Source: Paraglaciecola hydrolytica
GTDB lineage: Bacteria; Pseudomonadota; Gammaproteobacteria; Enterobacterales; Alteromonadaceae
Length of the DNA stretch: 64,000 nucleotides
Assembly: GCF_001565895.1 (NCBI RefSeq)
Contig: NZ_LSNE01000011.1
Location: 127,025 to 191,024, forward strand
Direction: 5' to 3'
Each line of letters opens with the position of its first letter. Position 1 is the stretch's first letter. Below are positions 1 to 64,000 of this stretch, one piece after another. The translations under genes and the position numbers were made by a program. The notes under the pieces were generated by a model, which ran no database searches, was not told the DNA's origin, and saw only the letters and a program-made list of their open reading frames with translations.

Positions 1-2
1 CC

Positions 3-1406
3 TTGTTAAAAGGTTTGTGCCGTGAATTAATTGAACGTCATGACGCAGGGCAAGCGGTATTAGATATGGCGTTTATCGATGAATATTGCCATGGTTTTGC
101 CGAGTTTAAACAAGATTGTCTTAACACCCCTTGGGTCGATATTGAGCAGCTCAGTGGTTTAACTAAGGCACAAATTCAGCAAGCAGCAGATATTGCCTGC
201 GCGTCGAACAAGACCATATGCTGTTGGGCTATGGGCATGACTCAGCATAAAAATGCCGTGGCCAATATTCAACTAATGACCAACTTTTTAATGTTGCAAG
301 GCAACTTAGGCAAGCCCGGTGCAGGTGTGTGTCCGGTGCGTGGCCACAGTAATGTGCAGGGCGACCGTACTATGGGCATTTGGGAAAAACCACCCAAAGC
401 GTTTTTAGATAAACTCGAACAAACCTATGATTTTATTGCTCCTCGAGAAGATGGTTATGATGCCATTGAAGCCGCTCATGCTATGCAACAAGAAAAGCTG
501 AAAGTATTTTTTGCCTTAGGTGGTAACTTTTATCGCGCCATGCCCGACCATCAGGCCATTGAAGCTGGTTTGGCAAACTGTGATTTGAGTGTGCAGGTAT
601 CGACTAAATTGAATCTATCCCATCTCTATACCGCGAAAACAGCCTTAATATTCCCAACCTTAGGGCGTACTGAGATAGACCGTCAAGCCACTGGCATTCA
701 AACCGTCACGGTGGAAAACTCCATGGGCGTGGTGCAAACCTCTCATGGCAAAATCCCGCCTGCTAGTCAAAGCTTAAAAAGTGAAATCGCTATCATTGCC
801 GAGCTGGCGACCAAGGTATTACCACAGAGCAAAACCAACTGGTTAGCCCATCGTGATGACTATGCCTTAATTCGTGATGGCATTGCTCAAGTGATCCCCG
901 GCTTTACTGATTTTAATCAGCGCATTGAGCAAGATGGGGAGTTTGAATTACCTAATGCCGTGCGGGATAAACGCCAGTTTAATACTGCCACTAAAAAAGC
1001 TAATTTTGTGGTGCATGAACTCAGCGCCGCCAAAGGCGCGGATAAATGTTTAATGATGATGACAATACGCAGTCATGACCAGTTTAATACCACTATCTAT
1101 ACCGACAATGATCGTTACCGTGGTATTCATGGCAGCCGTCAGGTCTTGTTTGTTAACGCTCAGGATATTGCAGCCTTAGGTTTTAAAGCCGGAGAAGTGG
1201 TGGATATTCACAGCCATTGGCCAGATGAGCCCCAACAAATACGCAAAGCTCAAGGATTTACCTTGGTGGAATACGCCATACCTCAAGGCTGCGCTGCATC
1301 TTATTACCCTGAAACCAATGACTTGATCCCGCTCAGTAGTGTGGCAGAAAAAAGCAATACTCCTGCTTATAAGTCAGTGGTGATCAGTTTACATAAAGCT
1401 AAATAA
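3..1406 (+). CDS. FdhF/YdeP-family molybdopterin oxidoreductase, alpha subunit (5' part outside window)
   Basis: This is the C-terminal 467 residues or so of a bis-MGD molybdoenzyme of the formate-dehydrogenase-like YdeP group. The segment PGAGVCPVRGHSNVQGDRT, followed by MGIWEKPP, is characteristic of that group. The last ~120 residues (from about FNTTIYTDNDRYRGIHG) look like the molydopterin dinucleotide-binding C-terminal domain. The N-terminal part, which would hold any Fe-S cluster and the first cofactor-binding segments, lies before the window, so position 3 is not a real start. Substrate is unknown; YdeP-type proteins are linked to acid or redox stress in enterobacteria, but that is family knowledge only. 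The frame stays open to the stop at 1406, 57 bases before the next gene. Confidence 0.85.
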   Translation: MLKGLCRELIERHDAGQAVLDMAFIDEYCHGFAEFKQDCLNTPWVDIEQLSGLTKAQIQQAADIACASNKTICCWAMGMTQHKNAVANIQLMTNFLMLQGNLGKPGAGVCPVRGHSNVQGDRTMGIWEKPPKAFLDKLEQTYDFIAPREDGYDAIEAAHAMQQEKLKVFFALGGNFYRAMPDHQAIEAGLANCDLSVQVSTKLNLSHLYTAKTALIFPTLGRTEIDRQATGIQTVTVENSMGVVQTSHGKIPPASQSLKSEIAIIAELATKVLPQSKTNWLAHRDDYALIRDGIAQVIPGFTDFNQRIEQDGEFELPNAVRDKRQFNTATKKANFVVHELSAAKGADKCLMMMTIRSHDQFNTTIYTDNDRYRGIHGSRQVLFVNAQDIAALGFKAGEVVDIHSHWPDEPQQIRKAQGFTLVEYAIPQGCAASYYPETNDLIPLSSVAEKSNTPAYKSVVISLHKAK

Positions 1407-1463
1407 AGCTTAGTAACGATACAAAAGGCGATAAAATAACTAACAGCACGAGTGGAGGAAAAG

Positions 1464-2780
1464 ATGGCTACAATCAGCAGACATAGACCACAAAATCCTG
1501 TGCGTTTAATTCATCCCGATTGGTGTAAAAACGCGGTGATGTATCAAATCAATACACGGCAATTCACTAAACAAGGTACGTTTAGCGCGGCAATTGAGCA
1601 CTTACCTCGACTTAAAGATTTGGGCATCGATATTATTTATTTGATGCCGATAAATCCTATTGGGCTTAAAAATCGCAAGGGCAGTCTAGGTAGCCCTTAT
1701 GCGGTACAAAATTATCTAACAATTAACCCCGAGTTTGGCACTATTGATGACTTTAAAGCCTTAGTAAATGCCATTCATGCACAGGGCATGTATGTGATCG
1801 TTGATTGGGTGGCTAATCATAGTGCTTGGGATAATGTTTTAGTGGCTGAGCAACCACAGTGGTATTCCCGCGACCATCAAAATGACTTTCACCCCACACC
1901 TTGGTGGGATTGGCATGACATTATTGACTTTGATTATTCCCATCCTGAGCTACGCGAATACATGGCCAAAGCGATGTGTTATTGGGTTAAAGAGTGCGAC
2001 ATAGACGGCTATCGCTGTGATGTTGCTGGCATGGTGCCGACGGATTTTTGGGTAGCAGTTCGCCAGCAACTCGAACAAATTAAACCCGTATTGATGTTAG
2101 CCGAATGGGAAACCCGAGACCTGCATTATGCTGCTTTTGATATGACGTACGCATGGATGTGGAATGAAACTCTACATGGCATTTGTATGGGCAAGCTCAA
2201 AATTGAAAAGCTGTTTAAGTACTATTCGTGGCATGAAAAAACCTATCCCAAAGATGCGATTAAAATGACCTTTGTGAGTAATCACGATAAAAACGCGTGG
2301 GACGGCACCCAGTTTGAGCAGTTTGGTGAGGGGCTAAAAGCAGCCATTGTTTTATCAGTACTCGGTGATGGCATGCCCTTGATATATAACGGGCAAGAAG
2401 CGGGAAACCCTAAGCGTTTAGCCTTTTTTGACCGTGACCCTATTGAGTGGCGCAACCATGAAATTGGTGATTTATATCAGCAGTTGATTACTATTAAAAA
2501 ATCCCATAGCGCACTAGCAAATGGCCAGTGGGGCGCAACCATGTTACACGTAGCCAATAGCAGCCCCGATAGTGTGTTTAGTTTTGTGCGCCAAGATGCT
2601 TATAGCCAAGTGCTGGTGGTATTGAATCTCTCTGCCAAAGTACAAAATGTGTGTTTGCACAGTGCTTTAGTGACAGGGTCGTATCGTGAGTGTTTGCGCC
2701 AAGAACTGCAAAATTTTGATAGCATTACGGAGTTTGAACTGGCGTCGTGGGATTATCGGGTATGGGTTAAACCGCTATAA
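1464..2780 (+). CDS. GH13 alpha-amylase-family glycoside hydrolase, cytoplasmic
   Basis: A TIM-barrel alpha-glucan-active enzyme of family GH13. The four conserved regions are visible in order: DWVANHS (region I), DGYRCDVAG with the nucleophile Asp (II), LAEWE with the catalytic acid Glu (III) and FVSNHDKNAW with the transition-state Asp (IV), followed by a short C-terminal beta domain. There is no signal peptide, so it should act on intracellular maltodextrin-like substrates. At about 438 residues it is short for the family. I chose ATG 1464 because GGAGG at 1454-1458 sits 5 bases upstream; an in-frame GTG at 1452 overlaps that ribosome site. The GH13 subfamily and exact substrate cannot be told from motifs alone. 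Confidence 0.88.
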   Translation: MATISRHRPQNPVRLIHPDWCKNAVMYQINTRQFTKQGTFSAAIEHLPRLKDLGIDIIYLMPINPIGLKNRKGSLGSPYAVQNYLTINPEFGTIDDFKALVNAIHAQGMYVIVDWVANHSAWDNVLVAEQPQWYSRDHQNDFHPTPWWDWHDIIDFDYSHPELREYMAKAMCYWVKECDIDGYRCDVAGMVPTDFWVAVRQQLEQIKPVLMLAEWETRDLHYAAFDMTYAWMWNETLHGICMGKLKIEKLFKYYSWHEKTYPKDAIKMTFVSNHDKNAWDGTQFEQFGEGLKAAIVLSVLGDGMPLIYNGQEAGNPKRLAFFDRDPIEWRNHEIGDLYQQLITIKKSHSALANGQWGATMLHVANSSPDSVFSFVRQDAYSQVLVVLNLSAKVQNVCLHSALVTGSYRECLRQELQNFDSITEFELASWDYRVWVKPL

Positions 2781-2785
2781 AAAAA

Positions 2786-2812
2786 GCCAGCTAATGCTAA
2801 GCACTCGCTGGC
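2786..2812 (-). terminator. Rho-independent terminator of efpL
   Basis: GCCAGC (2786-2791) pairs with GCTGGC (2807-2812). On the minus strand the hairpin is followed by a run of seven or more T, directly after the efpL stop. It also lies just after the GH13 stop at 2780, so it may serve convergent transcription. Confidence 0.7.
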
Positions 2813-2838
2813 CAATCATTAATGTATAAATAAAGAGC

Positions 2839-3408
2839 TTAGTCAGCGCGACTGATAAACTTATGTTCTTCAGTATTGACTCGTACTCTTTCACCGTTGG
2901 CGATATATTCTGGCACTTGGATCATTAAACCCGTGCTTAATTTAGCTGGTTTAGTGCGGGCCGTGGCCGAAGCTCCTTTAATTGAAGGATCGGTTTCGAT
3001 AATCAACATATCTACGGCAGTAGGTAACTCGATGCCTACTGGCTCACCTTCAACCAACAATACTTGCAAACCTTTGGTATCTTCGGTGATAAATAAAGCT
3101 TCGTCGGCAATGGTCTCGTCGTTTAGCGCGTAAGAAGTATAATCTTCGTTATCCATAAAGAAGTACTCGTTACCGTCAATGTAAGACAAAGTCACTTTAC
3201 GGCGGCTAAAATCCACAGCGGTAAGCATTTCTTCGGCTTTAAAGCTTTCATCGGCTTTAACGCCAGTACCGACTTCGTATAAACGCATACGGTACAAACT
3301 TGCACCACCACGACCGCTGGGTGTGAGTTTGTTAATATCTTTGATCAAATATACTTTGCCATTATGTTCAATGGCCGCATTCTTTTTAATTTCACTGGCT
3401 TTAGGCAT
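2839..3408 (-). CDS. efpL: Elongation factor P-like protein EfpL (YeiP)
   Basis: A 189-residue EF-P paralogue that helps ribosomes through certain proline-containing stalls (family knowledge). The start [18 protein letters not shown], the motif [16 protein letters not shown] and the end SARx[14 protein letters not shown] match YeiP/EfpL rather than canonical EF-P. The loop that carries the modified lysine in EF-P reads [14 protein letters not shown] here, so it holds an arginine, as in EfpL, where no lysine modification is needed. The start at 3408 has GGAG eight bases upstream. A longer frame to 3471 adds 21 residues unlike the family and is rejected. It is single, convergent with the GH13 gene. 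Confidence 0.93.
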
Positions 3409-3873
3409 AGGAGCTCTCCAAAAAATTTTGTGGCAGAAAATAGCATGGAAATGGGATTTGGCAAAAGCCAAAAATGAATTTGAAGGCGAAAAGGTTATTG
3501 CTGAGCGACTAAGATTCTAAAAGCATGCGCTGGTACTTAGTCATATCGATAACTGATCGTTGGCGCTGGCATCCTCTGCTTCGTTCTATCTTCCAACATC
3601 CATATTTGGTCGCCTGCCAGTTTACTTAGCTAATTCTGACGCCACTCATGGAACGCTTAAGCGGGGAAATAAAAGCCAACGTTCGAATGAGAATCACATT
3701 GTTCTGACTCTAATGATTCATGCCGAGCAAACAATAGTTGGTACTAAAAATTACCATTTTATTTTCTACAGGGAATGTGAAACTATGTCTTTGATTAATA
3801 TATATTTGCTTGATTGTGATGAAGTTTTCAATCAAATATTGACATGAATTTTTCTCTAAAAGGAGTTTTCTGT
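3409..3873. other. Intergenic region, no supported gene
   Basis: This 465-base gap between efpL and the lipoprotein gene contains the efpL ribosome site at its left end. A 95-codon plus-strand frame at 3560-3847 has no ribosome site, no recognised motif and overlaps the ribosome site of the next gene, so I do not call it. The middle looks like decayed or spacer DNA. The last ~100 bases are AT-rich and probably contain the promoter of the lipoprotein gene. Confidence 0.5.
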
Positions 3874-4347
3874 ATGAAAAATAAACTTGCTTTCCTTATA
3901 TATGTAGCGATATTGAGTGGTTGCACATCAACAACAGTAGAAGATCAATATACAGGTTTGCCCCTTACACAAAACGCCATGCAATCTGCAAAGTGGAAGC
4001 AATTGAATAGATTTCCCGCTAGGTATCCAATGAAAGCCGCAATGGGATCTATTGAAGGCTGTGCAACTATTGAATACGTAATAACGCCACAGAATGAAAT
4101 TAGAGACATCAATGTTATCACTGCAACCAACAAGCTATTTGCAAGCGCGGCTAGTGAGGTGATTAACAAATGGAAATGGTCCGAATTACCCCAAAATGTC
4201 ACCAAGGTTCCTGTGAAAACACAAACTCGATTTGATTTTTGTTTTGATCAACCAGATCAGTCATGTGTCACAGTTAAACCAGAATATTCATGCCCAAGTG
4301 AAGACATAGTGTATTCGACCGGTATGCGAATTAAAGTTAATAATTAA
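3874..4347 (+). CDS. Small lipoprotein with TonB C-terminal-like domain
   Basis: A 157-residue lipoprotein. The N-terminus MKNKLAFLIYVAILSGC is a lipobox with acylated Cys17. Residues about 55-125 (SIEGCATIEYVITPQNEIRD, followed by ITATNKLF and VINKWKWSELP) resemble the TonB C-terminal fold, in which a small protein pairs with TonB-box-like strands. There is no proline-rich spacer and no transmembrane anchor typical of a true TonB, so it is unlikely to energise a receptor by itself. Four cysteines near the C-terminus could form disulfides in the periplasm. ATG 3874 follows AAGGAG; an upstream in-frame ATG at 3844 would bury the signal peptide. Its DNA is AT-richer than its neighbours. Role unknown. 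Confidence 0.75.
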   Translation: MKNKLAFLIYVAILSGCTSTTVEDQYTGLPLTQNAMQSAKWKQLNRFPARYPMKAAMGSIEGCATIEYVITPQNEIRDINVITATNKLFASAASEVINKWKWSELPQNVTKVPVKTQTRFDFCFDQPDQSCVTVKPEYSCPSEDIVYSTGMRIKVNN

Positions 4348-4363
4348 GCAGATCACAGATAAG

Positions 4364-4921
4364 TTAAGGCATTACTTTCATCACATGGCTAAATTTATGT
4401 TGGCCTTTAACTATCCAACTTGGTGTAGCTTTGCCTGTCCCCGCAGATTTTAAATTAGGATGCTGATTTACTACGCTGGTTAAGATAGCTTCTTGTTTAT
4501 GTTCGATATCGACAAAAAAGACATGTTGACCTTTTTGTAACAGCTCCTGAAAGCGTTTGAATTGATGGTGGGGCAGTTGGATACCAATCAACCCACCTTG
4601 CCAAGTGCAAAAACCTAAAGTTACTAAGGCTGAAAAAATAAATGGTAACCAGCCAATAGGACTTTGGTGCCACTGCATAAGGTATGTTACCACGAGTACT
4701 AAACCCGCTCCCACTAAACCTAAAATGGCTCCGACTTCGGTAGAACGAACTACGTCTTTTTTTAGTACCGGCTCTATGGCATGTAGATGGTGTTTTTCGA
4801 CTTCAGCGTCGTTGTCACTTAACACATGAATTTGAGGGCTTAATACGCCTTTGGCTTGTAGCTCGTTTTCAATCGTTTCTAATTCGCTTAGATCATCACT
4901 TATGTAATAGTGTCTTTGCAT
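4364..4921 (-). CDS. Conserved membrane protein, two transmembrane segments, function unknown
   Basis: A 185-residue protein starting MQRHYYISDDLSELETIE. The N-terminal ~60 residues are soluble and resemble a small ferredoxin-like or general-stress-protein-17M-like domain. Two adjacent hydrophobic segments follow at roughly residues 66-85 (VGAILGLVGAGLVLVVTYLM) and 92-112. The C-terminus is again soluble and includes HVFFVDIEHKQEAIL. Similar proteins occur in Alteromonadales under names such as magnesium transporter or NAD/FAD-utilising enzyme, which I consider unsupported. The start has GGAGAAAAACC before the ATG. It is a single gene, divergent from the antiporter gene. Confidence 0.7.
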   Translation of the reverse strand: MQRHYYISDDLSELETIENELQAKGVLSPQIHVLSDNDAEVEKHHLHAIEPVLKKDVVRSTEVGAILGLVGAGLVLVVTYLMQWHQSPIGWLPFIFSALVTLGFCTWQGGLIGIQLPHHQFKRFQELLQKGQHVFFVDIEHKQEAILTSVVNQHPNLKSAGTGKATPSWIVKGQHKFSHVMKVMP

Positions 4922-5138
4922 GGTTTTTCTCCGAAACTAATGTCTATTGCATTAAAATCAACTTAATGAGTATAGCAGTGTTATAAAAATGTAAAGATTG
5001 TAGAGCAATACGCTTTTGATACTCAGGGTGCAAATGGCTTGGGATGTTTGCTGACTTCGGCTATTCACTTCTCTTTAGTATGCCTATCGTGTAATTCTGA
5101 TATGCTATTTGTAGCGTTTTTACTAGGAAGTGTAAGCA

Positions 5139-6893
5139 ATGAGTGGACTTGGAACCGCATTAATTTTTTTGATAGCAACCGTTGTTGCAGTACCTATTTT
5201 TAAAAAATTCAAGCTTGGGGCTATTCTTGGATATTTGATCGCGGGTTTAATTATCGGCCCACAGATAATGGATTGGGTGAACGATCCTCAAACCATTCTG
5301 CACATCGCTGAATTAGGTGTGGTGCTATTACTCTTTATTATAGGATTGGAGTTAGAGCCGCAAAAGCTCTGGCGCATGCGCAGTCACATTATGTTAACCG
5401 GTGGTGGGCAGTTAATTATCAGTGCTGCGGCCATTACTGGATTAGTACATTACAGTTTTGAATTAAGTGTAATTAGTTCGATTATTATCGGTTTGTCCTT
5501 GTCGTTATCGTCTACTGCTTTTGCGGTACAACTTTTAAATGAACATAAAATTCTAAAATCTCCGCCCGGCCAACAGGGTTTTTCAATATTGCTCATGCAA
5601 GATCTTGCGGTTATTCCCATTTTACTGCTAGTTGAAAGCTTTTCCGTACTTGAAAAAAGCCAATCTCCGCAATGGTGGATAAGTGTGTTGGCTGTCGTTG
5701 GAGTCTTAGTTGTTGGCCGTTATTTGACCAATCCTTTTTTACGTTTGATTTCATCTTACGGCAGCGCAGAAGTGATGACAGCTGCCGCGCTATTAATAGT
5801 TATTGCGACGGCTTTGGGCATGCAGGAAGCTGGTCTTTCAATGGGCATGGGCGCTTTTATCGCGGGTATACTCCTAGCTAACTCAAGCTTTAGGCATCAG
5901 TTAGAAACCGAAATTGAACCTTTTAAAGGTTTACTCTTAGGCCTGTTTTTTATCGCTATAGGCATGAACCTCGATTTGGGTTTGTTAATTGCGGAACCGA
6001 TTTTTATTATCTCAGCCGCTTTACTGTTAGTTGTGATTAAAACAGTCATTATCTTTTTGATTTTGAAACTGAATAAACAGACTTCTACTGATTCATTCAG
6101 AGTCGCTTTAATGCTGTCTCAAGGTGGTGAGTTTGCTTTTGTTGTAATGGCCCAAGCGGCGAGTAATGGCATTTTTGCAGTTACTATTGCCGACCAAGTG
6201 ACGCTTGTTGTAGGCATATCAATGGCTTTAACCTCACCCTTGGTTATTTTGCATAGCTTGTGGTTTACCAGTAAAAATTGTCCTGCGGTATATGATAATA
6301 AAAAAGATATTAGTGAGCCTGAAGTATTGATTGCAGGCTTTGGTCGTTTTGGCCAAGTGAGCGCGAGGATATTGGCAGCAAACAACATCCCTTTCATCGC
6401 GTTGGATAAAGATGCCAAACATATTGAGTTTGTAAAACAGTTTGGTAATAAAGTGTTTTATGGTGACGCTTGCCGTCTTGATTTATTGATCACCGCAGGT
6501 ATTGAACATGTCCGTATTTTACTGATCGCGGTGGACAGTGAAGAAGATGCTCTGAAGATAGCAGAGTTAGTACATCATCAATTTCCCCAAATTAAAATTA
6601 TCGCCCGAGCTCGAAATCGCATGACAGTAAGACGTTTCGCTGAAATTGGAGTTGAGCATTCTGTAAGAGAGTTATTTGCCGGTGGCTTAGACGCTGCAAA
6701 TTTGATGTTAAGGGAATATGGGTATACAGAGTCTGAAGCTAATAATCTAACGACTATGTTTGCCCAACATGATAAAGATTTATTGGAAAAAAGCATTGCT
6801 CAAGATGTGACAATGGAGCAACTTATTGCCACAAGTAAACAGGGTAGGGAAGAGCTCAGTACGTTGTTTGCGAAAGATAAACAGTCGTTGTGA
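5139..6893 (+). CDS. CPA2-family cation:proton antiporter with TrkA-N domain (KefB/KefC-like)
   Basis: A 584-residue inner-membrane antiporter. Residues 1-385 or so form a Na+/H+-exchanger-type domain of about 12 helices; AELGVVLLLFIIGLELEP and GAFIAGILLANSSFR are typical KefB/KefC/YbaL motifs. Residues about 395-515 are a Rossmann RCK/TrkA-N domain (VLIAGFGRFGQVSARIL, then GDACRLDLL), which binds a nucleotide or glutathione conjugate in Kef systems. The likely role is gated K+ efflux or K+/H+ exchange. No KefF/KefG-like ancillary gene is adjacent, so I give no kef letter. AGGAAG sits shortly before ATG 5139. Confidence 0.88.
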   Translation: MSGLGTALIFLIATVVAVPIFKKFKLGAILGYLIAGLIIGPQIMDWVNDPQTILHIAELGVVLLLFIIGLELEPQKLWRMRSHIMLTGGGQLIISAAAITGLVHYSFELSVISSIIIGLSLSLSSTAFAVQLLNEHKILKSPPGQQGFSILLMQDLAVIPILLLVESFSVLEKSQSPQWWISVLAVVGVLVVGRYLTNPFLRLISSYGSAEVMTAAALLIVIATALGMQEAGLSMGMGAFIAGILLANSSFRHQLETEIEPFKGLLLGLFFIAIGMNLDLGLLIAEPIFIISAALLLVVIKTVIIFLILKLNKQTSTDSFRVALMLSQGGEFAFVVMAQAASNGIFAVTIADQVTLVVGISMALTSPLVILHSLWFTSKNCPAVYDNKKDISEPEVLIAGFGRFGQVSARILAANNIPFIALDKDAKHIEFVKQFGNKVFYGDACRLDLLITAGIEHVRILLIAVDSEEDALKIAELVHHQFPQIKIIARARNRMTVRRFAEIGVEHSVRELFAGGLDAANLMLREYGYTESEANNLTTMFAQHDKDLLEKSIAQDVTMEQLIATSKQGREELSTLFAKDKQSL

Positions 6894-6905
6894 GGTTTAG
6901 AATTG

Positions 6906-7115
6906 CTAGTTAAAGCCTAAGCCTATTTTATCTATCCAAAAACAAAGCACTCCTATAGCTCGAAAGACAAAATGCCAATGGCTTTCGACCATGCGGATTT
7001 GTGTATCGCTTAAATTTTCAGGGCTACGAATAGATTTAATCCATACCTCGGCCATTTCATGTTTAGCTAAGCTCATTTCAATCATGGCGAGAAAGTCGTT
7101 TTTTTGCTGCTCCAT
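6906..7115 (-). CDS. Small hypothetical protein, possibly C-terminally truncated
   Basis: A 69-residue frame beginning MEQQKNDFLAMIEMSLAKHE. The soluble N-terminal ~50 residues look protein-like (acidic/hydrophobic helix pattern, ENLSDTQIRMVESHWHFVFR), while the last 20 residues end abruptly in a hydrophobic stretch. I do not recognise a domain. It is on the same strand as, and 35 bases beyond, the two paralogous membrane-anchored genes upstream, so it may be the third gene of that group or the remnant of a longer gene whose C-terminus has been lost. No good ribosome site is visible. Moderate to low confidence that it is functional. Confidence 0.45.
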   Translation of the reverse strand: MEQQKNDFLAMIEMSLAKHEMAEVWIKSIRSPENLSDTQIRMVESHWHFVFRAIGVLCFWIDKIGLGFN

Positions 7116-7150
7116 TGCCGTATTGGTTAGGATGGTACGTTGACCTAGGT

Positions 7151-7972
7151 TTATTGTGCAGGGCTGGTATCAGAAGTCATTGTTTTTTGAGGAGTTGCGG
7201 CATTTTTAATATTTTTCAGGGCCTCAAAAATATCCTGATTACTAATTACCAGATTATTGTGTTGTGTTCTGACATCCATCGCTCTTAGACGCAGATTTTC
7301 GACGATAGCTGGATTATCACGTAGTAGCTTTACTGCGAGTTCAATTTGTTGTGCAGATAAGTTTGTGCTGCAGGGGTAGTTCAACTGGTTCTTAATGTCA
7401 TTAAAATCTCCTGTCGGTACAAAGCGATCGCCACAATGTTGACCAACACTATCTTGGATTGCTACCGGCAGACTCTTTCTGAATGTTACGCGGTAAGCAG
7501 AATTAACACCTTCATCATTCACTTGATCTAATATTCTTGTGTCATAGATGAGTAACGCGGTATTCACTAAGGTTTTATCTGCGATAAAACCAATTTTCCC
7601 GGTAGAAATGAGCTCATCATAGGTGGTTCTCTGCCTGATCCCTGCGTTAAATTGGGTTGCACGATACGCGGCAATCAATAATTGTTCATCAGATATATCA
7701 ATCGTGCCCTGCAGTCCAGCTAGCGCTTTGTCAGTATTGCTTTGCACATCGACCAGATACTCAATTAAAGCGGCATAATTCCACGCCTCAACCACAAGAT
7801 CGGCTTTGAGTCGTTCAGTAAATTTTTCGCCTAAGTGTTTATCGGTTTGTGCCTGATTCCAGTTTGATACCTGAATACCCATAAACACGCCCACTACCAC
7901 GATTAAAAAATCGATGCCAATGGCTGTCCATTCTTGATTGCGAAAGTGTTGAATTACGCGGCGTAGGATCAT
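7151..7972 (-). CDS. Membrane-anchored DUF6090-like protein, paralogue B
   Basis: A 273-residue protein with an N-terminal cytoplasmic MILRRVIQHFRNQEW followed by one transmembrane helix (about residues 20-38, IDFLIVVVGVFMGIQVSNWN) and a long periplasmic helical domain. The N-terminal pattern (short basic head, QEW, single helix, VSNWN) fits the DUF6090-type family of unknown function. Four conserved-looking cysteine positions are not obvious beyond a C..C pair also present in its neighbour (QHCGDRF and NYPCS). It overlaps the upstream paralogue by four bases (ATGA), so the two are translationally coupled. Base composition is ordinary for the window, unlike its partner. Confidence 0.7.
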   Translation of the reverse strand: MILRRVIQHFRNQEWTAIGIDFLIVVVGVFMGIQVSNWNQAQTDKHLGEKFTERLKADLVVEAWNYAALIEYLVDVQSNTDKALAGLQGTIDISDEQLLIAAYRATQFNAGIRQRTTYDELISTGKIGFIADKTLVNTALLIYDTRILDQVNDEGVNSAYRVTFRKSLPVAIQDSVGQHCGDRFVPTGDFNDIKNQLNYPCSTNLSAQQIELAVKLLRDNPAIVENLRLRAMDVRTQHNNLVISNQDIFEALKNIKNAATPQKTMTSDTSPAQ

Positions 7973-8751
7973 GGTTTTCTACCTGCGATGCTGCGAAGTT
8001 TGATAAAAATCTCGCTGTTGACCTTTTCTAAGTCTTGGATTGCGGTCTCCAGATCTGCAAAACGAATTTGTAAGGACTCCACCAGTCCGGGGGCAGTGCG
8101 CAGTAAAGTGGCCGCTGCAGCGATCTGTGCCGCATCAAGTCCAAGTGTGCATGGATAAGCTAGTGAGCCGACAATTGCTTGGTAGTCACCGGACGCGGCG
8201 AAGCGATCACCACATTTTTCAAGCAAGGCATGCTGGACATCGGCTGGTACGCGCCGACGGAAGATCGTTCGGATTGGGGCTTGTCGCCCTTCCTCGGCGA
8301 CCACATCTATCAGCGTCGTGGTATAAATTGAAATTGCCGTCGTGCGTAGGTCTTCATCGGCAATAAGTCCGATATTGCCCGTCGAGATCAACTCGTCAAA
8401 GGTCGAACGCCCCCTGTCCATATATTTGTACTGGGTCGCCCGATAGGCATTGATAAGAAATTGCTCGTCAGATAGAGGAATTGCGCCGGACAGTGTGTCG
8501 AGTGCCGCCTTCGCGCCGCTGAGAACGTCTCGATTGTAGTCGATAAGATATTCATAAGCCCATGCTTCATAACGCATATCCTTGGCTAATCGCTCGCTGA
8601 ACACGGCCGCTCGTTGGCTCGTTTTACGACCGTCGTTCCAGTTAGATACCTGCAGTCCCATAAACACACCAAACACCACAATCAAAAAATCAATGCCTAT
8701 GGCTGTCCATTCTTGCTTACGGAAATGGTGAATAACGCGGCGTAAAATCAT
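7969..8751 (-). CDS. Membrane-anchored DUF6090-like protein, paralogue A, GC-rich body
   Basis: A 260-residue paralogue of the next gene in the same operon: same head (MILRRVIHHFRKQEWTAIGI), same single helix and VSNWN, then shared blocks such as YRATQ, FDELISTG.IG.IAD and the cysteine-containing EKCGDRF and AYPCT. At DNA level the first ~110 bases (8640-8751) closely resemble the partner, with normal AT-rich codons. The rest, about 7975-8635, is clearly GC-richer: 8221-8280 has 37 G+C of 60, while a comparable stretch of the partner has 29 of 60. This suggests a chimera of a foreign body with a native 5' end. Function unknown. Confidence 0.7.
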   Translation of the reverse strand: MILRRVIHHFRKQEWTAIGIDFLIVVFGVFMGLQVSNWNDGRKTSQRAAVFSERLAKDMRYEAWAYEYLIDYNRDVLSGAKAALDTLSGAIPLSDEQFLINAYRATQYKYMDRGRSTFDELISTGNIGLIADEDLRTTAISIYTTTLIDVVAEEGRQAPIRTIFRRRVPADVQHALLEKCGDRFAASGDYQAIVGSLAYPCTLGLDAAQIAAAATLLRTAPGLVESLQIRFADLETAIQDLEKVNSEIFIKLRSIAGRKP

Positions 8752-9105
8752 CGCTTAAAGCCTTAAAAAATTGGGAGGCGTTATGGCACGCTGGTAATTT
8801 GTGATCCAACCGTGCTGTTTGTTTTTTAAGCGTATCTATCCCACTGCTTTAGCGCAACTTAATTTTTGTTTGTTAGCTCCTTGGGTTTCAGCATAAGAGT
8901 CTGAAAGACTTATATTTTATCTTTACTGGGGCAGGGAAAAATCGCCTATTTCATTTTCGGCCCAACCATAACTTACTGCTTTAGCCTGTATGGTTTGCTT
9001 GGATTTTAACGATATCGAAAACGTTAAAGCTAGGCATGGGTTTTACTCTAGAGATTAACCATGAGCTTGTTGCTGACAACGCCAGTAACAAGCTCGTGGT
9101 ACAGG
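8752..9105. other. Intergenic region with two inverted repeats
   Basis: About 350 bases between the DUF6090-like operon and the GMC oxidoreductase gene, both on the minus strand. GAGCTTGTT (9063-9071) and AACAAGCTC (9087-9095) form a hairpin just beyond the GMC stop, without a good T-run. TTTAACG (9005-9011) and CGTTAAA (9022-9028) form a second, operator-like repeat. The left part should hold the promoter of the DUF6090-like pair. No gene is supported. Confidence 0.45.
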
Positions 9106-10833
9106 TTATAGTCGTCCTGCTGCACGCTCTTTGAGCGCATAGTCTACTGCTCTGGCAGTTAACGCCATAAAGGATAAGCTGGGGTTTTGCGGAGCCGTTG
9201 AACAAAAGCTGGCACCGTCGGTAACAAACAGGTTAGGAATATCATGACTTTGGTTAAAACTATTAAGCACTGAGGTTTTGGGATCGCGCCCCATACGTGC
9301 CGTACCTACTTCATGGATAGCCAGTCCCGGTGGTTTATTTCTGGTTTGTCCTTTAACGTTGGTCAGGCCTACGGCTTCTAACATCAAGATCATCTGCTCT
9401 TTTGCGTCTTCCATCATCAGTTTTTCATTTTCTGAATACTGGCAATCGATGTCTAATTGAGGCATGCCCCATTTATCTTTTAGGGTAGGATGCAAGGCCA
9501 CTTGATTTTCAAAACGTGGCAACATTTCGCCCATGGCGTAAAAACTAAACTTCCACTTTCCGGCTTGTTTAAGACTGTTTTTAAAATCAACACCTATACC
9601 ATCTTGATGTTGTGTTTGTTTCCAGTTTTCACGGTAAGCACTGCCACCGAGCATGTAACCCCGTAAAAATTTACGTTTAGGATCCGGTTGATAATAAAAG
9701 TTGGGAACCAGAATACCGGTTGGACGACGGCCACGGTCAATCTCGTCCTCAAAGCCCTCAACGTCGCCGCCTGCATTGGCATTGTAATTGTGATCCATTA
9801 AATAGTGGCCAAGCACGCCGCTGTTGTTAGCTAAACCATTGGGCTGGGATTTAGTCGAGCTATTTAATAAAATTTGCGTACTGCCTAAGGTTGAGGCACA
9901 TAAAAACACTACTTTGGCAAAATACTCTCGCTGACTCAGGTCGTTGTTATCAATGACCCTGACACCAATCACCCGATTTTTTTGCTCATCAAAGATCAAA
10001 CTATGCACCACACTATCGGGCGCAATATGCAGTAAACCTGTTTTTGCGGCGGCCGGAAGGGTAGAGCTTTGAGTAGAGAAATAAGCGCCAAATGAGCACC
10101 CCGCCTGGCACTCATTACGTGCCTGACATTGCACACGCCCTTGGGAGTAATGTAATTCAGTGGGTTTGGTTAAATGGGCGGTGCGGCCAATGGTCATGTT
10201 TCGCGTTGGAAACAAGGCTTCGAGTTTGGCTTTAATGGCTTTTTCTGGTGAGCTCATTTCAAAAGGTGGTAAAAAATCACTGTCGGGTAACTGTGGCAAA
10301 TTTTCAGCTTGACCACTGATGCCCGCATGTTTTTCAACATAGGAATACCAATCAGCAATATCTTTATAACGAATAGGCCAATCATTACCATAACCATCTA
10401 ATGAATTTGCGGCAAAATCATAGTCACTTAAGCGATAAGATTGACGATGCCAGAGTAGGGATTTACCGCCCAATTGATTGGCACGTATCCAGCTAAAGGG
10501 TTTATCTTTTGGGGTGTTGTAAGGTAAATCACGATCATTGCCAAAAAAATGTTTGGTGGCATCTTTAAAGGCATAACATTGCTGTTGGATATTGTATTGC
10601 TGTTCTACCAATAAATTATCAACACTAGTGCGAAACTCTTGCTGCCACGGCGCTTTATTTTCACCGATATAATCTTTGCGATGTTCGACAATGCGGCCGC
10701 GCTCAATCATCAGGGTTTTCTGGCCTTTTTCACAGAGCTCCTTCGCAGCCCAACCTCCAGACACTCCAGAGCCCACTACTATCGCGTCATACACTTCGCT
10801 AGTTTGTTTAATATACATCTGTTCATTTTGCAT
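9106..10833 (-). CDS. GMC-family FAD oxidoreductase (gluconate/glucoside dehydrogenase large-subunit type)
   Basis: A 575-residue FAD flavoprotein of the glucose-methanol-choline group. The dinucleotide-binding GSGVSGGWAAKEL is near residue 20, a GMC-type C-terminal domain carries the catalytic His (LAIHEVGTARMG) and the FAD-contacting segment NLFVTDGASF...PQNPSLSFMALTARA. A cysteine-rich stretch CQARNECQAGCSFGAYF near residue 235 is typical of the large subunit of gluconate 2-dehydrogenase and of bacterial glucoside 3-dehydrogenase. It has no own signal and would be exported with its Tat partner encoded 55 bases upstream. Together with that partner and the isomerase-fusion gene it forms an operon. 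Likely role: oxidation of a sugar or glycoside hydroxyl to a keto group in the periplasm. No cytochrome c subunit gene is nearby. Confidence 0.85.
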   Translation of the reverse strand: MQNEQMYIKQTSEVYDAIVVGSGVSGGWAAKELCEKGQKTLMIERGRIVEHRKDYIGENKAPWQQEFRTSVDNLLVEQQYNIQQQCYAFKDATKHFFGNDRDLPYNTPKDKPFSWIRANQLGGKSLLWHRQSYRLSDYDFAANSLDGYGNDWPIRYKDIADWYSYVEKHAGISGQAENLPQLPDSDFLPPFEMSSPEKAIKAKLEALFPTRNMTIGRTAHLTKPTELHYSQGRVQCQARNECQAGCSFGAYFSTQSSTLPAAAKTGLLHIAPDSVVHSLIFDEQKNRVIGVRVIDNNDLSQREYFAKVVFLCASTLGSTQILLNSSTKSQPNGLANNSGVLGHYLMDHNYNANAGGDVEGFEDEIDRGRRPTGILVPNFYYQPDPKRKFLRGYMLGGSAYRENWKQTQHQDGIGVDFKNSLKQAGKWKFSFYAMGEMLPRFENQVALHPTLKDKWGMPQLDIDCQYSENEKLMMEDAKEQMILMLEAVGLTNVKGQTRNKPPGLAIHEVGTARMGRDPKTSVLNSFNQSHDIPNLFVTDGASFCSTAPQNPSLSFMALTARAVDYALKERAAGRL

Positions 10834-10888
10834 GTTTGTTTACTTCACTATTTTTAAAATTTGAACTTTAAAATTTGAGCCATGGAGA

Positions 10889-11524
10889 TTAGTAAGACAA
10901 GCCCTGGGAGCCCCAACTTGCATCACTTGTTTTATAAGGGATCGAGCCCGTGTAACCACCAGGTACGGCGAGATATCTTAGTTCCTTAGAGGCGCCGACT
11001 TCAGAGGTGTAATAACCAAAGCAAATGAGGGTTTTAAGGTATTTAAAATCATTGCGGTATTTTTGTTTAAAGTGGCTGGTGCCCAACTCTATGTGGTTAA
11101 GCAAGCTAACTTGTTGGGCCGCCGATAGTTCCACAAAACTGTGTTGGTATTGTGCTTGAGCTTCTTTATCCATATTAGTCAGCAGCTCAATAATTCGTTG
11201 TTGTTCTTTTACGGTGTGACAATGAAACAATTGATTATCGATAAAACCATGCACATCCACATCGGCTGCGCCAAGTGTTTCGGTTATAGGTATGACTTGG
11301 GCACAAATGGCTTTTAGCTGAATTAACTGCGCTTGCGATAACAATTTACCTGCTTTACTGGTGCTATCTGCTTGGGATGTATAGGCCATCGCCACTGAAA
11401 TAGCATTGCCGCCTAAGAGTTGCGTAGCCGCAGTGGCGCCGACTAAAACTCCAAAGCCGTTAAGAAAACGGCGGCGCGAGGTGTCGTGACATTGTTGGGT
11501 TTCATCCCCGTGATTTTGTGACAT
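10889..11524 (-). CDS. Gluconate 2-dehydrogenase subunit 3 family protein, Tat-exported
   Basis: A 211-residue small subunit. The N-terminus has a twin-arginine signal SRRRFLNGFGVLVGA followed by a hydrophobic h-region and an Ala-rich cleavage region. The mature part is helical with AQLIQLKAICAQVIPITETLGAADVDVHGFID, the typical pattern of the gluconate_2-dh3 family, which carries the GMC large subunit across the membrane and anchors it (family knowledge). ATG 11524 has AGGAAGTAAT directly before it; an upstream in-frame ATG at 11584 would put 20 odd residues before the signal and is rejected. It lies between the GH10-isomerase fusion and the GMC gene, in one transcription unit. Confidence 0.87.
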   Translation of the reverse strand: MSQNHGDETQQCHDTSRRRFLNGFGVLVGATAATQLLGGNAISVAMAYTSQADSTSKAGKLLSQAQLIQLKAICAQVIPITETLGAADVDVHGFIDNQLFHCHTVKEQQRIIELLTNMDKEAQAQYQHSFVELSAAQQVSLLNHIELGTSHFKQKYRNDFKYLKTLICFGYYTSEVGASKELRYLAVPGGYTGSIPYKTSDASWGSQGLSY

Positions 11525-11608
11525 ATTACTTCCTACACTATTGTTCGTGTTTGTTAACAACCTAAGGTTTTTAGTGACTAACAAAACTAAGGTGTTGTTA
11601 TGCTGAAT

Positions 11609-13780
11609 CTACAACTCAGCAATAATCTTATCTAAACCTGACTTGGATAAGGCCACTGCCTCTAAAGGTGTTACGCCTTCGGGATATTCTTCTTGCTCAA
11701 GCACTATCCATTGGGTACCACCATAAGCAATATTCGCTTTAAGTAAAGCGCCCCAGTCATATTTGTCTTGTCCTAAAATAGGACTTTGTTGGCTGTTGGG
11801 TTTTGTCCTGATTTTGAAATGAGTACTTAACGTTCGCCCAGGATACTTTTTGACATAGGCGATTGGATCTTTACCGGCAAAATTGACCCAACCCGCATCC
11901 AGTTGCAGTACTACAGTGTTAGCTGTATGTGAAGCTATGTAATCCCAGAAGCTTGTCTTTTGGAAATTATTAAATTCCTTATCATGGTTGTGAAAACCTA
12001 TATTAATGCCCCATTTGCTGGCCTTGGCTGCGGCCTCGTTTAATTCTTGAGTAAGTTGTTTTACACCATCGGGATGCCAAGCTCTTTTGTCCCAAGGCAC
12101 AATCACTAAGTCCACGCCCAGTGTCTGCATAAAATCTAAAGTGTTAGCGATATTTTGTGCATCTAGTTGCTTAATATTGACATGGGCTCCACTGGCTTTT
12201 AAGCCAAAAGAATCTAACAGGGTTTTGAGGCCTGCTGGATTAGTTTGGTAAGGTCCAAAATCACTGGCAAACTCCACGCCTTTAAAACCCAGTTCAGCTA
12301 GTTTTTTTAAGGTCCCGGTAAAATCTGCTTTAAGCTCATCTTTTATTGACCACAATTGCACACTCAGGGGCGGTATTTTATCGCGGTAAGATTGTTCTTG
12401 TTGCACTGAGTTATTGTTTTTGCTGGTTTTGATGATCAGCGTTTTAGCTTCATCAGCTAAATCGGTAGTGAGATGGATGGTCTTATTTGCGCTGGTGATA
12501 GTGAGTTCATATTGGCCTTTAAATCCGTGAACCAATACTTCGCCATCTTGATCTGTTGTTGCAGCGATGTCTGTATGCCAACGTTGTTTGGTTAAATACA
12601 GCCACATTTTTCCGTTAAGTGGCAAGGATAGATCCCAATTGATCAAACCCTTATTTTCTGGTTCATTTAAAGGTTTATCACCGGCACGAGAGGATTTGCT
12701 TAATTCGTTTAAAGTGGTCCACGCCATCACGCCGTTTACCTGAGGATGGGAGAACAATATGCTCATATAGTTTTCGGTTAGCTCGGCACGACGCAGCTCA
12801 CTTGGAGCAAAACGAAAACCTTTGTTATTGTTGGTATCAACAATTTCAAATTCGGTGGCCATTATGGGTAGCTTTAAATCAGCAAACTGCTCTAAACGCT
12901 CATAAACCTGTAGCGGTGTAATATCATCTACGCGAAAACGGGCTTGTACTCCAATCGCTTCAATTGGTCCGCCTTGTTGCAGAATTTTATCAATAATACT
13001 GCGATATTCGGTGATGCGATAAGCCTGTTGATGAGGGGCTGAAATAATGCGGTTTTCATTGATATAGAGTAATGCATCTTTATTACGACGATATTTGGCG
13101 GCTAGTTTAAACCAGTCGGCCATCGCCTCGTCACCAAGCATGGCTTGTATGTCTTTGTTATCAATGGGTTCGTTGATGACATCCCAGGCCATTACATCCC
13201 ATTTTTGCGCCGCAATTTGGATTTGCTGATCAACAAACTGTTTAAGCGCGGGGTTATTTTTACCATCTTTATACTGTAGCGCATCATCATGCATGTACTG
13301 CCAACCTGGCCATACTAGATTATGGCCACGCACATCAATATTTTGCTGTTTAGCCCATTCCAAAATCGGCGGCACATAAACCGCGAGTTCGTCTTTGCGT
13401 TTGTATTTTAGCGCATTGCCAAAACCAATTTGATTGGCAAAAGCGGGCAGCACCGGTTTTACTTTGTCAAAGTGCTTGGCGAGGATCACCGTACCAAAGG
13501 CAAACTGATGTTTTATCAGTTTGGCTGTTACTTTTACGTCTGGTATCGCTTGGCCAGTGTCGTCTACCACTTGTATCAATAAATGTTGTTTGCGAAATTC
13601 ATTGATCCTCTGCTCGGCAGCATCACGCCATGCTTCATCACCCTGCCACAGTGCAGGAGTTTCACCCACCTTTAATAAACTTTCTAGGCCGCTAATATCC
13701 TTACCATCATAGGTGGTCGACCAAGCGGGCAGACAGCTAGCTATAAACATGACAAAAACTAAAATTATGCGCATATACAT
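11609..13780 (-). CDS. Secreted fusion: GH10-type glycosidase plus xylose-isomerase-like TIM barrel
   Basis: A 723-residue protein with a signal peptide (MRIILVFVMFIASCLPAWS). Residues about 50-405 are a GH10 (xylanase-type) barrel: QFAFGTVI, GHNLVWPGW, WDVINEP with the acid/base Glu near 203, and ATEFEIVD with the nucleophile Glu near 310. A short beta-rich spacer follows (about 410-455). Residues about 468-722 are an AP-endonuclease-2/xylose-isomerase-like barrel starting PLSVQLWSIKDEL, with metal-ligand motifs GVEFASDFG, GFHNHDKEF, LQLDAGW, THFKI and LEQEEYPEG. GH10 and the second barrel are normally separate proteins. Because it is exported, the second domain cannot use sugar phosphates; a keto-sugar isomerase/lyase role with the co-transcribed oxidoreductase is my inference. 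The gene is divergent from the sulfatase gene. Confidence 0.87.
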   Translation of the reverse strand: MYMRIILVFVMFIASCLPAWSTTYDGKDISGLESLLKVGETPALWQGDEAWRDAAEQRINEFRKQHLLIQVVDDTGQAIPDVKVTAKLIKHQFAFGTVILAKHFDKVKPVLPAFANQIGFGNALKYKRKDELAVYVPPILEWAKQQNIDVRGHNLVWPGWQYMHDDALQYKDGKNNPALKQFVDQQIQIAAQKWDVMAWDVINEPIDNKDIQAMLGDEAMADWFKLAAKYRRNKDALLYINENRIISAPHQQAYRITEYRSIIDKILQQGGPIEAIGVQARFRVDDITPLQVYERLEQFADLKLPIMATEFEIVDTNNNKGFRFAPSELRRAELTENYMSILFSHPQVNGVMAWTTLNELSKSSRAGDKPLNEPENKGLINWDLSLPLNGKMWLYLTKQRWHTDIAATTDQDGEVLVHGFKGQYELTITSANKTIHLTTDLADEAKTLIIKTSKNNNSVQQEQSYRDKIPPLSVQLWSIKDELKADFTGTLKKLAELGFKGVEFASDFGPYQTNPAGLKTLLDSFGLKASGAHVNIKQLDAQNIANTLDFMQTLGVDLVIVPWDKRAWHPDGVKQLTQELNEAAAKASKWGINIGFHNHDKEFNNFQKTSFWDYIASHTANTVVLQLDAGWVNFAGKDPIAYVKKYPGRTLSTHFKIRTKPNSQQSPILGQDKYDWGALLKANIAYGGTQWIVLEQEEYPEGVTPLEAVALSKSGLDKIIAEL

Positions 13781-13906
13781 CTCACAACGGGTTAATCAAA
13801 TGCCACATTAAAACAGCCAAATGTCTTAAAACTATGTGAGCAAAGGGGTAACTTGTATCAAATGCGCTCAACATACTAGTTGTGTTAACGTTAATTTGGT
13901 CAGCAA

Positions 13907-13944
13907 TTGTCGCACTATCGTTAAATGCGACAACTTGATACATT
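13907..13944. promoter_or_regulatory. Inverted-repeat operator candidate shared with the two-component operon promoter
   Basis: TTGTCGCA (13907-13914), an 11-base spacer and TGCGACAA (13926-13933) form a perfect inverted repeat. TGCGACAACTTGATACATT (13926-13944) occurs again, reverse-complemented, at 20904-20922 before the response-regulator gene. The distance to the downstream start codon is nearly the same in both (77 bases to the sulfatase ATG, 85 to the regulator GTG) and the relative orientation is the same. It lies between divergent genes, so it could act on both. Confidence 0.65.
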
Positions 13945-14021
13945 TCGTCTACTTTTTGACGTTACCTTGTCAGCTTTTGCGCTTTATGATGCTAACACTT
14001 CGATAATAAAGAGAATTTTGA

Positions 14022-15671
14022 ATGAGCAATAACATGCAGTACCGCGGATTTATGCGACATCTAAGTTACTTATTTACTTTACTACTACTGATGCCTGCCG
14101 GTTTTGCCTTAGCGGCGACTAAACCAGCCAATGTCATCTTTGTGCTCACCGATGACCAACGCTACGATGAACTGGGTTTTATGAACCCCGTGCTCGATAC
14201 CCCGAATATGGATAAAATGGCCAATGAAGGGGTGCATTTTAAAAATGCTTTTGTGACTACCGCACTGTGTTCACCCAGTCGTGCATCCATACTCACAGGG
14301 CAGTACATGCATAACCATGGCGTAGTAGATAACAATGCGCCGCCTAAAGAGGGCACGACATTCTTTTCTAGCTACTTAAAAGAAGCAGGTTATAACACTG
14401 CTTTTGTGGGGAAATGGCACATGGGTGAGTCTCGTGGCCATGGCGCAAAAGACGCACCACAACCCGGCTTTGATCACTGGGTGAGCTTTCCTGGTCAAGG
14501 TAATTATTACCCAACGACCTTAGCCAATGGCGAGCCCTATACCTTGAACGTCGACGGTGAGCGGGTGCCACAAAAAGGTTATATCACTGACGAATTAACC
14601 GACTATTCCATTGATTGGTTGGAGCAACAAAAAAAGAGCGATAAGCCGTTTTTCTTGTATTTATCGCACAAGGCGGTTCACGCTGACTTTCAACCCGCAG
14701 AACGCCATGAAAACCAATACCAAGGTAAAGAAATTCCGGTGCCTAGCTCACAGGCCGATACTGAGGAAAACTATGAGGGCAAACCTTTATGGGTTAAAAA
14801 TCAGCGTAATAGCTGGCACGGAGTGGACTTCCCTTATCACAGCACCTTAGATGTGCAATCTTACAAAATGCAGTATCACCGTGCGCTTTCTGCTGTTGAC
14901 GACTCTTTAGGTCGTATCTTCCAATGGCTAGAAAAAAATGGTCACGATAAAGACACCATAGTTGTACTCATGGGGGACAATGGTTTTATGTTTGGTGAAC
15001 ACGGACTGATTGATAAACGTAATGCTTATGAAGAATCCATGCGTGTACCCTTATTAGTACGTGGGCCGGGTATTATCGCCGAAAAAAGCGTAGTGCATGA
15101 AATTGCCGCGAACATCGATATCGCACCGACTATTTTAGATATTGCTGGCGTTAAAAAACAACCACAACAGTTTGAAGGTCAAAGTTTACTGCCCTTAGCT
15201 AAAGGCAAAAAAGTGGCTCAATGGCGCAGCGAATTATTGTATGAATATTACTGGGAATTCAATTACCCCAGCACACCAACCACATTTGCGCTGCGCACCG
15301 ATGATTACAAATTCATTACCTATCATGGTGTTTGGGATACGGAAGAGTTATACGACATCAAAAATGATCCACAAGAAATGCATAATTTGATTAATGACGA
15401 GTCATATTTAAGTATTGTTGCCAACCTCAGATCACGCTTGTTTGCCAAATTAGAAGATAATAATGGCCAGCATGCTGTGCCTTACACTGAGCGCTTTTCG
15501 AGCGGAGCAGTGCTGCGTGAAGCAACACGTTCTAAAGAAGCTACGTTTCCAGCTCAGTGGTTAAAAGTGCCCAATGAAAAGGGTGATATACCAGGAAGCA
15601 GAGACTTTATGCAAACTGACGAAAAACGCGCTAGCATGTCAAAAGTAGAACAAAAGCCCATCAAAAAATAA
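14022..15671 (+). CDS. Secreted type I (formylglycine) sulfatase
   Basis: A 549-residue sulfatase of the alkaline-phosphatase superfamily (S1). A signal peptide (h-region LSYLFTLLLLMPAGFALA, about residues 14-31) directs export. The metal site begins with FVLTDDQRYDELG, the signature CSPSRASILTGQY carries the cysteine that would be converted to formylglycine, and later motifs VVLMGDNGFMFGEHGL and RVPLLVRGPG complete the site. It should remove sulfate esters from a marine polysaccharide. Maturation needs a formylglycine-generating or anaerobic maturase enzyme, which is not in the window. The start has AAGAGA eight bases upstream; later in-frame ATGs at codons 5 and 11 are possible. It is divergent from the GH10-isomerase fusion and shares the operator region. 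Confidence 0.92.
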   Translation: MSNNMQYRGFMRHLSYLFTLLLLMPAGFALAATKPANVIFVLTDDQRYDELGFMNPVLDTPNMDKMANEGVHFKNAFVTTALCSPSRASILTGQYMHNHGVVDNNAPPKEGTTFFSSYLKEAGYNTAFVGKWHMGESRGHGAKDAPQPGFDHWVSFPGQGNYYPTTLANGEPYTLNVDGERVPQKGYITDELTDYSIDWLEQQKKSDKPFFLYLSHKAVHADFQPAERHENQYQGKEIPVPSSQADTEENYEGKPLWVKNQRNSWHGVDFPYHSTLDVQSYKMQYHRALSAVDDSLGRIFQWLEKNGHDKDTIVVLMGDNGFMFGEHGLIDKRNAYEESMRVPLLVRGPGIIAEKSVVHEIAANIDIAPTILDIAGVKKQPQQFEGQSLLPLAKGKKVAQWRSELLYEYYWEFNYPSTPTTFALRTDDYKFITYHGVWDTEELYDIKNDPQEMHNLINDESYLSIVANLRSRLFAKLEDNNGQHAVPYTERFSSGAVLREATRSKEATFPAQWLKVPNEKGDIPGSRDFMQTDEKRASMSKVEQKPIKK

Positions 15672-15682
15672 CGATAAACGAA

Positions 15683-15725
15683 AGTAAGTACTGACATTAA
15701 CAAGTGGTTTTTGTTGGTACTTACT
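15683..15725. terminator. Hairpin between sulfatase and LysR genes
   Basis: AGTAAGTAC (15683-15691) and GTACTTACT (15717-15725) form a 9-bp stem just beyond the sulfatase stop and 30 bases before the convergent LysR stop. No clear T-run follows, so terminator function is probable rather than certain. Confidence 0.45.
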
Positions 15726-15754
15726 GAATTCCATCTTTAAGCTTAAAATTTGTG

Positions 15755-16657
15755 TTAGCGAAATTCTGGGATCTCAGTTTTCAAGCAATCAATAAAAGCA
15801 CTGAGTTTTAAGGGCATATAATCTCTACTTGGATAAACCAACCAAGTGGATGTGTCAAAATCTGCTGCTGCGCATTCGTAGTCGGGGAATAAATTAACCA
15901 ATCTTCCATCTGCTAACTCATCGCGACACGCCCAATCTGGCAGTAATGACACACCAAGTCCGGCAACAGTACTTGCTGTCATTGTTAATCCATGAGAAAT
16001 CAACAAATGACCATTGACCGCCACGGCGAGGTCTTTTTGCTGAGCTTGACGAAATTTCCAGGCATCACGATATCCAGGAATTGAAAATCGTAAACACTCC
16101 AATTCACTTAAACAAAGTGGATTTTTGCTGATTTTATTTGCTTTGATAAAAGCTGGGCTGGCACAGACAATAAATTTTCTAGGCGCTAATTCCAGACAAA
16201 TAAAATCATCAGATGGTTTTTTGCCAAAACGGATTGCGACATCGATTTGCTGCTCAACAATATCAACTTGATTGTCAGCCAATACCAAGTCAATGACGAG
16301 TTTTGGATATTTCTTTCTCATTACCGATAATAAGGGCACTAATATTTTTTGCCCGAAAGAGGTACAGGCGGCTACTCTGAGGTTGCCGATCGGCTCATTG
16401 GATAAATCTAAAGCCTGTTCCCCAGCTTTGAGAAAGGTGGCGACCAGTCCTTCTACTTGAGTAAAATAGGACTTTCCTGCTTCGGTAGGTGATAACTTTC
16501 GAGTCGTGCGTTGGAGCAAGCGAAAACCCAAGGTTTCTTCAAGTTTGCGAATAGAGCGAGATACTGAAGAAGGGTCAATGTTACGCATTCTCGCTACTTC
16601 AGCAAAACTGTTGCGCCGCATTACATCAACAAATAACTGGATGTTGTTCAAATCCAT
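15755..16657 (-). CDS. LysR-family transcriptional regulator
   Basis: A 300-residue LTTR. Residues 1-60 are the winged helix-turn-helix (MDLNNIQLFVDVMRRNSFAEVAR, IDPSSVSRSIRKLEETLGFRLLQRTTR) and residues about 90-295 the ligand-binding domain (IGNLRVAACTSFGQKILVPLL). The sequence resembles the CrgA/DsdC-like aromatic or stress group without identifying a ligand. ATG 16657 is preceded by AAGGAG; a longer frame to 16732 lacks a ribosome site. It is divergent from the cupin gene with 115 bases between the starts, the standard LTTR arrangement, so the cupin gene is its likely target. Confidence 0.92.
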   Translation of the reverse strand: MDLNNIQLFVDVMRRNSFAEVARMRNIDPSSVSRSIRKLEETLGFRLLQRTTRKLSPTEAGKSYFTQVEGLVATFLKAGEQALDLSNEPIGNLRVAACTSFGQKILVPLLSVMRKKYPKLVIDLVLADNQVDIVEQQIDVAIRFGKKPSDDFICLELAPRKFIVCASPAFIKANKISKNPLCLSELECLRFSIPGYRDAWKFRQAQQKDLAVAVNGHLLISHGLTMTASTVAGLGVSLLPDWACRDELADGRLVNLFPDYECAAADFDTSTWLVYPSRDYMPLKLSAFIDCLKTEIPEFR

Positions 16658-16772
16658 TCGTGCACTCCTTACATTAATGTCATGATTGTATAGGTATTTA
16701 CTGCGCAAGTAACCTGCTGTTAAGCTCCCCAAGGCATTAGTTAAACTAAACGTAGAAAAAGGAGTATTTCAA

Positions 16773-17129
16773 ATGGGCTTAAAATTTTATAAGCAGTTTT
16801 TTACCACACAGTCTGAAGTCTTAGCCGATATAGAAAAAAATAATACCTGGCCAACCACTTTTGTCTCAGGTGCGACCGAGGGACCTCCAGTGCATTGGCA
16901 TAAAGATGAAGTTCACGCTTATATCATGGAAGGGGAAACGGATTTTCTTGATGGGGAGACCAATATAAGAACAGCAGTCAGTGCTGGCGACAAAATTATT
17001 GTGCCTGCCGGTGAACTGCATGCTGAGGGCGCGATTAAAGATCGGGTGGTGTATATGCTGGCGTTACCAGAGCCAAGATTACCTGAAGATTTTCTCGCTA
17101 TGTTTATACCTGAAGAACGAACAAAGTAA
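16773..17129 (+). CDS. Small cupin-domain protein
   Basis: A 118-residue single-domain cupin. Both cupin motifs can be seen: PPVHWHKDEVHAYIMEGETDF with three metal-ligand-like residues (His, His, Glu) and AGDKIIVPAGELHAEG with the fourth His. Such proteins bind a metal and act as isomerases, dioxygenases or sensors; the substrate is unknown here. AAAAAGGAG lies 8 bases before the ATG. It is controlled, probably, by the divergent LysR gene. Its last ~24 codons and about 55 bases beyond the stop are duplicated at 18531-18655. Confidence 0.85.
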   Translation: MGLKFYKQFFTTQSEVLADIEKNNTWPTTFVSGATEGPPVHWHKDEVHAYIMEGETDFLDGETNIRTAVSAGDKIIVPAGELHAEGAIKDRVVYMLALPEPRLPEDFLAMFIPEERTK

Positions 17130-17235
17130 AAATAGCTATCAGAGAGTCGATAAATCTCTAAATCCAACAAAGTGCCTGAGAGTGTAACCTTTGCTTAAGA
17201 GCAGCTAAATTATCCGTGCTACAGGCTACTTTAGA

Positions 17236-18045
17236 TTATTTTAGAAGGACCAAACCGCCCTTGGTAAACGGTTTGATAACCGCTGGGACCGCTTTATAAA
17301 ACACCGGCACGGTTTGTACTTTATAGGCATTGAGATAATAACGTGGTGGCCACGCGTGAGCTGGATACTGTGCATCTTTGGCTGTTTGCAGTTGAGTGAC
17401 ATCAAAAGTATAGGCATTGGGTAATGCTTGATTGCTGCCTGGTACTGTGTCGCGGGTGTCAATGTAGTTGTCGCTAAAATCAGCACAGCTGCCAAAGTGT
17501 TCAATGCCATATTGCCAAAATATACCTGAATAAACGGCGACGGGATCTAAGTAGGTTGTTTGCACAATTAGGCTAGGATTAACTGATTTTGCGCCTTCAC
17601 ATAGGCCTAATGTAACAAAGGCACCACAACTGTGGCCAATAACATGAATGGCTTTAAGGCTAGATTGTGTAGCCAAACGTTTACCTATTTCAAAACCCAG
17701 ATTTTTCCCCACCACCGAACATAGAAAGACATTACTTGAATAGTCTTGCCAGTTGATACTGTGATGTTGTTGAACAATATCGCCTAATTGTGGTGAAGGC
17801 GCTGTCGCCATTAAAGCTTGTAACTCGTCGCTCCAACTGCTTGGGGAGTCGTTAACTCCATGTGCTGACAAGGTAATATATTCCGTGCCTTCTGCCATGG
17901 TTATGTGGCTAATGGATGAAAAATCACGGGGCCAATAGGTGTAAATGAATAGCCCTAATGACACTAATACAAAGGGAATGCTGGGCAGCAAAACCAACCA
18001 CCAAAAAAATAGGCGAATTAATTTTTGATTGTGCAATTTGGGCAT
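17236..18045 (-). CDS. Membrane-anchored alpha/beta-hydrolase-like protein
   Basis: A 269-residue protein with one N-terminal helix (LFFWWLVLLPSIPFVLVSLGLFIYTY, about residues 12-37) and a periplasmic lipase-like domain. VIGHSCGAFVTLGL near residue 137 is a GxSxG nucleophile elbow, and the fold context (beta strand before, YLDPVAVYSG after) fits an alpha/beta hydrolase; the Asp in YLDP and a later His (PAHAWPPRYY) could complete the triad. Substrate unknown. It is convergent with the cupin gene and ends 107 bases from it. The region upstream of its start contains the rearrangement scar described below. Confidence 0.65.
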   Translation of the reverse strand: MPKLHNQKLIRLFFWWLVLLPSIPFVLVSLGLFIYTYWPRDFSSISHITMAEGTEYITLSAHGVNDSPSSWSDELQALMATAPSPQLGDIVQQHHSINWQDYSSNVFLCSVVGKNLGFEIGKRLATQSSLKAIHVIGHSCGAFVTLGLCEGAKSVNPSLIVQTTYLDPVAVYSGIFWQYGIEHFGSCADFSDNYIDTRDTVPGSNQALPNAYTFDVTQLQTAKDAQYPAHAWPPRYYLNAYKVQTVPVFYKAVPAVIKPFTKGGLVLLK

Positions 18046-18198
18046 GAGGCGGTTGGTAGCTTACTTAATGGTACTAGTGTGATGAATTGCACCGTAGCTC
18101 GCAAGTTTAGTGCAAATTTTAATTATCACTAAAGCACTGTGGCACTGCTTAGTCAGCTTGGTTTATTTGGGTTTGAGGCATGTTTAAACGCAGGTTAT

Positions 18199-18236
18199 TG
18201 CTCCTAAATAAAGTACAAAGTCGTTATTTAGGAGCA
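18199..18236. terminator. Perfect 13-bp hairpin beyond a truncated gene
   Basis: TGCTCCTAAATAA (18199-18211) pairs exactly with TTATTTAGGAGCA (18224-18236), 20 bases beyond the stop of the minus-strand gene fragment. There is no T-run, so it may be a factor-dependent terminator, an mRNA-stabilising stem or part of a repeat. Confidence 0.5.
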
Positions 18237-18255
18237 CCATATTACTGCAAGCTTA

Positions 18256-18530
18256 CTATAGTTTTGTCAGTTCAATCCCTTTGATAAAGACATCTTCATC
18301 ACTGCGCAGTTGTTGCATTTCTTTAATATTAAACGTTAAAAATCCGCTATCAGGTGATAATTCAAATTCACCAATATTATGTGATTGCCACGTTAGTTCG
18401 GGCGCAGTGTAGGTGGCATAACGCTGTTGTCCCGTGTTTTGAACGGGCACAAATTTGGGTAAATCCAACTTTAAATCAATACTTTTCTCAACTAGGGTTA
18501 AACTGCCTCTTAAGCTCACTAAATCACTTT
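18256..18530 (-). pseudogene. C-terminal fragment of an unidentified beta-rich protein
   Basis: About 91 codons in one frame end at a normal stop (…VFIKGIELTKL). The pattern of short hydrophobic/polar strands (SLTLVEKSIDLKLDLPKF, GEFELSPDSGFLTFNIKEM) resembles the last domain of a secreted beta-sandwich protein. The frame can be extended to an ATG at 18576, but those first ~15 codons are simply the antisense of the duplicated cupin end, so the true 5' part of this gene was lost at the junction near 18530. I cannot name the parent gene. Confidence 0.6.
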
Positions 18531-18655
18531 TGCTGGCGTTACCAGAGCCAAGATTACCTGAATATTTCCTCGCCATGTTTACGCCTGAGGAACGACCAAA
18601 GTAATGAAATAATTATTCAACAGAGTGTTGATCAATCTCTATATCCAACAAAGCC
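18531..18655 (+). pseudogene. Duplicated 3' end of the cupin gene
   Basis: This copies 17056-17172. The last 74 coding bases differ at only 7 positions (about 90% identity), ending again in a stop (LPEPRLPEYFLAMFTPEER), and the match continues about 50 bases past the stop (TATATCCAACAAAG against TAAATCCAACAAAG). The 5' two-thirds of the cupin gene is absent. It is a non-functional remnant of duplication or of recombination between two cupin loci. Confidence 0.8.
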
Positions 18656-18725
18656 TCCTAATCGAGTATGTTTGCAATTTTGTTATTTTTCGTACAGGGA
18701 TGTGCAGTAGCAGTATAGGCTGGGC

Positions 18726-20099
18726 TTATAAGGGTAAAATAATAACGGCATCTAAGCCTTTAATTGGCCGGTTGTTTAGCTCTATTTCGCCGCCATGAGA
18801 ACGCACCACTGAACGAGCAATAGCCATGCCTAAACCCATACCACCAGAACTTCTATTACGTGATTGTTCTGAGCGTTCAAAAGGCTCAAATAGACGTTCT
18901 TTTTCAGAATCGGGGATACCATTACCCTCATCTTCAATATGGATTTCTAAGGTACTCGTCGACTGCACAATAAAAACATTAACACGATGACCATAGTCCA
19001 CCCCATTTTTGATTAAGTTACTGATGGCCCGTTTTAAAGCGATGGGGCGTCCTTGAAAAGGGATTTTATGTTGTGCATCAAAACTTACATCGAGCTCTTG
19101 GGCATTAAGGTCACAACACAAGGATTCAATCAAAGAGGTGAGATCAAAGTGTTTGTTTTTTTCTGACCAAGAGTCTTTTAAAGCAAAGGTTACTGTGGCC
19201 TCACATATTTGCTCCATCTCTTCTATTTTTTCTAGGATATTGTGCTGCACGTCAGCGTCAGTAATATATTCTGCATTCAATCGCATTGAGGTTAATGGCG
19301 TGCGAATATCGTGAGAAATAGCCGCTAATGCTCTAGCGCGGTGATCGTTAACACTCAATAAACGTTTGTGCATGGTATTAAATGCCACAATGGCATTTTG
19401 CATGTCTTCAGGGCCTCTTGGCTCGAGAGGAGCAATGGCATGGCCCTTACCGAATTTATGAGCATTGTCAGCTAATTCCGCCAAAGGGCTGGTAAGACGT
19501 TTAACCACAAATACGGCAAAAATAATAAAGATAAAGGTAAAAATCGCCATGGGTTTTACAGTGGACCGGATCCAAATGGGAAAATTATGTAAATCAAAGA
19601 CAGTCATGCCTAGCCATTTTCCATCGCTCAATCGTATTTGAGATTGCATAAGGATATTGCGTGGGTCGTTTTTAAGTTCTGCAGTGAGAGTGCCCGATAA
19701 CTGATCTTTTAAATAAACCATCGCCGCATATAAGCGATTTTCGATGGGTTTAAACTGGCGCATGGTGGCGCTGGGTTGTTGATCGTTAAATTGTTGCTGC
19801 AATTGTATACTGCGCACTTTGTCAGTGGCTGACATGTGAGTTACATCGTACAAGGGCTTGTTACCAACAGAGAACTCTACTCGATAGGTATTCATCGCAT
19901 ATAGATGTTGTTCGGAAGAATGCTCTATGATGTTTAGTGCCGCCTTCATTTTTAGTTGAAAGTGCTCTCCTTGTAAATTTTTGCTGACAATATCGTTTTC
20001 ATCAGTTTCAAAAACAAAAATAGTGAATATTAATAATTGCGTACTAAATAGCGCCACCAGAACTAACAAAATCATCTGGCTTGATAATTTTTTAAGCAT
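18726..20099 (-). CDS. Sensor histidine kinase, EnvZ/OmpR type
   Basis: A 457-residue membrane kinase. It has a first transmembrane helix at about 8-28 (MILLVLVALFSTQLLIFTIFVF), a periplasmic sensor domain of about 150 residues, a second helix at about 178-198, HAMP, HisKA with the H-box ALAAISHDIRTPLTSMRLNAE (phospho-His near 261) and HATPase_c with N-box NLIKNGVDYG, DEGNGIPD and GGMGLGMAIARS. It follows the response-regulator gene with only two bases between, so it is its partner. The stimulus is unknown; the shared operator upstream suggests a link to sulfated or xylan-like saccharide use. Confidence 0.93.
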   Translation of the reverse strand: MLKKLSSQMILLVLVALFSTQLLIFTIFVFETDENDIVSKNLQGEHFQLKMKAALNIIEHSSEQHLYAMNTYRVEFSVGNKPLYDVTHMSATDKVRSIQLQQQFNDQQPSATMRQFKPIENRLYAAMVYLKDQLSGTLTAELKNDPRNILMQSQIRLSDGKWLGMTVFDLHNFPIWIRSTVKPMAIFTFIFIIFAVFVVKRLTSPLAELADNAHKFGKGHAIAPLEPRGPEDMQNAIVAFNTMHKRLLSVNDHRARALAAISHDIRTPLTSMRLNAEYITDADVQHNILEKIEEMEQICEATVTFALKDSWSEKNKHFDLTSLIESLCCDLNAQELDVSFDAQHKIPFQGRPIALKRAISNLIKNGVDYGHRVNVFIVQSTSTLEIHIEDEGNGIPDSEKERLFEPFERSEQSRNRSSGGMGLGMAIARSVVRSHGGEIELNNRPIKGLDAVIILPL

Positions 20100-20101
20100 T
20101 A

Positions 20102-20818
20102 TTAATGGTGCTCAACAGGGCTAGTTAAAATATATCCACCGCCCCAAACCGTTTTAATAATTTTGGGCTCGCTAGCATCAACTTCGACTTTACGTCTTAA
20201 ACGACTGATTAAATTATCGATACTGCGATCAAAGGCTTTGGCTTCGCGCCCATGAGTTAAGTCGAGTAATTGGTCACGAGTTAATACTTTTTGTGGGCGC
20301 AAGATAAAGGCTTGTAATAAACGAAATTCAGCGGCACTTAAGGCAATCGACATATTGTCGTGGCCGACTAGTTCCCGTTGATTAAGATCTAAAGTCCAAC
20401 AATCAAATTTTGATGTGCTGCGCTCTTTAGTCACTTGGTTAATTTGCACTGGTTCACTTTGGCTGCGTCGAAGTACGGCTTTTAATCTGGCAAGCAATAC
20501 ACGGGGGTTGAAGGGTTTGGTGATGTAATCGTCAGCACCCATTTCTAGGCCCACAACTTTATCTGAGTCTTCCGACAGAGCTGTCAGTAAAATAACCGGT
20601 ATTTTGTATTTGTCTTGCACGTAACGACATAGAGTGAGGCCGTCTTCATCTGGCATCATAATATCCAGCAAAATAATATCTATTGCACTGGTTTCAAGCA
20701 GACTGCGCATGTTTTTGCCGCCATTGGCACTGCTTACACGAAATCCATGGTCGAGCAAATATCGCTTTAGCGACACAATAATGTCTGGGTTATCATCCAC
20801 GATGAGTACATGAGTCAC
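20102..20818 (-). CDS. OmpR-family response regulator
   Basis: A 238-residue regulator. The receiver domain (1-120) has the acidic pair VDDNPD, the phospho-acceptor in DIILLDIMMPDEDG and the conserved Lys in DDYITKPFNPRVLL. The C-terminal winged helix (about 140-235) ends in RSIDNLISRLRRKVE...VWGGGYIL, typical of OmpR/RstA-like regulators. Translation starts at a GTG (20816-20818) with GGAGA upstream. It heads the operon with the kinase. An inverted repeat 85 bases before the start is a probable autoregulatory site. Confidence 0.94.
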   Translation of the reverse strand: MTHVLIVDDNPDIIVSLKRYLLDHGFRVSSANGGKNMRSLLETSAIDIILLDIMMPDEDGLTLCRYVQDKYKIPVILLTALSEDSDKVVGLEMGADDYITKPFNPRVLLARLKAVLRRSQSEPVQINQVTKERSTSKFDCWTLDLNQRELVGHDNMSIALSAAEFRLLQAFILRPQKVLTRDQLLDLTHGREAKAFDRSIDNLISRLRRKVEVDASEPKIIKTVWGGGYILTSPVEHH

Positions 20819-20903
20819 GTTATACGTCTCCGATTAACTACTGCATCACTATAGCTAATACAATGAGCGAGCTTAAGTATTAGTTACAAATCGACTCAAC
20901 AAT

Positions 20904-20941
20904 AATGTATCAAGTTGTCGCAAAAAAATGATTTTGCGACA
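20904..20941. promoter_or_regulatory. Inverted-repeat operator candidate before the two-component operon
   Basis: AATGTATCAAGTTGTCGCA (20904-20922), a 12-base spacer and TGCGACA (20935-20941). The first 19 bases match exactly, as reverse complement, the site between the sulfatase and GH10-fusion genes; TTGTCGCA/TGCGACA forms the inverted repeat in both. I infer that it binds the response regulator encoded next to it. Confidence 0.6.
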
Positions 20942-21024
20942 CGTTTATTGAAGAACAGTGAACTAGCAGTTAACAGATAGGCAGATAAGAGCAATGGAAT
21001 GTTGCATTAATTTGTCGTTTTCCG

Positions 21025-22416
21025 CTAATCATCTGCTTGGATATATTGTTTGAAACAGTTTTTTTGTTGAGCTTTGGCGTCATATAACGCTTGATCGGCT
21101 TGGCTATATAAGTCTGACACTGTGGTGTTTTTATGCGGTTTTAATACGGTAATACCAATACTGGCGGTGACTGAAACTGACTCGTGCTCGGAAATTTGGT
21201 GTTTTTGGGCGGCGATGGAGTCTAACAGTCGTTGGCAAATTTGCTCGGCATCAGCTGACTGTTCGATTTTTAAAGAGAAAGAAAATTCCTCTCCTCCTAA
21301 GCGACCAAAACAGTCTTCCTGTCTAAATACGGCTCGTATGCTATCGGCCGCCAGTTTGATCACATTATCGCCGATGTCATGACCATATTGGTCATTAACG
21401 GCTTTAAAATTATCTAAATCTATTACGCCCATTAAGAGTAGCTCACCACTACGTTTAGCCGCACTTAATTGTTTTTGCATATTGTCCATAAAACTACGAC
21501 GGTTGGGCAAGCCGGTTAAAAAATCATAGTAGGCCAAACGTTGTAATTTAAAATTGGTATTTTTTAGCTCGGCGGTTTGTTGCTCCACCATCTTCAATAA
21601 GTTGTCTTTGAGCATTTTTAAGTCTTTGTTGCTCTTTTCTAATTGCTCGGCATGGAATTTTTGTTCGGTGACATCCCGTTCTATGGCGGCAAAATGGGTA
21701 ACTTTACCCAGTCTATTTTTAAGGGGGATAATATTGATGTCGAGCCAATAGGGGCGACCGTTTTTGCCATAATTGAGCAGAGTTTCGCGCACTGGTTGTT
21801 TGGCTTGAAGGGCTTTGCTAATGCGTTTTAAACTGTCGGCATCGGTAAAATTACCTTGCAGAATGCGTGGTGTATCACCAATAACTTCTGTTTCTGTATA
21901 ACCTGTTAGGGTTTCAAAAGCCTTGTTTACATAAACAATTTTGGGGCCTAAGGGGCTGGTGAGTAGATCGGCCTCGGTAATAATAATAATGTCTTGAGCA
22001 TTTTCGACTACATCTTGAAAAGAGAACTGGGTTTTTTTATCGGTAATATCGGTAAAAGTGACCACTACAAAACCACTTGTGCCAAAGCCTTCGATATAGG
22101 CATCCACTAAAAACCAATTGATGTCTTTATCATGGTGAAATACGACGCCCAATATTTCTTGATTGAGCGTCTCATGGGCGTGCACGACTCGGCTAACTGG
22201 ATAGCTTTCTGTTGGCAAAACTTGACCATATTCGTCAACAAAATGCCATTGGGGATCCATGGCATCTTTACCAATAATTTGCTCATAGGTTAAATTCAAC
22301 AACTGCAATGCCGCGGGATTTGCGTATACAACAGAAGTATCTATATTGTGAATTACCACACCAATTTTGGCATTATCTAATAATTTCTTTAGATTAATAT
22401 CACTTAGATCTGTCAT
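21025..22416 (-). CDS. PAS-PAS-GGDEF diguanylate cyclase
   Basis: A 463-residue soluble protein. Two PAS domains (about 8-120 and 130-255; the second has YVNKAFETLTGYTETEVIG and the PAC end FAAIERDVTEQ) are followed by a coiled-coil linker (about 255-290) and a GGDEF domain (about 295-460). The active-site loop is intact, GGEEF near 375, and RQED five residues before it is an RxxD inhibitory site. It should make c-di-GMP in response to a redox, light or ligand signal sensed by the PAS domains. No EAL domain. Single gene. Confidence 0.93.
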   Translation of the reverse strand: MTDLSDINLKKLLDNAKIGVVIHNIDTSVVYANPAALQLLNLTYEQIIGKDAMDPQWHFVDEYGQVLPTESYPVSRVVHAHETLNQEILGVVFHHDKDINWFLVDAYIEGFGTSGFVVVTFTDITDKKTQFSFQDVVENAQDIIIITEADLLTSPLGPKIVYVNKAFETLTGYTETEVIGDTPRILQGNFTDADSLKRISKALQAKQPVRETLLNYGKNGRPYWLDINIIPLKNRLGKVTHFAAIERDVTEQKFHAEQLEKSNKDLKMLKDNLLKMVEQQTAELKNTNFKLQRLAYYDFLTGLPNRRSFMDNMQKQLSAAKRSGELLLMGVIDLDNFKAVNDQYGHDIGDNVIKLAADSIRAVFRQEDCFGRLGGEEFSFSLKIEQSADAEQICQRLLDSIAAQKHQISEHESVSVTASIGITVLKPHKNTTVSDLYSQADQALYDAKAQQKNCFKQYIQADD

Positions 22417-22726
22417 GCTAATCCTTAAAATATACGGTTAAAATTTGCCGAGACTGCTGTGGTTCACCGCGCCAACGAAACTAATACGGTAACTTAATTT
22501 CCATAGTAAGGTATTGATCTATATTGAATATAGTATAGAAATTTGGAAAGGGCTTGGCAGATTATCTGCAACAAAAAAACAGCAAAAACGAAAGTGATTT
22601 ACTGGCCTTAATTATGACTATCAGGCAGAAAAAAGGGCCGTACAAAGCTGTAGAATTAAGGATGTTTTTTAATGAGTAACTTACATAATAGGCGGTGTTA
22701 AACCCGCCTGTTATGCTGATCTATTG
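22417..22726. other. Intergenic region between tricorn protease and diguanylate cyclase genes
   Basis: About 310 bases. The left end holds the hairpin of the tricorn-gene terminator near 22690-22709 (outside its right half), the right end the promoter of the diguanylate cyclase. Nothing else is recognisable. Confidence 0.4.
22690..22709 (-). terminator. Hairpin terminator after the tricorn protease gene
   Basis: AGGCGG (22690-22695) pairs with CCGCCT (22704-22709), about 20 bases beyond the stop at 22727. The following minus-strand sequence is AT-rich with only short T-runs. Confidence 0.5.
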
Positions 22727-25700
22727 CTACTTGTTGATATCCGCTGCTGGGCTAATGTCCTTGGGTAAGGGCTTGGCCTTTAATGGTTTAACAGGCTCTT
22801 TCTTGATTTGTTTTTTCAACAGTTTAATGGCTTCTTCAAGTTGTTTATCTTGGCCCATAAACGTGGCGTAGGGCAGGTTATCCACTTCAATGTCGGGCGC
22901 AATGCCAGTACCCTCAGTGATCCAATGGCCACCTTCTGTCGCAAACATCGGAAATTCAGCCACCCGCGCCATACCACCATCAACCTGGCTGTTACGCCCC
23001 GTTAACCAAACACCAGCACCAGCAGTTTGTTTACCGATAACAGGTCCCAACTTAAGTGCTTTAATGGCCGCAGTAAACGTTTCACCGTCTGAATAAGTAA
23101 ATTGATCGGCCAGCACCACTAAATGCCCACGAAAGGCTTGTTGCATATTGGTAAATTGCTCACCGTTAACTGGCTGCCAGAAAGTCCAGGCGCGTTTAAG
23201 TAGTTTTTCGATGATCCAACTGTCTACGTTACCACCTCTATTGCGCCTGACATCGATGATCAAACCTTGCTTTTGATATTGCGCATAAAATTCACGGGCA
23301 AAGGTTTCGACATCAGCTGAGCCCATAGCATGTAAATGCAGATAACCAATGTCTTTATCCGCTTTAACCACCTCTTGTTGGTTATGGTTTACCCAATCGT
23401 AGTAGCGATACATATAGTCGTCGCGGCTTGAGCCTGGCACTACCACGGTTTTGAGTTCTTCCCCGTCACGTAACAAAGTGAGTAAGACTTGTTTGCCCGT
23501 TTGATTTAACAAAGCATTACTTAAATCAGCGTGGTTTGTAATGCTAATATTATTAATGGCCGTAATCGTGTCACCTTGCTGCACATTCACGCCGGGTTTA
23601 GCTAAGGGAGCTAAACGGTTGAGCACTTCTGGATCATTGGTAAATATGTGGGTGATTTGCAGCCCTTTTTCCGTTTGTCGATATTCCGCACCCAACGTGG
23701 CAGTTTTAGGCATGGCTGGATCACTGGGGAAATCGCCACCACGCACTTGCGAATGTAAGGTATTTAATTCGCCCATCATTTGTTCAAAGATATCATTTAA
23801 TTCTGCGCGCTCTGTTAAACGAGCCAATAAGGGCTGATATTTTTGCTCTACCGCTTGCCAGTTAAGACCGCGCATAGTGGGATCAAACAAGGAATCACGA
23901 TGCATTAACCAAGCATCATGGAAGATCTGTTGCCACTCTTGTTTGGGTTGGAGCAGCAATTTCCATTCATTAGTTTGCACCTTGCTATCATCATCGTTAC
24001 TTGAGTATTTGGCACCGGCTGATACGATGGACATCTCATGTTTATCACCGGTTTTACGCACAAATAAGTCTTTGCCATCGTCGGATAAACTGTATTGAGC
24101 AACTGAAGATACAAAGGTTTCGACCTTAATATGGTGGCTTATTTTAATCGATTTTAATTCAGGCTGTGCTCCCGGTTCGGTTACACGATCCATCACATAC
24201 AAAAAACCTTTGTTAACACTTAAATTTGAATAGTTGCCGGGTGGTACAGGTACCTGATAAAGACGTTTTTCTATATCAACCCAGTTTACCTTTGGCGTAT
24301 CAGTTTTTTTATCTGCTTTATCTGCAGATTCTGCCTTGTCTTCATTGTTATCTTCAGCTTCTTTGTCATCTTTTTTGTTGTTTAATAAAGAGTCTTCAGT
24401 TGTTTTTTTAGTTTCTGCTGGTTCATCTTTGCCACTTAACTCTGTGGGTTTGTCAAAGGGGAAGGTGGCTTTTTCAGTTAAAGCAATAGCAAAAATTTGG
24501 CTGCGACGATCGAAGCTTGCCCCCATATTACGATCGCCCCAAGGTGAACCTGGGTAGGGATCAAAGTGACGGTCAGAGATAAAATACAGCCACTGATTAT
24601 CGACGCTAAAAGCTGGTGAATAGGACGAATATTTCTCACTGGTCAGGACTTTTGTTTGTTCTGTATTGATATCTAACAACATCACCTGACTACGTTCACT
24701 TCCAAGTTCATCGCGGGTGAGTGCGATTAATTTACTGTCGCTTGACCAACTTAAAGAGTTGATAGGATTAAGCCCTCTGTTGCGACTCAGTATTTTTTTG
24801 TTTTCGCCACTACCCAAGTTTAATAACCATAAGTCACCTTTTTTGTCGTCGTGGGCTAACCACTTACCATCGGGTGAAGGGTAAATATCCCAACGAAATA
24901 CGTTGCCATCAGTGCTTAGTTGTTTAGCACCTTGAGATCCATCGGCGGGGTATTGCCAGATTTCCATCTCACCACTGCTATCGTTTAAGGCATAAACTGA
25001 TTTTCCATCGTGGCTTAAACTTGCATTACGAGTACGGGAATTCTGTGGGGTGGCGATTTCGATTAAACGTGAACCATCGGTGCTGGCTATAGCCACTCTG
25101 CCACGTGCAGTTATGACTACTTTTTTACTTTTACCAGCTAGCTTAGCCGAGCTTAAAAATTTAAGCGGCTCATTGATCCAACGCTCGCGGGTTTGACTAA
25201 AATCAGAACTTAAGTGCACATCGACTTTATTGCTGGCCTTGCTGGCGATATCGTAAAGATAAATATCAGCACCTAACTGATACACAATGCGCCCTGCATC
25301 TAAACGCAGATCCCGCACATTAAAATCAATATAGTGAGTAAGCTGAGTCTGGTCGCGGCCATTGAACGTCATTGACCAGATATTATCTGTACCACTTTGG
25401 TTACTGACAAAATAAACGCGATCCTGATACACCATAGGTGAGCGTATAGATCCCTGATGTTTGTCGCTTAACCGGCTGGCTTCTTTATCTGAGCCGAGCT
25501 TAAACGACCATAACTTGCCTTTGGCACCGCCTTGATAAGCGTGGGCATTATCATTGGAAATCTGCAAACCAAACTGACTGAAAAACAGCGTATTACTGGC
25601 TGCATCGATAGCACCATCTACCGCATCAGCAACGGGAATATCCTCGACCTGCAAATTTTGTGGATCAACTAAACGCAAACTCCAATTACCGCTCGGTCCG

Positions 25701-26092
25701 ACACGCCCGTTGTAACTGTATAAGATTTGCCCTGAGTTGGTCCAGCCATGCAGTTTGACCTGCACATTCTCAAAAGTAACTTGTGTGGCAAGTCCACCCT
25801 GAATGGGCATGACATAGACTTCGGCACTGCCACTATAATTAGCGACAAAGGCCACTGTTTGACCATCATTGGAAATAGCCGCTTGAGTCTCTTGTGCAGG
25901 ATGAGTGGTAAGGCGCTGAGCATAGGGTTGGCCGAGGGTGGTTTTCCACAAATCTCCTTCAGCGGTAAATACCAAGGTGTCTTTATTGAGCGCCGGATAA
26001 CGATAGTAGCCCTCAATAGCATAAGTGGTTGAGCTTAGCAGGCAGAGAAATAACGCGCCGAACTTGATTAGATTATTTGTTTTTATTTTCAT
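22727..26092 (-). CDS. Tricorn protease homologue, S41 family
   Basis: About 1121 residues with a signal peptide (LIKFGALFLCLLSSTTYA). Two beta-propellers (about 20-330 and 340-560; repeats such as GKWLAHDDKKGDLWLLN and NQWLYFISDRH), a Lys/Asp/Glu-rich linker (about 555-600), a tricorn C1 domain, a PDZ domain (GVNVQQGDTITAINN) and an S41 protease domain. LIIDVRRNRGGN and the segment FTYSDGETFTAAIKAL hold the oxyanion and catalytic Ser of the tail-specific type. It should degrade peptides in the periplasm. The ATG at 26092 gives the tidier signal; a GTG at 26104 is also possible and neither has a good ribosome site. Confidence 0.92.
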   Translation of the reverse strand: MKIKTNNLIKFGALFLCLLSSTTYAIEGYYRYPALNKDTLVFTAEGDLWKTTLGQPYAQRLTTHPAQETQAAISNDGQTVAFVANYSGSAEVYVMPIQGGLATQVTFENVQVKLHGWTNSGQILYSYNGRVGPSGNWSLRLVDPQNLQVEDIPVADAVDGAIDAASNTLFFSQFGLQISNDNAHAYQGGAKGKLWSFKLGSDKEASRLSDKHQGSIRSPMVYQDRVYFVSNQSGTDNIWSMTFNGRDQTQLTHYIDFNVRDLRLDAGRIVYQLGADIYLYDIASKASNKVDVHLSSDFSQTRERWINEPLKFLSSAKLAGKSKKVVITARGRVAIASTDGSRLIEIATPQNSRTRNASLSHDGKSVYALNDSSGEMEIWQYPADGSQGAKQLSTDGNVFRWDIYPSPDGKWLAHDDKKGDLWLLNLGSGENKKILSRNRGLNPINSLSWSSDSKLIALTRDELGSERSQVMLLDINTEQTKVLTSEKYSSYSPAFSVDNQWLYFISDRHFDPYPGSPWGDRNMGASFDRRSQIFAIALTEKATFPFDKPTELSGKDEPAETKKTTEDSLLNNKKDDKEAEDNNEDKAESADKADKKTDTPKVNWVDIEKRLYQVPVPPGNYSNLSVNKGFLYVMDRVTEPGAQPELKSIKISHHIKVETFVSSVAQYSLSDDGKDLFVRKTGDKHEMSIVSAGAKYSSNDDDSKVQTNEWKLLLQPKQEWQQIFHDAWLMHRDSLFDPTMRGLNWQAVEQKYQPLLARLTERAELNDIFEQMMGELNTLHSQVRGGDFPSDPAMPKTATLGAEYRQTEKGLQITHIFTNDPEVLNRLAPLAKPGVNVQQGDTITAINNISITNHADLSNALLNQTGKQVLLTLLRDGEELKTVVVPGSSRDDYMYRYYDWVNHNQQEVVKADKDIGYLHLHAMGSADVETFAREFYAQYQKQGLIIDVRRNRGGNVDSWIIEKLLKRAWTFWQPVNGEQFTNMQQAFRGHLVVLADQFTYSDGETFTAAIKALKLGPVIGKQTAGAGVWLTGRNSQVDGGMARVAEFPMFATEGGHWITEGTGIAPDIEVDNLPYATFMGQDKQLEEAIKLLKKQIKKEPVKPLKAKPLPKDISPAADINK

Positions 26093-26104
26093 CTGAGCAG
26101 TCAC

Positions 26105-26472
26105 TTAATAGATATTGTTGTTAAGGCGTTGAATGCAAAACCATTATAGACATGCAAATTCAGATTAAAAGCAAAGGATGTTTGCGCTAGGTAATTGATT
26201 TACCGAGGTTTGCCGATTGGCACGAACGGTCTTATATCAAAAAAACCAATAAAAATGTTGATATGTTAATTAAAAGCATATTTTGTTAGCGCATAGTTAA
26301 ATTCTGTTAAAAGCTAAAAAACCTTGTTATGGCACACTGCGTACACATTTTGTACACGCAAGGTAAGTCTTTTGGCGATCTCAGGAAATAATCTAATTGC
26401 AGGTAAATGGGTAAATAATCAGGGGCCTAGGTTAAGTAAGTCGGGCCGTCAATATGCTGGAGGTATACAATT
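26105..26472. other. Divergent promoter region, tricorn gene / gntP-like gene
   Basis: About 370 bases between divergent starts. It holds the imperfect palindrome at 26338-26360 and, further left, AT-rich stretches suited to promoters. CTGGAGG precedes the GntP start. No small gene is supported. Confidence 0.4.
26338..26360. promoter_or_regulatory. Operator-like palindrome before the GntP permease gene
   Basis: TGCGTACACATTT followed by TGTACACGCA is an imperfect palindrome (TGCGTnnACA then TGTnnACGCA), framed by CCTTG and CAAGG outside. It lies about 110 bases before the permease start. A GntR- or LacI-type repressor is plausible; none is encoded adjacent. Confidence 0.4.
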
Positions 26473-27795
26473 ATGTTGATCCTTTGGCTGATACTGAGTG
26501 TTGTTGCAATTGTAGGGTTAACTACCAAGTTAAAGGTTCACCCTTTTATCGCCTTGTTGTTAGTGGCCTTAGCTTATGGTTTTGTGGCTGGCATGCCAAG
26601 TGATGTCATTATTACTTCGGTTAACGAAGGTTTTGGCAAAACCTTAGGTAGCATCGGATTATTAATAGTATTGGGCGTGATCATTGGCGCGTTTATGGAA
26701 AGCTCTGGCGCTGCTTATACCATAGCAGACTGGGTGCTCAGTAAAGTAGGGCGCAAACGTGTACCTCAGTCTATGGGCTTGATGGGCTATTTGGTGTCTA
26801 TTCCAGTCTACGCTGATAGTGGTTTTTTATTGTTACAGCCACTGAATAAAAGCTTGTCAAAAAAGGCCAAAATTTCTCTTTCTGGTTCGGCCATTGCGCT
26901 AGCGATGGGATTAACTGCTTCACATACCATGGTGCCTCCTACACCAGGGCCGATTGCCGCTGCGGGCATACTTGAAGCGGATTTGGGTTTGGTCTTGGCC
27001 TTGGGAATTCCTGTTAGTTTGTTCGCGTTGTTTTTTGCCATATTGTTTGCGGTTAAGTATGTCGGGCGCACTTATATTGATCCCAATCCCCAAATTAGTG
27101 AAAAAGAGTTAGCCACTATCCACCAAGCAGCGCCTAGGCTTGGGTTATCCGCTTTACCGATTTTAGTCCCTATTGGTTTGATTTTATTACGTTCTTTGTC
27201 ACAGGCTTTGGAGTGGCAAGGGATGATGAGTGAATGCACAAACTTTTTAGGTACGCCCTTTGTGGCATTACTCATTGGAGTATTTTTAGCCTTACTGCTG
27301 CCTAAGAAGCTTAACTGTGAGATGTTGTCTAGCGAAGGCCTAATCGGTAAGGCGATAATGAGTGCCTCTTCTATTTTATTGATCACTGGCGCAGGTGGCA
27401 TATTTGGCAAAGTTTTACAAAATTCAGGTATTGCTGACTTATTAGCTGAGGTGTTATCTGGGGTAAGTTTAGGGATTTTTCTGCCATTTTTATTAGCTGC
27501 TGCGATAAAAAGCGCGCAGGGTTCATCAACCGTGGCGCTTATCACGACGGCCTCGATTATCGCTCCTTTAAGCACGACTTTGGGTTTTGTGGATGACTGG
27601 CAAAAAGCCATGTTGGTGATTGCGATCGGCGCAGGATCCGCTGTGGTATCCCATGCTAACGACAGCTTTTTTTGGGTAGTCACACAAATGTCAGGCATGG
27701 ACGTAAAACAAGGGTATCGCATGCACAGTTTAGGCACACTGGTGTTAGGCGGCAGCGCTATCTGTGGTTTATTTATTATCGATATGCTGTTTTAA
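26473..27795 (+). CDS. GntP-family gluconate:H+ symporter
   Basis: A 440-residue inner-membrane permease with about 12 helices. GSIGLLIVLGVIIGAFMESSGA, HTMVPPTPGPIAAAGIL and ALAMGLTASHTMVPPTPGP, followed late by ANDSFFWVVTQMSGM, are typical of GntP/GntT/IdnT/DsdX members. It imports gluconate or a related hydroxy acid. GGAGG lies 9 bases before the ATG. Gluconate would feed the Entner-Doudoroff genes at 38-42 kb after phosphorylation, but no gluconokinase gene is in the window, so other substrates such as glycerate or a sugar acid stay open. Confidence 0.9.
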   Translation: MLILWLILSVVAIVGLTTKLKVHPFIALLLVALAYGFVAGMPSDVIITSVNEGFGKTLGSIGLLIVLGVIIGAFMESSGAAYTIADWVLSKVGRKRVPQSMGLMGYLVSIPVYADSGFLLLQPLNKSLSKKAKISLSGSAIALAMGLTASHTMVPPTPGPIAAAGILEADLGLVLALGIPVSLFALFFAILFAVKYVGRTYIDPNPQISEKELATIHQAAPRLGLSALPILVPIGLILLRSLSQALEWQGMMSECTNFLGTPFVALLIGVFLALLLPKKLNCEMLSSEGLIGKAIMSASSILLITGAGGIFGKVLQNSGIADLLAEVLSGVSLGIFLPFLLAAAIKSAQGSSTVALITTASIIAPLSTTLGFVDDWQKAMLVIAIGAGSAVVSHANDSFFWVVTQMSGMDVKQGYRMHSLGTLVLGGSAICGLFIIDMLF

Positions 27796-27802
27796 GTACG
27801 TT

Positions 27803-28067
27803 ATACCAACTCCATTAAATAAATGTACACTCAGCGTGAATTTAAAAGCACATAATCAAGGCGCTTGAATGAAGTAATAGTGGCGCTCTTTCGAGTTCGA
27901 GCAACGCTGAGTATGTGCTTTTAAAACTCGCCCAAAGGGAACGCCCCAGCGGATAAGGCTCTGCGTTCTCGCTATTTGAAAGGGTAATGCCATTCCTGCA
28001 TAGCGACGCCTTGTTCCTTAACCGCTGGACGCGTTCTAAGTGCCTATTTATTTAATGGAATTGGTAT
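27803..28067. mobile_element. MITE-like repeat with terminal inverted repeats
   Basis: ATACCAACTCCATTAAATAA begins at 27803 and its near-perfect inverted copy (TTATTTAATGGAATTGGTAT) ends at 28067, about 265 bases apart. Inside, TTTAAAAGCACATA and TATGTGCTTTTAAA form another 14-bp inverted pair, so most of the element could fold. GTAC flanks both ends within a few bases. No coding capacity. Similar ATACCAATTCCATTAAATAA ends are, to my knowledge, frequent in Alteromonadales genomes. Confidence 0.7.
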
Positions 28068-28231
28068 TAGTACTGTGGTCGATGGTTTATGGCAATTAAA
28101 TGGTCTATGTCCTTAATTTCGTTAAGCGAGAGCGACTTTGGCTAATCGAACTTAAGGGCTATAGTTTGCTTGAAAATTTAACCTAGAAAGCAGCTACAAT
28201 GTTGTTTGATGTATCAAAAGGTCTGTATTTG

Positions 28232-29152
28232 ATGAATAAATTGATAAAATGTATAAGCCTATCTTGCTTATTACTCGCCAGCTTTTCACCCTTAGCCAAG
28301 CAAATAGCCATCACTTTCGACGATGCACCGCGGCCGGATACCACTTACTTGAATAGTGCCGAGCGAAATAAACACTTACTAAGCGCGTTAAACAAACATG
28401 ATGTAACGGCGATGTTTTTTATTACCACTAAACATATGCAAGATGGTCGAGATAAGCGCCTACTTGAATATGCGCAAAGCAATCAATTGTTAGCTAACCA
28501 CTCGCATTCGCATATATCAGCCTACAAAATCCCATCCGCTGACTTTATTGCAGATGTAGCCAAGGCACATCAGATACTACAAACCTATACAAACTATCAT
28601 GCCTATTTTCGATTTCCCTATTTACACCACGGGGATACACGTCAAAAACGTGATGAACTCCGCGCAGGCCTAACAACACTTGGTTTAAAACAGGGCTATA
28701 TCACTATCGATGATTCTGATTGGTATCTTGATTCGTTGTTTCAGCAGGCAGTAACAGCCGACATACCATTGCAACTGGACAGTTGGCGCGAGGTGTACAT
28801 TAACCACATCGTGGCCTCGGCCAACTATTACCAGCAATTAGCTGAGAAAAACCTAATGCAAGCACCTAAGCAAGTGCTATTGCTGCATGAAAATGACTTA
28901 GCCGCTTTGTTTATGGATGAACTTATCCAAGCAATTAAAAAAGATGGTTGGGAGATAATTTCGCCACTTGAAGCTTACCAAGACAAGATCGCCAATCGTT
29001 ATCCCGACACCATGCATAATAACCAAGGACGACTCGCGGCAGTGCTGGCAGAAAAAGGTATTGCACCTAATTCGATGATACAACGCTCTCAAAGACCAGA
29101 GGCCTTAAAAAAACAGCTGGAAAATTTAGGTTTGATACCCGTTTCTGAATAA
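28232..29152 (+). CDS. Secreted polysaccharide deacetylase (NodB-type)
   Basis: About 306 residues with a signal peptide (LIKCISLSCLLLASFSPLAK). The NodB homology domain shows motif 1 ITFDDAP (catalytic and metal Asp), motif 2 NHSHSH (metal His pair) and motif 3 RFPYLHHGD. The later LLLHENDLAALFMDEL contains a motif-5-like Leu-His. It would remove N- or O-acetyl groups from a polysaccharide (CE4-like). I start at ATG 28232 because the signal peptide then begins correctly and AAAAGG lies upstream; ATG 28199 is an alternative. Single gene after the MITE-like element. Confidence 0.83.
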   Translation: MNKLIKCISLSCLLLASFSPLAKQIAITFDDAPRPDTTYLNSAERNKHLLSALNKHDVTAMFFITTKHMQDGRDKRLLEYAQSNQLLANHSHSHISAYKIPSADFIADVAKAHQILQTYTNYHAYFRFPYLHHGDTRQKRDELRAGLTTLGLKQGYITIDDSDWYLDSLFQQAVTADIPLQLDSWREVYINHIVASANYYQQLAEKNLMQAPKQVLLLHENDLAALFMDELIQAIKKDGWEIISPLEAYQDKIANRYPDTMHNNQGRLAAVLAEKGIAPNSMIQRSQRPEALKKQLENLGLIPVSE

Positions 29153-29198
29153 GGCATCACTAAGGTTAAAAAACTCATTCAAGAATTAGGAGACGAAC

Positions 29199-29615
29199 AT
29201 GGCTGAAAACAAAACCCAAGCAACTTCCGCATCAGTTGCAGACTTTATCGCTACGGTCAGTAATGAGCGCCGTAGAGCAGATACCTTAACCGTTTTACAA
29301 ATATATAAAGAGCTAACTGGCCATCCTCCCGTAATGTGGGGGCCTTCCATTATTGGCTTTGGCGAACGTCACTATGCTTATGAAAGTGGTCGTGAAGGCA
29401 GCATTGCCGCAGCCGGTTTTTCACCTCGCAAAACAAATTTAGCGTTTTATGTGGGGAGCAATTTTGCTGGTGCCGAAGCGCTTTATAAGCGTTTAGGAAA
29501 ACATAAAAAAGCAGTCTCCTGTCTTTATATCAATAAACTCACCGACATTGACGAACAAGTATTAAGAGAAATTATTGCAAAAGATTATGCGCAAAGCATG
29601 GCTAACAAAGGATAG
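29199..29615 (+). CDS. DUF1801 family protein
   Basis: A 138-residue soluble protein with the DUF1801 pattern: ADTLTVLQIYKELTGHPPVMWGPSIIGFG, then ESGREGSIAAAGFSPRKTNLAFYV. The structural family (YdhG/YyaQ-like) has no firm function. AGGAG lies 7 bases before the ATG. Downstream, five bases after the stop, a broken alpha/beta-hydrolase gene begins, so the two were probably one operon. Confidence 0.85.
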   Translation: MAENKTQATSASVADFIATVSNERRRADTLTVLQIYKELTGHPPVMWGPSIIGFGERHYAYESGREGSIAAAGFSPRKTNLAFYVGSNFAGAEALYKRLGKHKKAVSCLYINKLTDIDEQVLREIIAKDYAQSMANKG

Positions 29616-29619
29616 AAAT

Positions 29620-29980
29620 TGAAGTTGGTACTATTACCCGTTGTGGATGGAACAGGGATTTTATTTGCGTCACTTTTAGCTAACTTTCAAGGTATGGATA
29701 CGGTTGTTTTATCGTTGCCATAAGAAGGCTTGCAAGACTATGGTTCTCTTGCAAAATGTATTTTCAACAGTCTTCCTCATGAAGACGTTATTCTTGTTGC
29801 AGAGTCCTTCTTTGCAGGTATCGCAGCGCTACTTTCGCAGCAGTCAGTTGCGCATTTGAAAGCATAATATTTGTCGCTGTGTTGTTATCGGGGCCTCAAA
29901 AGTTGCTCGCTTACTTAGCGTCGTTTTTGCCAATTCACAATTTGGTTCATCTACCTTTATCTGACTGCGTCTGTAAATAA
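29620..29980 (+). pseudogene. Broken alpha/beta-hydrolase gene
   Basis: Starting at a TTG, the frame reads LKLVLLPVVDGTGILFASLL...TVVLSLP and is then stopped by TAA at 29721-29723. It continues in frame (DYGSLAKCIFNSLPHEDVILVAESFFAGIAALLSQQ) until about 29862, where a frameshift moves it into another frame (IFVAVLLSGPQKLL, then YLASFLPIHNLVHLP), ending at 29980. The parent family has an ESFSGG nucleophile elbow; here it reads AESFFAG. The C-terminal half is missing. Three independent lesions make it a decayed gene. Confidence 0.8.
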
Positions 29981-30013
29981 TTTTTTAGCTTTAAAACCAC
30001 AAACCCCTCAAGT

Positions 30014-30577
30014 ATGAGTGCCAGCAATCGATACAGTAAGCAGGATATTGTATGGAGTTGTTGTTTGCAGAATGTTGATTCGACACCTGAGTCTGGCTCG
30101 GTTTTTAATGAGCAGTTTAGGGACCTTGAATACAATGGTGAGCTGAATCAGGCCACTGCCCATGGTGCAAAATTTGCGCTGTTGTTGGCGATGCTTGAGC
30201 AAAATAGCCTGTTGCGACCAACTATTGCCAAGGATGAGGATAGGGCGGAGGATAAATATCAAAATGATATTGCTGCCTTGTCTTTCTATCGCTCTGCGCC
30301 TTTGGCAGCTGACCAGCAATATTGGTCCAAAGTGACACTGACTGAAAATTTTATTCAAAGTGGCGAGCTGGAAAATGCCAAGTTGTGGTTGACCATGCAT
30401 CCCGAGCCTTTGTCGTTATATAACGATGCCTTACATATCCCTGAAGCGATACTTGAAAATTGTGCTTTGCATGTACGTGAGCGATTGAAACAGGCTCAGC
30501 AAAAACAGTTTGAGCAGGATGCCACGGGTTTATACGATATTTTGCAAGATGTAGCACCTTTGCACGTTGCTGCTTAA
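30014..30577 (+). CDS. VC2046/SO_2500 family conserved protein
   Basis: A 187-residue soluble protein, function unknown. ELNQATAHGAKFALLLAMLEQ and YWSKVTLTENFIQSGELENAKLWLTMHPEPLS match the conserved gammaproteobacterial family named after VC2046 and SO_2500, in which the early part is helical and carries a small internal-repeat pattern. The start is chosen as the first ATG; its ribosome site is weak. A strong hairpin at 30599-30624 ends it. Confidence 0.75.
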   Translation: MSASNRYSKQDIVWSCCLQNVDSTPESGSVFNEQFRDLEYNGELNQATAHGAKFALLLAMLEQNSLLRPTIAKDEDRAEDKYQNDIAALSFYRSAPLAADQQYWSKVTLTENFIQSGELENAKLWLTMHPEPLSLYNDALHIPEAILENCALHVRERLKQAQQKQFEQDATGLYDILQDVAPLHVAA

Positions 30578-30598
30578 GTTTCGTGCCATTACTAATAA

Positions 30599-30624
30599 AT
30601 AAGGGAGCAAAGGCTCCCTTATTC
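30599..30624. terminator. Bidirectional rho-independent terminator
   Basis: AATAAGGGAGC (30599-30609) pairs with GCTCCCTTATT (30614-30624) across a four-base loop. It lies just after the VC2046-family stop and before the convergent CBS-domain gene. Confidence 0.65.
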
Positions 30625-30762
30625 ATAATCCAGCATCTTCAGGTTGCTTGGGTGTATATCTTTACCCCATTATCAATGGAATAGCAGTTAGGCGGCAAAG
30701 GACTCAGCTCCATGAACTTAGCTTTACTTAGTGTTAAGTAATTCATATCACGGAGATTGAAC

Positions 30763-30796
30763 GCAGCCAACAACGCTTCGGTTTCAAGGATGAAGG
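30763..30796. repeat. Short dispersed repeat, copy 1
   Basis: GCAGCC, CAACG and GTTTCAAGGATGAAGG occur in the same order at 33500-33533, both times just past the 3' end of a minus-strand gene. About 34 bases each. Confidence 0.5.
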
Positions 30797-30805
30797 CGAT
30801 AAGGT

Positions 30806-31393
30806 TTAACTTAATTCGTAATGTTCATGAATAACGTTAAAAATATCTTTAAAACTATGGGCTGTGGCGTTGATATCCACAGGGATTTGCAAAGCTCTGC
30901 CAATATCGGCGGCTGAGATTGCGCCACGTATGTTTTTATCGTTGTCATAGACTAAGAGGTGCTGTTCACCTAAGGCGCGCATGGTCGCTAATACATCACC
31001 TATGTTAGAGCATTGAATTTTACTTAACCTTACAGCGTGAAGTTCAGAGATCTTAACCATCACATCGCCAACACTAACATCAGTGCGTTTTACACCTTTA
31101 AGATTGGCAGCCATTAACACTTTACGACTTAGTAAATCGCTAAGGTTAACGATGCCCACTAGGTTGAGATTTTTATCTATTACCAGTTTTGATCTGACGT
31201 GTATTTTGTCCATGATACGTAAGGCTTCGTCAACCGAGGTATCAAGTTCGATAATACGTGGGCTGCGGCGGCTGAAATCGGTCATCACAAAAGTCGCAGG
31301 GCTTTCTAGTTGTAAGGGTTCTACTACGTCATTCACTCGTAAGGTTTGTACTTGTGACAAAGGGATAGACGTCAATGTTTTAAAACTGCTCAT
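30806..31393 (-). CDS. Tandem CBS-domain protein
   Basis: A 195-residue cytoplasmic protein consisting almost only of a CBS pair: first CBS about residues 32-88 (VDEALRIMDKIHVRSKLVIDKNLNLVGIVNLSDLL), second about 105-168 (IGDVLATMRALGEQHLLVYDNDKNIRGAISAADI). Such pairs bind adenosyl nucleotides and usually regulate a partner; none is evident here. GGAGAATTACC precedes the ATG. A small membrane protein gene 44 bases upstream on the same strand probably belongs to the same operon. Confidence 0.88.
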   Translation of the reverse strand: MSSFKTLTSIPLSQVQTLRVNDVVEPLQLESPATFVMTDFSRRSPRIIELDTSVDEALRIMDKIHVRSKLVIDKNLNLVGIVNLSDLLSRKVLMAANLKGVKRTDVSVGDVMVKISELHAVRLSKIQCSNIGDVLATMRALGEQHLLVYDNDKNIRGAISAADIGRALQIPVDINATAHSFKDIFNVIHEHYELS

Positions 31394-31437
31394 GGTAATT
31401 CTCCAACGAAAACAAAAAAGTGGTTTTTTAGTAAGTG

Positions 31438-31758
31438 TTAGAGTTGTGCAGGCGGGGCTCTGGATTGTGGAACTAAAACGTGACTAGAAGTTGCAGGTAA
31501 TACCACAGTGTCAGCGTCAACCCAGCCAGTAAGTTCGCCACGTTGAAACTGAGTAGCGGGTATGGCTTGGTCAAAATCGTTAAAATCTACGCTAAGTTCA
31601 GTGACATCAAATACCGATTGATTAACACCGACAAAGGTTTTTTCTATGGCTGTTGCTTTAAAACTGAGTTGCCAAGCTAACAACAACATCAGCAAAGTAC
31701 TGGCGACAAAACCTAGGACTCTGTTACGTGGTATTGATGTTAGTTGAAGTAACTGCAT
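31438..31758 (-). CDS. Small single-pass membrane protein, unknown
   Basis: A 106-residue protein: a short N-terminal cytoplasmic part, one helix at about 14-33 (VLGFVASTLLMLLLAWQLSF) and a periplasmic tail of ~70 residues with no cysteines and a PAT.F.RGELTGWVDADTVVLP segment. I do not recognise a domain. AAGG lies upstream of the ATG. It precedes the CBS-domain gene in the same direction. Confidence 0.6.
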   Translation of the reverse strand: MQLLQLTSIPRNRVLGFVASTLLMLLLAWQLSFKATAIEKTFVGVNQSVFDVTELSVDFNDFDQAIPATQFQRGELTGWVDADTVVLPATSSHVLVPQSRAPPAQL

Positions 31759-32091
31759 TTTTTGCCTTACTTAATTAAGCTTTGCTCACTAAGTGTCGAT
31801 TTATTTGAACGGACTGGCATAGCCTTAACCAAATGGCCTGATCGAAGTGAGTTAATGACCACCACACCTCAATCTTTTCTTAACTATATAGATAAGTCCT
31901 TAGGGCAAACTTATCAACTATAAATTTTTTTATTTAATAAAATACACAAATAACTCCAGCTAATTAGAGATTTTGTGGCGAATATTTGCCCATTTTGGTC
32001 TCTGAGTGTGGTATCCCATGGCATGTTTTGCTATATTCCGCGTCCTTTTTTTGCTCTGGGATTGCGTCCCAATTCGCAAGGTATTGTTGTT
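31759..32091. other. Divergent promoter region before trhO
   Basis: About 330 bases, AT-rich, between the small membrane-protein gene and trhO. It holds the extended -10 described separately at 32029-32037. The 39 in-frame codons before the trhO start are not conserved in the family and are counted as leader. No other element is recognised. Confidence 0.4.
32029..32037 (+). promoter_or_regulatory. Extended -10 promoter of trhO
   Basis: TGcTATATT is a good extended -10; GTGGTA 18 bases upstream is only a poor -35. The trhO ATG follows at 32092. Confidence 0.4.
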
Positions 32092-33087
32092 ATGTCTAAA
32101 TTTGTTGTGTGTGCGTTATATAAGTTTGTGAGTTTAGAAAATTTTGAAGATCTGCGTCAGCCTTTACAGCAGTTTATGGAAGACAGAAATATCAAAGGAA
32201 CGTTGTTATTAGCGTCTGAAGGCATTAACGGCACAGTGTCTGGCACCCGTGAAACCATCAATGAGTTGCTGGCTTATTTAAACCTTGATCCTCGTATTAA
32301 TCCGATTACTCATAAAGAATCACTGGATGAAACTCAGCCCTTTCATCGCATCAAAGTAAAACTCAAAAAAGAAATCGTCACTATGGGGGTTGAGGGCATC
32401 GATCCGCGTAAAACGGTGGGTACTTATGTGCAACCTGCCGATTGGAATGCGCTTATTTCAGACCCAGACGTGGTGGTGATTGATACCCGTAACGATTACG
32501 AAATTGAGATCGGTACTTTTACACATGCGATCAATCCCAAAACGGAATCATTTAGAGAATTTCCCCAATACGTTAAAGACAATCTTGATCCGGCTAAAAA
32601 TAAAAAAGTCGCGATGTTTTGTACAGGCGGTATCCGCTGTGAAAAATCCACTGCCTATTTAAAAGAACAAGGTTTTGACCAGGTGTTCCATCTTGCTGGT
32701 GGTATTTTGAAATATTTAGAAGAAGTGCCACAAGAGCAAAGTTTGTGGCAGGGTGATTGTTTTGTATTTGATAACCGTGTGGCGGTAAATCACGATTTGC
32801 AAAAAAGTGACTATGACCAATGTTATGGTTGTCGTTTACCCATTACCGAAGAGGACAAACAAAGCCCTCAATATGAATCAGGGGTGAGTTGCCCAAAATG
32901 TTATGGTAAACACAGTGACGATCAACTTGCTCGTTTTCGTGAACGGGAAAAACAAGTTAAGCTGGCCAAAGCGCGGGAAGAAGAGCATCTTGGTTTAGAC
33001 GCTCGTAAAGCAATTAAGCTAAGGCGTCAGCAAAAAGCAGCAGCTCGCAGAGCACAACGTACAGCAATGGGTAAAAGTAACGGCTAA
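32092..33087 (+). CDS. trhO: tRNA uridine(34) hydroxylase TrhO (rhodanese family)
   Basis: A 331-residue enzyme that makes 5-hydroxyuridine at tRNA position 34 (family knowledge, E. coli YceA). The N-terminal acylphosphatase-like UPF0176 domain (VVCALYKFV, then [18 protein letters not shown]) is followed by a rhodanese domain with the catalytic Cys in [18 protein letters not shown]-terminal cysteine motif CYGC...SCPKCYG could bind a metal. The tail is basic ([13 protein letters not shown]). ATG 32092 begins [11 protein letters not shown] as in homologues; 39 earlier in-frame codons are rejected. Confidence 0.93.
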
Positions 33088-33155
33088 TTCCACCTAGACA
33101 CTTACTGGTTTAAAACGGTAAACTTACTGTAACAAAACTAAACGCTGAACTGACT

Positions 33156-33404
33156 ATGTCTGAACAAAAAACGCTTCCAGCAGAAAAAATTGCTGAAATT
33201 CGCAAAGAATTTGATTTCTTTGATGCTGACGGAAACGGAGAAATTGCTCTCCCAGAATTTATTGAGCTATTAACAATATTATCGCCTAAAACTAAGGCTA
33301 GCCACGTTGAAGAAGGTTTTAATCTGATTGACGAAAACCGTGACGGGTCGATCGATTTTGCAGAATTTTTAGAATGGTGGCAACAATCTTGGTGGGAATA
33401 CTAA
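33156..33404 (+). CDS. Small EF-hand calcium-binding protein
   Basis: An 82-residue protein of two EF-hands: loop 1 DADGNGEIALPEF (residues about 23-35) and loop 2 DENRDGSIDFAEF (about 57-69), each with acidic ligands at positions 1, 3, 5, 9/12. No signal peptide, so cytoplasmic. It is calmodulin-like in layout and is a common but uncharacterised small gene in Alteromonadales. A terminator follows immediately. Confidence 0.85.
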   Translation: MSEQKTLPAEKIAEIRKEFDFFDADGNGEIALPEFIELLTILSPKTKASHVEEGFNLIDENRDGSIDFAEFLEWWQQSWWEY

Positions 33405-33432
33405 GCCATTATTGGATTACACATTCCAGAAT

Positions 33433-33464
33433 AAAAAAAACCAATCAATTGATTGGTTTTTTTT
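33433..33464. terminator. Strong bidirectional rho-independent terminator
   Basis: AAACCAATCAATTGATTGGTTT is a near-continuous palindrome flanked by A-run on the left and a long T-run on the right, between the EF-hand gene and convergent pykA. Confidence 0.85.
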
Positions 33465-33499
33465 TATTAACTTGTAGAGCGCGGCTGGATCGAATGAGT

Positions 33500-33533
33500 G
33501 CAGCCGGCAAACGTGCTGTTTCAAGGATGAAGG
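33500..33533. repeat. Short dispersed repeat, copy 2
   Basis: Matches 30763-30796, sharing GCAGCC and GTTTCAAGGATGAAGG. It lies just beyond the pykA stop. Confidence 0.5.
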
Positions 33534-33537
33534 GTAG

Positions 33538-34971
33538 TTACGCCGTAACTATCTTACAGGCGTTAGTACCACCGACAGTTTCCATCGCATCACCGTAAGT
33601 CATGATAAATTGGTCACCTTTTTCAATCAGACCTAATTCTAACATGATGGTTACTACATCATTTTTAAGCTGACCTGGGTCGCTGCCTCTAGAATCAAAA
33701 AATACCGGTTTAACACCACGATATAAGGCCATGATGTTCAATGTGCTTTCATGACGAGATAAGGCGTAAATGGGTAAAGAGGTAGTAATACGTGACATTA
33801 ACAATGGCGTACTACCACTTTCTGTCAGTGCCACTATGGCTTTAATGGTTTTTAAATGATTGGCTGCATAAACGGCACTCAAAGCAGTGGTTTCACTGAT
33901 CGAATTGAAGTTTTCATCCATGCGGTGTTTGGAAATTTTAATGCTGGGATGGGTTTCTGCACCGATACAAACACGGGCCATGGCGGCAACGGTTTCTACT
34001 GGGAATTCACCTGCTGCAGTTTCGGCAGATAACATTACTGCATCTGTGCCATCCAATACTGCGTTGGCCACGTCCATTACTTCGGCACGCGTAGGCATGG
34101 GGCTAGTGATCATCGATTCCATCATTTGGGTGGCAGTGATAACCACTTTGTTCAATTGACGTGAACGAGAGATTAATTTCTTCTGTACACCGACTAATTC
34201 TGCATCACCGATTTCTACACCTAAGTCACCACGAGCAACCATAACTGCGTCAGACGCTTCAATAATGTCATCCATCGCTTCGTCGCTAGCAACCGCTTCA
34301 GCACGTTCAACCTTGGCACACATCATCGCATTACAACCAGCTGCAACAGCTAACTGACGGGCATAACGCATATCAGCCCCATTACGTGGGAAAGATACGG
34401 CTAAATAATCAACACCAATTTTTGCTGCTGTTTTAATGTCTTCTTTGTCTTTATCAGTCAAGGCTTCGGCAGATAGACCACCACCTAAACGGTTGATACC
34501 TTTATTGTTAGATAACTTACCAGACACCGTGACGACAGTATTAATCTTGTTGCCTTGTACATCGATAACTCTTAATTGAATGCGACCGTCATCTAACAAG
34601 AGTAAGTCGCCAGTGCTAACATCACTGGGTAGGGCTTTATAATCAATACCCACAGCTTGTTGATTACCGATATTACGATCCATATCAGCATCAAGGATAA
34701 ACTTGTCGCCGATTTTTAAAATGATTGAACCGTTTTCGAACTTGGCTACACGAATTTTGGGACCCTGCAAGTCACCCAAAATTGCCACATACTTGCCCAA
34801 TTTTTTAGCAGCTTGGCGCACTCGATTAGCACGTTGAATATGATCGTCCGCAGTACCGTGGGAGAAGTTCATGCGCACTACATTAGCGCCAGCGGCTAAT
34901 ATGGCTTCAATTTGTTCAACGCTGTCAGTAGATGGACCTAAAGTTGCGAGTATTTTTGTACGTCTTAACAT
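33538..34971 (-). CDS. pykA: Pyruvate kinase, PykA type
   Basis: A 477-residue enzyme converting phosphoenolpyruvate and ADP to pyruvate and ATP. Typical motifs: [52 protein letters not shown] and [10 protein letters not shown]. Sequence is closer to E. coli PykA (AMP-activated) than PykF. The start has an AAGGTAATC ribosome site. Downstream is the bidirectional terminator. A HexR-like palindrome lies about 140 bases upstream, in line with HexR control of pykA known in Shewanella. Confidence 0.96.
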
Positions 34972-35099
34972 GATTACCTTGCCTTTAATTGATGGCGATT
35001 GTCGTAATGAGAAAGTGTTATATGCATAGTGGTACTAGAATGGTTAACATTTAATCAGCTGAATAATGTAATAAAGTGCTTAACTTCAGAGTGATAAAC

Positions 35100-35132
35100 C
35101 TACCATTCTGTAATTTTATTACAAAATGGTAG
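35100..35132. promoter_or_regulatory. HexR-like operator between pykA and hexR, inside a 33-bp palindrome
   Basis: TGTAATTTTATTACA (35109-35123) is a perfect palindrome of the HexR type. It is extended outward to CTACCATTCTGTAAT at 35100-35114 against ATTACAAAATGGTAG at 35118-35132, with one mismatch in 15 pairs. It lies about 130 bases before the pykA start and beyond the hexR stop. Confidence 0.7.
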
Positions 35133-35209
35133 TGCATTCATAAGATAATGTGAAACTTTTCCCTTCTTTTATTTGGTTTTTTGTGAAAAAAGTTCAGTTT
35201 TTAATGTTA

Positions 35210-36061
35210 CTACTCACCTTTTTTATCAAAACGCGATCCACGCAGAGTATCTTTAACACGTTTCAGATTTTCTCTGAATTTATTGCCGCGTCTGAGTGTA
35301 AAGCCGGTGGCGAGTATATCAATGAGCGTAAGTTGAGCGATGCGTGACGCCATGGGCATGTACATGTCAGTATCTTCAGGCACATCTAAGGATAGAACCA
35401 AGTTGCATTCTTTGCCAAGCGGACTGTCTCTCGATGTGATGCCGACCACAGTGGCATCGTTGCCGCGGGCAATTTGAGCGATCTCTACCAAACTTTTTGT
35501 ACGACCAGTATGAGAGATTAATACCACTACATCATCTTCAGTGCAGTTCATGCAGCTCATACGTTGCATCAGGATATCTTCGAAATAGACCACTGGCACA
35601 TTAAAGCGAAAAAATTTATTGAGCGCGTCATGGGCTACTGAAGCCGAGGCACCCAAACCAAAAAAGGATATTTTCTGGGCTTGAGTGAGTAAGTCGACTA
35701 CTCGATTTATGGTGGGGATATCCACTGATTGACGAGCGACTTCTAGTGAGGCCATGGTCGACTCAAAAATCTTTTTGGTATATTCCTCTGGACCATCATG
35801 TTCTTCTACATGGCGGTTAACGTAGGGTGTACCATTAGCCAGACTTTGCGCTAAATGTAATTTGAAATCGGGATAGCCTTTGGTATCTAAGCGTCGACAA
35901 AAGCGATTAACCGTGGGTTCGCTGACATCGGCCATTTTGGCTAAGGTCGCAATGCTGCTATGTATGGCAGTCTGCGGATTTGCTAAAATGACTTCGGCAA
36001 CCTTACGCTCTGATTTGCTGAATAGGGCATTATGCTGGGTTATTTTTTCTAGAATATTCAT
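35210..36061 (-). CDS. hexR: HexR, RpiR-family regulator of central carbon metabolism
   Basis: About 283 residues. The N-terminal RpiR helix-turn-helix (SKSERKVAEVILANPQTAIHSSIATLAKMADVSEPTVNRFCRRL) precedes a SIS domain (ISFFGLGASASVAHDALNKFFRF, then DVVVLISHTGRTKSLVEIA) that binds phosphosugars such as KDPG (family knowledge). Gene order (divergent from zwf-pgl-edd-glk-eda, near pykA) matches HexR of Shewanella and relatives. I start at the family-like MNILEKI; an ATG at 36103 would add 14 residues and neither has a strong ribosome site. Confidence 0.93.
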   Translation of the reverse strand: MNILEKITQHNALFSKSERKVAEVILANPQTAIHSSIATLAKMADVSEPTVNRFCRRLDTKGYPDFKLHLAQSLANGTPYVNRHVEEHDGPEEYTKKIFESTMASLEVARQSVDIPTINRVVDLLTQAQKISFFGLGASASVAHDALNKFFRFNVPVVYFEDILMQRMSCMNCTEDDVVVLISHTGRTKSLVEIAQIARGNDATVVGITSRDSPLGKECNLVLSLDVPEDTDMYMPMASRIAQLTLIDILATGFTLRRGNKFRENLKRVKDTLRGSRFDKKGE

Positions 36062-36227
36062 ACTTGCATCAAAAACTTCATTATAATTACTCTCTGGGGC
36101 CATACATTAACACTGTCAGTAGGCCGCTGGGTACTAGAGTTGTAATTTATTAACAGGAATAGTTCCAGCTTTTTCAGTTAATAACGGCAAAATACCATTA
36201 ATTATGGTGTAAACCAGTGTGAAAAGT

Positions 36228-36242
36228 TGTAAATTTACTACA
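36228..36242. promoter_or_regulatory. HexR-like operator between hexR and zwf
   Basis: TGTAAATTTACTACA, a slightly imperfect palindrome of the same type as the pykA site, about 100 bases before the zwf start. A weaker relative, TGTAATTTATTAACA, is at 36141-36155, closer to hexR. Confidence 0.65.
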
Positions 36243-36341
36243 TTTGATGTTAAATTTTAATCCATATTCTTATTGATTGAGGCAATGTTGGGTATCATTG
36301 CAGCAGTCACTCATTTAGTTTAAGCAGATAGGCAGATAAAA

Positions 36342-37832
36342 ATGGTTTTGGAAAACTCATTCGAACCTTGTGATTTTGTTTTGTTCGGTACAAAAGGCGA
36401 TTTAGCAAGGCGTAAACTTCTCCCCTCTTTATATGAACTTGAAAAAGCAAATCTCATGCATGCTGACTCCAAAATTATTGGTGTGGCGCGTAATGAAATT
36501 TCAGATAGCGACTACGTTGCTATGGTTAAAGAGAATATCGAAAAATTCACCAAAGAAGCATTGTGTGAAGAAAGCTGGGCGCGTTTTTCCGCCAAGTTGG
36601 CTTATGCCTGTGTTGACATGAAAGACAGCAAAAGTTACAGCGCACTTAAAACCCATGCAAAAGCAGGGCGTTTGATGGTGTGTTACTTTGCGACACCTCC
36701 TTCTATATTTGGTGACATATGCAGAGGTTTAAAAACCGCCAATCTCATTCATAAAAACATGCGTGTGGTGTTAGAAAAACCTATCGGTCATGATTTGGCA
36801 TCATCTAAGGTGATTAATGATCAAGTCGCTGAATATTTTGATGAGACACAAATTTATCGTATCGATCACTATTTAGGTAAAGAGACAGTACTTAACCTGA
36901 TTGCCTTACGTTTTGCTAACTCTATCTTTGCAACCAATTGGGATCACAATTGTATCGATCACGTGCAGATCAGCGTAGCTGAATCGGTCGGTATCGAAGG
37001 GCGTTGGGGTTATTTTGACGAAGCAGGCCAAATGCGTGACATGGTGCAAAACCATTTGTTGCAAATACTGACTCTGATTGCCATGGAGCCACCAGCTAAT
37101 CTTGATGCTGATAGTATCCGTGATGAAAAACTTAAAGTACTCAAGTCTTTACGTCCGATCAATTCATCTAACATTCGCCAAAATACCGTACGTGGACAAT
37201 ATGTCGGTGGTTTTGTTAAAGGTAAAGAAGTCCCCGGCTACCTTGATGAGCCAGACGCGAATGTCAGCAGTAAAACTGAAACCTTTGTGGCAATTAAAGT
37301 TGAATTAGATAACTGGCGCTGGGCCGGTGTTCCTTTCTACTTGCGTACAGGTAAGCGTCTGCCAGGCAAAACCAGTGAAGTGGTTATCTTTTTTAAACGT
37401 CAACCACATAACTTGTTTAAAGACAGCTTCCCGTTGCTGCCAGCCAATAAGCTAACCATACGTTTACAGCCTGATGAAGGTGTTGAAGTTACGGTCATGA
37501 ACAAAGTACCAGGTTTGACCGGTACAGGTTCAATGGATTTGCAAAAATCTCGTTTGAATTTGAGTTTTTCAGACACCTTTAAAGGTGAACGTATCGCTGA
37601 TGCTTACGAAAAATTATTGTTGGAAGTGATGTTAGGTAATCAAGCTTTGTTTGTGCGTCGTGACGAAGTGGAAGCCGCATGGAAATGGGTTGACGGAATT
37701 TTAGCTGCATGGCGTTCAAGCAATGAGCCACCAGAACCATACCAAGCCGGAACGTGGGGACCAACTGAGTCTATCGCTTTAATGGCTCGTGAAAACCGTT
37801 CTTGGTACGAAAGCAGAATAGGGAAGAAATAA
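36342..37832 (+). CDS. zwf: Glucose-6-phosphate 1-dehydrogenase
   Basis: A 496-residue enzyme that oxidises glucose 6-phosphate to 6-phosphogluconolactone with NAD(P)+. The dinucleotide loop reads GTKGDLARRKLLPSLY, the active-site block RIDHYLGKETVLNL is intact and EKPIGHDLASSK is typical. It is first in the operon zwf-pgl-edd-glk-eda and overlaps pgl by one base (TAATG). A HexR-like site is upstream, so repression is relieved when KDPG is present (inferred from the Shewanella model). Confidence 0.96.
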   Translation: MVLENSFEPCDFVLFGTKGDLARRKLLPSLYELEKANLMHADSKIIGVARNEISDSDYVAMVKENIEKFTKEALCEESWARFSAKLAYACVDMKDSKSYSALKTHAKAGRLMVCYFATPPSIFGDICRGLKTANLIHKNMRVVLEKPIGHDLASSKVINDQVAEYFDETQIYRIDHYLGKETVLNLIALRFANSIFATNWDHNCIDHVQISVAESVGIEGRWGYFDEAGQMRDMVQNHLLQILTLIAMEPPANLDADSIRDEKLKVLKSLRPINSSNIRQNTVRGQYVGGFVKGKEVPGYLDEPDANVSSKTETFVAIKVELDNWRWAGVPFYLRTGKRLPGKTSEVVIFFKRQPHNLFKDSFPLLPANKLTIRLQPDEGVEVTVMNKVPGLTGTGSMDLQKSRLNLSFSDTFKGERIADAYEKLLLEVMLGNQALFVRRDEVEAAWKWVDGILAAWRSSNEPPEPYQAGTWGPTESIALMARENRSWYESRIGKK

Positions 37833-38524
37833 TGGCCCTTGTTCAGTCTCTATTTGGCACTACCGATGCCCTTAATCAGGCTTTCTGTCGTCGCATCAGT
37901 ACTTTACTTAAACAAGGTATTGAAGAAAATGGTCGCGCTAGTTTGATCGTGTCCGGTGGCCGTACGCCGGCAGCTTTGTTTGGTGCACTGTCACAAGTCC
38001 CCTTAGCTTGGGATAAAGTGGATATCAGCTTGGCGGATGAACGCTGGGTTGATCCTAGTGATGATGCCTCCAATGAAAAAATGGTCAGGGCTAAATTACT
38101 GATTAACCATGCTGCTGCTGCCAATTTTATTGGTTTGAAGACCTCAGCCACCAATGCAGAAGATGCAGTTAACACCTGTACTGCCAATTTCTCTGATGTG
38201 GCTAAGCCTTTTGATGTATTGATTTTAGGCATGGGTGAAGACGGCCATACGGCTTCACTTTTTCCTTGTTCGGCACAAATTACTCAGGGTCTGGATATAG
38301 ACTCTGAACAGATGTTTATTGCAGTACAACCCACTACAGCACCTAATCAGCGCATGTCACTCACTTTGCCTGCCTTATTAAAAAGCAAACATATTTTTTT
38401 ACACCTTACCGGTGAGAGTAAAAAGGATGTATTGGCTAAGGCCTTGGCTGATGACAATGAATTAGAGATGCCAATTCGCGCGGTATTAAATAATACCCGA
38501 GTTGAATTAATGTGGGCCCCTTAG
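37832..38524 (+). CDS. pgl: 6-phosphogluconolactonase
   Basis: A 230-residue enzyme of the NagB/DevB family that hydrolyses 6-phosphogluconolactone. SGGRTPAALFGAL, SLADERWVDPSDDASNEKM and LGMGEDGHTASLFP are the family motifs. The start MALVQSL at 37832 overlaps the zwf stop by one base with GGGAAG upstream. A ten-codon longer frame inside zwf has no support. Confidence 0.95.
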   Translation: MALVQSLFGTTDALNQAFCRRISTLLKQGIEENGRASLIVSGGRTPAALFGALSQVPLAWDKVDISLADERWVDPSDDASNEKMVRAKLLINHAAAANFIGLKTSATNAEDAVNTCTANFSDVAKPFDVLILGMGEDGHTASLFPCSAQITQGLDIDSEQMFIAVQPTTAPNQRMSLTLPALLKSKHIFLHLTGESKKDVLAKALADDNELEMPIRAVLNNTRVELMWAP

Positions 38525-38533
38525 GAGAACACC

Positions 38534-40360
38534 ATGAATACCCTTATTCAGGAAGTAACAGATCGTATTATCGAACGCAGCCAAGACTCGCGTAAGGCTT
38601 ATTTAGCTAAGATTGAAAAAGCCCGTTTGCAGGGCCCGCACCGCGGAATATTGTCTTGCGGTAACCTAGCTCATGGTTTTGCGGCTTGTGGCGCGGAAGA
38701 AAAAGCCGACTTACGCAGCATGACCAAAGCCAACATTGCGATTGTATCGTCGTATAACGATATGTTGTCAGCACATCAGCCTTATGACGACTACCCCGCG
38801 ATACTCAAAAAAGCTATTGCCGAAGTAGGCAGTATTGCCCAATTTGCGGGTGGTGTACCGGCCATGTGTGATGGTGTAACTCAAGGTAATCCGGGCATGG
38901 ATTTGAGTTTAATGAGCCGTGACGTAATTGCTATGTCGACTGCCGTTGCTCTGTCCCACAACATGTTTGATGGCACCTTGATGTTAGGTATTTGCGATAA
39001 AATCGTACCTGGCTTGTTGATGGGGGCTTTAAGTTTTGGCCATTTACCTACCATATTCGTACCCGCAGGGCCTATGCCTTCCGGTTTACCTAATAAAGAA
39101 AAAGCTCGTGTACGTCAGGCCTATGCCGAAGGTAAAGTCGGTCGTGCTGAGTTGCTTGAAGCTGAATCACAGTCTTATCACTCTGCCGGTACTTGTACTT
39201 TTTATGGCACAGCTAATAGTAACCAGTTAGTGGTTGAGATCATGGGTTTACACTTACCTGGCTCATCATTTGTCAATCCGGGCACTCCTCTACGTGCCGC
39301 TTTGACTGATGCAGCTGCTCGCCAAGTGACACGTATCACCGATTTGGGTGACAACTACATGCCCATTGGTCACATAGTGGATGCTAAAGCCATAGTAAAT
39401 GGTCTGGTCGGCTTATTAGCCACCGGAGGCTCTACCAATCACACTATGCATTTGGTGGCTGTCGCTCGCGCCGCAGGTTATATCGTCAACTGGGATGATT
39501 TTTCTGATATCTCAAATGCCGTACCTTTACTTACCCGTATTTATCCCAATGGCTCTGCTGACATCAACCATTTTACTGCTGCTGGCGGTATGTCTTTGTT
39601 GTTTAAAGAATTATTGGATGGTGGATTGTTACACAACGACGTTAATACTATCTGTGGTAGAGGCCTTGAGCGGTATACCAAAGAGCCAGTATTAAATGAT
39701 GGTGTGCTCGAATGGCGTGATGGTCCAACGGCTTCGTTTGATAGCAATGTAGTCGCCAGTGTGGCACAGCCTTTTAAACCAGATGGCGGTTTATCGGTAT
39801 TACATGGCAACTTAGGTCGCGCTGTGATGAAAACCTCAGCTCTGCGTGAAACTCATTGCATGATCAAAGCACCTGCCGTGGTATTTGAAGATCAGTTTGA
39901 ACTTGCTGCTGCCTTTAAAGCCGGTGATTTGAATAAAGACTGCATCGTGGTTGTGCGTTTCCAAGGACCGTCTGCTATTGGTATGCCTGAACTGCACAGT
40001 CTTACTCCGCCACTTGGTGTATTACAAGACAAAGGTTACAAAGTTGCTTTAGTGACTGATGGCCGTATGTCTGGCGCATCGGGCAAAGTGCCAGCTGCTA
40101 TCCACGTGACCCCTGAAGCCTGCAAAGGTGGTTTACTGGCTAAAGTACAAAGTGGTGACATGATTGAGCTTAATACTCAAACAGGCGTAATGAGTTTGTT
40201 GGTTGATAAAACTGAGCTGGCCAAACGTGAAGCTAAAGTCACAGACTTTTCACAGCACCAGATTGGTATGGGCCGTGAAATGTTTGCCGGTATGCGCTCG
40301 ACGTTAACGGGTGCAGAACAAGGCGCTTGTTCATTGTTTTTTGACCAAGAACTCAACTAA
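38534..40360 (+). CDS. edd: Phosphogluconate dehydratase
   Basis: A 608-residue Fe-S dehydratase that makes KDPG from 6-phosphogluconate, the first committed step of the Entner-Doudoroff path. [21 protein letters not shown], the cluster-ligand region [12 protein letters not shown], and [22 protein letters not shown] are the IlvD/Edd motifs. TTAGGAGAACACC before the ATG and nine bases from pgl place it in the operon. Confidence 0.96.
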
Positions 40361-40372
40361 GCAGGGCTTTAT

Positions 40373-41326
40373 ATGAGTATCAACTTTGTTGCCGATGTAG
40401 GCGGAACCAACATCCGCCTTGCCCAGATTGAAAATGGCAAACTGACTAAAATTAAAAAGTATCTGTGTAGTGACTACAGCACTATCACTGCGGCTATTCA
40501 GACTTATTTTGCGGCTTTCCCTGACGTCAAATTCAGTGCTGGTTGTTTAGGTGTAGCTTGTCCGGTGAACAGTGATTTTATCTCGATGACCAATAATTCA
40601 TGGCAGTTTTCCATTGCAAAACTGCAAGAATCATTAGGGCTAGAGTGGCTGGGTGTGATCAACGATTTTACCGCTGTAGCTCATGCTGTAACAGTATTAA
40701 ACCAGCAACAAAAACAACAGATTGGCCAAGGGCAAGCCGTTGCAACAGATAATATTGCGGTGTTTGGACCGGGCACAGGCTTAGGGGTTAAACACTTAAC
40801 CATGACGCCGCAAGGCTGGTTAGCCTTAGACGGTGAAGGTGGTCATGTGGACTTTGCTCCTGTTGATGAAGAAGACCTCGCGATTTGGCGCTTTTTGACG
40901 GCCAAATATGGCCATGCCTCGGCAGAAGAAGTGATGTCAGGCCGTGGACTGTTACACATATATCAAGCTTTGGCAGCACACAAAGGTGTGCCAGCGGCGT
41001 TTGATGATCCTGCTGATATTACCGATCGTGCATTGGATGGTAGCTGCGAGCTGAGCCGAGCGACCTTAAACCAATTTTGTCGAATTATGGGCAGTTTTGC
41101 CGGTAACTTGGCACTTAACATGGGAACCCGCGGTGGTGTGTATATTGGTGGTGGTATCGCCCCGCGTTTTCTGAATTTTATAAAAGACAGTGATTTTCGT
41201 ATGCGTTTTGAAGCAAAAGGCCGTTTTCGCGATTATGTTGCAAGCATACCGACTTTCATTATTACCGAGCCAGATCACGGTTTAATCGGTGCCATGGCTT
41301 ATCTAGAACAAAATCATAAAGGGTAA
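40373..41326 (+). CDS. glk: Glucokinase
   Basis: A 317-residue ATP-dependent glucokinase (GlcK/Glk of the proteobacterial type). [11 protein letters not shown] is the phosphate-binding loop, [13 protein letters not shown] the glucose contact, [11 protein letters not shown] the second phosphate loop and [16 protein letters not shown] the signature. It sits between edd and eda, twelve bases after edd, so glucose phosphorylation is co-expressed with the Entner-Doudoroff path. Confidence 0.95.
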
Positions 41327-41331
41327 ATGTG

Positions 41332-41973
41332 ATGACAAAAAATTGGAAAATCACTTCTGAAGAAATATTCAGTCAAGGACCGATAGTCCCTGTACTGGTC
41401 GTTAAAGATGTAGAGCATGCGGTACCTTTGGCAAAAGCATTAATCGCCGGCGGTATTCGTGTACTGGAAGTGACTTTACGTACACCAGCAGCCTTAGACG
41501 TTATCGCTAAAATTGCCAAAGAAGTCCCTGATGCCTTAATTGGAGCCGGTACGGTGACTAATCGTGCCCAGCTTAAACAAGTTGAAGCTGCTGGCGCTAT
41601 GTTTGCTATCAGCCCAGGTATGACCCCAGATTTATTAGAAGCAGGCAACGAAGGCTGTATTGCTCTGATCCCAGGCATTTCATCGATTTCTGAACTGATG
41701 AAAGGTTTGGATCATGGTTATACTCATTTCAAATTTTTCCCCGCTGAAGCCTCTGGTGGCGTAAAAGCATTAAAAGCCATAGGTGGTCCATTCCCTGATG
41801 TCGCTTTTTGCCCAACAGGTGGCATTAGCCCAAGCAACTATCTTGAATATTTAGCCTTGCCTAATGTGCGTTGTGCTGGTGGTTCGTGGTTAGTGCCTGA
41901 TGGTGCCTTAGAAAATGGTGAGTGGGATAAAATTACCGAGCTAGCTAAACAAGCGGTAGCTGGCGCTCAATAA
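41332..41973 (+). CDS. eda: 2-keto-3-deoxy-6-phosphogluconate aldolase
   Basis: A 213-residue class I aldolase that splits KDPG into pyruvate and glyceraldehyde 3-phosphate. The catalytic Glu is in [12 protein letters not shown], the Schiff-base Lys in [14 protein letters not shown], and the phosphate site in [14 protein letters not shown] 41332 (MTKNW) is preferred to a GTG one codon earlier. Last gene of the operon; a terminator follows. Confidence 0.95.
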
Positions 41974-42002
41974 AACGTTTAAGTCTGAGTTAAACAGTAA
42001 AA

Positions 42003-42029
42003 AACCGAAGCAGTGCTTCGGTTTTTTTA
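42003..42029 (+). terminator. Rho-independent terminator of the Entner-Doudoroff operon
   Basis: AACCGAAGCA (42003-42012), one base, TGCTTCGGTT (42014-42023), then a run of T. It is a perfect 10-bp stem with T-tail directly after eda. Confidence 0.9.
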
Positions 42030-42089
42030 TGTTTGTTTACAACAGAATTACTGAGCGATACATCAGTAAAACACTACCCTCATGGTGAG

Positions 42090-45000
42090 TTAGGGGATGG
42101 TTGTTGGCGCATCAGGCTCGGTATTGGACGTAACGCCGTCTTGTACCATTTTAAACATATACCAATAAGTAAGCCCACTGGTTAACCCTTCATCGACAAA
42201 TGAACCAGCTAATGCCGCTCCGGCTACAATTCGGGTGCGACCTGCTGTTCCATTTTTATCATTACGATACACTTCTAAATAGGTAATTTCCGGTGAGAAA
42301 TTTTGCAGATCCCAGCTAACCGTCACATTGTTACCGTTTACCACTGTTGTTAAGTTGGTAACGGGAGGTTCAGTCGGTTCAACTGGCTCGGTTGGTGTTT
42401 CTGGATCGCTAGGCTCTCCTGGCTCAGTAGGAGTGGAAGGAACCGCATCCGCTGGTATCGTGGTTTCAGCCTCAGGTGCTGTATTAGCAGTAACTCCGTC
42501 TTGTACCATCTTAAACATGTACCAATAGGTTTTACCAGGTTCAAGCCCCTCATCTCTAAACGTGCCGTTAAGTGTGGCTCCAGGCACAATACGCGTACGA
42601 CCTAGGGCTTCATTTTTATCGTTACGATACACTTCTAGATAGGTAATTTCAGGTTCGAAATATTGCAAATCCCAGCTCAGGTTAACAGCAGTTCCATCAA
42701 TTTGTGCGCTAAGGTTAGTGACTGGAATTTCGTTTACAAAAGGTATTCTGGTTTCGGCTTCTGGCGTGGTATTGGTCGTCACGGTATCTTGCACAATTTT
42801 GAACATATACCAATAAGTCGTGCCTTCGACACCTGTTTCATCGACAAAATTTCCCTTAGGCGTCGCACCTGCCACTATACGTGTGCGCCCAGCAACATCA
42901 TTTTTGTCATTGCGATAGACTTCTAGATAAGTGATTGCAGGATCATAGTTTTGTAGATCCCAAGATAAATTAACCTTAGTGCCATCTAATACAGCGACTA
43001 AGTTGTTAGTTGGAATACCTAAACCTTCACTGTTGTTAAATACCGCGGTGAACTCTGTGTCATTATCTTTAGCTGTGAATTGATAAATAGATTTATTTGC
43101 CACTTCAGCACTGTTTTTGTCTAACCATTGAGTGAATACATTATCGCTATTGGCCACAGCTTTAATGGTTAATGGGCTACCTTGTGGATAAGCAAAACCT
43201 TGAGTAATAACTCCCGCATCTGGGGTTGGACTGCTAATGTTCAAAACATAAACTGGTTTCAAAGCATCGATAAGTGGTGCGATGGTTTGCCTACTGCTTA
43301 ATTCAGCAATACCTTGAGCCACTAAGCGGGCCATTTCAACGGCACCAGCCTGCTGAAAATGCACAGTGTCACTGATACCGTTTTTGAAATTCTCATATTC
43401 ATTAGCGGCCAAACCCATGTAGTAAAATTGATTAGCGTATGTTTCACCTACACTTACCAATAGGGCTTTATTTTTGCTATCTAAATCGATCAGAGCGACC
43501 CCAAGTGTGGCGGCCAATTCACGAGTAACCACAGGATGTTCGTGATAAGCATCATAAGGTGTACCGTTTTGCCATTGATTACGTCTAACACTGGATATCA
43601 ATACGGGTGTAGCACCCAAGGCTTGGGTTTCTTCAATATAGCTGCTTAAGTAGCCTTCAAACACACCACCGCTTGGCGCCGCTCGGTCTTCATCATTGGC
43701 ACGATCGTTTATGCCAAATTGAATAAATACAAAATCGCCCTCACGGATATCTGCTTTTACACTTTGCCAAAACTCTGCATAGAAACTTTTAGAACTAGTA
43801 CCGCCGATTGCGCGGTTATCAATGGTGATTTTATTGTCGTCAAAAAATGGTTGTAACACTTGTCCCCAACCGGTTTGTGGAAAATAACCAGAGGTATAAT
43901 CAGCCACGGTTGAATCGCCGATCACAAAAACCGTTGCGGCTGAAAAATTAACCACCGGAACAGCACCATTAAAGGCGGCAGTTAAACTGTATTTGTTGGC
44001 TGGCATTGTCGTTTGAAAAATATTGCCTTCACTGACAATTAGCCCCCAGCTATACCAAGCATTAAAAGTATCGGTTTCGCCCGCTATGGTTTTGAAAGTC
44101 AGCGGGATACCCTCCGGATAGGCATTGCCTTGGGTGAGAATACTCGTGTTGGCACCCACATTATCGACACTCAGGGTATAACGATGTTTCACATTGGCAA
44201 TGAGAGGCTCGATATCGACTCGGTTGCGCAGTTCTTCTAAACCTTCAACGACCAAACGCGCCATTTCAACGGCCCCTGATTCCTGAAAATGGGTACCGTC
44301 GTTGGAGCCTGCAGGATAGTTAGGGTATTCACCGGCATCAAGAATGAGGTACAAATAATGGGATGCTTGCTGCTGCCCTAAAGCCTTAACTAAGTCGAAT
44401 GATTTAATGTTTAAATCAACAAAAGCCACGTCCATATCGGTGGCAACTTTGGCCATTGAGCCGCGGTAATCGTTACCGTCTTCGGTAAATACATTACGTA
44501 ATACATCACCATTGTAAGCGTTCATCACCATAGGACTGACTAATATGGGAGTAACACCTTTAGCCCGGGCTTCATTGACATAATTTGCTAAGTACTGCTC
44601 AAAATCGGCTGGTGGCGTAAAGCGTGTTTCTTCACTCCAATCCCGATCATTGTGACCAAACTGGATGAGTAGGTAGTCACCAGAGTCTAGCTCTTTAAGG
44701 ACTTCGTCCCACAGACCGACCTCGCTATAAAAACTTCTTGAACTACGGCCACCACGAGCACGATTCACTACTTCAACTTCACGATTTTTAAAAAAGTGTT
44801 GCAGAACTTGGCCCCACCCTTTTTGGGGATAGTAAGACGCTCCATAATTAGCCACTGTGGAGTCACCAATGATATAAATTTGGGTATTCGCCTCAGAAGG
44901 TGGCTCGGTGGGTGTGGTTGGCGTAAAGCTACAAGCGCCGGCACTTAAACCTTGGCCAAGTATCTTTAATGAATCAATATTGGGCGCGCCTTCTGCGGTA

Positions 45001-45512
45001 TTGGCACTTAATACTATGTCGTTTTCTCCGGCAACTAGTGTGATAACAGCCGTGTCAACTGACCAGATATCCCAGGCTGTTGATGAAACAAAGGCAAGCG
45101 CACTTTCAGAACCATTGCTGCTCAGCGTGCTCGGCCGAGCGGTTGGAGCGGCATAAACCAGCTCTATATTATAATCTCCTGCCGTAGTGGCATTAACTTG
45201 CCATTTTATCTGCGCATCAACTTGATTGTCTGTATTAGCAAAACCTTCACCAGTAAAACCTGTATGAGTATTTTCAATCAAGCCACTTACGCTACAAAAA
45301 CCAGCTTGCATTTCCTCTAATAGCAACTCGCCAGGATCAGGTGTTGTTGGTACTTCAGGTGTCTCTGGGGTGGAGGGTGTTACTGGCACTTCTGGGCTTT
45401 CTGGTTGAGCGATAATGACAGGTGGAGCTGTGCTGCCAATATCAGTACTTCCCTGGCCACCACAGCCATTTATTGAAAGTAGTAATACGGATAAAACAAG
45501 ATATTTACGCAT
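42090..45512 (-). CDS. Double rhamnogalacturonan-acetylesterase-like (CE12) lipoprotein with CBM and Fn3-like repeats
   Basis: A 1140-residue lipoprotein (LLSINGC lipobox; Cys about 17). After a Pro/Glu/Thr linker comes a CBM35-like domain (about 65-195, FCSVSGLIENTHTGFTGEG). Two SGNH esterase domains follow at about 208-440 and 525-745. Each has block I (IGDSTVANYG / IGDSTVADYT), block III (FGHNDRDW / FGINDRAND) and the DxxH block (DGTHFQESGA / DTVHFQQAGA), so both look active. Each is followed by a bacterial-repeat segment. Three Fn3-like repeats (about 830-1140) end in WYMFK. It should deacetylate rhamnogalacturonan at the cell surface. GAGGGATGAT precedes the ATG; divergent from the PL11 gene. 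Confidence 0.87.
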   Translation of the reverse strand: MRKYLVLSVLLLSINGCGGQGSTDIGSTAPPVIIAQPESPEVPVTPSTPETPEVPTTPDPGELLLEEMQAGFCSVSGLIENTHTGFTGEGFANTDNQVDAQIKWQVNATTAGDYNIELVYAAPTARPSTLSSNGSESALAFVSSTAWDIWSVDTAVITLVAGENDIVLSANTAEGAPNIDSLKILGQGLSAGACSFTPTTPTEPPSEANTQIYIIGDSTVANYGASYYPQKGWGQVLQHFFKNREVEVVNRARGGRSSRSFYSEVGLWDEVLKELDSGDYLLIQFGHNDRDWSEETRFTPPADFEQYLANYVNEARAKGVTPILVSPMVMNAYNGDVLRNVFTEDGNDYRGSMAKVATDMDVAFVDLNIKSFDLVKALGQQQASHYLYLILDAGEYPNYPAGSNDGTHFQESGAVEMARLVVEGLEELRNRVDIEPLIANVKHRYTLSVDNVGANTSILTQGNAYPEGIPLTFKTIAGETDTFNAWYSWGLIVSEGNIFQTTMPANKYSLTAAFNGAVPVVNFSAATVFVIGDSTVADYTSGYFPQTGWGQVLQPFFDDNKITIDNRAIGGTSSKSFYAEFWQSVKADIREGDFVFIQFGINDRANDEDRAAPSGGVFEGYLSSYIEETQALGATPVLISSVRRNQWQNGTPYDAYHEHPVVTRELAATLGVALIDLDSKNKALLVSVGETYANQFYYMGLAANEYENFKNGISDTVHFQQAGAVEMARLVAQGIAELSSRQTIAPLIDALKPVYVLNISSPTPDAGVITQGFAYPQGSPLTIKAVANSDNVFTQWLDKNSAEVANKSIYQFTAKDNDTEFTAVFNNSEGLGIPTNNLVAVLDGTKVNLSWDLQNYDPAITYLEVYRNDKNDVAGRTRIVAGATPKGNFVDETGVEGTTYWYMFKIVQDTVTTNTTPEAETRIPFVNEIPVTNLSAQIDGTAVNLSWDLQYFEPEITYLEVYRNDKNEALGRTRIVPGATLNGTFRDEGLEPGKTYWYMFKMVQDGVTANTAPEAETTIPADAVPSTPTEPGEPSDPETPTEPVEPTEPPVTNLTTVVNGNNVTVSWDLQNFSPEITYLEVYRNDKNGTAGRTRIVAGAALAGSFVDEGLTSGLTYWYMFKMVQDGVTSNTEPDAPTTIP

Positions 45513-46037
45513 ATCATCCCTCTATAGCTAATTTTCTGGTTGAAAGAAACTGCCTTGTTTAACGTATTGCGAAGTTTAAGGCGCGCCTAATATAGTTTAT
45601 TAGTATTCAATTTCAATCATTCGGTGGGTTGACTTGATTGATATTTGGTGTGATTTGGTGTTTTTATGCCGTAAAAAGGGCATTGTGGTGGGCTGACCTT
45701 GAAAATACTCACATTCTTGACCTTTCTTTTCATGAGGCTGTAAACCACGAAATACGTCAAATTCCTGATTTTATGACCAATATTTGACGATAATTGTTAA
45801 AAAAATGTTCATATATGGATAAATGTTAATAAATGTTAATAAATGGTTACATAACATGGGTGATATTGATTGGTTGTGATGTATTGTGATTGCATTGAGG
45901 TTGTTGATGAGATCATGGTTTTGGTCACATCCCGTTTTATCTGCCTCTATTTTTGTATTTCAAATTTTTTTGGGGCTTGGAATTGTTACCTGAGCCAATA
46001 GAGCATCTATGCATGTCGTTTGTGGGAGAGAGTGAGT
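45513..46037. other. Divergent promoter region of the rhamnogalacturonan locus
   Basis: About 525 bases between the esterase and lyase genes. It contains direct repeats ATAAATGTTA (45828-45850 region, two full and one partial copy), TTTGGTGTGATTTGGTG, and TTGTGATGTATTGTGATTG. These tandem motifs could bind a regulator of the locus; no regulator gene lies adjacent. No small gene is supported. The lyase ribosome site is at the right end. Confidence 0.45.
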
Positions 46038-49000
46038 ATGAGTCAGGATGGTAGGTTACAAAAATACAAGGGTCGGCTGTTAGTCAAAGCATTATTGCCA
46101 ATCGCCTTGTCGACAATATTTTTTGGTTGTAAGCAAGATTTTACGCCAGATAATGAAGTGGTGGTTGATAATGGCACCCCTCCACCGGTAGTGGTTGAAA
46201 TTACCAATCCCGACCGAGATGGTAAAGCCATGGAGTTTTTGGACAGAGGTTTGGTGGTTATCCCTACTGATAAAGGGAATGCCCTGAGTTGGCGTTTTCT
46301 GGGTTCAGATCAACAAAAGATTAGTTTTAAACTGTTCAAAAACGATGCGGTATTAACCAACAATTTTGTCATCGATAAAACCTATTTTGCTGATACGAAA
46401 GGCTTACCAACTGATAACTATCAGGTTAAGGGCTATGTAGATGGCGTAGAAGTCAGTGTTTCTAAAAAGGTGAGTCCATGGGCCAATCCTTATTTAAGCA
46501 TTCCACTGAAAAAACCTGCCAACAACTTTGTAGAAGGTGTGGAATATAGCTATTCCGCCAACGATGCGTCAGCTGCTGATTTAGATGGTGACGGCCAGTA
46601 TGAACTACTGGTGAAATGGTATCCAAGTAATGCCAAAGATAACTCTCAATCCGGCGCAACTGGCGACACCTTGATTGATGCCTATACCCTTGAAGGGAAT
46701 ATGTTATGGCGCATTAATTTAGGCCCTAATATTCGTTCTGGTGCCCATTATACCCAGTTTATTGCTTACGATTTTGATCAGGATGGTCGTGCTGAAATCG
46801 CCATGAAAACCGCTGATGGCACTGTAGATGGCCGCGGTACCGTAATTGGTGATGCTACGGCAATTTATCGTAACAATGCGGGCTACGTATTAGACGGCCC
46901 TGAATTTTTAACCATGTTTGATGGTTTGTCGGGCGAAGCCTTAGATACCATCGACTATACCCCAGCACGGGGTAATGTGGGTGACTGGGGTGATACCTAC
47001 GGCAATCGTGTTGACCGTTTCTTAGCGGGCGTAGCCTATCTTGGAGATGATGCTCCCAGTTTGTTAATGTCCCGAGGTTATTATACACGTGCTGTGATCG
47101 CGGCTTATGATTGGGTAGACGGTGCCTTTGTTTCGCGTTGGGTATTTGATACCAATAACAGCGAAGCTGATGCAGTTGTGGCGGGTCAAGGTGCTCACAG
47201 TTTAACCATTGGTGATGTCGATGCTGACGGTTATGACGAAATCATCTTTGGTGCTGCCACCCTCGATAATGATGGAACTGTGTTGTACAGCACAGGCTTA
47301 GGGCATGGTGATGCCTTACATTTAAGTGACATTGACCCCAATCGTCCTGGTCAAGAAATCTTTATGGTCCATGAGTGCCCAACTTGTTATACCAAAGATG
47401 GAGTGGAATATGGCGTTGAAATGCACGATGCCGAGACGGGTGCAATTCTTTGGTATCGTCCCAGTGACGGTGCTGATGTTGGGCGTGGTCTTAGTGCAGA
47501 TATTGATCCTAACTACCCAGGCAACGAGAACTGGGGATCCCGCGGTGGGTTAATTGCTGCCGATGGCACAGTGGTACTTGAAGGTCACACTGAACATCCA
47601 GCATCGATGAATTTTGCCATCTGGTGGGATGGTGATCTTGCTCGTGAGTTGCTGGATGGTACCAACATTTACAAGTGGGATGCCGCCGCACTGACTTCAA
47701 ACACTATTTTTGAAGGTAGTCTATATAATGCGGTGTCTAACAATGGTACCAAGGCAACTCCTAGTTTAGCAGCCGATCTGTTTGGCGACTGGCGTGAAGA
47801 AGTGGTATTTGCTAATGCAGATAGCACAGAGCTTATGGTGTTTTCTACGCCTATAGCGACCACACTAAGACTGCCTACCTTAATGCACGATAGCCAATAT
47901 CGTACTGCGATTGCTTGGCAAAACGTCGGTTACAACCAACCACCTCATCCTAGTTTTTACCTAGGAACAGACATGGACACTGAGTTGTTGTCGATTCGTG
48001 AGCTACCACAGTTCAGAACCCGCACTATCGAACAAGGTCAGTTAACTAAACTGGTGGCGCAGGGCGACGATGACAGTGTGACAATCAACGTATACCTGCA
48101 CGGCGTGACGGCTGCTAAAACTGAGATCTTCCGTAATACAAGTGATAATGCGGCAAGTCGTATCAGTATTGGAGAATTGGCCGCGGGACAATCTGCCTTT
48201 GACGATACCACAGCCGTACCTGATGTGACGTACTACTACTGGGCTGTTTTGACTGATAGTAGTGGTAATGTTATTGACGAACTTGAGTTCTCAAAAACCA
48301 AATTGACTAGCAGTTTATTGCCGGTAGTGGTGTTTAAAGCCGCCAGTGGAACAGCGAATGTGCAACTAACCTGGTCAACTAAAAATGTTGATGTACAAAG
48401 CATTGCGGTTTATCGAGCAGATAGTGTAGATCAAGAAACTATGCCTGATAGAGCTGATGCAGTATTGGTTGGCAATCCAGATATTGCTGCGACATCATGG
48501 GTGGACGACTCAACAGTTGAAGGTCAGAAGTTTTACTACTGGCTAGAATTTACTGAAGCTGATGGTGATGTTATCGCCTCAGAAGCACAGTTTGCTGAGC
48601 ACATCATTACTCAACGTACTAATTTTACCTCGACTTATACCGCTGAGGGCATTGCGCTTAGCTGGAACCTTGAAAATTACCCCGATGTAGTAGGTTCACA
48701 GTTATATCGCAATACCTTACCTCAGGCTGGTGGCCGCACCCGTTTGTCAGTATTAGCTGCCAGTGATGTGATGCAAGGTACTTTCATGGATACCACAGCA
48801 GTGGCGGGTGAAACATACTGGTATATGTTCAAACTAACCTTAGCTGACGGTTCTACTCCGAGTACGGATGTGGAAGGTGAAATTACCTTCTTACCAAACT
48901 TAACCAACCTTAGTGCAACCTATAGTGGTCAGCAGATCGATTTGGCATGGAGCCTGAAAAACTTTGGTCAGGAAATTACTTACGGTGAGTTGTATCGTAA

Positions 49001-49907
49001 TTCCAAAAATCAATTAGGTGGCCGTACTCGCATCGCAAAAAGCATTGCGACGGAAGGTAGCTTTGTTGATACCGAAGGTTTAGTGGATGGCACCAACTAC
49101 TGGTATATGTTCAAACTAGTGTTGGCCGATGGCACCACAGTGAATACTGATCCAGAAGCAGAAACCCAGTTTGCCTTACCCATTCCTAAAGCGAACTTGT
49201 TCTCTGGCCTCGCTGATGGTGGTGTTTCGCTATCGTGGAATCTGCAAGATTTCTTCAATGAAATCACCAACATTAGCCTCTATCGCAATACGCAAAACTC
49301 GCAGGATGGTCGTGAGCTGGTGAGCAGTAATTTGACGCTACAAGGCAGCTACTCTGACACCGCAAACTTAGTCGAAGAAACCACTTACTGGTATATGTTT
49401 GAAGTTTCTTTTGCTGACGGCACAAGTTACAACACTGAGCCTGAAGCAGAAATTAAGTATGAGGCTGCGCCAGTAATAACGGCGGTAATACTGGAAGAGA
49501 ACCGACCTGGTTTCTGTGGTGTAGATGGCGCAGTGGAGAGTAACAACCTTGGTTTTACTGGTGATGGTTTTGCCAATACCGATAATGAAACCAGCAAAGG
49601 TGTTTACTGGAAAGTCAACGTTGGAGAAGCGGGTAGTTATAAGTTTACCTTTGTTTACGCCAATGGCGGCGCTGACAACCGTTGGGGACGTTTGGATATA
49701 AATGGCGCTGAAGCGGTCGCTAAAGTAGACATGGGACCTGGTGATTGGACTACTTATGTGCCCGTTGAGGTCATGGTTGAGCTTGAAGCAGGGGAGGCCA
49801 ATATTACCCTTATTTCGAGAACGGCTGGAGGCTTGGGTAACGTTGACAGCTTGACGATAGAGTCAACCACAGGTGGCAATGCACCGACACCGGTTGTTTG
49901 TCAATAA
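46038..49907 (+). CDS. Rhamnogalacturonan lyase, PL11, lipoprotein with Fn3-like repeats and C-terminal CBM
   Basis: About 1289 residues. A signal with FFGC makes it a lipoprotein. PL11 beta-propeller at about 50-660: MEFLDRGLVVI..NALSWRFLGSD, DASAADLDGDGQYELLVKW, FDQDGRAEIAMKTADGTVDG, VGDWGDTYGNRVDRFLAG and ATPSLAADLFGDWREEVVF. It cleaves the rhamnogalacturonan-I backbone. Five Fn3-like repeats (about 665-1145) follow, the last three with the WYMF core also found in the adjacent esterase; then a CBM35-like domain (about 1153-1280, GFCGVDGAVESNNLGFTG). ATG 46038 follows GGGAGAG; a TTG at 46020 is less likely. Confidence 0.92.
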   Translation: MSQDGRLQKYKGRLLVKALLPIALSTIFFGCKQDFTPDNEVVVDNGTPPPVVVEITNPDRDGKAMEFLDRGLVVIPTDKGNALSWRFLGSDQQKISFKLFKNDAVLTNNFVIDKTYFADTKGLPTDNYQVKGYVDGVEVSVSKKVSPWANPYLSIPLKKPANNFVEGVEYSYSANDASAADLDGDGQYELLVKWYPSNAKDNSQSGATGDTLIDAYTLEGNMLWRINLGPNIRSGAHYTQFIAYDFDQDGRAEIAMKTADGTVDGRGTVIGDATAIYRNNAGYVLDGPEFLTMFDGLSGEALDTIDYTPARGNVGDWGDTYGNRVDRFLAGVAYLGDDAPSLLMSRGYYTRAVIAAYDWVDGAFVSRWVFDTNNSEADAVVAGQGAHSLTIGDVDADGYDEIIFGAATLDNDGTVLYSTGLGHGDALHLSDIDPNRPGQEIFMVHECPTCYTKDGVEYGVEMHDAETGAILWYRPSDGADVGRGLSADIDPNYPGNENWGSRGGLIAADGTVVLEGHTEHPASMNFAIWWDGDLARELLDGTNIYKWDAAALTSNTIFEGSLYNAVSNNGTKATPSLAADLFGDWREEVVFANADSTELMVFSTPIATTLRLPTLMHDSQYRTAIAWQNVGYNQPPHPSFYLGTDMDTELLSIRELPQFRTRTIEQGQLTKLVAQGDDDSVTINVYLHGVTAAKTEIFRNTSDNAASRISIGELAAGQSAFDDTTAVPDVTYYYWAVLTDSSGNVIDELEFSKTKLTSSLLPVVVFKAASGTANVQLTWSTKNVDVQSIAVYRADSVDQETMPDRADAVLVGNPDIAATSWVDDSTVEGQKFYYWLEFTEADGDVIASEAQFAEHIITQRTNFTSTYTAEGIALSWNLENYPDVVGSQLYRNTLPQAGGRTRLSVLAASDVMQGTFMDTTAVAGETYWYMFKLTLADGSTPSTDVEGEITFLPNLTNLSATYSGQQIDLAWSLKNFGQEITYGELYRNSKNQLGGRTRIAKSIATEGSFVDTEGLVDGTNYWYMFKLVLADGTTVNTDPEAETQFALPIPKANLFSGLADGGVSLSWNLQDFFNEITNISLYRNTQNSQDGRELVSSNLTLQGSYSDTANLVEETTYWYMFEVSFADGTSYNTEPEAEIKYEAAPVITAVILEENRPGFCGVDGAVESNNLGFTGDGFANTDNETSKGVYWKVNVGEAGSYKFTFVYANGGADNRWGRLDINGAEAVAKVDMGPGDWTTYVPVEVMVELEAGEANITLISRTAGGLGNVDSLTIESTTGGNAPTPVVCQ

Positions 49908-50018
49908 AACCAGTCCACTGCCATAAAGAGTGTGCTCTTTATGGCAGTGACACCGTGTAAACCGTTTGAAAGAGATGTTTATGTCTCTGCAGATAACTCA
50001 AAGTACCATGAGGGAATC

Positions 50019-53006
50019 ATGAATAATTACAAACATAAATCACTGAGCAAATTGATTGCCGCTATCTTAGCGGGCAGCTCAGCTTTAAGCGTTATGGCAG
50101 TGGCTAATGCTGCTGAACAGAGTCAGGTAAAAAGTGACCCTAAATTAGCTCAAACCCAAACACAGCAAGAAACGCAAGTTGAAAAAGACGCAACAGGTGC
50201 ACAAGCAGAAGACGAAGATGGCCTAGAAGTTATCGAAGTATCTGGTATGCGTTTTAGTCAATTAAAAGCGCTGGATCGTAAGAAAAATGGCGGCACCATG
50301 ATGGATTCATTGGTGGCTGAAGATATCGGTCAGTTTCCTGATAAAAACGTGGCTGAAGCATTGCAACGTATTCCGGGTGTGCAACTAAGCCGAGATTTTG
50401 GCGAAGGTGATAGTGTCAGTATTCGTGGTGTCGAACCGGGCTTGCTTAAAGTTGAAGTCAACAACGTATCGGCACTAGGTTTTGGCGGCAGTCGTGGTGT
50501 GGATTTTCGGGATATGGCTTCAGAACTCATCAAAGCCTTGGATGTAATTAAAGGCTCGGAAGCTCGCCTGACCGAAGGTGGTATCGGCGGAACTATTCAA
50601 GTAGAAACCCGCAAACCCAATGAATTCAAAGAAAACTTTTTAGCCCTCAGTGCTGAAGGTCAATACAATGATTTGATTGACAACGTGAGTCCTAAAGTCA
50701 ATTTTACTGGTGTTTATAAGTTTAACGATAGATTGGGTGTATTGGTTAATGCCACTGCATCGGATAAAAGCACCATGATCCATGCTCTGCGTAACACCGA
50801 GTGGAACCGTTATGCAGATTACGACCAAACAGCCGAAAAAACCTCGGTGCATCCAGATTATGCCAATGTCACCGATGCTGGTGAGTGTTTATCCGCAGAA
50901 GATCCCACTGCCTGTGAGCAGCAATGGTGGGACTTTTCACCCGTAACCCCCCGTTATGGTATTTGGGGACGTGATGAAAAACGCTTAAGTGCTAACGCCA
51001 CTTTACAGTATCAACTCACCGATAATTTATCTGGTCATGTGGGTTATACCTATAATACTCGTGACAAACAGGCTTTGGATTTGAATATCGATTTAGGTGT
51101 GGGCTCGGTGCTTAGAACCAATCCGGATTCGGTGGTGGTCGATGAGCTGCACAATGTACGATATTTTGAAACTACCTTAGCGGGTATCTCAAACCGAACC
51201 CTTAACTTTGCCTGGGATCAAACTACTACCTTATTGGATGCAGGTTTTGTATATGCCAACGATGCGTGGCGTATTGAAGGATTAGTGTCTGAGTCAACCT
51301 CTGATCAAGACATCGATTCACGGGATACTCACGCTACCACCGAAGGCATTGCTGGAGTCAAAGTTACTTTAGATGATCGCGGTGCGCCTGAATGGGATTA
51401 CAGTGATGGTTATTTTGTTAATCCTGAGGATCCCACTGATACCTCTGATCGCTTTAATATTAATGATCCTGCTAGTTATCGTAACCGGGTCAGATATAAA
51501 TATGCCCCCCATGAAGATCAGGCTAAAGAGATTATGGCCAAGCTGGATATTACCTATATTCCAGATTCAGACTTTTTGTCGACGCTCAAAGCAGGCTATC
51601 GTAGTAGCTCGCTAAAAGTCGAAAATGCGGATTTTTCCTACAATATTATTCGTGACGTAGGTTCGACCTATAACAGTGAAGTATGGACACTACAGGACAA
51701 CATTAACGTCTTGAGTGGTCGTACTTTTGAGTCCCGTGAACTATTTAGTGGTTATGATCTTGGGGTCAATACCGTAGGTACATATTGGGCGGTGAATACC
51801 GAACCCTTTATTGAAGTGATGAAATATATCTCCCAAGAAAACCTTAGTCGCGCTGACTTAGATGTGATTAACGGAAACTACGATCAGGTGGTAAATACTG
51901 ACGCGTTTTATTTTCAAGCCAACTTTGAACATGAATTAGCCAGCATGCGTCTATGGGGTAACCTAGGTTTACGTTATGTAAAAACCGAAATAGGCGCTAA
52001 TGGTGATGTTAGAGAAAGAGTATTTGTTGATCAGACCGATACCTTTGGCAATATTTTGGTCGATCAATTTGGTATTGATTTGGCGGGTATTGAAGATCCC
52101 GATCACCCTCAGGCTTTTGTAGGCAGAAAAACCGTGATCGAAGACTATTCGAACAGCTTGCCTAGTATCAACCTGAATTTAGGTTTGATCCCCGACGAGT
52201 TGGTGTTATATGTCGGTGCTGCCAAAGTAATGGCTCACCCTAATACCGGCGATTTAAACGTTAATGCCACGTGTAATATTTATCTGACGCGCCGTTCGCA
52301 GTTAGAAGATGAACCACGTAATAACTGTAGTGCAGGTAACCCAGCACTCAAGCCTTATATGGCAAATCAATGGGAAGTGGCCTTAAACTGGTATCCTACT
52401 GAGGAGTCTATTGTAGCGGGTAGTTATTTTGTTAAAGACATTAATAGTTGGATAATCGATGCCAATACACGTTACGACGTGGACTTTTTTGGTGATGGCC
52501 GTTTATGGGATGTCAGACAAAAAATTAATGGCAGTGGGGTAACCAATAAAGGTTTGGAGTTACAAGCCTCTACCACTTTCACTTTTTTACCAGACCCCTT
52601 TAGCAATCTTGGTGGGGCTGTCAACTTTACGCATATGCAATCAGAAGATGTCGGTTTGTTTAACGCCTTAACCGGCGAAGAACTGTCGTTCCCCTCTATG
52701 TCTGAAAATGCTTACAACCTGACAGCCTATTATGAAGATGAGCATTGGAGTGCACGTATCGCCTATAACTATCGTGATGAATATCTAGCGCGTGCGCAGG
52801 ATAGATCAGGCAACCCAGTTTATGTTGATGCTGGTGGATATCTGGATGCCAAACTCATTTATACCTTTGATAATGGCCTGAAGATTTATATCGATGGTCG
52901 TAATCTTACCGGTGAAGTGAAAAGCGAAAATGCCGGCCCAGGTCGTTTGTCTGACTTACAGTGGTCAGGACGCGAATACTCGGTAGGTTTCTCGTATAAA
53001 ATGTAA
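50019..53006 (+). CDS. TonB-dependent outer-membrane receptor of the rhamnogalacturonan locus
   Basis: A 995-residue receptor. Signal peptide SKLIAAILAGSSALSVMAVANA, then an extended linker rich in Gln/Glu, a TonB-box-like DGLEVIEVSGMR, plug (DKNVAEALQRIPGVQLSRD, SVSIRGVEPGLLKVEVNN) and a large beta barrel ending in an aromatic-rich strand (REYSVGFSYKM). It belongs to the large oligosaccharide-type receptors of Alteromonadales rather than siderophore receptors. Position just after PL11 suggests import of rhamnogalacturonan oligomers. AGGGAA precedes ATG 50019; 29 earlier in-frame codons are rejected. Confidence 0.92.
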   Translation: MNNYKHKSLSKLIAAILAGSSALSVMAVANAAEQSQVKSDPKLAQTQTQQETQVEKDATGAQAEDEDGLEVIEVSGMRFSQLKALDRKKNGGTMMDSLVAEDIGQFPDKNVAEALQRIPGVQLSRDFGEGDSVSIRGVEPGLLKVEVNNVSALGFGGSRGVDFRDMASELIKALDVIKGSEARLTEGGIGGTIQVETRKPNEFKENFLALSAEGQYNDLIDNVSPKVNFTGVYKFNDRLGVLVNATASDKSTMIHALRNTEWNRYADYDQTAEKTSVHPDYANVTDAGECLSAEDPTACEQQWWDFSPVTPRYGIWGRDEKRLSANATLQYQLTDNLSGHVGYTYNTRDKQALDLNIDLGVGSVLRTNPDSVVVDELHNVRYFETTLAGISNRTLNFAWDQTTTLLDAGFVYANDAWRIEGLVSESTSDQDIDSRDTHATTEGIAGVKVTLDDRGAPEWDYSDGYFVNPEDPTDTSDRFNINDPASYRNRVRYKYAPHEDQAKEIMAKLDITYIPDSDFLSTLKAGYRSSSLKVENADFSYNIIRDVGSTYNSEVWTLQDNINVLSGRTFESRELFSGYDLGVNTVGTYWAVNTEPFIEVMKYISQENLSRADLDVINGNYDQVVNTDAFYFQANFEHELASMRLWGNLGLRYVKTEIGANGDVRERVFVDQTDTFGNILVDQFGIDLAGIEDPDHPQAFVGRKTVIEDYSNSLPSINLNLGLIPDELVLYVGAAKVMAHPNTGDLNVNATCNIYLTRRSQLEDEPRNNCSAGNPALKPYMANQWEVALNWYPTEESIVAGSYFVKDINSWIIDANTRYDVDFFGDGRLWDVRQKINGSGVTNKGLELQASTTFTFLPDPFSNLGGAVNFTHMQSEDVGLFNALTGEELSFPSMSENAYNLTAYYEDEHWSARIAYNYRDEYLARAQDRSGNPVYVDAGGYLDAKLIYTFDNGLKIYIDGRNLTGEVKSENAGPGRLSDLQWSGREYSVGFSYKM

Positions 53007-53021
53007 GTAAACAGGTAGTTT

Positions 53022-53060
53022 AAGGCACAAGTCGCCATGATGGCTGCTTGTGCCTTTTTT
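53022..53060 (+). terminator. Rho-independent terminator after the TonB receptor gene
   Basis: AAGGCACAAG (53022-53031) pairs with CTTGTGCCTT (53047-53056), with GCCAT/ATGGC pairing inside, followed by a T-run. Confidence 0.85.
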
Positions 53061-53186
53061 GGTTTGGTATATACCCAAGCAACTTTAAGAAACGCTGAAA
53101 CTCGCATCGTTAGGTTGTTTGGCTATAAACCTATTTCTAAGGGTGTTAAACCTCACCTCAAATCGTAACAACAACTGAGTTTTTAT

Positions 53187-54266
53187 ATGTCCTATCGATT
53201 AAGCTTATTGTGCTTATTTTTCATTTTTTCTTGTATGAGCCACGCTCACGATGCTTTTTCAGGAGAAGCTAAAGCCATTATTAACGATGCAGGGGCTATG
53301 ACCTTAGAGTTAAATCTAGCGGCCGTAACTGCTGAGGTATTTAGTCAAGACATAGTTAATAAAAACAATCAGCTAAGTCCTGAAAACCTCTCCAATATCA
53401 AATCTCATCTGGTAGCTAAAGCCCACCGTTTTTTCAGAGTAACAGTTAACGGTCAGCCAATTACGGCGTCTCAAGTTGATATCAAGATCGTTAGTGAAGT
53501 CGATGCTGTGATATTTACATTGGATTATCCCGAGTCTGTTTTAGGTACGCTGGGGTTTCGCAGTGATTACATCGCCCAGACTAACCCTGAATACCAACTC
53601 ACCCTGAGTGTTTTTGACAATCAACATACTCAGCTGGGTTTATTTATTCACAATTTTTCACATCGTTATGATGAACTTTTGATCGATGGTAAATCTCGTC
53701 AGGCTAATAACGACGGCGTTTTTTCACGCTTTTTTAGCTTAGGTATTGAGCACATTTTAATTGGCTTTGACCATTTAATATTTTTGCTTGCTTTGTTGTT
53801 GGTGTGTCGTAACTGGCAAGCTGCTGCCCTTATCATCACCTGTTTTACCCTTGCTCATAGCGTGACCCTCGCATTGGCAGCCTTGCAAATTGTGGCTTTG
53901 CCAAGTGTTTGGGTAGAGTTACTTATCGCGCTAACGATAATTTATGTCGGGTTAGAGAATCTTTATTTTAAACATAGGCCACGTCATCGTTGGTTGTTAA
54001 CCTGCAGTTTTGGCCTAATCCATGGTTTGGGTTTTGCGAATGTACTGATGGATATTGGTTTAGGCACTAGCGGTGCACCAATATTTATCCCTTTAATGGC
54101 CTTTAATCTTGGAGTGGAAATAGGTCAGTTAAGTTTAGCAATCGTTGTCTTACCTTTGCTGTGGTATTTGCGCAAATGGCAGCACTTTGAAAAAACCGTT
54201 TTGCCACTTATCTCAATATTTATTGTTTTACTTGGTGTGGTATGGGCTTATGAGCGCTTGATTTAG
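53187..54266 (+). CDS. HupE/UreJ_2 family membrane protein
   Basis: A 359-residue protein. After a signal peptide (LSLLCLFFIFSCMSHAHA-like) about 160 residues form a periplasmic domain. The C-terminal half has six or so helices with the family motif GIEHILIGFDHLIFLLALLL, TCFTLAHSVTLALA and FGLIHGLGFANVL, whose histidines may bind metal. Family members are linked to Ni/Co transport, but orphan members like this one have no known substrate. It is single and convergent with argA. Confidence 0.83.
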   Translation: MSYRLSLLCLFFIFSCMSHAHDAFSGEAKAIINDAGAMTLELNLAAVTAEVFSQDIVNKNNQLSPENLSNIKSHLVAKAHRFFRVTVNGQPITASQVDIKIVSEVDAVIFTLDYPESVLGTLGFRSDYIAQTNPEYQLTLSVFDNQHTQLGLFIHNFSHRYDELLIDGKSRQANNDGVFSRFFSLGIEHILIGFDHLIFLLALLLVCRNWQAAALIITCFTLAHSVTLALAALQIVALPSVWVELLIALTIIYVGLENLYFKHRPRHRWLLTCSFGLIHGLGFANVLMDIGLGTSGAPIFIPLMAFNLGVEIGQLSLAIVVLPLLWYLRKWQHFEKTVLPLISIFIVLLGVVWAYERLI

Positions 54267-54312
54267 TGAAAGGTGACAAACTTGGCGGCTGTTTGTCTAA
54301 AAACAGTATCAA

Positions 54313-54341
54313 GGCATGTAAGGTTAGAAAACTTACATGCC
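54313..54341. terminator. Hairpin between HupE-type gene and argA
   Basis: GGCATGTAAG (54313-54322) pairs exactly with CTTACATGCC (54332-54341). It lies between the two convergent stops, so it may end both transcripts, though the T-runs are short. Confidence 0.6.
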
Positions 54342-54354
54342 TATGCTAGTAAGA

Positions 54355-55665
54355 CTACAGCTTAAGTACAAACACCTTTGAATTACGCTGATAGTTGTAA
54401 AGTTTCTTTTTCTTGGCGGGCAAGTCTTCCAAACTGGCTGGCATAAATCCTTGTTCTAAAAACCAATGTCCGGTGACGGTGGTTAAGACAAATATCGACG
54501 TTAAACCCTGCTGTAAGGCCTGACTTTTGATGGCATGGAGTATACGTTCACCACGATTACCACCACGATAATCACTGTGGGTCGCAACACAGGCTAATTC
54601 ACCCATGGCATCTTCAGGATAAGGATAAAGCGCTGCGCAGGCTATGGTCATGCCATCCCGGGCAATTAAGGTAAATAGTTCGATTTCGCTTTCAAGGCGT
54701 TCACGTGAACGTTTCACCAAAATGCCTTTTTCTTCTAAAGGATTGATGAGTTTTAGTATGCCACCTACATCTTCAATGTTGGCTGGACGTAACTGCTCGT
54801 AAGAGCGCTGGGAAATCAATGAGCCAGCGCCATCACGGGTAAACAACTCTTGTAACAAGGCACCATCTTGCGAATAACTGACACAATGACAGCGGCTGAT
54901 ACCAGACTCTAGACTGGCCGCAATAGCTTGCAAAGACAGTTTTTGCGGGGCATAAAACGCATTGTTCAACATGCCATATAACTGATCGATTTCGATGTTA
55001 CGTAATAAATGACCATCTTCACTGAGGATGCCATCATTTGGGCTAAACAGTATTAGTTTATCGGCTTTTAAAGCCATCGCCGCATTGGTAGCAACGTCTT
55101 CATGGGATAAGTTGAACACTTCACCTGTGGGCGAATAACCCATAGGGGATAACAGGACGATAGAGCCATCGTTAAGGTGATCGTTAATACCTACCACATC
55201 AATACGGCGCACCATACCGGTGTTTTCAAAATCCACCCCATCACGCACGCCTATGGGCATCGCGACCACTAAATTTCCGGAACACACGCGGATCTGCGCG
55301 CCATGCATGGGTGAGTTAGGTAAACCCATAGTCAACAAGGCTTCCACTTGAGCACGTACTGAGCCAGCAGCGTCTTTGACACACTCTAAGGTTTGTTTGT
55401 CGGTAATGCGGATATCATCTTGAAAACGAAAAGGTAAATTGCGTAAGTTTACCCTTTCATCAATTTGTGGTCGTGCCCCATGTACTAATACCAAACGCAC
55501 GCCCAAGCTGTTGAGCAGGGCGATATCGTGAATGATATGAGCAAAATTAGCGTCTTCTATGGCTTCCCCACCAAACATCAAGACAAAGGTTTTACCTCGA
55601 TGAGCATTAATGTAAGGCGCAGAATTGCGAATAGTTTTGACACTGTCAATATGTGAAACGACCAC
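54355..55665 (-). CDS. argA: N-acetylglutamate synthase
   Basis: A 436-residue fusion of an amino-acid-kinase-like domain (about 1-285; FVLMFGGEAIEDANF, VLVHGARPQIDERV) with a GNAT acetyltransferase domain (about 295-436; EKGILVKRSRERLESEI, ELACVATHSDYRGGNRGERIL). It catalyses the first step of arginine synthesis and in this class is feedback-inhibited by arginine at the kinase-like domain. It ends the argCBFGHA operon. The 39-base gap to argH fits co-transcription. Confidence 0.95.
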   Translation of the reverse strand: MVVSHIDSVKTIRNSAPYINAHRGKTFVLMFGGEAIEDANFAHIIHDIALLNSLGVRLVLVHGARPQIDERVNLRNLPFRFQDDIRITDKQTLECVKDAAGSVRAQVEALLTMGLPNSPMHGAQIRVCSGNLVVAMPIGVRDGVDFENTGMVRRIDVVGINDHLNDGSIVLLSPMGYSPTGEVFNLSHEDVATNAAMALKADKLILFSPNDGILSEDGHLLRNIEIDQLYGMLNNAFYAPQKLSLQAIAASLESGISRCHCVSYSQDGALLQELFTRDGAGSLISQRSYEQLRPANIEDVGGILKLINPLEEKGILVKRSRERLESEIELFTLIARDGMTIACAALYPYPEDAMGELACVATHSDYRGGNRGERILHAIKSQALQQGLTSIFVLTTVTGHWFLEQGFMPASLEDLPAKKKKLYNYQRNSKVFVLKL

Positions 55666-55704
55666 AGACCTTCCTTAATGTTTTTTACTTCAAGTGCAAA
55701 TTGA

Positions 55705-57087
55705 CTAAGCTTTTACCGCGAATTGAGCAAGTGCAGCATCTAGAGCTTTAGCCACTGGCTCAGCGCCGGTACCACCCAAAATGCAACGTTTGTTAACTAA
55801 ATACTCAAGTTGCAAGATACCGTACACATCGTCTTCGATGAGGTCTGAATATTTTTTCAACTCGTCCAGACTTAGCTCTTCAATGGCTTTTTTCTGTGCC
55901 AATGCGCCGAGCACGACTTGGCCTGAAATATCATGAGCAGTTCTAAACGGAATGCCTTTGCCAACCAAATAATCGGCTAGTTCAGTGGCGTTGGCGTAAC
56001 CTTCACGGGCCGCTTTAGCGCAACGCTGGGCGTCGAGTTTAATAGTGTCGACCACTTCACTGGCGATACACAAACAGATATGCCACTGGGTCATCGCATC
56101 AAATAAACCTTCTTTATCTTCTTGCATGTCTTTGTTATAGGCCAGAGGTAAACCCTTCATGGTCACTAACATGGCTTGCAAACTGCCAAATACACGGCCA
56201 CATTTACCACGGATCAGCTCTAATGCGTCAGGGTTTTTCTTTTGTGGCATCAAGGATGAGCCAGAAGTGACTTGGTCACCCAAGGTAATAAAACCTGCTT
56301 CACCGGTATTAAAAAAGATCAAATCTTCCGCCATACGCGACAAATGCATCATGCTGGTACTCGCAGCAAATAAGGTTTCTAACACATAGTCACGATCAGA
56401 TACGGCGTCCAAGCTGTTTAAACAAGGGCTAGCAAAACCTAATTGCTCAGCTATCTCTTGACGATCAATGGGATAAACCGTACCGGCTAGCGCGCCACTG
56501 CCTAATGGACATTGGTTTAAACGAGCTTTTAAATCGCGCAGGCGACTTAAGTCACGTTTAAACATTTCCACGTAGGCCAAACACCAGTGTGGGTAACGCA
56601 CAGGTTGAGCACGTTGTAAGTGGGTATAACCCGGCAAAATCACCTCTTGATTGGCTTTAGCCGTGTTTAACAAAGAGCGAATAACCAGTTCTAAATCCTG
56701 AGTGAGTAAGTCAACATGTTCACGGCACCACAAACGAAAGTCAGTGGCGACCTGATCATTACGACTACGGCCCGTATGAAGTTTACGGGCCACGTCACCA
56801 AGTTGTTCTATGAGGGTGGCTTCGACAAAACTATGAATGTCTTCTTCCGTGCTGGCATCAAAATCCAGTTCACCTGCATCGGCTTTAACCAATAAGGCGT
56901 TTAAGGCTGATTCAAGTTGTTGTTGCTCGTCTTTGCTCAGCACGCCGGCTTTGCAAATGGCGCGCGACCATACAATTGAACCACGGATATCTTGACTAGC
57001 TAAGACACGATCAAAGGGAAACGAATCGTTTACCCGTCTGAACATGGCACTGCTGCCATCTTGAAAGCGACCACCCCATAAACTCAT
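55705..57087 (-). CDS. argH: Argininosuccinate lyase
   Basis: A 460-residue enzyme of the fumarase/aspartase superfamily that releases arginine and fumarate. The start [18 protein letters not shown], the block [16 protein letters not shown] and the signature [20 protein letters not shown] are intact. It overlaps argG by one base. In some Alteromonadales argH is fused to an acetyltransferase; here it is not, and argA follows as its own gene. Confidence 0.97.
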
Positions 57088-58328
57088 TATGCTTTACCTG
57101 CTTCTTTAAGGGCGCGAGCCTTTTGATTCAAAGTACTGATACGGCTAGATAAGCTGTACAAACGGATAAATCCTTCGGCATGGCTTTGGTCATACACATC
57201 ATCGGCACCAAAGGTGGCAAAGTCTTCAGAATACAAGCTGTTAGGTGAACGGCGTTGTACCACAGTAGCCTGACCTTTATACAATTTAACCACGATGTCG
57301 CCTGTTACTTTTTTGGCAAAAGACGCTGCACCGGCTAACAATGCTTCATTTAATGGGGTGAACCAACGACCGTCATACATAACGTGTGAAAACTCTAAAC
57401 CGATTTGCTCACGGTATTTAAGGGCGGCTTTATCTAATACTAAGGTTTCTAGGGCTTTATAAGCAGCAACGATAACCGTGCCACCTGGGGTTTCATAACA
57501 GCCACGAGATTTCATGCCCACTAAGCGGTTTTCAACGATGTCGATACGGCCAACACCATGAGCACCAGCAATGGCATTTAATTTCATTACCGCTTGATAA
57601 GGGCTTAATTTTTCATCGTTAACGGCAACTAATTTGCCTTCTTCAAAGCTCAACATGACACGCTCAGCTTGGTTAGGCGCATCTTCTGGATCAGTGGTTA
57701 AGGTCCACACACCTTTGCTTGGCTCACACCAAGGATCTTCTAACTCACCACCTTCGTGGGAGATGTGCCAAGCGTTGGCATCACGGCTATAGATTTTAGT
57801 GGCTGAGGCTGTGGTTTGAATATCACGAGCAGCTAGGTAATCTAACAAATCTTCACGTGAGACCATGTCCCACTCACGCCATGGGGCGATAACGGTTAGC
57901 TCAGGGGCAAGGGCAGCAAAGGTGCCTTCAAAACGTACTTGGTCGTTACCTTTACCGGTACAACCGTGACATAGGGCGTCAGCGCCAACTCGTAAAGCCA
58001 CTTCTACTTGTGCTTTAGCAATGATGGGGCGTGCCATAGAGGTGCCCAACAAGTATTCACCTTCATACACCGCACCTGTGGTGATGGTAGGGAATACATA
58101 GTCAGCGATAAACTCTTCTTTAAGATCAACGATATAACATTCGCTAGCACCGGTTTTTAGGGCTTTTTCGCGTAAGCCAATCAGTTCTTCTTCGCCTTGA
58201 CCTACGTCGGCAGCAAAGGCAATGATTTCACAGCCTTCGTAGTTTTCTTTTAACCAAGGGATGATTGCAGAGGTATCTAAGCCACCTGAATAAGCTAATA
58301 CCACTTTTTTAATTTGTTTTTTGGCCAT
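57087..58328 (-). CDS. argG: Argininosuccinate synthase
   Basis: A 413-residue ATP-dependent enzyme that joins citrulline and aspartate. The PP-loop [16 protein letters not shown], the [15 protein letters not shown] block and [20 protein letters not shown] are typical. AGGA lies before the ATG. Part of the arg operon, 42 bases after argF. Confidence 0.97.
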
Positions 58329-58370
58329 TGTTGTTCCTGCCCTAAGTCGGTTTATAAAATGAATGTTGGT

Positions 58371-59303
58371 TTAATTAGCTGGTTTAAAATTAGCAGCTAA
58401 TAGTTGCACTAATATTGCGTTTTGCCCATGCATGCGGTTTTCCGCTTGTTGCATCAGCAGAGATTTGTCACCGTCGATCAAACTACCGCTGATCTCCAGA
58501 TCACGATGGGCTGGTTGACAGTGCAGCACATAATCTGCGCCGGTACGTGCCATTAAAGCCTCATCAATTTTATAAGCGTCGAATACTTCTTTGATTTCAG
58601 CTAATGGGGTGTTGTCACCCATGGAAATCCAGGTATCGGTGTAAAGTACTTGTGCGCCGATAGCTGCGTCCATATCAGTACTGATAGTCAGTTTGCCACC
58701 GTAAAGAGCAGCACGTTGCTGAGTTAATTCAACGATGCCGGCATCCACTTCATAACCTGCTGGTGTGATAACGATCACTTCACAGCCCAGTGCCACACCC
58801 ACTAACATCAAGGAATGAGTTACGTTATTACCGTCACCAATGTAAGCTACTTTTACCTTGCTTAAATCTGGGTAATGCTCGCTAATCGTCAAATAATCGG
58901 CCACGGCCTGACAAGGGTGATACATATCACATAAGGCATTAATCACCGGCACTTTGGCTGACTCGGCTAATTCTTCTAAGGTAGAGTGAGCAAATACCCG
59001 CGCCACAATAGCATCGGCCCAACAGGCTAAATTAGCGCCCATGTCTTTAACATCTTCGCGCCCAGCCAATTTGTTTGACTGACTGTCCAAATAGACCATG
59101 TGGCCCCCCAATTTATGAATACCAATGTCAAAACTGACACGGGTACGTAATGAGGGTTTTTCAAATAAGGCCACAATAGATAAACCATCCAAGGCCTTAC
59201 GATAAGCTTTAGGGTTGGCTTTTATGGTCTTGGCTAATGTGAGCAATTGCTCTAATTGAGTTTTGTCCCAGTCCTTAAATGAAAGTAAATCCTGTTTCAT
59301 CAA
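58371..59303 (-). CDS. argF: Ornithine carbamoyltransferase
   Basis: A 310-residue transferase making citrulline. The carbamoyl-phosphate site reads EKPSLRTRVSFDIG and the ornithine side DMYHPCQAVADYL and HCQPAHRDLE (Leu replaced by Gln in the usual HCLPA). I believe SLRTR and HCQPAH to be usual in Alteromonadales and Shewanella argF, and not a sign of loss of function. It overlaps argB by four bases (ATGA), so translation is coupled. Confidence 0.94.
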   Translation of the reverse strand: MMKQDLLSFKDWDKTQLEQLLTLAKTIKANPKAYRKALDGLSIVALFEKPSLRTRVSFDIGIHKLGGHMVYLDSQSNKLAGREDVKDMGANLACWADAIVARVFAHSTLEELAESAKVPVINALCDMYHPCQAVADYLTISEHYPDLSKVKVAYIGDGNNVTHSLMLVGVALGCEVIVITPAGYEVDAGIVELTQQRAALYGGKLTISTDMDAAIGAQVLYTDTWISMGDNTPLAEIKEVFDAYKIDEALMARTGADYVLHCQPAHRDLEISGSLIDGDKSLLMQQAENRMHGQNAILVQLLAANFKPAN

Positions 59304-60121
59304 TCTGCCTTAGTCTTTTTAGAATGTGGAAGCGTAGTGCTTGTAGGTGAAATAGCAGGTGATATAAGCGTACCTACCGCCTCATGATGCAAAAAACCTA
59401 GTAGTTTAGTCGCTGATTTCCAACTTGCAATAGTCACGCTACGACCGAGACTTTCTGCCGCCGTCAACGCCGCTTGCACCTTGACTATCATGCCGTCACG
59501 GATTACGCCCTTATCAATAAGTTCGGCGATCTGTTCGCCATCAAGTTTAGTCAATAGCTCTTTATTGGCATCAAGCACACCAGGCACATCAGACAGTAAA
59601 ATAAGCTCGGCATTAAGCAACTGGGCGATAACTGTCGCGGCTTGATCGGCATTGATGTTTAACAACTTACCTTCTGAGTCGGCGCCGATAGAGCTAATGA
59701 TGGGTAACATTTCATTGCTGAGTAAGAGTTTAAGTAGCTGTGGATCGCCAGCCACGACTGAACCAACACGGCCAAGCTCGGGGTTTAATACTGAACCTAA
59801 ACACATTTTGCCATCAGCTAAACTCAGTCCAACCGGATTTAAATCCGCTTTGATGGCTAAACCACAGAGTTGTTTATTGGCGGTACCCGCTAAGGCACCG
59901 GCAATTAAAGGCATTTGATCAGCAGGCGTGACTCGTAAACCAGCAATTTTATGGCTGGTCATGTTCAAGGCTGCCAATAGCTCTTCCACCATAGGCCCGC
60001 CACCATGCACTAACACTACACACAATTTTTGCTGTAGTTGTTTAATGACGCCAAGTAGCTCTAAAGCCAGTTCATCGGCTTGCATAAACGCGCCACCGAC
60101 TTTAATTACTAAGGTATTCAT
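59300..60121 (-). CDS. argB: Acetylglutamate kinase
   Basis: A 273-residue amino-acid kinase. VIKVGGAFMQ and VLVHGGGPMVEELL bind the phosphate and substrate, LLNINADQAATVIAQ and LILLSDVPGVLD are the ATP-side motifs. Homologues of this short gammaproteobacterial type lack the N-terminal helix needed for arginine inhibition, so control would rest on ArgA. The Pro/Thr/Ser-rich tail is extended compared with E. coli. Four bases separate it from argC. Confidence 0.95.
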   Translation of the reverse strand: MNTLVIKVGGAFMQADELALELLGVIKQLQQKLCVVLVHGGGPMVEELLAALNMTSHKIAGLRVTPADQMPLIAGALAGTANKQLCGLAIKADLNPVGLSLADGKMCLGSVLNPELGRVGSVVAGDPQLLKLLLSNEMLPIISSIGADSEGKLLNINADQAATVIAQLLNAELILLSDVPGVLDANKELLTKLDGEQIAELIDKGVIRDGMIVKVQAALTAAESLGRSVTIASWKSATKLLGFLHHEAVGTLISPAISPTSTTLPHSKKTKAD

Positions 60122-60125
60122 AAAC

Positions 60126-61142
60126 TTAATTCACCAAACCTAGTTGACTAGCAAAACCAAAACGTAAATTAGCACATTGCACTGCTTGTGAGGCGGCACC
60201 TTTGAGTAAATTATCAATGGCACTGGTGATCACTAAATAGCCGCTTTGGCTATCAAATTTCCAGAACAGATCACAAAATGGCGTCTGTGCTACGTCATCA
60301 ATTTTCGGCCAACTTTTACGCAAACGCACAATAGGATTGCCTGCATAAGCTTGCTGATAGGCTTGATTAATTTGCTCAGCACTGACACCAGCAGCCACTT
60401 TTACTGTGATGGTGGCCAGAATGCCGCGTTTAAAGTTACCCAAATGAGGAGTAAAAATAACCTCTGTGCCTAAGTAGTTCGAAATTTCAGGCTGATGTCT
60501 GTGACCTAATACGCCATAGGCCTGCAGGCTCACTTCGGTAAAACTGCTGTTTAAGGCAGCTTTACGGCCAGCACCAGACACTCCCGATATCGCATTGATA
60601 ATAGGGCGATGTTGTGAGTCTAATAACTTGGCGTTAAACAAAGGTTTTAGCGCGGTAAGCGAAGCCGTTGGATAACAACCTGGTACTGCAACCAGTGCGG
60701 CCTGTTTAATTTGCTCTTGGTGCCAGTCAGCTAAACCATAAACAGCTTGTTGTAACCAAGCACTCTGGGTGTTTTCAAAACCATAATACTGAGCAAAGAC
60801 ACTTTTATCTTTTAAACGAAACGCACCAGATAAATCAAAGATAACGGCTTTTTTACCGGCTAATTTATCCATCCATTCATGGCTGGCTTCATGGGGCGTC
60901 GCTAAAAAGATCGCGTCCATTTCTTCGGCAAGCGCCAACATGTCTGATTCTTTTAGGGGTAAAAGCGGTAGGTCGATTTGTTCGTATAAAAAACCATGTA
61001 AATCGCCAATGTTTTTATGGGCGTCATGACTGTTTTCTGACACATATAAAGCCGCCAAATCAAATTGACTGTGCTGTTGTAATAACAAAGCTAGCTCTGC
61101 GCCGGTATAACCACTGGCGCCAATAATACAAGTTTTAAACAT
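60126..61142 (-). CDS. argC: N-acetyl-gamma-glutamyl-phosphate reductase
   Basis: A 338-residue NADPH-dependent reductase. The Rossmann start IIGASGYTGAELALLLQ and the catalytic Cys in VAVPGCYPTASLTAL are clear. ATG 61142 has AAAGGA seven bases upstream; an ATG at 61178 lies nearer the leader hairpin and is rejected. It is the first gene of argCBFGHA. The 5' leader (61143-61325) holds an intrinsic terminator and a short frame ending in two Arg codons. Confidence 0.96.
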   Translation of the reverse strand: MFKTCIIGASGYTGAELALLLQQHSQFDLAALYVSENSHDAHKNIGDLHGFLYEQIDLPLLPLKESDMLALAEEMDAIFLATPHEASHEWMDKLAGKKAVIFDLSGAFRLKDKSVFAQYYGFENTQSAWLQQAVYGLADWHQEQIKQAALVAVPGCYPTASLTALKPLFNAKLLDSQHRPIINAISGVSGAGRKAALNSSFTEVSLQAYGVLGHRHQPEISNYLGTEVIFTPHLGNFKRGILATITVKVAAGVSAEQINQAYQQAYAGNPIVRLRKSWPKIDDVAQTPFCDLFWKFDSQSGYLVITSAIDNLLKGAASQAVQCANLRFGFASQLGLVN

Positions 61143-61195
61143 GGGACAATCCTTTATTTCCTGCAAACAGGGTAGCAAATAACCAACAAAAAAAT

Positions 61196-61236
61196 CACTC
61201 CTTACCTTTGAGCATTTATCTCAAAGGTAAGGAGTG
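61196..61236 (-). terminator. Intrinsic terminator (attenuator candidate) in the argC leader
   Basis: CACTCCTTACCTTTGAG (61196-61212), a 7-base loop and CTCAAAGGTAAGGAGTG (61220-61236): a perfect 17-bp stem. On the minus strand it is followed by ATTTTTTTG, so it is a terminator in the argC direction, about 53 bases before the argC start. Divergent argE lies upstream, so no known minus-strand gene ends here; it should act in the leader. Confidence 0.8.
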
Positions 61237-61259
61237 CGCTATACGCAATCAGACTTCGA

Positions 61260-61325
61260 CTATCGTCGATACAACATGCTGGCGAAGCTAGGCAGGGAAA
61301 ACTCGGATGAAATAAAAGTGAACAT
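61260..61325 (-). CDS. Putative arg leader peptide, 21 residues
   Basis: On the minus strand an ATG (61323-61325) opens a 21-codon frame MFTFISS...MLYRR, stop at 61260-61262. It ends in CGA CGA TAG, two Arg codons in a row, and 23 bases further the intrinsic terminator starts. The Arg codons lie inside a small stem TCGAC-GATA-GTCGA. A shorter start (ATG 61275-61277, MLYRR) is also in frame. No strong ribosome site is visible. The layout recalls amino-acid attenuation leaders, but translation is unproven. Confidence 0.45.
   Translation of the reverse strand: MFTFISSEFSLPSFASMLYRR
61307..61322. repeat. Direct repeat in the argC/argE intergenic region, copy 1
   Basis: ATGAAATAAAAGTGAA; 15 of 16 bases match ATGCAATAAAAGTGAA at 61420-61435. 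It overlaps the start of the putative leader frame. Possible operator for ArgR or another regulator, though it fits the ArgR box only partly. Confidence 0.5.
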
Positions 61326-61388
61326 ATTCGTTATGAAACCAAATTAAGCTAAAGTATGACTAAAGTACTTTTAAGTGCCCTAGCCGTG

Positions 61389-61418
61389 TTGACAATAGAA
61401 TGCCAGATGCGGGATAGT
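61389..61418 (+). promoter_or_regulatory. Sigma-70 promoter of argE
   Basis: TTGACA (61389-61394) and GATAGT (61413-61418) with an 18-base spacer. The repeat at 61420-61435 immediately follows, so a bound repressor would cover the start of transcription. Confidence 0.55.
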
Positions 61419-61419
61419 T

Positions 61420-61435
61420 ATGCAATAAAAGTGAA
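61420..61435. repeat. Direct repeat in the argC/argE intergenic region, copy 2
   Basis: ATGCAATAAAAGTGAA, one mismatch to 61307-61322. It lies between the argE -10 and the argE ribosome site. Confidence 0.5.
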
Positions 61436-61456
61436 TAAATATATCTTAAGGATCTT

Positions 61457-62608
61457 ATGCAACATTCATCTTTCTTAGAACATTATGCTCGTATCATTTC
61501 TACCTCTTCCATCAGCGCTTTTGATGAAAAAATAGACGAAACAAATCGGCCTATTATCGAACTACTTGCAGGTTGGTTGGCGGATTTTGGTTTTTCAATA
61601 AATATTCAGCCTGTGCCGGGTACCAATAACAAATTTAATATGCTAGCCAGCATAGGATCGGGGGAAGGTGGTTTGTTGTTATGCGGCCATTCGGATACTG
61701 TGCCTTTTGACGAAGGCCGTTGGCAGTCAGACCCTTTTAAATTGACCGAAAAGGACGACAAGTTATACGGTTTGGGTACCTGTGATATGAAAGGCTTTTT
61801 TGCGTTTATCCTTGAAGCCTTAAAAACCATCCCACTCAATAAGTTAAACAAACCTTTATACATATTAGCCAGCGCCGACGAAGAAACCTCCATGGCAGGT
61901 GCGCGCTTTTTTGCCGAGCAGCAACTGATTAAACCCTCCATGGCGATTATCGGTGAGCCAACTGAATTAGTACCCATCTACAAACATAAAGGACATATTG
62001 CCCAGAGTCTGAATATTGAAGGCAAAGCAGGGCATTCAAGCGATCCATCCAAAGGCGTGAACGCCATCGAAATTATGTATCAAGCGATAGGCCAGCTAAT
62101 GGATTTACAAAGCAAACTCAAAGCTAAATATCATGACGATGCTTTTAGTGTGCCCCATGTGACCATGAACTTGGGACATATTCATGGCGGCGATGGTGAA
62201 AACCGCATTTGTGGTCAGTGTTTATTAAATTTTGATTTACGCGCGGTACCTGAATTATCCGATGAAGAAGCATTGGCGATGATAGAAGCTGCATTGGCGC
62301 CAGTACGTGAGCGTTTTCCCAATCGTTTAAGTCTGGATTTAATGTATCCAACGGCTCCCTCTTTTGCCTGTAAAGACGAGCAAAATATTATTGCCTTAGC
62401 CGAAAAACTCACAGGTAAAAAAGCCAAAAGCGCTAACTACGCCACTGAAGCGCCTTTTATTAACTTATTAGGTTGCGATACTTTGGTGTTGGGGCCGGGA
62501 AGTATCGACCAAGCTCATCAACCGGATGAGTTTATGTCCTTAGGCTATGTAGAGCCTACTGTGCGTGTACTGCAGCAATTTATACAAGGTGTTTGTATTC
62601 AGCATTAA
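61457..62608 (+). CDS. argE: Acetylornithine deacetylase
   Basis: A 383-residue M20 metallohydrolase that frees ornithine from N-acetylornithine. LLCGHSDTVPFDEGRW and YGLGTCDMKGFFAF hold the metal-ligand His and Asp, SADEETSMAGARFF the general-base Glu, and the dimer domain contains GHSSDPSKGVNAIE. The presence of argE and argA together indicates the linear acetyl pathway. AAGGATCTT precedes the ATG; divergent from argC. Confidence 0.95.
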   Translation: MQHSSFLEHYARIISTSSISAFDEKIDETNRPIIELLAGWLADFGFSINIQPVPGTNNKFNMLASIGSGEGGLLLCGHSDTVPFDEGRWQSDPFKLTEKDDKLYGLGTCDMKGFFAFILEALKTIPLNKLNKPLYILASADEETSMAGARFFAEQQLIKPSMAIIGEPTELVPIYKHKGHIAQSLNIEGKAGHSSDPSKGVNAIEIMYQAIGQLMDLQSKLKAKYHDDAFSVPHVTMNLGHIHGGDGENRICGQCLLNFDLRAVPELSDEEALAMIEAALAPVRERFPNRLSLDLMYPTAPSFACKDEQNIIALAEKLTGKKAKSANYATEAPFINLLGCDTLVLGPGSIDQAHQPDEFMSLGYVEPTVRVLQQFIQGVCIQH

Positions 62609-62649
62609 AAGGAGTAAGTTAGACGGTAAAAAGAGACAGGTAGGGGTTT

Positions 62650-63768
62650 ATGAATACAACAACACAAATAAATTCCGTGGATGATTTTCGGCGCCAAAGT
62701 GATTTGGATTTTATCCTTAGCGCTAGGATCGGCCTGTTAGTGCAAATATTGGGTTGGTTACTGATAGTGATACTAACCGGTTTTTACAGTAAACAACCCT
62801 TACTGACCCTACAGCTAAGCTGGCTGATTATTGTCATTTCTCTACTGCGTTTTACTCATATTGCCTTGCATCAATATTTTTATGCCAGCTCCTCGCGAAT
62901 ATGGATGGCGACTCACTATTTTTTATTGCTCCTGCAAGCTTTGTTTTGGTCTGGATTTTATGTTTATCAAATCAACTTAGATGCTCTTAGCCCTGCTTTG
63001 CTGGCAAGTATTTTAATGTTAGCCGTGGACAGTAATGGGGCCATATTTAGTATGCGTTCTAAATTGGTAATGACTCAAATCTATCTTGTATTAATGCTAT
63101 TGCCGGCAGCAGCCATGAGTTTTGGGCAAGACAATCTGCAGTTTTTAGCTTACCTATTAATCGCTTATTGGATGTACCTATTAGCCTTTGCTTTGCGTTG
63201 TCACAAACATTACATCCTTAACCATAGCTTTCAGTTAAGTTTAATGAAAAATAAACAAGACATTGATTCAAAAGATAAAATAGATTCACTCACAAAGATT
63301 TATAATCGTCACTATTTTGAAGACTGTTTTGAATATCAATGGCAATTGGCGATACGAAATAGTACTGAGATTGCATTGCTGATGATTGATATTGATCATT
63401 TTAAAACCATCAACGAAGCCCATGGGCAAGAGTTTGGTGATCAATGTTTGGTGCATATCGCGGATGTCATCAGGCAAAGTGCCAAAAGACAAACCGACAT
63501 GGTAATTCGTTATGCAGGTGAGGAGTTTGTCTTGATTTTACCCGATACCGAACAGGCCGCAGCACTGAAACTGGCCGAGGTTATTCGACATAACCTAGAG
63601 TTTGAAGAATTTCAGTGTGGTGATGACAGCCATACTATTACCGCGAGCATTGGTGTGGGCGTGGTTCAACCTAAACAGTTTTCATCACCGACGTTATTAC
63701 TGCAAATAGCCGAAATGGCTTTATTTCAAGCCAAGATCCATGGACGTAATCGAGTTGAACTTGGTTAG
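62650..63768 (+). CDS. Membrane diguanylate cyclase (GGDEF)
   Basis: A 372-residue protein. Residues about 20-190 contain five or six helices ([37 protein letters not shown] and others) in a 7TM-like sensor of unknown ligand. The GGDEF domain spans about 205-370: [38 protein letters not shown] and the active-site loop [17 protein letters not shown] differs from GGEEF at the first Gly, a change found in some active cyclases. RQTD five residues before it is an RxxD inhibition site. It lies between argE and mgsA. Confidence 0.9.
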
Positions 63769-63802
63769 TGTCGATTTACATAAAAAACAACAAGGTTTAA
63801 CC

Positions 63803-64000
63803 ATGCAAAAAACCATTGCCCTAGTGGCACATGATCATAAAAAGCCCGATTTAATCAAATGGGCGCTAGAGCATAAAAGTGAGCTCAGTAAACATAAACT
63901 CGTGGCAACCGGCACCACCGGTGGCCTGTTAATGAAAGCCTTGGCCCTGGATATTCATCGTTATAAAAGTGGTCCACTAGGTGGTGACCAACAAATCGGC
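63803..64000 (+). CDS. mgsA: Methylglyoxal synthase (3' end outside window)
   Basis: The first 66 codons of mgsA are present. [21 protein letters not shown], then [11 protein letters not shown] and [11 protein letters not shown] match the enzyme that turns dihydroxyacetone phosphate into methylglyoxal and phosphate, including the phosphate-binding TGTTG and the GGDQQ Asp. AAGG lies upstream of the ATG. The rest lies beyond 64000. Confidence 0.92.

Follow-up and report, generated by a model that had tools for sequence, protein, structure and literature searches.

A four-half-site operator is predicted to place a sulfatase promoter under an autoregulated OmpR-type two-component system in Paraglaciecola hydrolytica

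The locus described here raises a simple question: why do two promoters 7 kb apart, one serving a sulfatase gene and the other a regulator–kinase operon, carry the same 19 bases? In the window (the whole 64,000-nucleotide stretch of the Paraglaciecola hydrolytica genome that was analysed), the 19-mer TGCGACAACTTGATACATT occurs exactly at 13926-13944(+) and 20904-20922(-), 77 bases from the sulfatase ATG at 14022 and 85 bases from the regulator GTG at 20818, and the window holds no further copy with up to three mismatches; 100 shuffles of the window gave a mean of 0.01 copies. Around it lies an inverted repeat, TGTCGCA-N9..14-TGCGACA, found in the window only at 13908-13932 (spacer 11) and 20916-20941 (spacer 12), and in none of the shuffles. 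The identity, the inverted repeat with its two spacers and the two distances had all been claimed by a first-pass annotation of this DNA, and they hold to the base. The search of the whole genome (5,221,450 bases in 20 contigs) that it proposed returned the palindrome, with spacers of 8-16 allowed, at these two promoters and nowhere else, and a single extra place for the 19-mer at up to three mismatches: C3:696606, with two mismatches, within a 367-aa reading frame that we take, from its sequence, to encode an epimerase. Exact identity over such a distance might suggest that a small mobile element or repeat was copied from one promoter to the other, but the genome holds two copies only, their spacers and flanks differ, and other genera keep the element about as far from the orthologous genes, which already contradicts this reading and leaves it barely credible.

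The palindrome first noted turns out to be the inner part of a larger element. In an alignment of 15 operators, the full operator spans ~47 bp and reads TTGTATCAAGTTGTCGCA-N11/12-TGCGACAACTTGATACAA, with spacer letters that are not conserved. Each arm consists of two TGTNNCA heptamers (TGTATCA and TGTCGCA) set 10 bp apart, which is a half-site period of ~10 bp, and the half-sites follow one another as two forward, N11/12, two reversed; spacers of 11 and 12 are normal variation of the operator. The palindrome is its inner heptamer pair, and the 19-mer covers the inner and outer heptamers of one strong arm. By a matrix made largely from the same 15 sites, the right arm scores 17.8-31.0 bits and the left 0-31.0, the right being the stronger in 13 of the 15, and it is the right arm that faces the regulator gene in all seven regulator promoters. 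The outer left heptamer, however, is degenerate in both window operators (Table 1). Applied to the genome itself, the whole-operator profile lifts only the two window places above noise, the next being the coding place C3:696606 at E 0.25.

Table 1. Features of the window that bear on the predicted operators; the profile scores of operators A and B come from a profile for which both were among the 15 building sites
Feature	Position	Strand	Evidence or remark
GMC-family oxidoreductase	9106..10833	-	PF05199 1e-18
Gluconate 2-dehydrogenase subunit-3-like protein	10889..11584	-	PF13618 1.7e-28
GH10 + xylose-isomerase-like TIM-barrel fusion	11609..13780	-	Glyco_hydro_10 2.3e-30, AP_endonuc_2 2e-12; divergent from sulfatase
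Lone TTGATACA	13854..13861	-	~73 bases upstream of GH10-fusion ATG; no proper second arm
Operator A, between GH10-fusion and sulfatase genes	13898..13942	+	profile 35.6 bits, E 5.2e-8
Operator A, left heptamers	inner TGTCGCA 13908-13914; outer degenerate 13898-13904	+	
Operator A, strong arm TGCGACA-ACT-TGATACA	13926-13942	+	spacer 11
Candidate -10 TATGAT, sulfatase promoter	13985..13990	+	consensus match only; 41 bases past strong arm
Sulfatase, predicted operator A target	14022..15671	+	Pfam Sulfatase 9e-67, SGSH_C 1.5e-45
Sensor histidine kinase, EnvZ-like	18726..20099	-	HisKA + HATPase_c; 2 bases after regulator gene
OmpR-type response regulator, GTG start	20102..20818	-	Response_reg PF00072 1e-29, Trans_reg_C PF00486 4.7e-22, both above cut-off
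Candidate -10 TATAGT, regulator promoter	20848..20853	-	consensus match only; 51 bases past strong arm
Operator B, upstream of regulator-kinase operon	20906..20951	-	profile 38.1 bits, E 8.2e-9
Operator B, strong arm TGCGACA-ACT-TGATACA	20922 down to 20906	-	spacer 12
Operator B, left heptamers	inner 20935-20941; outer degenerate 20945-20951	-	

Which protein, then, would read this element? The 19-mer is very probably the strong arm of an operator for the OmpR-type regulator encoded at 20102-20818, which would control its own promoter and that of the sulfatase, and this regulator is the most likely protein to bind operators A and B. Its residue D52, presumably the phospho-acceptor aspartate as in its family, is invariant among eight homologues, as is the H263 block of the kinase. 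Because their scores fall below the NCBIfam equivalog cut-offs (244.8 vs 331 bits for OmpR, 192 vs 415 for EnvZ), the two proteins are not OmpR/EnvZ proper; a structure prediction of the kinase from its single sequence (mean pLDDT 41.5) was left unused. Another local regulator might bind the element instead, above all the LysR-type protein encoded at 15755-16732, whose gene sits between the two operators and whose family binds dyads. Yet the syntenic 33.8-kb locus of the same-genus genome G014 keeps the operators while its frames of at least 100 residues include no counterpart, at E 1e-5, of the LysR or cupin proteins, the operators accompany the regulator–kinase genes across genera and precede a diverged regulator in G242, and tandem half-sites at 10 bp in a 47-bp element fit poorly with the T-N11-A form of LysR sites, all of which makes such a binder very unlikely.

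The neighbouring genes appear to serve the breakdown of a sulfated polysaccharide. On the sulfatase side of operator A, the G014 orthologue (79% identical) also has an operator. On the divergent side, the GH10 fusion is a possible second target, and the genes of the subunit-3-like protein and the GMC oxidoreductase likely share its operon, given gaps of 24 and 55 bases. The lone TTGATACA upstream of the fusion gene might be a weak half-site for that side, weak as the evidence is. Control of the divergon, as the first-pass annotation proposed it, is supported for the sulfatase; for the GH10 fusion it is plausible but less well shown, because the strong arm faces the sulfatase. The fusion itself has no full-length match in 97 other genomes, a wider contig search with its protein confirmed no relative, and in G014 the isomerase domain and GH10 are separate genes. 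The window also contains a TonB-receptor match (50217-52916), with no operator arm nearby. Just behind the kinase gene, a 106-aa frame at 18256-18576(-) is 37% identical over 107 residues to the C-terminal part of a 617-aa sulfatase that occupies the equivalent place in G014, and is possibly the relic of a lost sulfatase. Adjoining the regulator gene is a gene for a PAS-GGDEF protein (21025-22416), of which a 53% identical paralogue in another part of the same genome, at L074:8604-11031 (G000:C3), is again found beside an isomerase-like paralogue.

How widely is this arrangement kept? In a search of 98 genomes, the strict palindrome returned, besides the window's own places, only a coding-region match in G044 and a match on a 4.2-kb contig in G011. 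The lack of conservation that this suggested was only apparent, because the strict form is too strict, as the full operator definition showed. Of 395 genomes of the family, eight carry the two-component system in closely similar form, judged by a kinase match with E no higher than 1e-70, and in seven of these, two with near-identical loci (G191 and G307), an operator lies 68-87 bp upstream of the orthologous regulator gene. The exception, G107, has no operator above noise in an assembly that is 85% complete, in 200 contigs, with the system on a contig of 7.6 kb; there (G107:C63, L080) the regulator gene comes after tryptophan-halogenase-like and SapC-like genes. Autoregulation by the OmpR-type regulator, as predicted from the sequence, is well supported by this distribution.

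The genes that stand behind the operators of these relatives are as telling as the operators themselves. The G014 locus is syntenic (GMC oxidoreductase 80%, sulfatase 79%, regulator 78% identical) and additionally encodes further sulfatases, a GH10 enzyme and a TonB receptor, with operators upstream of the regulator, sulfatase, GH10 and TonB-receptor genes; before the last, however, the strong arm is the one that points away from the gene. Elsewhere, the genes directly behind operators encode a GH3 enzyme (G191), TonB receptors (G287 and G429), a sulfatase (G429) and alpha-L-fucosidases of family GH29 (G287 and G429). The association of the full operator with this two-component system and with sulfatase and glycosidase genes is what the search of related genomes, also proposed earlier, brings out, and the suggested small saccharide regulon fits: our genome would devote two operators to it, and those of its relatives precede sulfatase and glycosidase genes. 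Since sulfatases accompany fucosidases in the relatives, these genes suggest that the target glycan is a sulfated, possibly fucose-containing polymer. Two further kinds of site were seen. Receiver-less Trans_reg_C winged-helix proteins are encoded directly behind operators at L086:1563-2198 and L088:1187-1930 (in G429 and G287) and are perhaps a second regulatory tier. In G024, the variant arms TACGACAASTTTAAACA and TGCGACAACTT, weaker than the main operator, lie upstream of GH10, sulfatase and another gene (L071:9144-9162, 10760-10778, 15590-15608 and 15721-15739).

The rarity of the operator can be judged from a sequence-only profile of the 15 sites, applied under strict filters to the 395 genomes. 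It returned 25 rows that score at least 29 bits, which are 17 distinct places, all in seven genomes that carry the system; 15 of the 17 are training sites that had been found beside the system, a circular result, and two are independent. Both new places are in G429:C13, one before a sulfatase gene and one between two GH29 fucosidase genes. No place reaches this score in the 387 genomes that fall short of the kinase threshold; the three best there are in G003, G004 and G242. At the G003 place (28.3 bits), the promoter belongs to a truncated sulfatase gene, of which 67 residues with 84% identity to the sulfatase of the window are left; the same genome has a second weak site at 19.5 bits. The G004 place (24.1 bits) is a single arm flanked by cinA- and mutS-like genes, and the G242 place (21.8 bits) is the promoter of a diverged regulator, 51% identical, with a 35% identical kinase. 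A system-bearing genome adds a sulfatase promoter in G024:C35 (25.5 bits). Nine weaker places that we inspected (18.4-20.9 bits) are without exception internal to reading frames 80 or more residues long, six of them at the same position of one gene in one genus. As a separate observation, arms persist in two genomes of the same genus, G003 (L124:9835-10346) and G004 (L125:9869-9886), without a close copy of the system, and look like relics of a lost locus beside what we take, from their sequences, to be mutS-, cinA- and recA-like genes.

Does the element act as DNA or as RNA? An inverted repeat in a 5′ leader might fold into a hairpin, and the arms are indeed perfectly complementary in G287 (18/18), with four pairs changed on both sides across the alignment against 2.4 in shuffles. 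Overall, however, paired cells make up 75.4% of the total and 73.7% in shuffles, 34 of 500 of which came as high, the covariation score was reached by 118 of 500 shuffles, and 11 of the 18 pairs depart only by broken cells. Transcripts begun from the candidate -10 boxes would leave the element out, since it stands upstream of those boxes, and arms without clear covariation suggest that it works as DNA and not as a helix of RNA; a leader hairpin is highly improbable.

If the element is an operator, the direction of control can be approached from its position. In 20 promoters (17 operators, three read both ways, with G307 left out as a near-copy of G191), a -10-like hexamer lies 29-31 bases past the arm in seven, a count reached in 0 of 1000 rotations. 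The candidate boxes of the window, at 41 and 51, fall outside this range; we read these offsets as roughly one and two helical turns beyond it. Because of the operator's position relative to the promoter, activation rather than repression is inferred. The same operator and regulator might instead repress until a signal relieves them, and candidate -10 boxes near the arm in several relatives (offsets 28-30) leave room for occlusion. The arm, though, stops upstream of where a -35 region would be expected, at a favoured distance, which is a usual placement for an activator, and the candidate -10 of the sulfatase promoter in the window has, by eye, no good -35 hexamer at 17-bp spacing ahead of it, so that repression is unlikely, if less so than the other alternatives. 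The analysis shows the sequence, geometry, conservation, gene linkage and rarity of the operator; for activation, the course of events that we infer, comprising signal, phosphorylation, binding and promoter activation, is as follows. The neighbouring kinase would sense a sugar-related signal, leading to phosphorylation of the regulator, which could then bind each arm as a head-to-tail dimer, the strong arm first. Once bound, it would aid RNA polymerase at its own promoter, in positive autoregulation, and at the sulfatase promoter, and the divergent GH10-fusion/GMC operon would probably be helped too.

Does the geometry reach beyond this family? A wider contig search gave no close orthologue of the regulator among the matches listed, and we took the 80 distant regulators among them (40-57% identity), keeping 67 independent 220-base upstream regions after 13 of the 80 were dropped as near-duplicates. 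Among these matches, the four-heptamer pattern with at least 14 of its 20 fixed letters occurs in 14 of the 67 promoters (53 fall short) vs 8 of 797 control regions, the other upstream regions of the same loci, from which 0.7 would be expected; since 11 of the 80 promoters had already been viewed when the pattern was settled, this enrichment is strong but not blind. It peaks at spacer 11 among spacers 6-17, and a heptamer scan free of any consensus gives its highest means at a period of 10 when the spacer is 11 or 13, two settings with a common centre; start distances in the heptamer scans count from the aligned first residue, the start codon being unchecked. The best examples come from Aeromonas fluvialis (20/20), Loktanella (19/20) and Thalassospira australica (18/20). 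A palindrome scan of these loci is not enough to pick out spacer 11, because odd spacers from 5 to 21 are all somewhat raised in it; the heptamer pattern does pick it out. The operator profile is weak on the 80 distant loci because the letters diverge too much. With E values up to 5 allowed it has three matches, and the strongest of them, at E 0.15, precedes the Thalassospira australica regulator gene by ~80 bp. On balance, we lean towards a reading in which this OmpR-type subfamily is widespread in Proteobacteria and would have in common an operator of four half-sites (two forward and two reversed around N11, at a 10-bp period) before its own gene, bound by paired head-to-tail dimers, with letters that drift with the regulator and a geometry that stays. 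The subfamily would then range over genomes of the window's family, Aeromonas, Thalassospira, Loktanella, Pseudomonas and others, and would here have been recruited to sulfated-glycan loci, including those with alpha-L-fucosidases.

The earlier view of an operator shared by the regulator promoter and the sulfatase divergon is essentially right, and what it describes adds a well-delimited form to a known type of control. It yields a base-level, testable prediction of the promoters controlled by an apparently uncharacterised two-component system, in hosts that seem to degrade sulfated polysaccharides; a full-text literature search returned no description of the element or of the system among the matches listed. 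Beyond this locus, the most interesting claim is the putative wider geometric rule: tandem half-sites at 10 bp, facing across 11 bp, could allow related OmpR-type regulons to be predicted from sequence alone.

Among known systems, the locus resembles marine polysaccharide utilization loci in placing sulfatases and glycoside hydrolases, and in relatives (G014, G287 and G429) TonB receptors, behind the operators of one local regulator. Such loci are usually controlled by hybrid two-component or LacI-type regulators. Here, in contrast, an OmpR-type pair would serve two operators only, and no TonB-dependent receptor, the classical mark of such a locus, comes under the same control in this genome. 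The regulator and kinase have the same domain types as OmpR/EnvZ of Escherichia coli. In the part of the source consulted (PMC7380067), OmpR binds two tandem 10-bp half-sites as a tandem dimer, and each arm here has two heptamers in tandem at 10 bp, as a regulator of OmpR type would lead one to expect; unlike in OmpR/EnvZ, there are two such pairs in opposed orientation, 11-12 bp apart, and the operators are linked to glycan genes. The same portion of that source describes AgrR of Cupriavidus metallidurans, an OmpR-family regulator involved in silver resistance and presumed to be a type II activator with positive autoregulation, whose site combines inverted and in-phase direct half-sites, the promoter-proximal half being the better conserved (PMC7380067). 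The AgrR/CopR-type box sets inverted half-sites around a ~4-bp spacer (6-4-6, 16 bp; same excerpt), whereas the arms here are of 17-18 bp and are separated by 11 or 12. By analogy with OmpR and AgrR, each arm would take one head-to-tail dimer.
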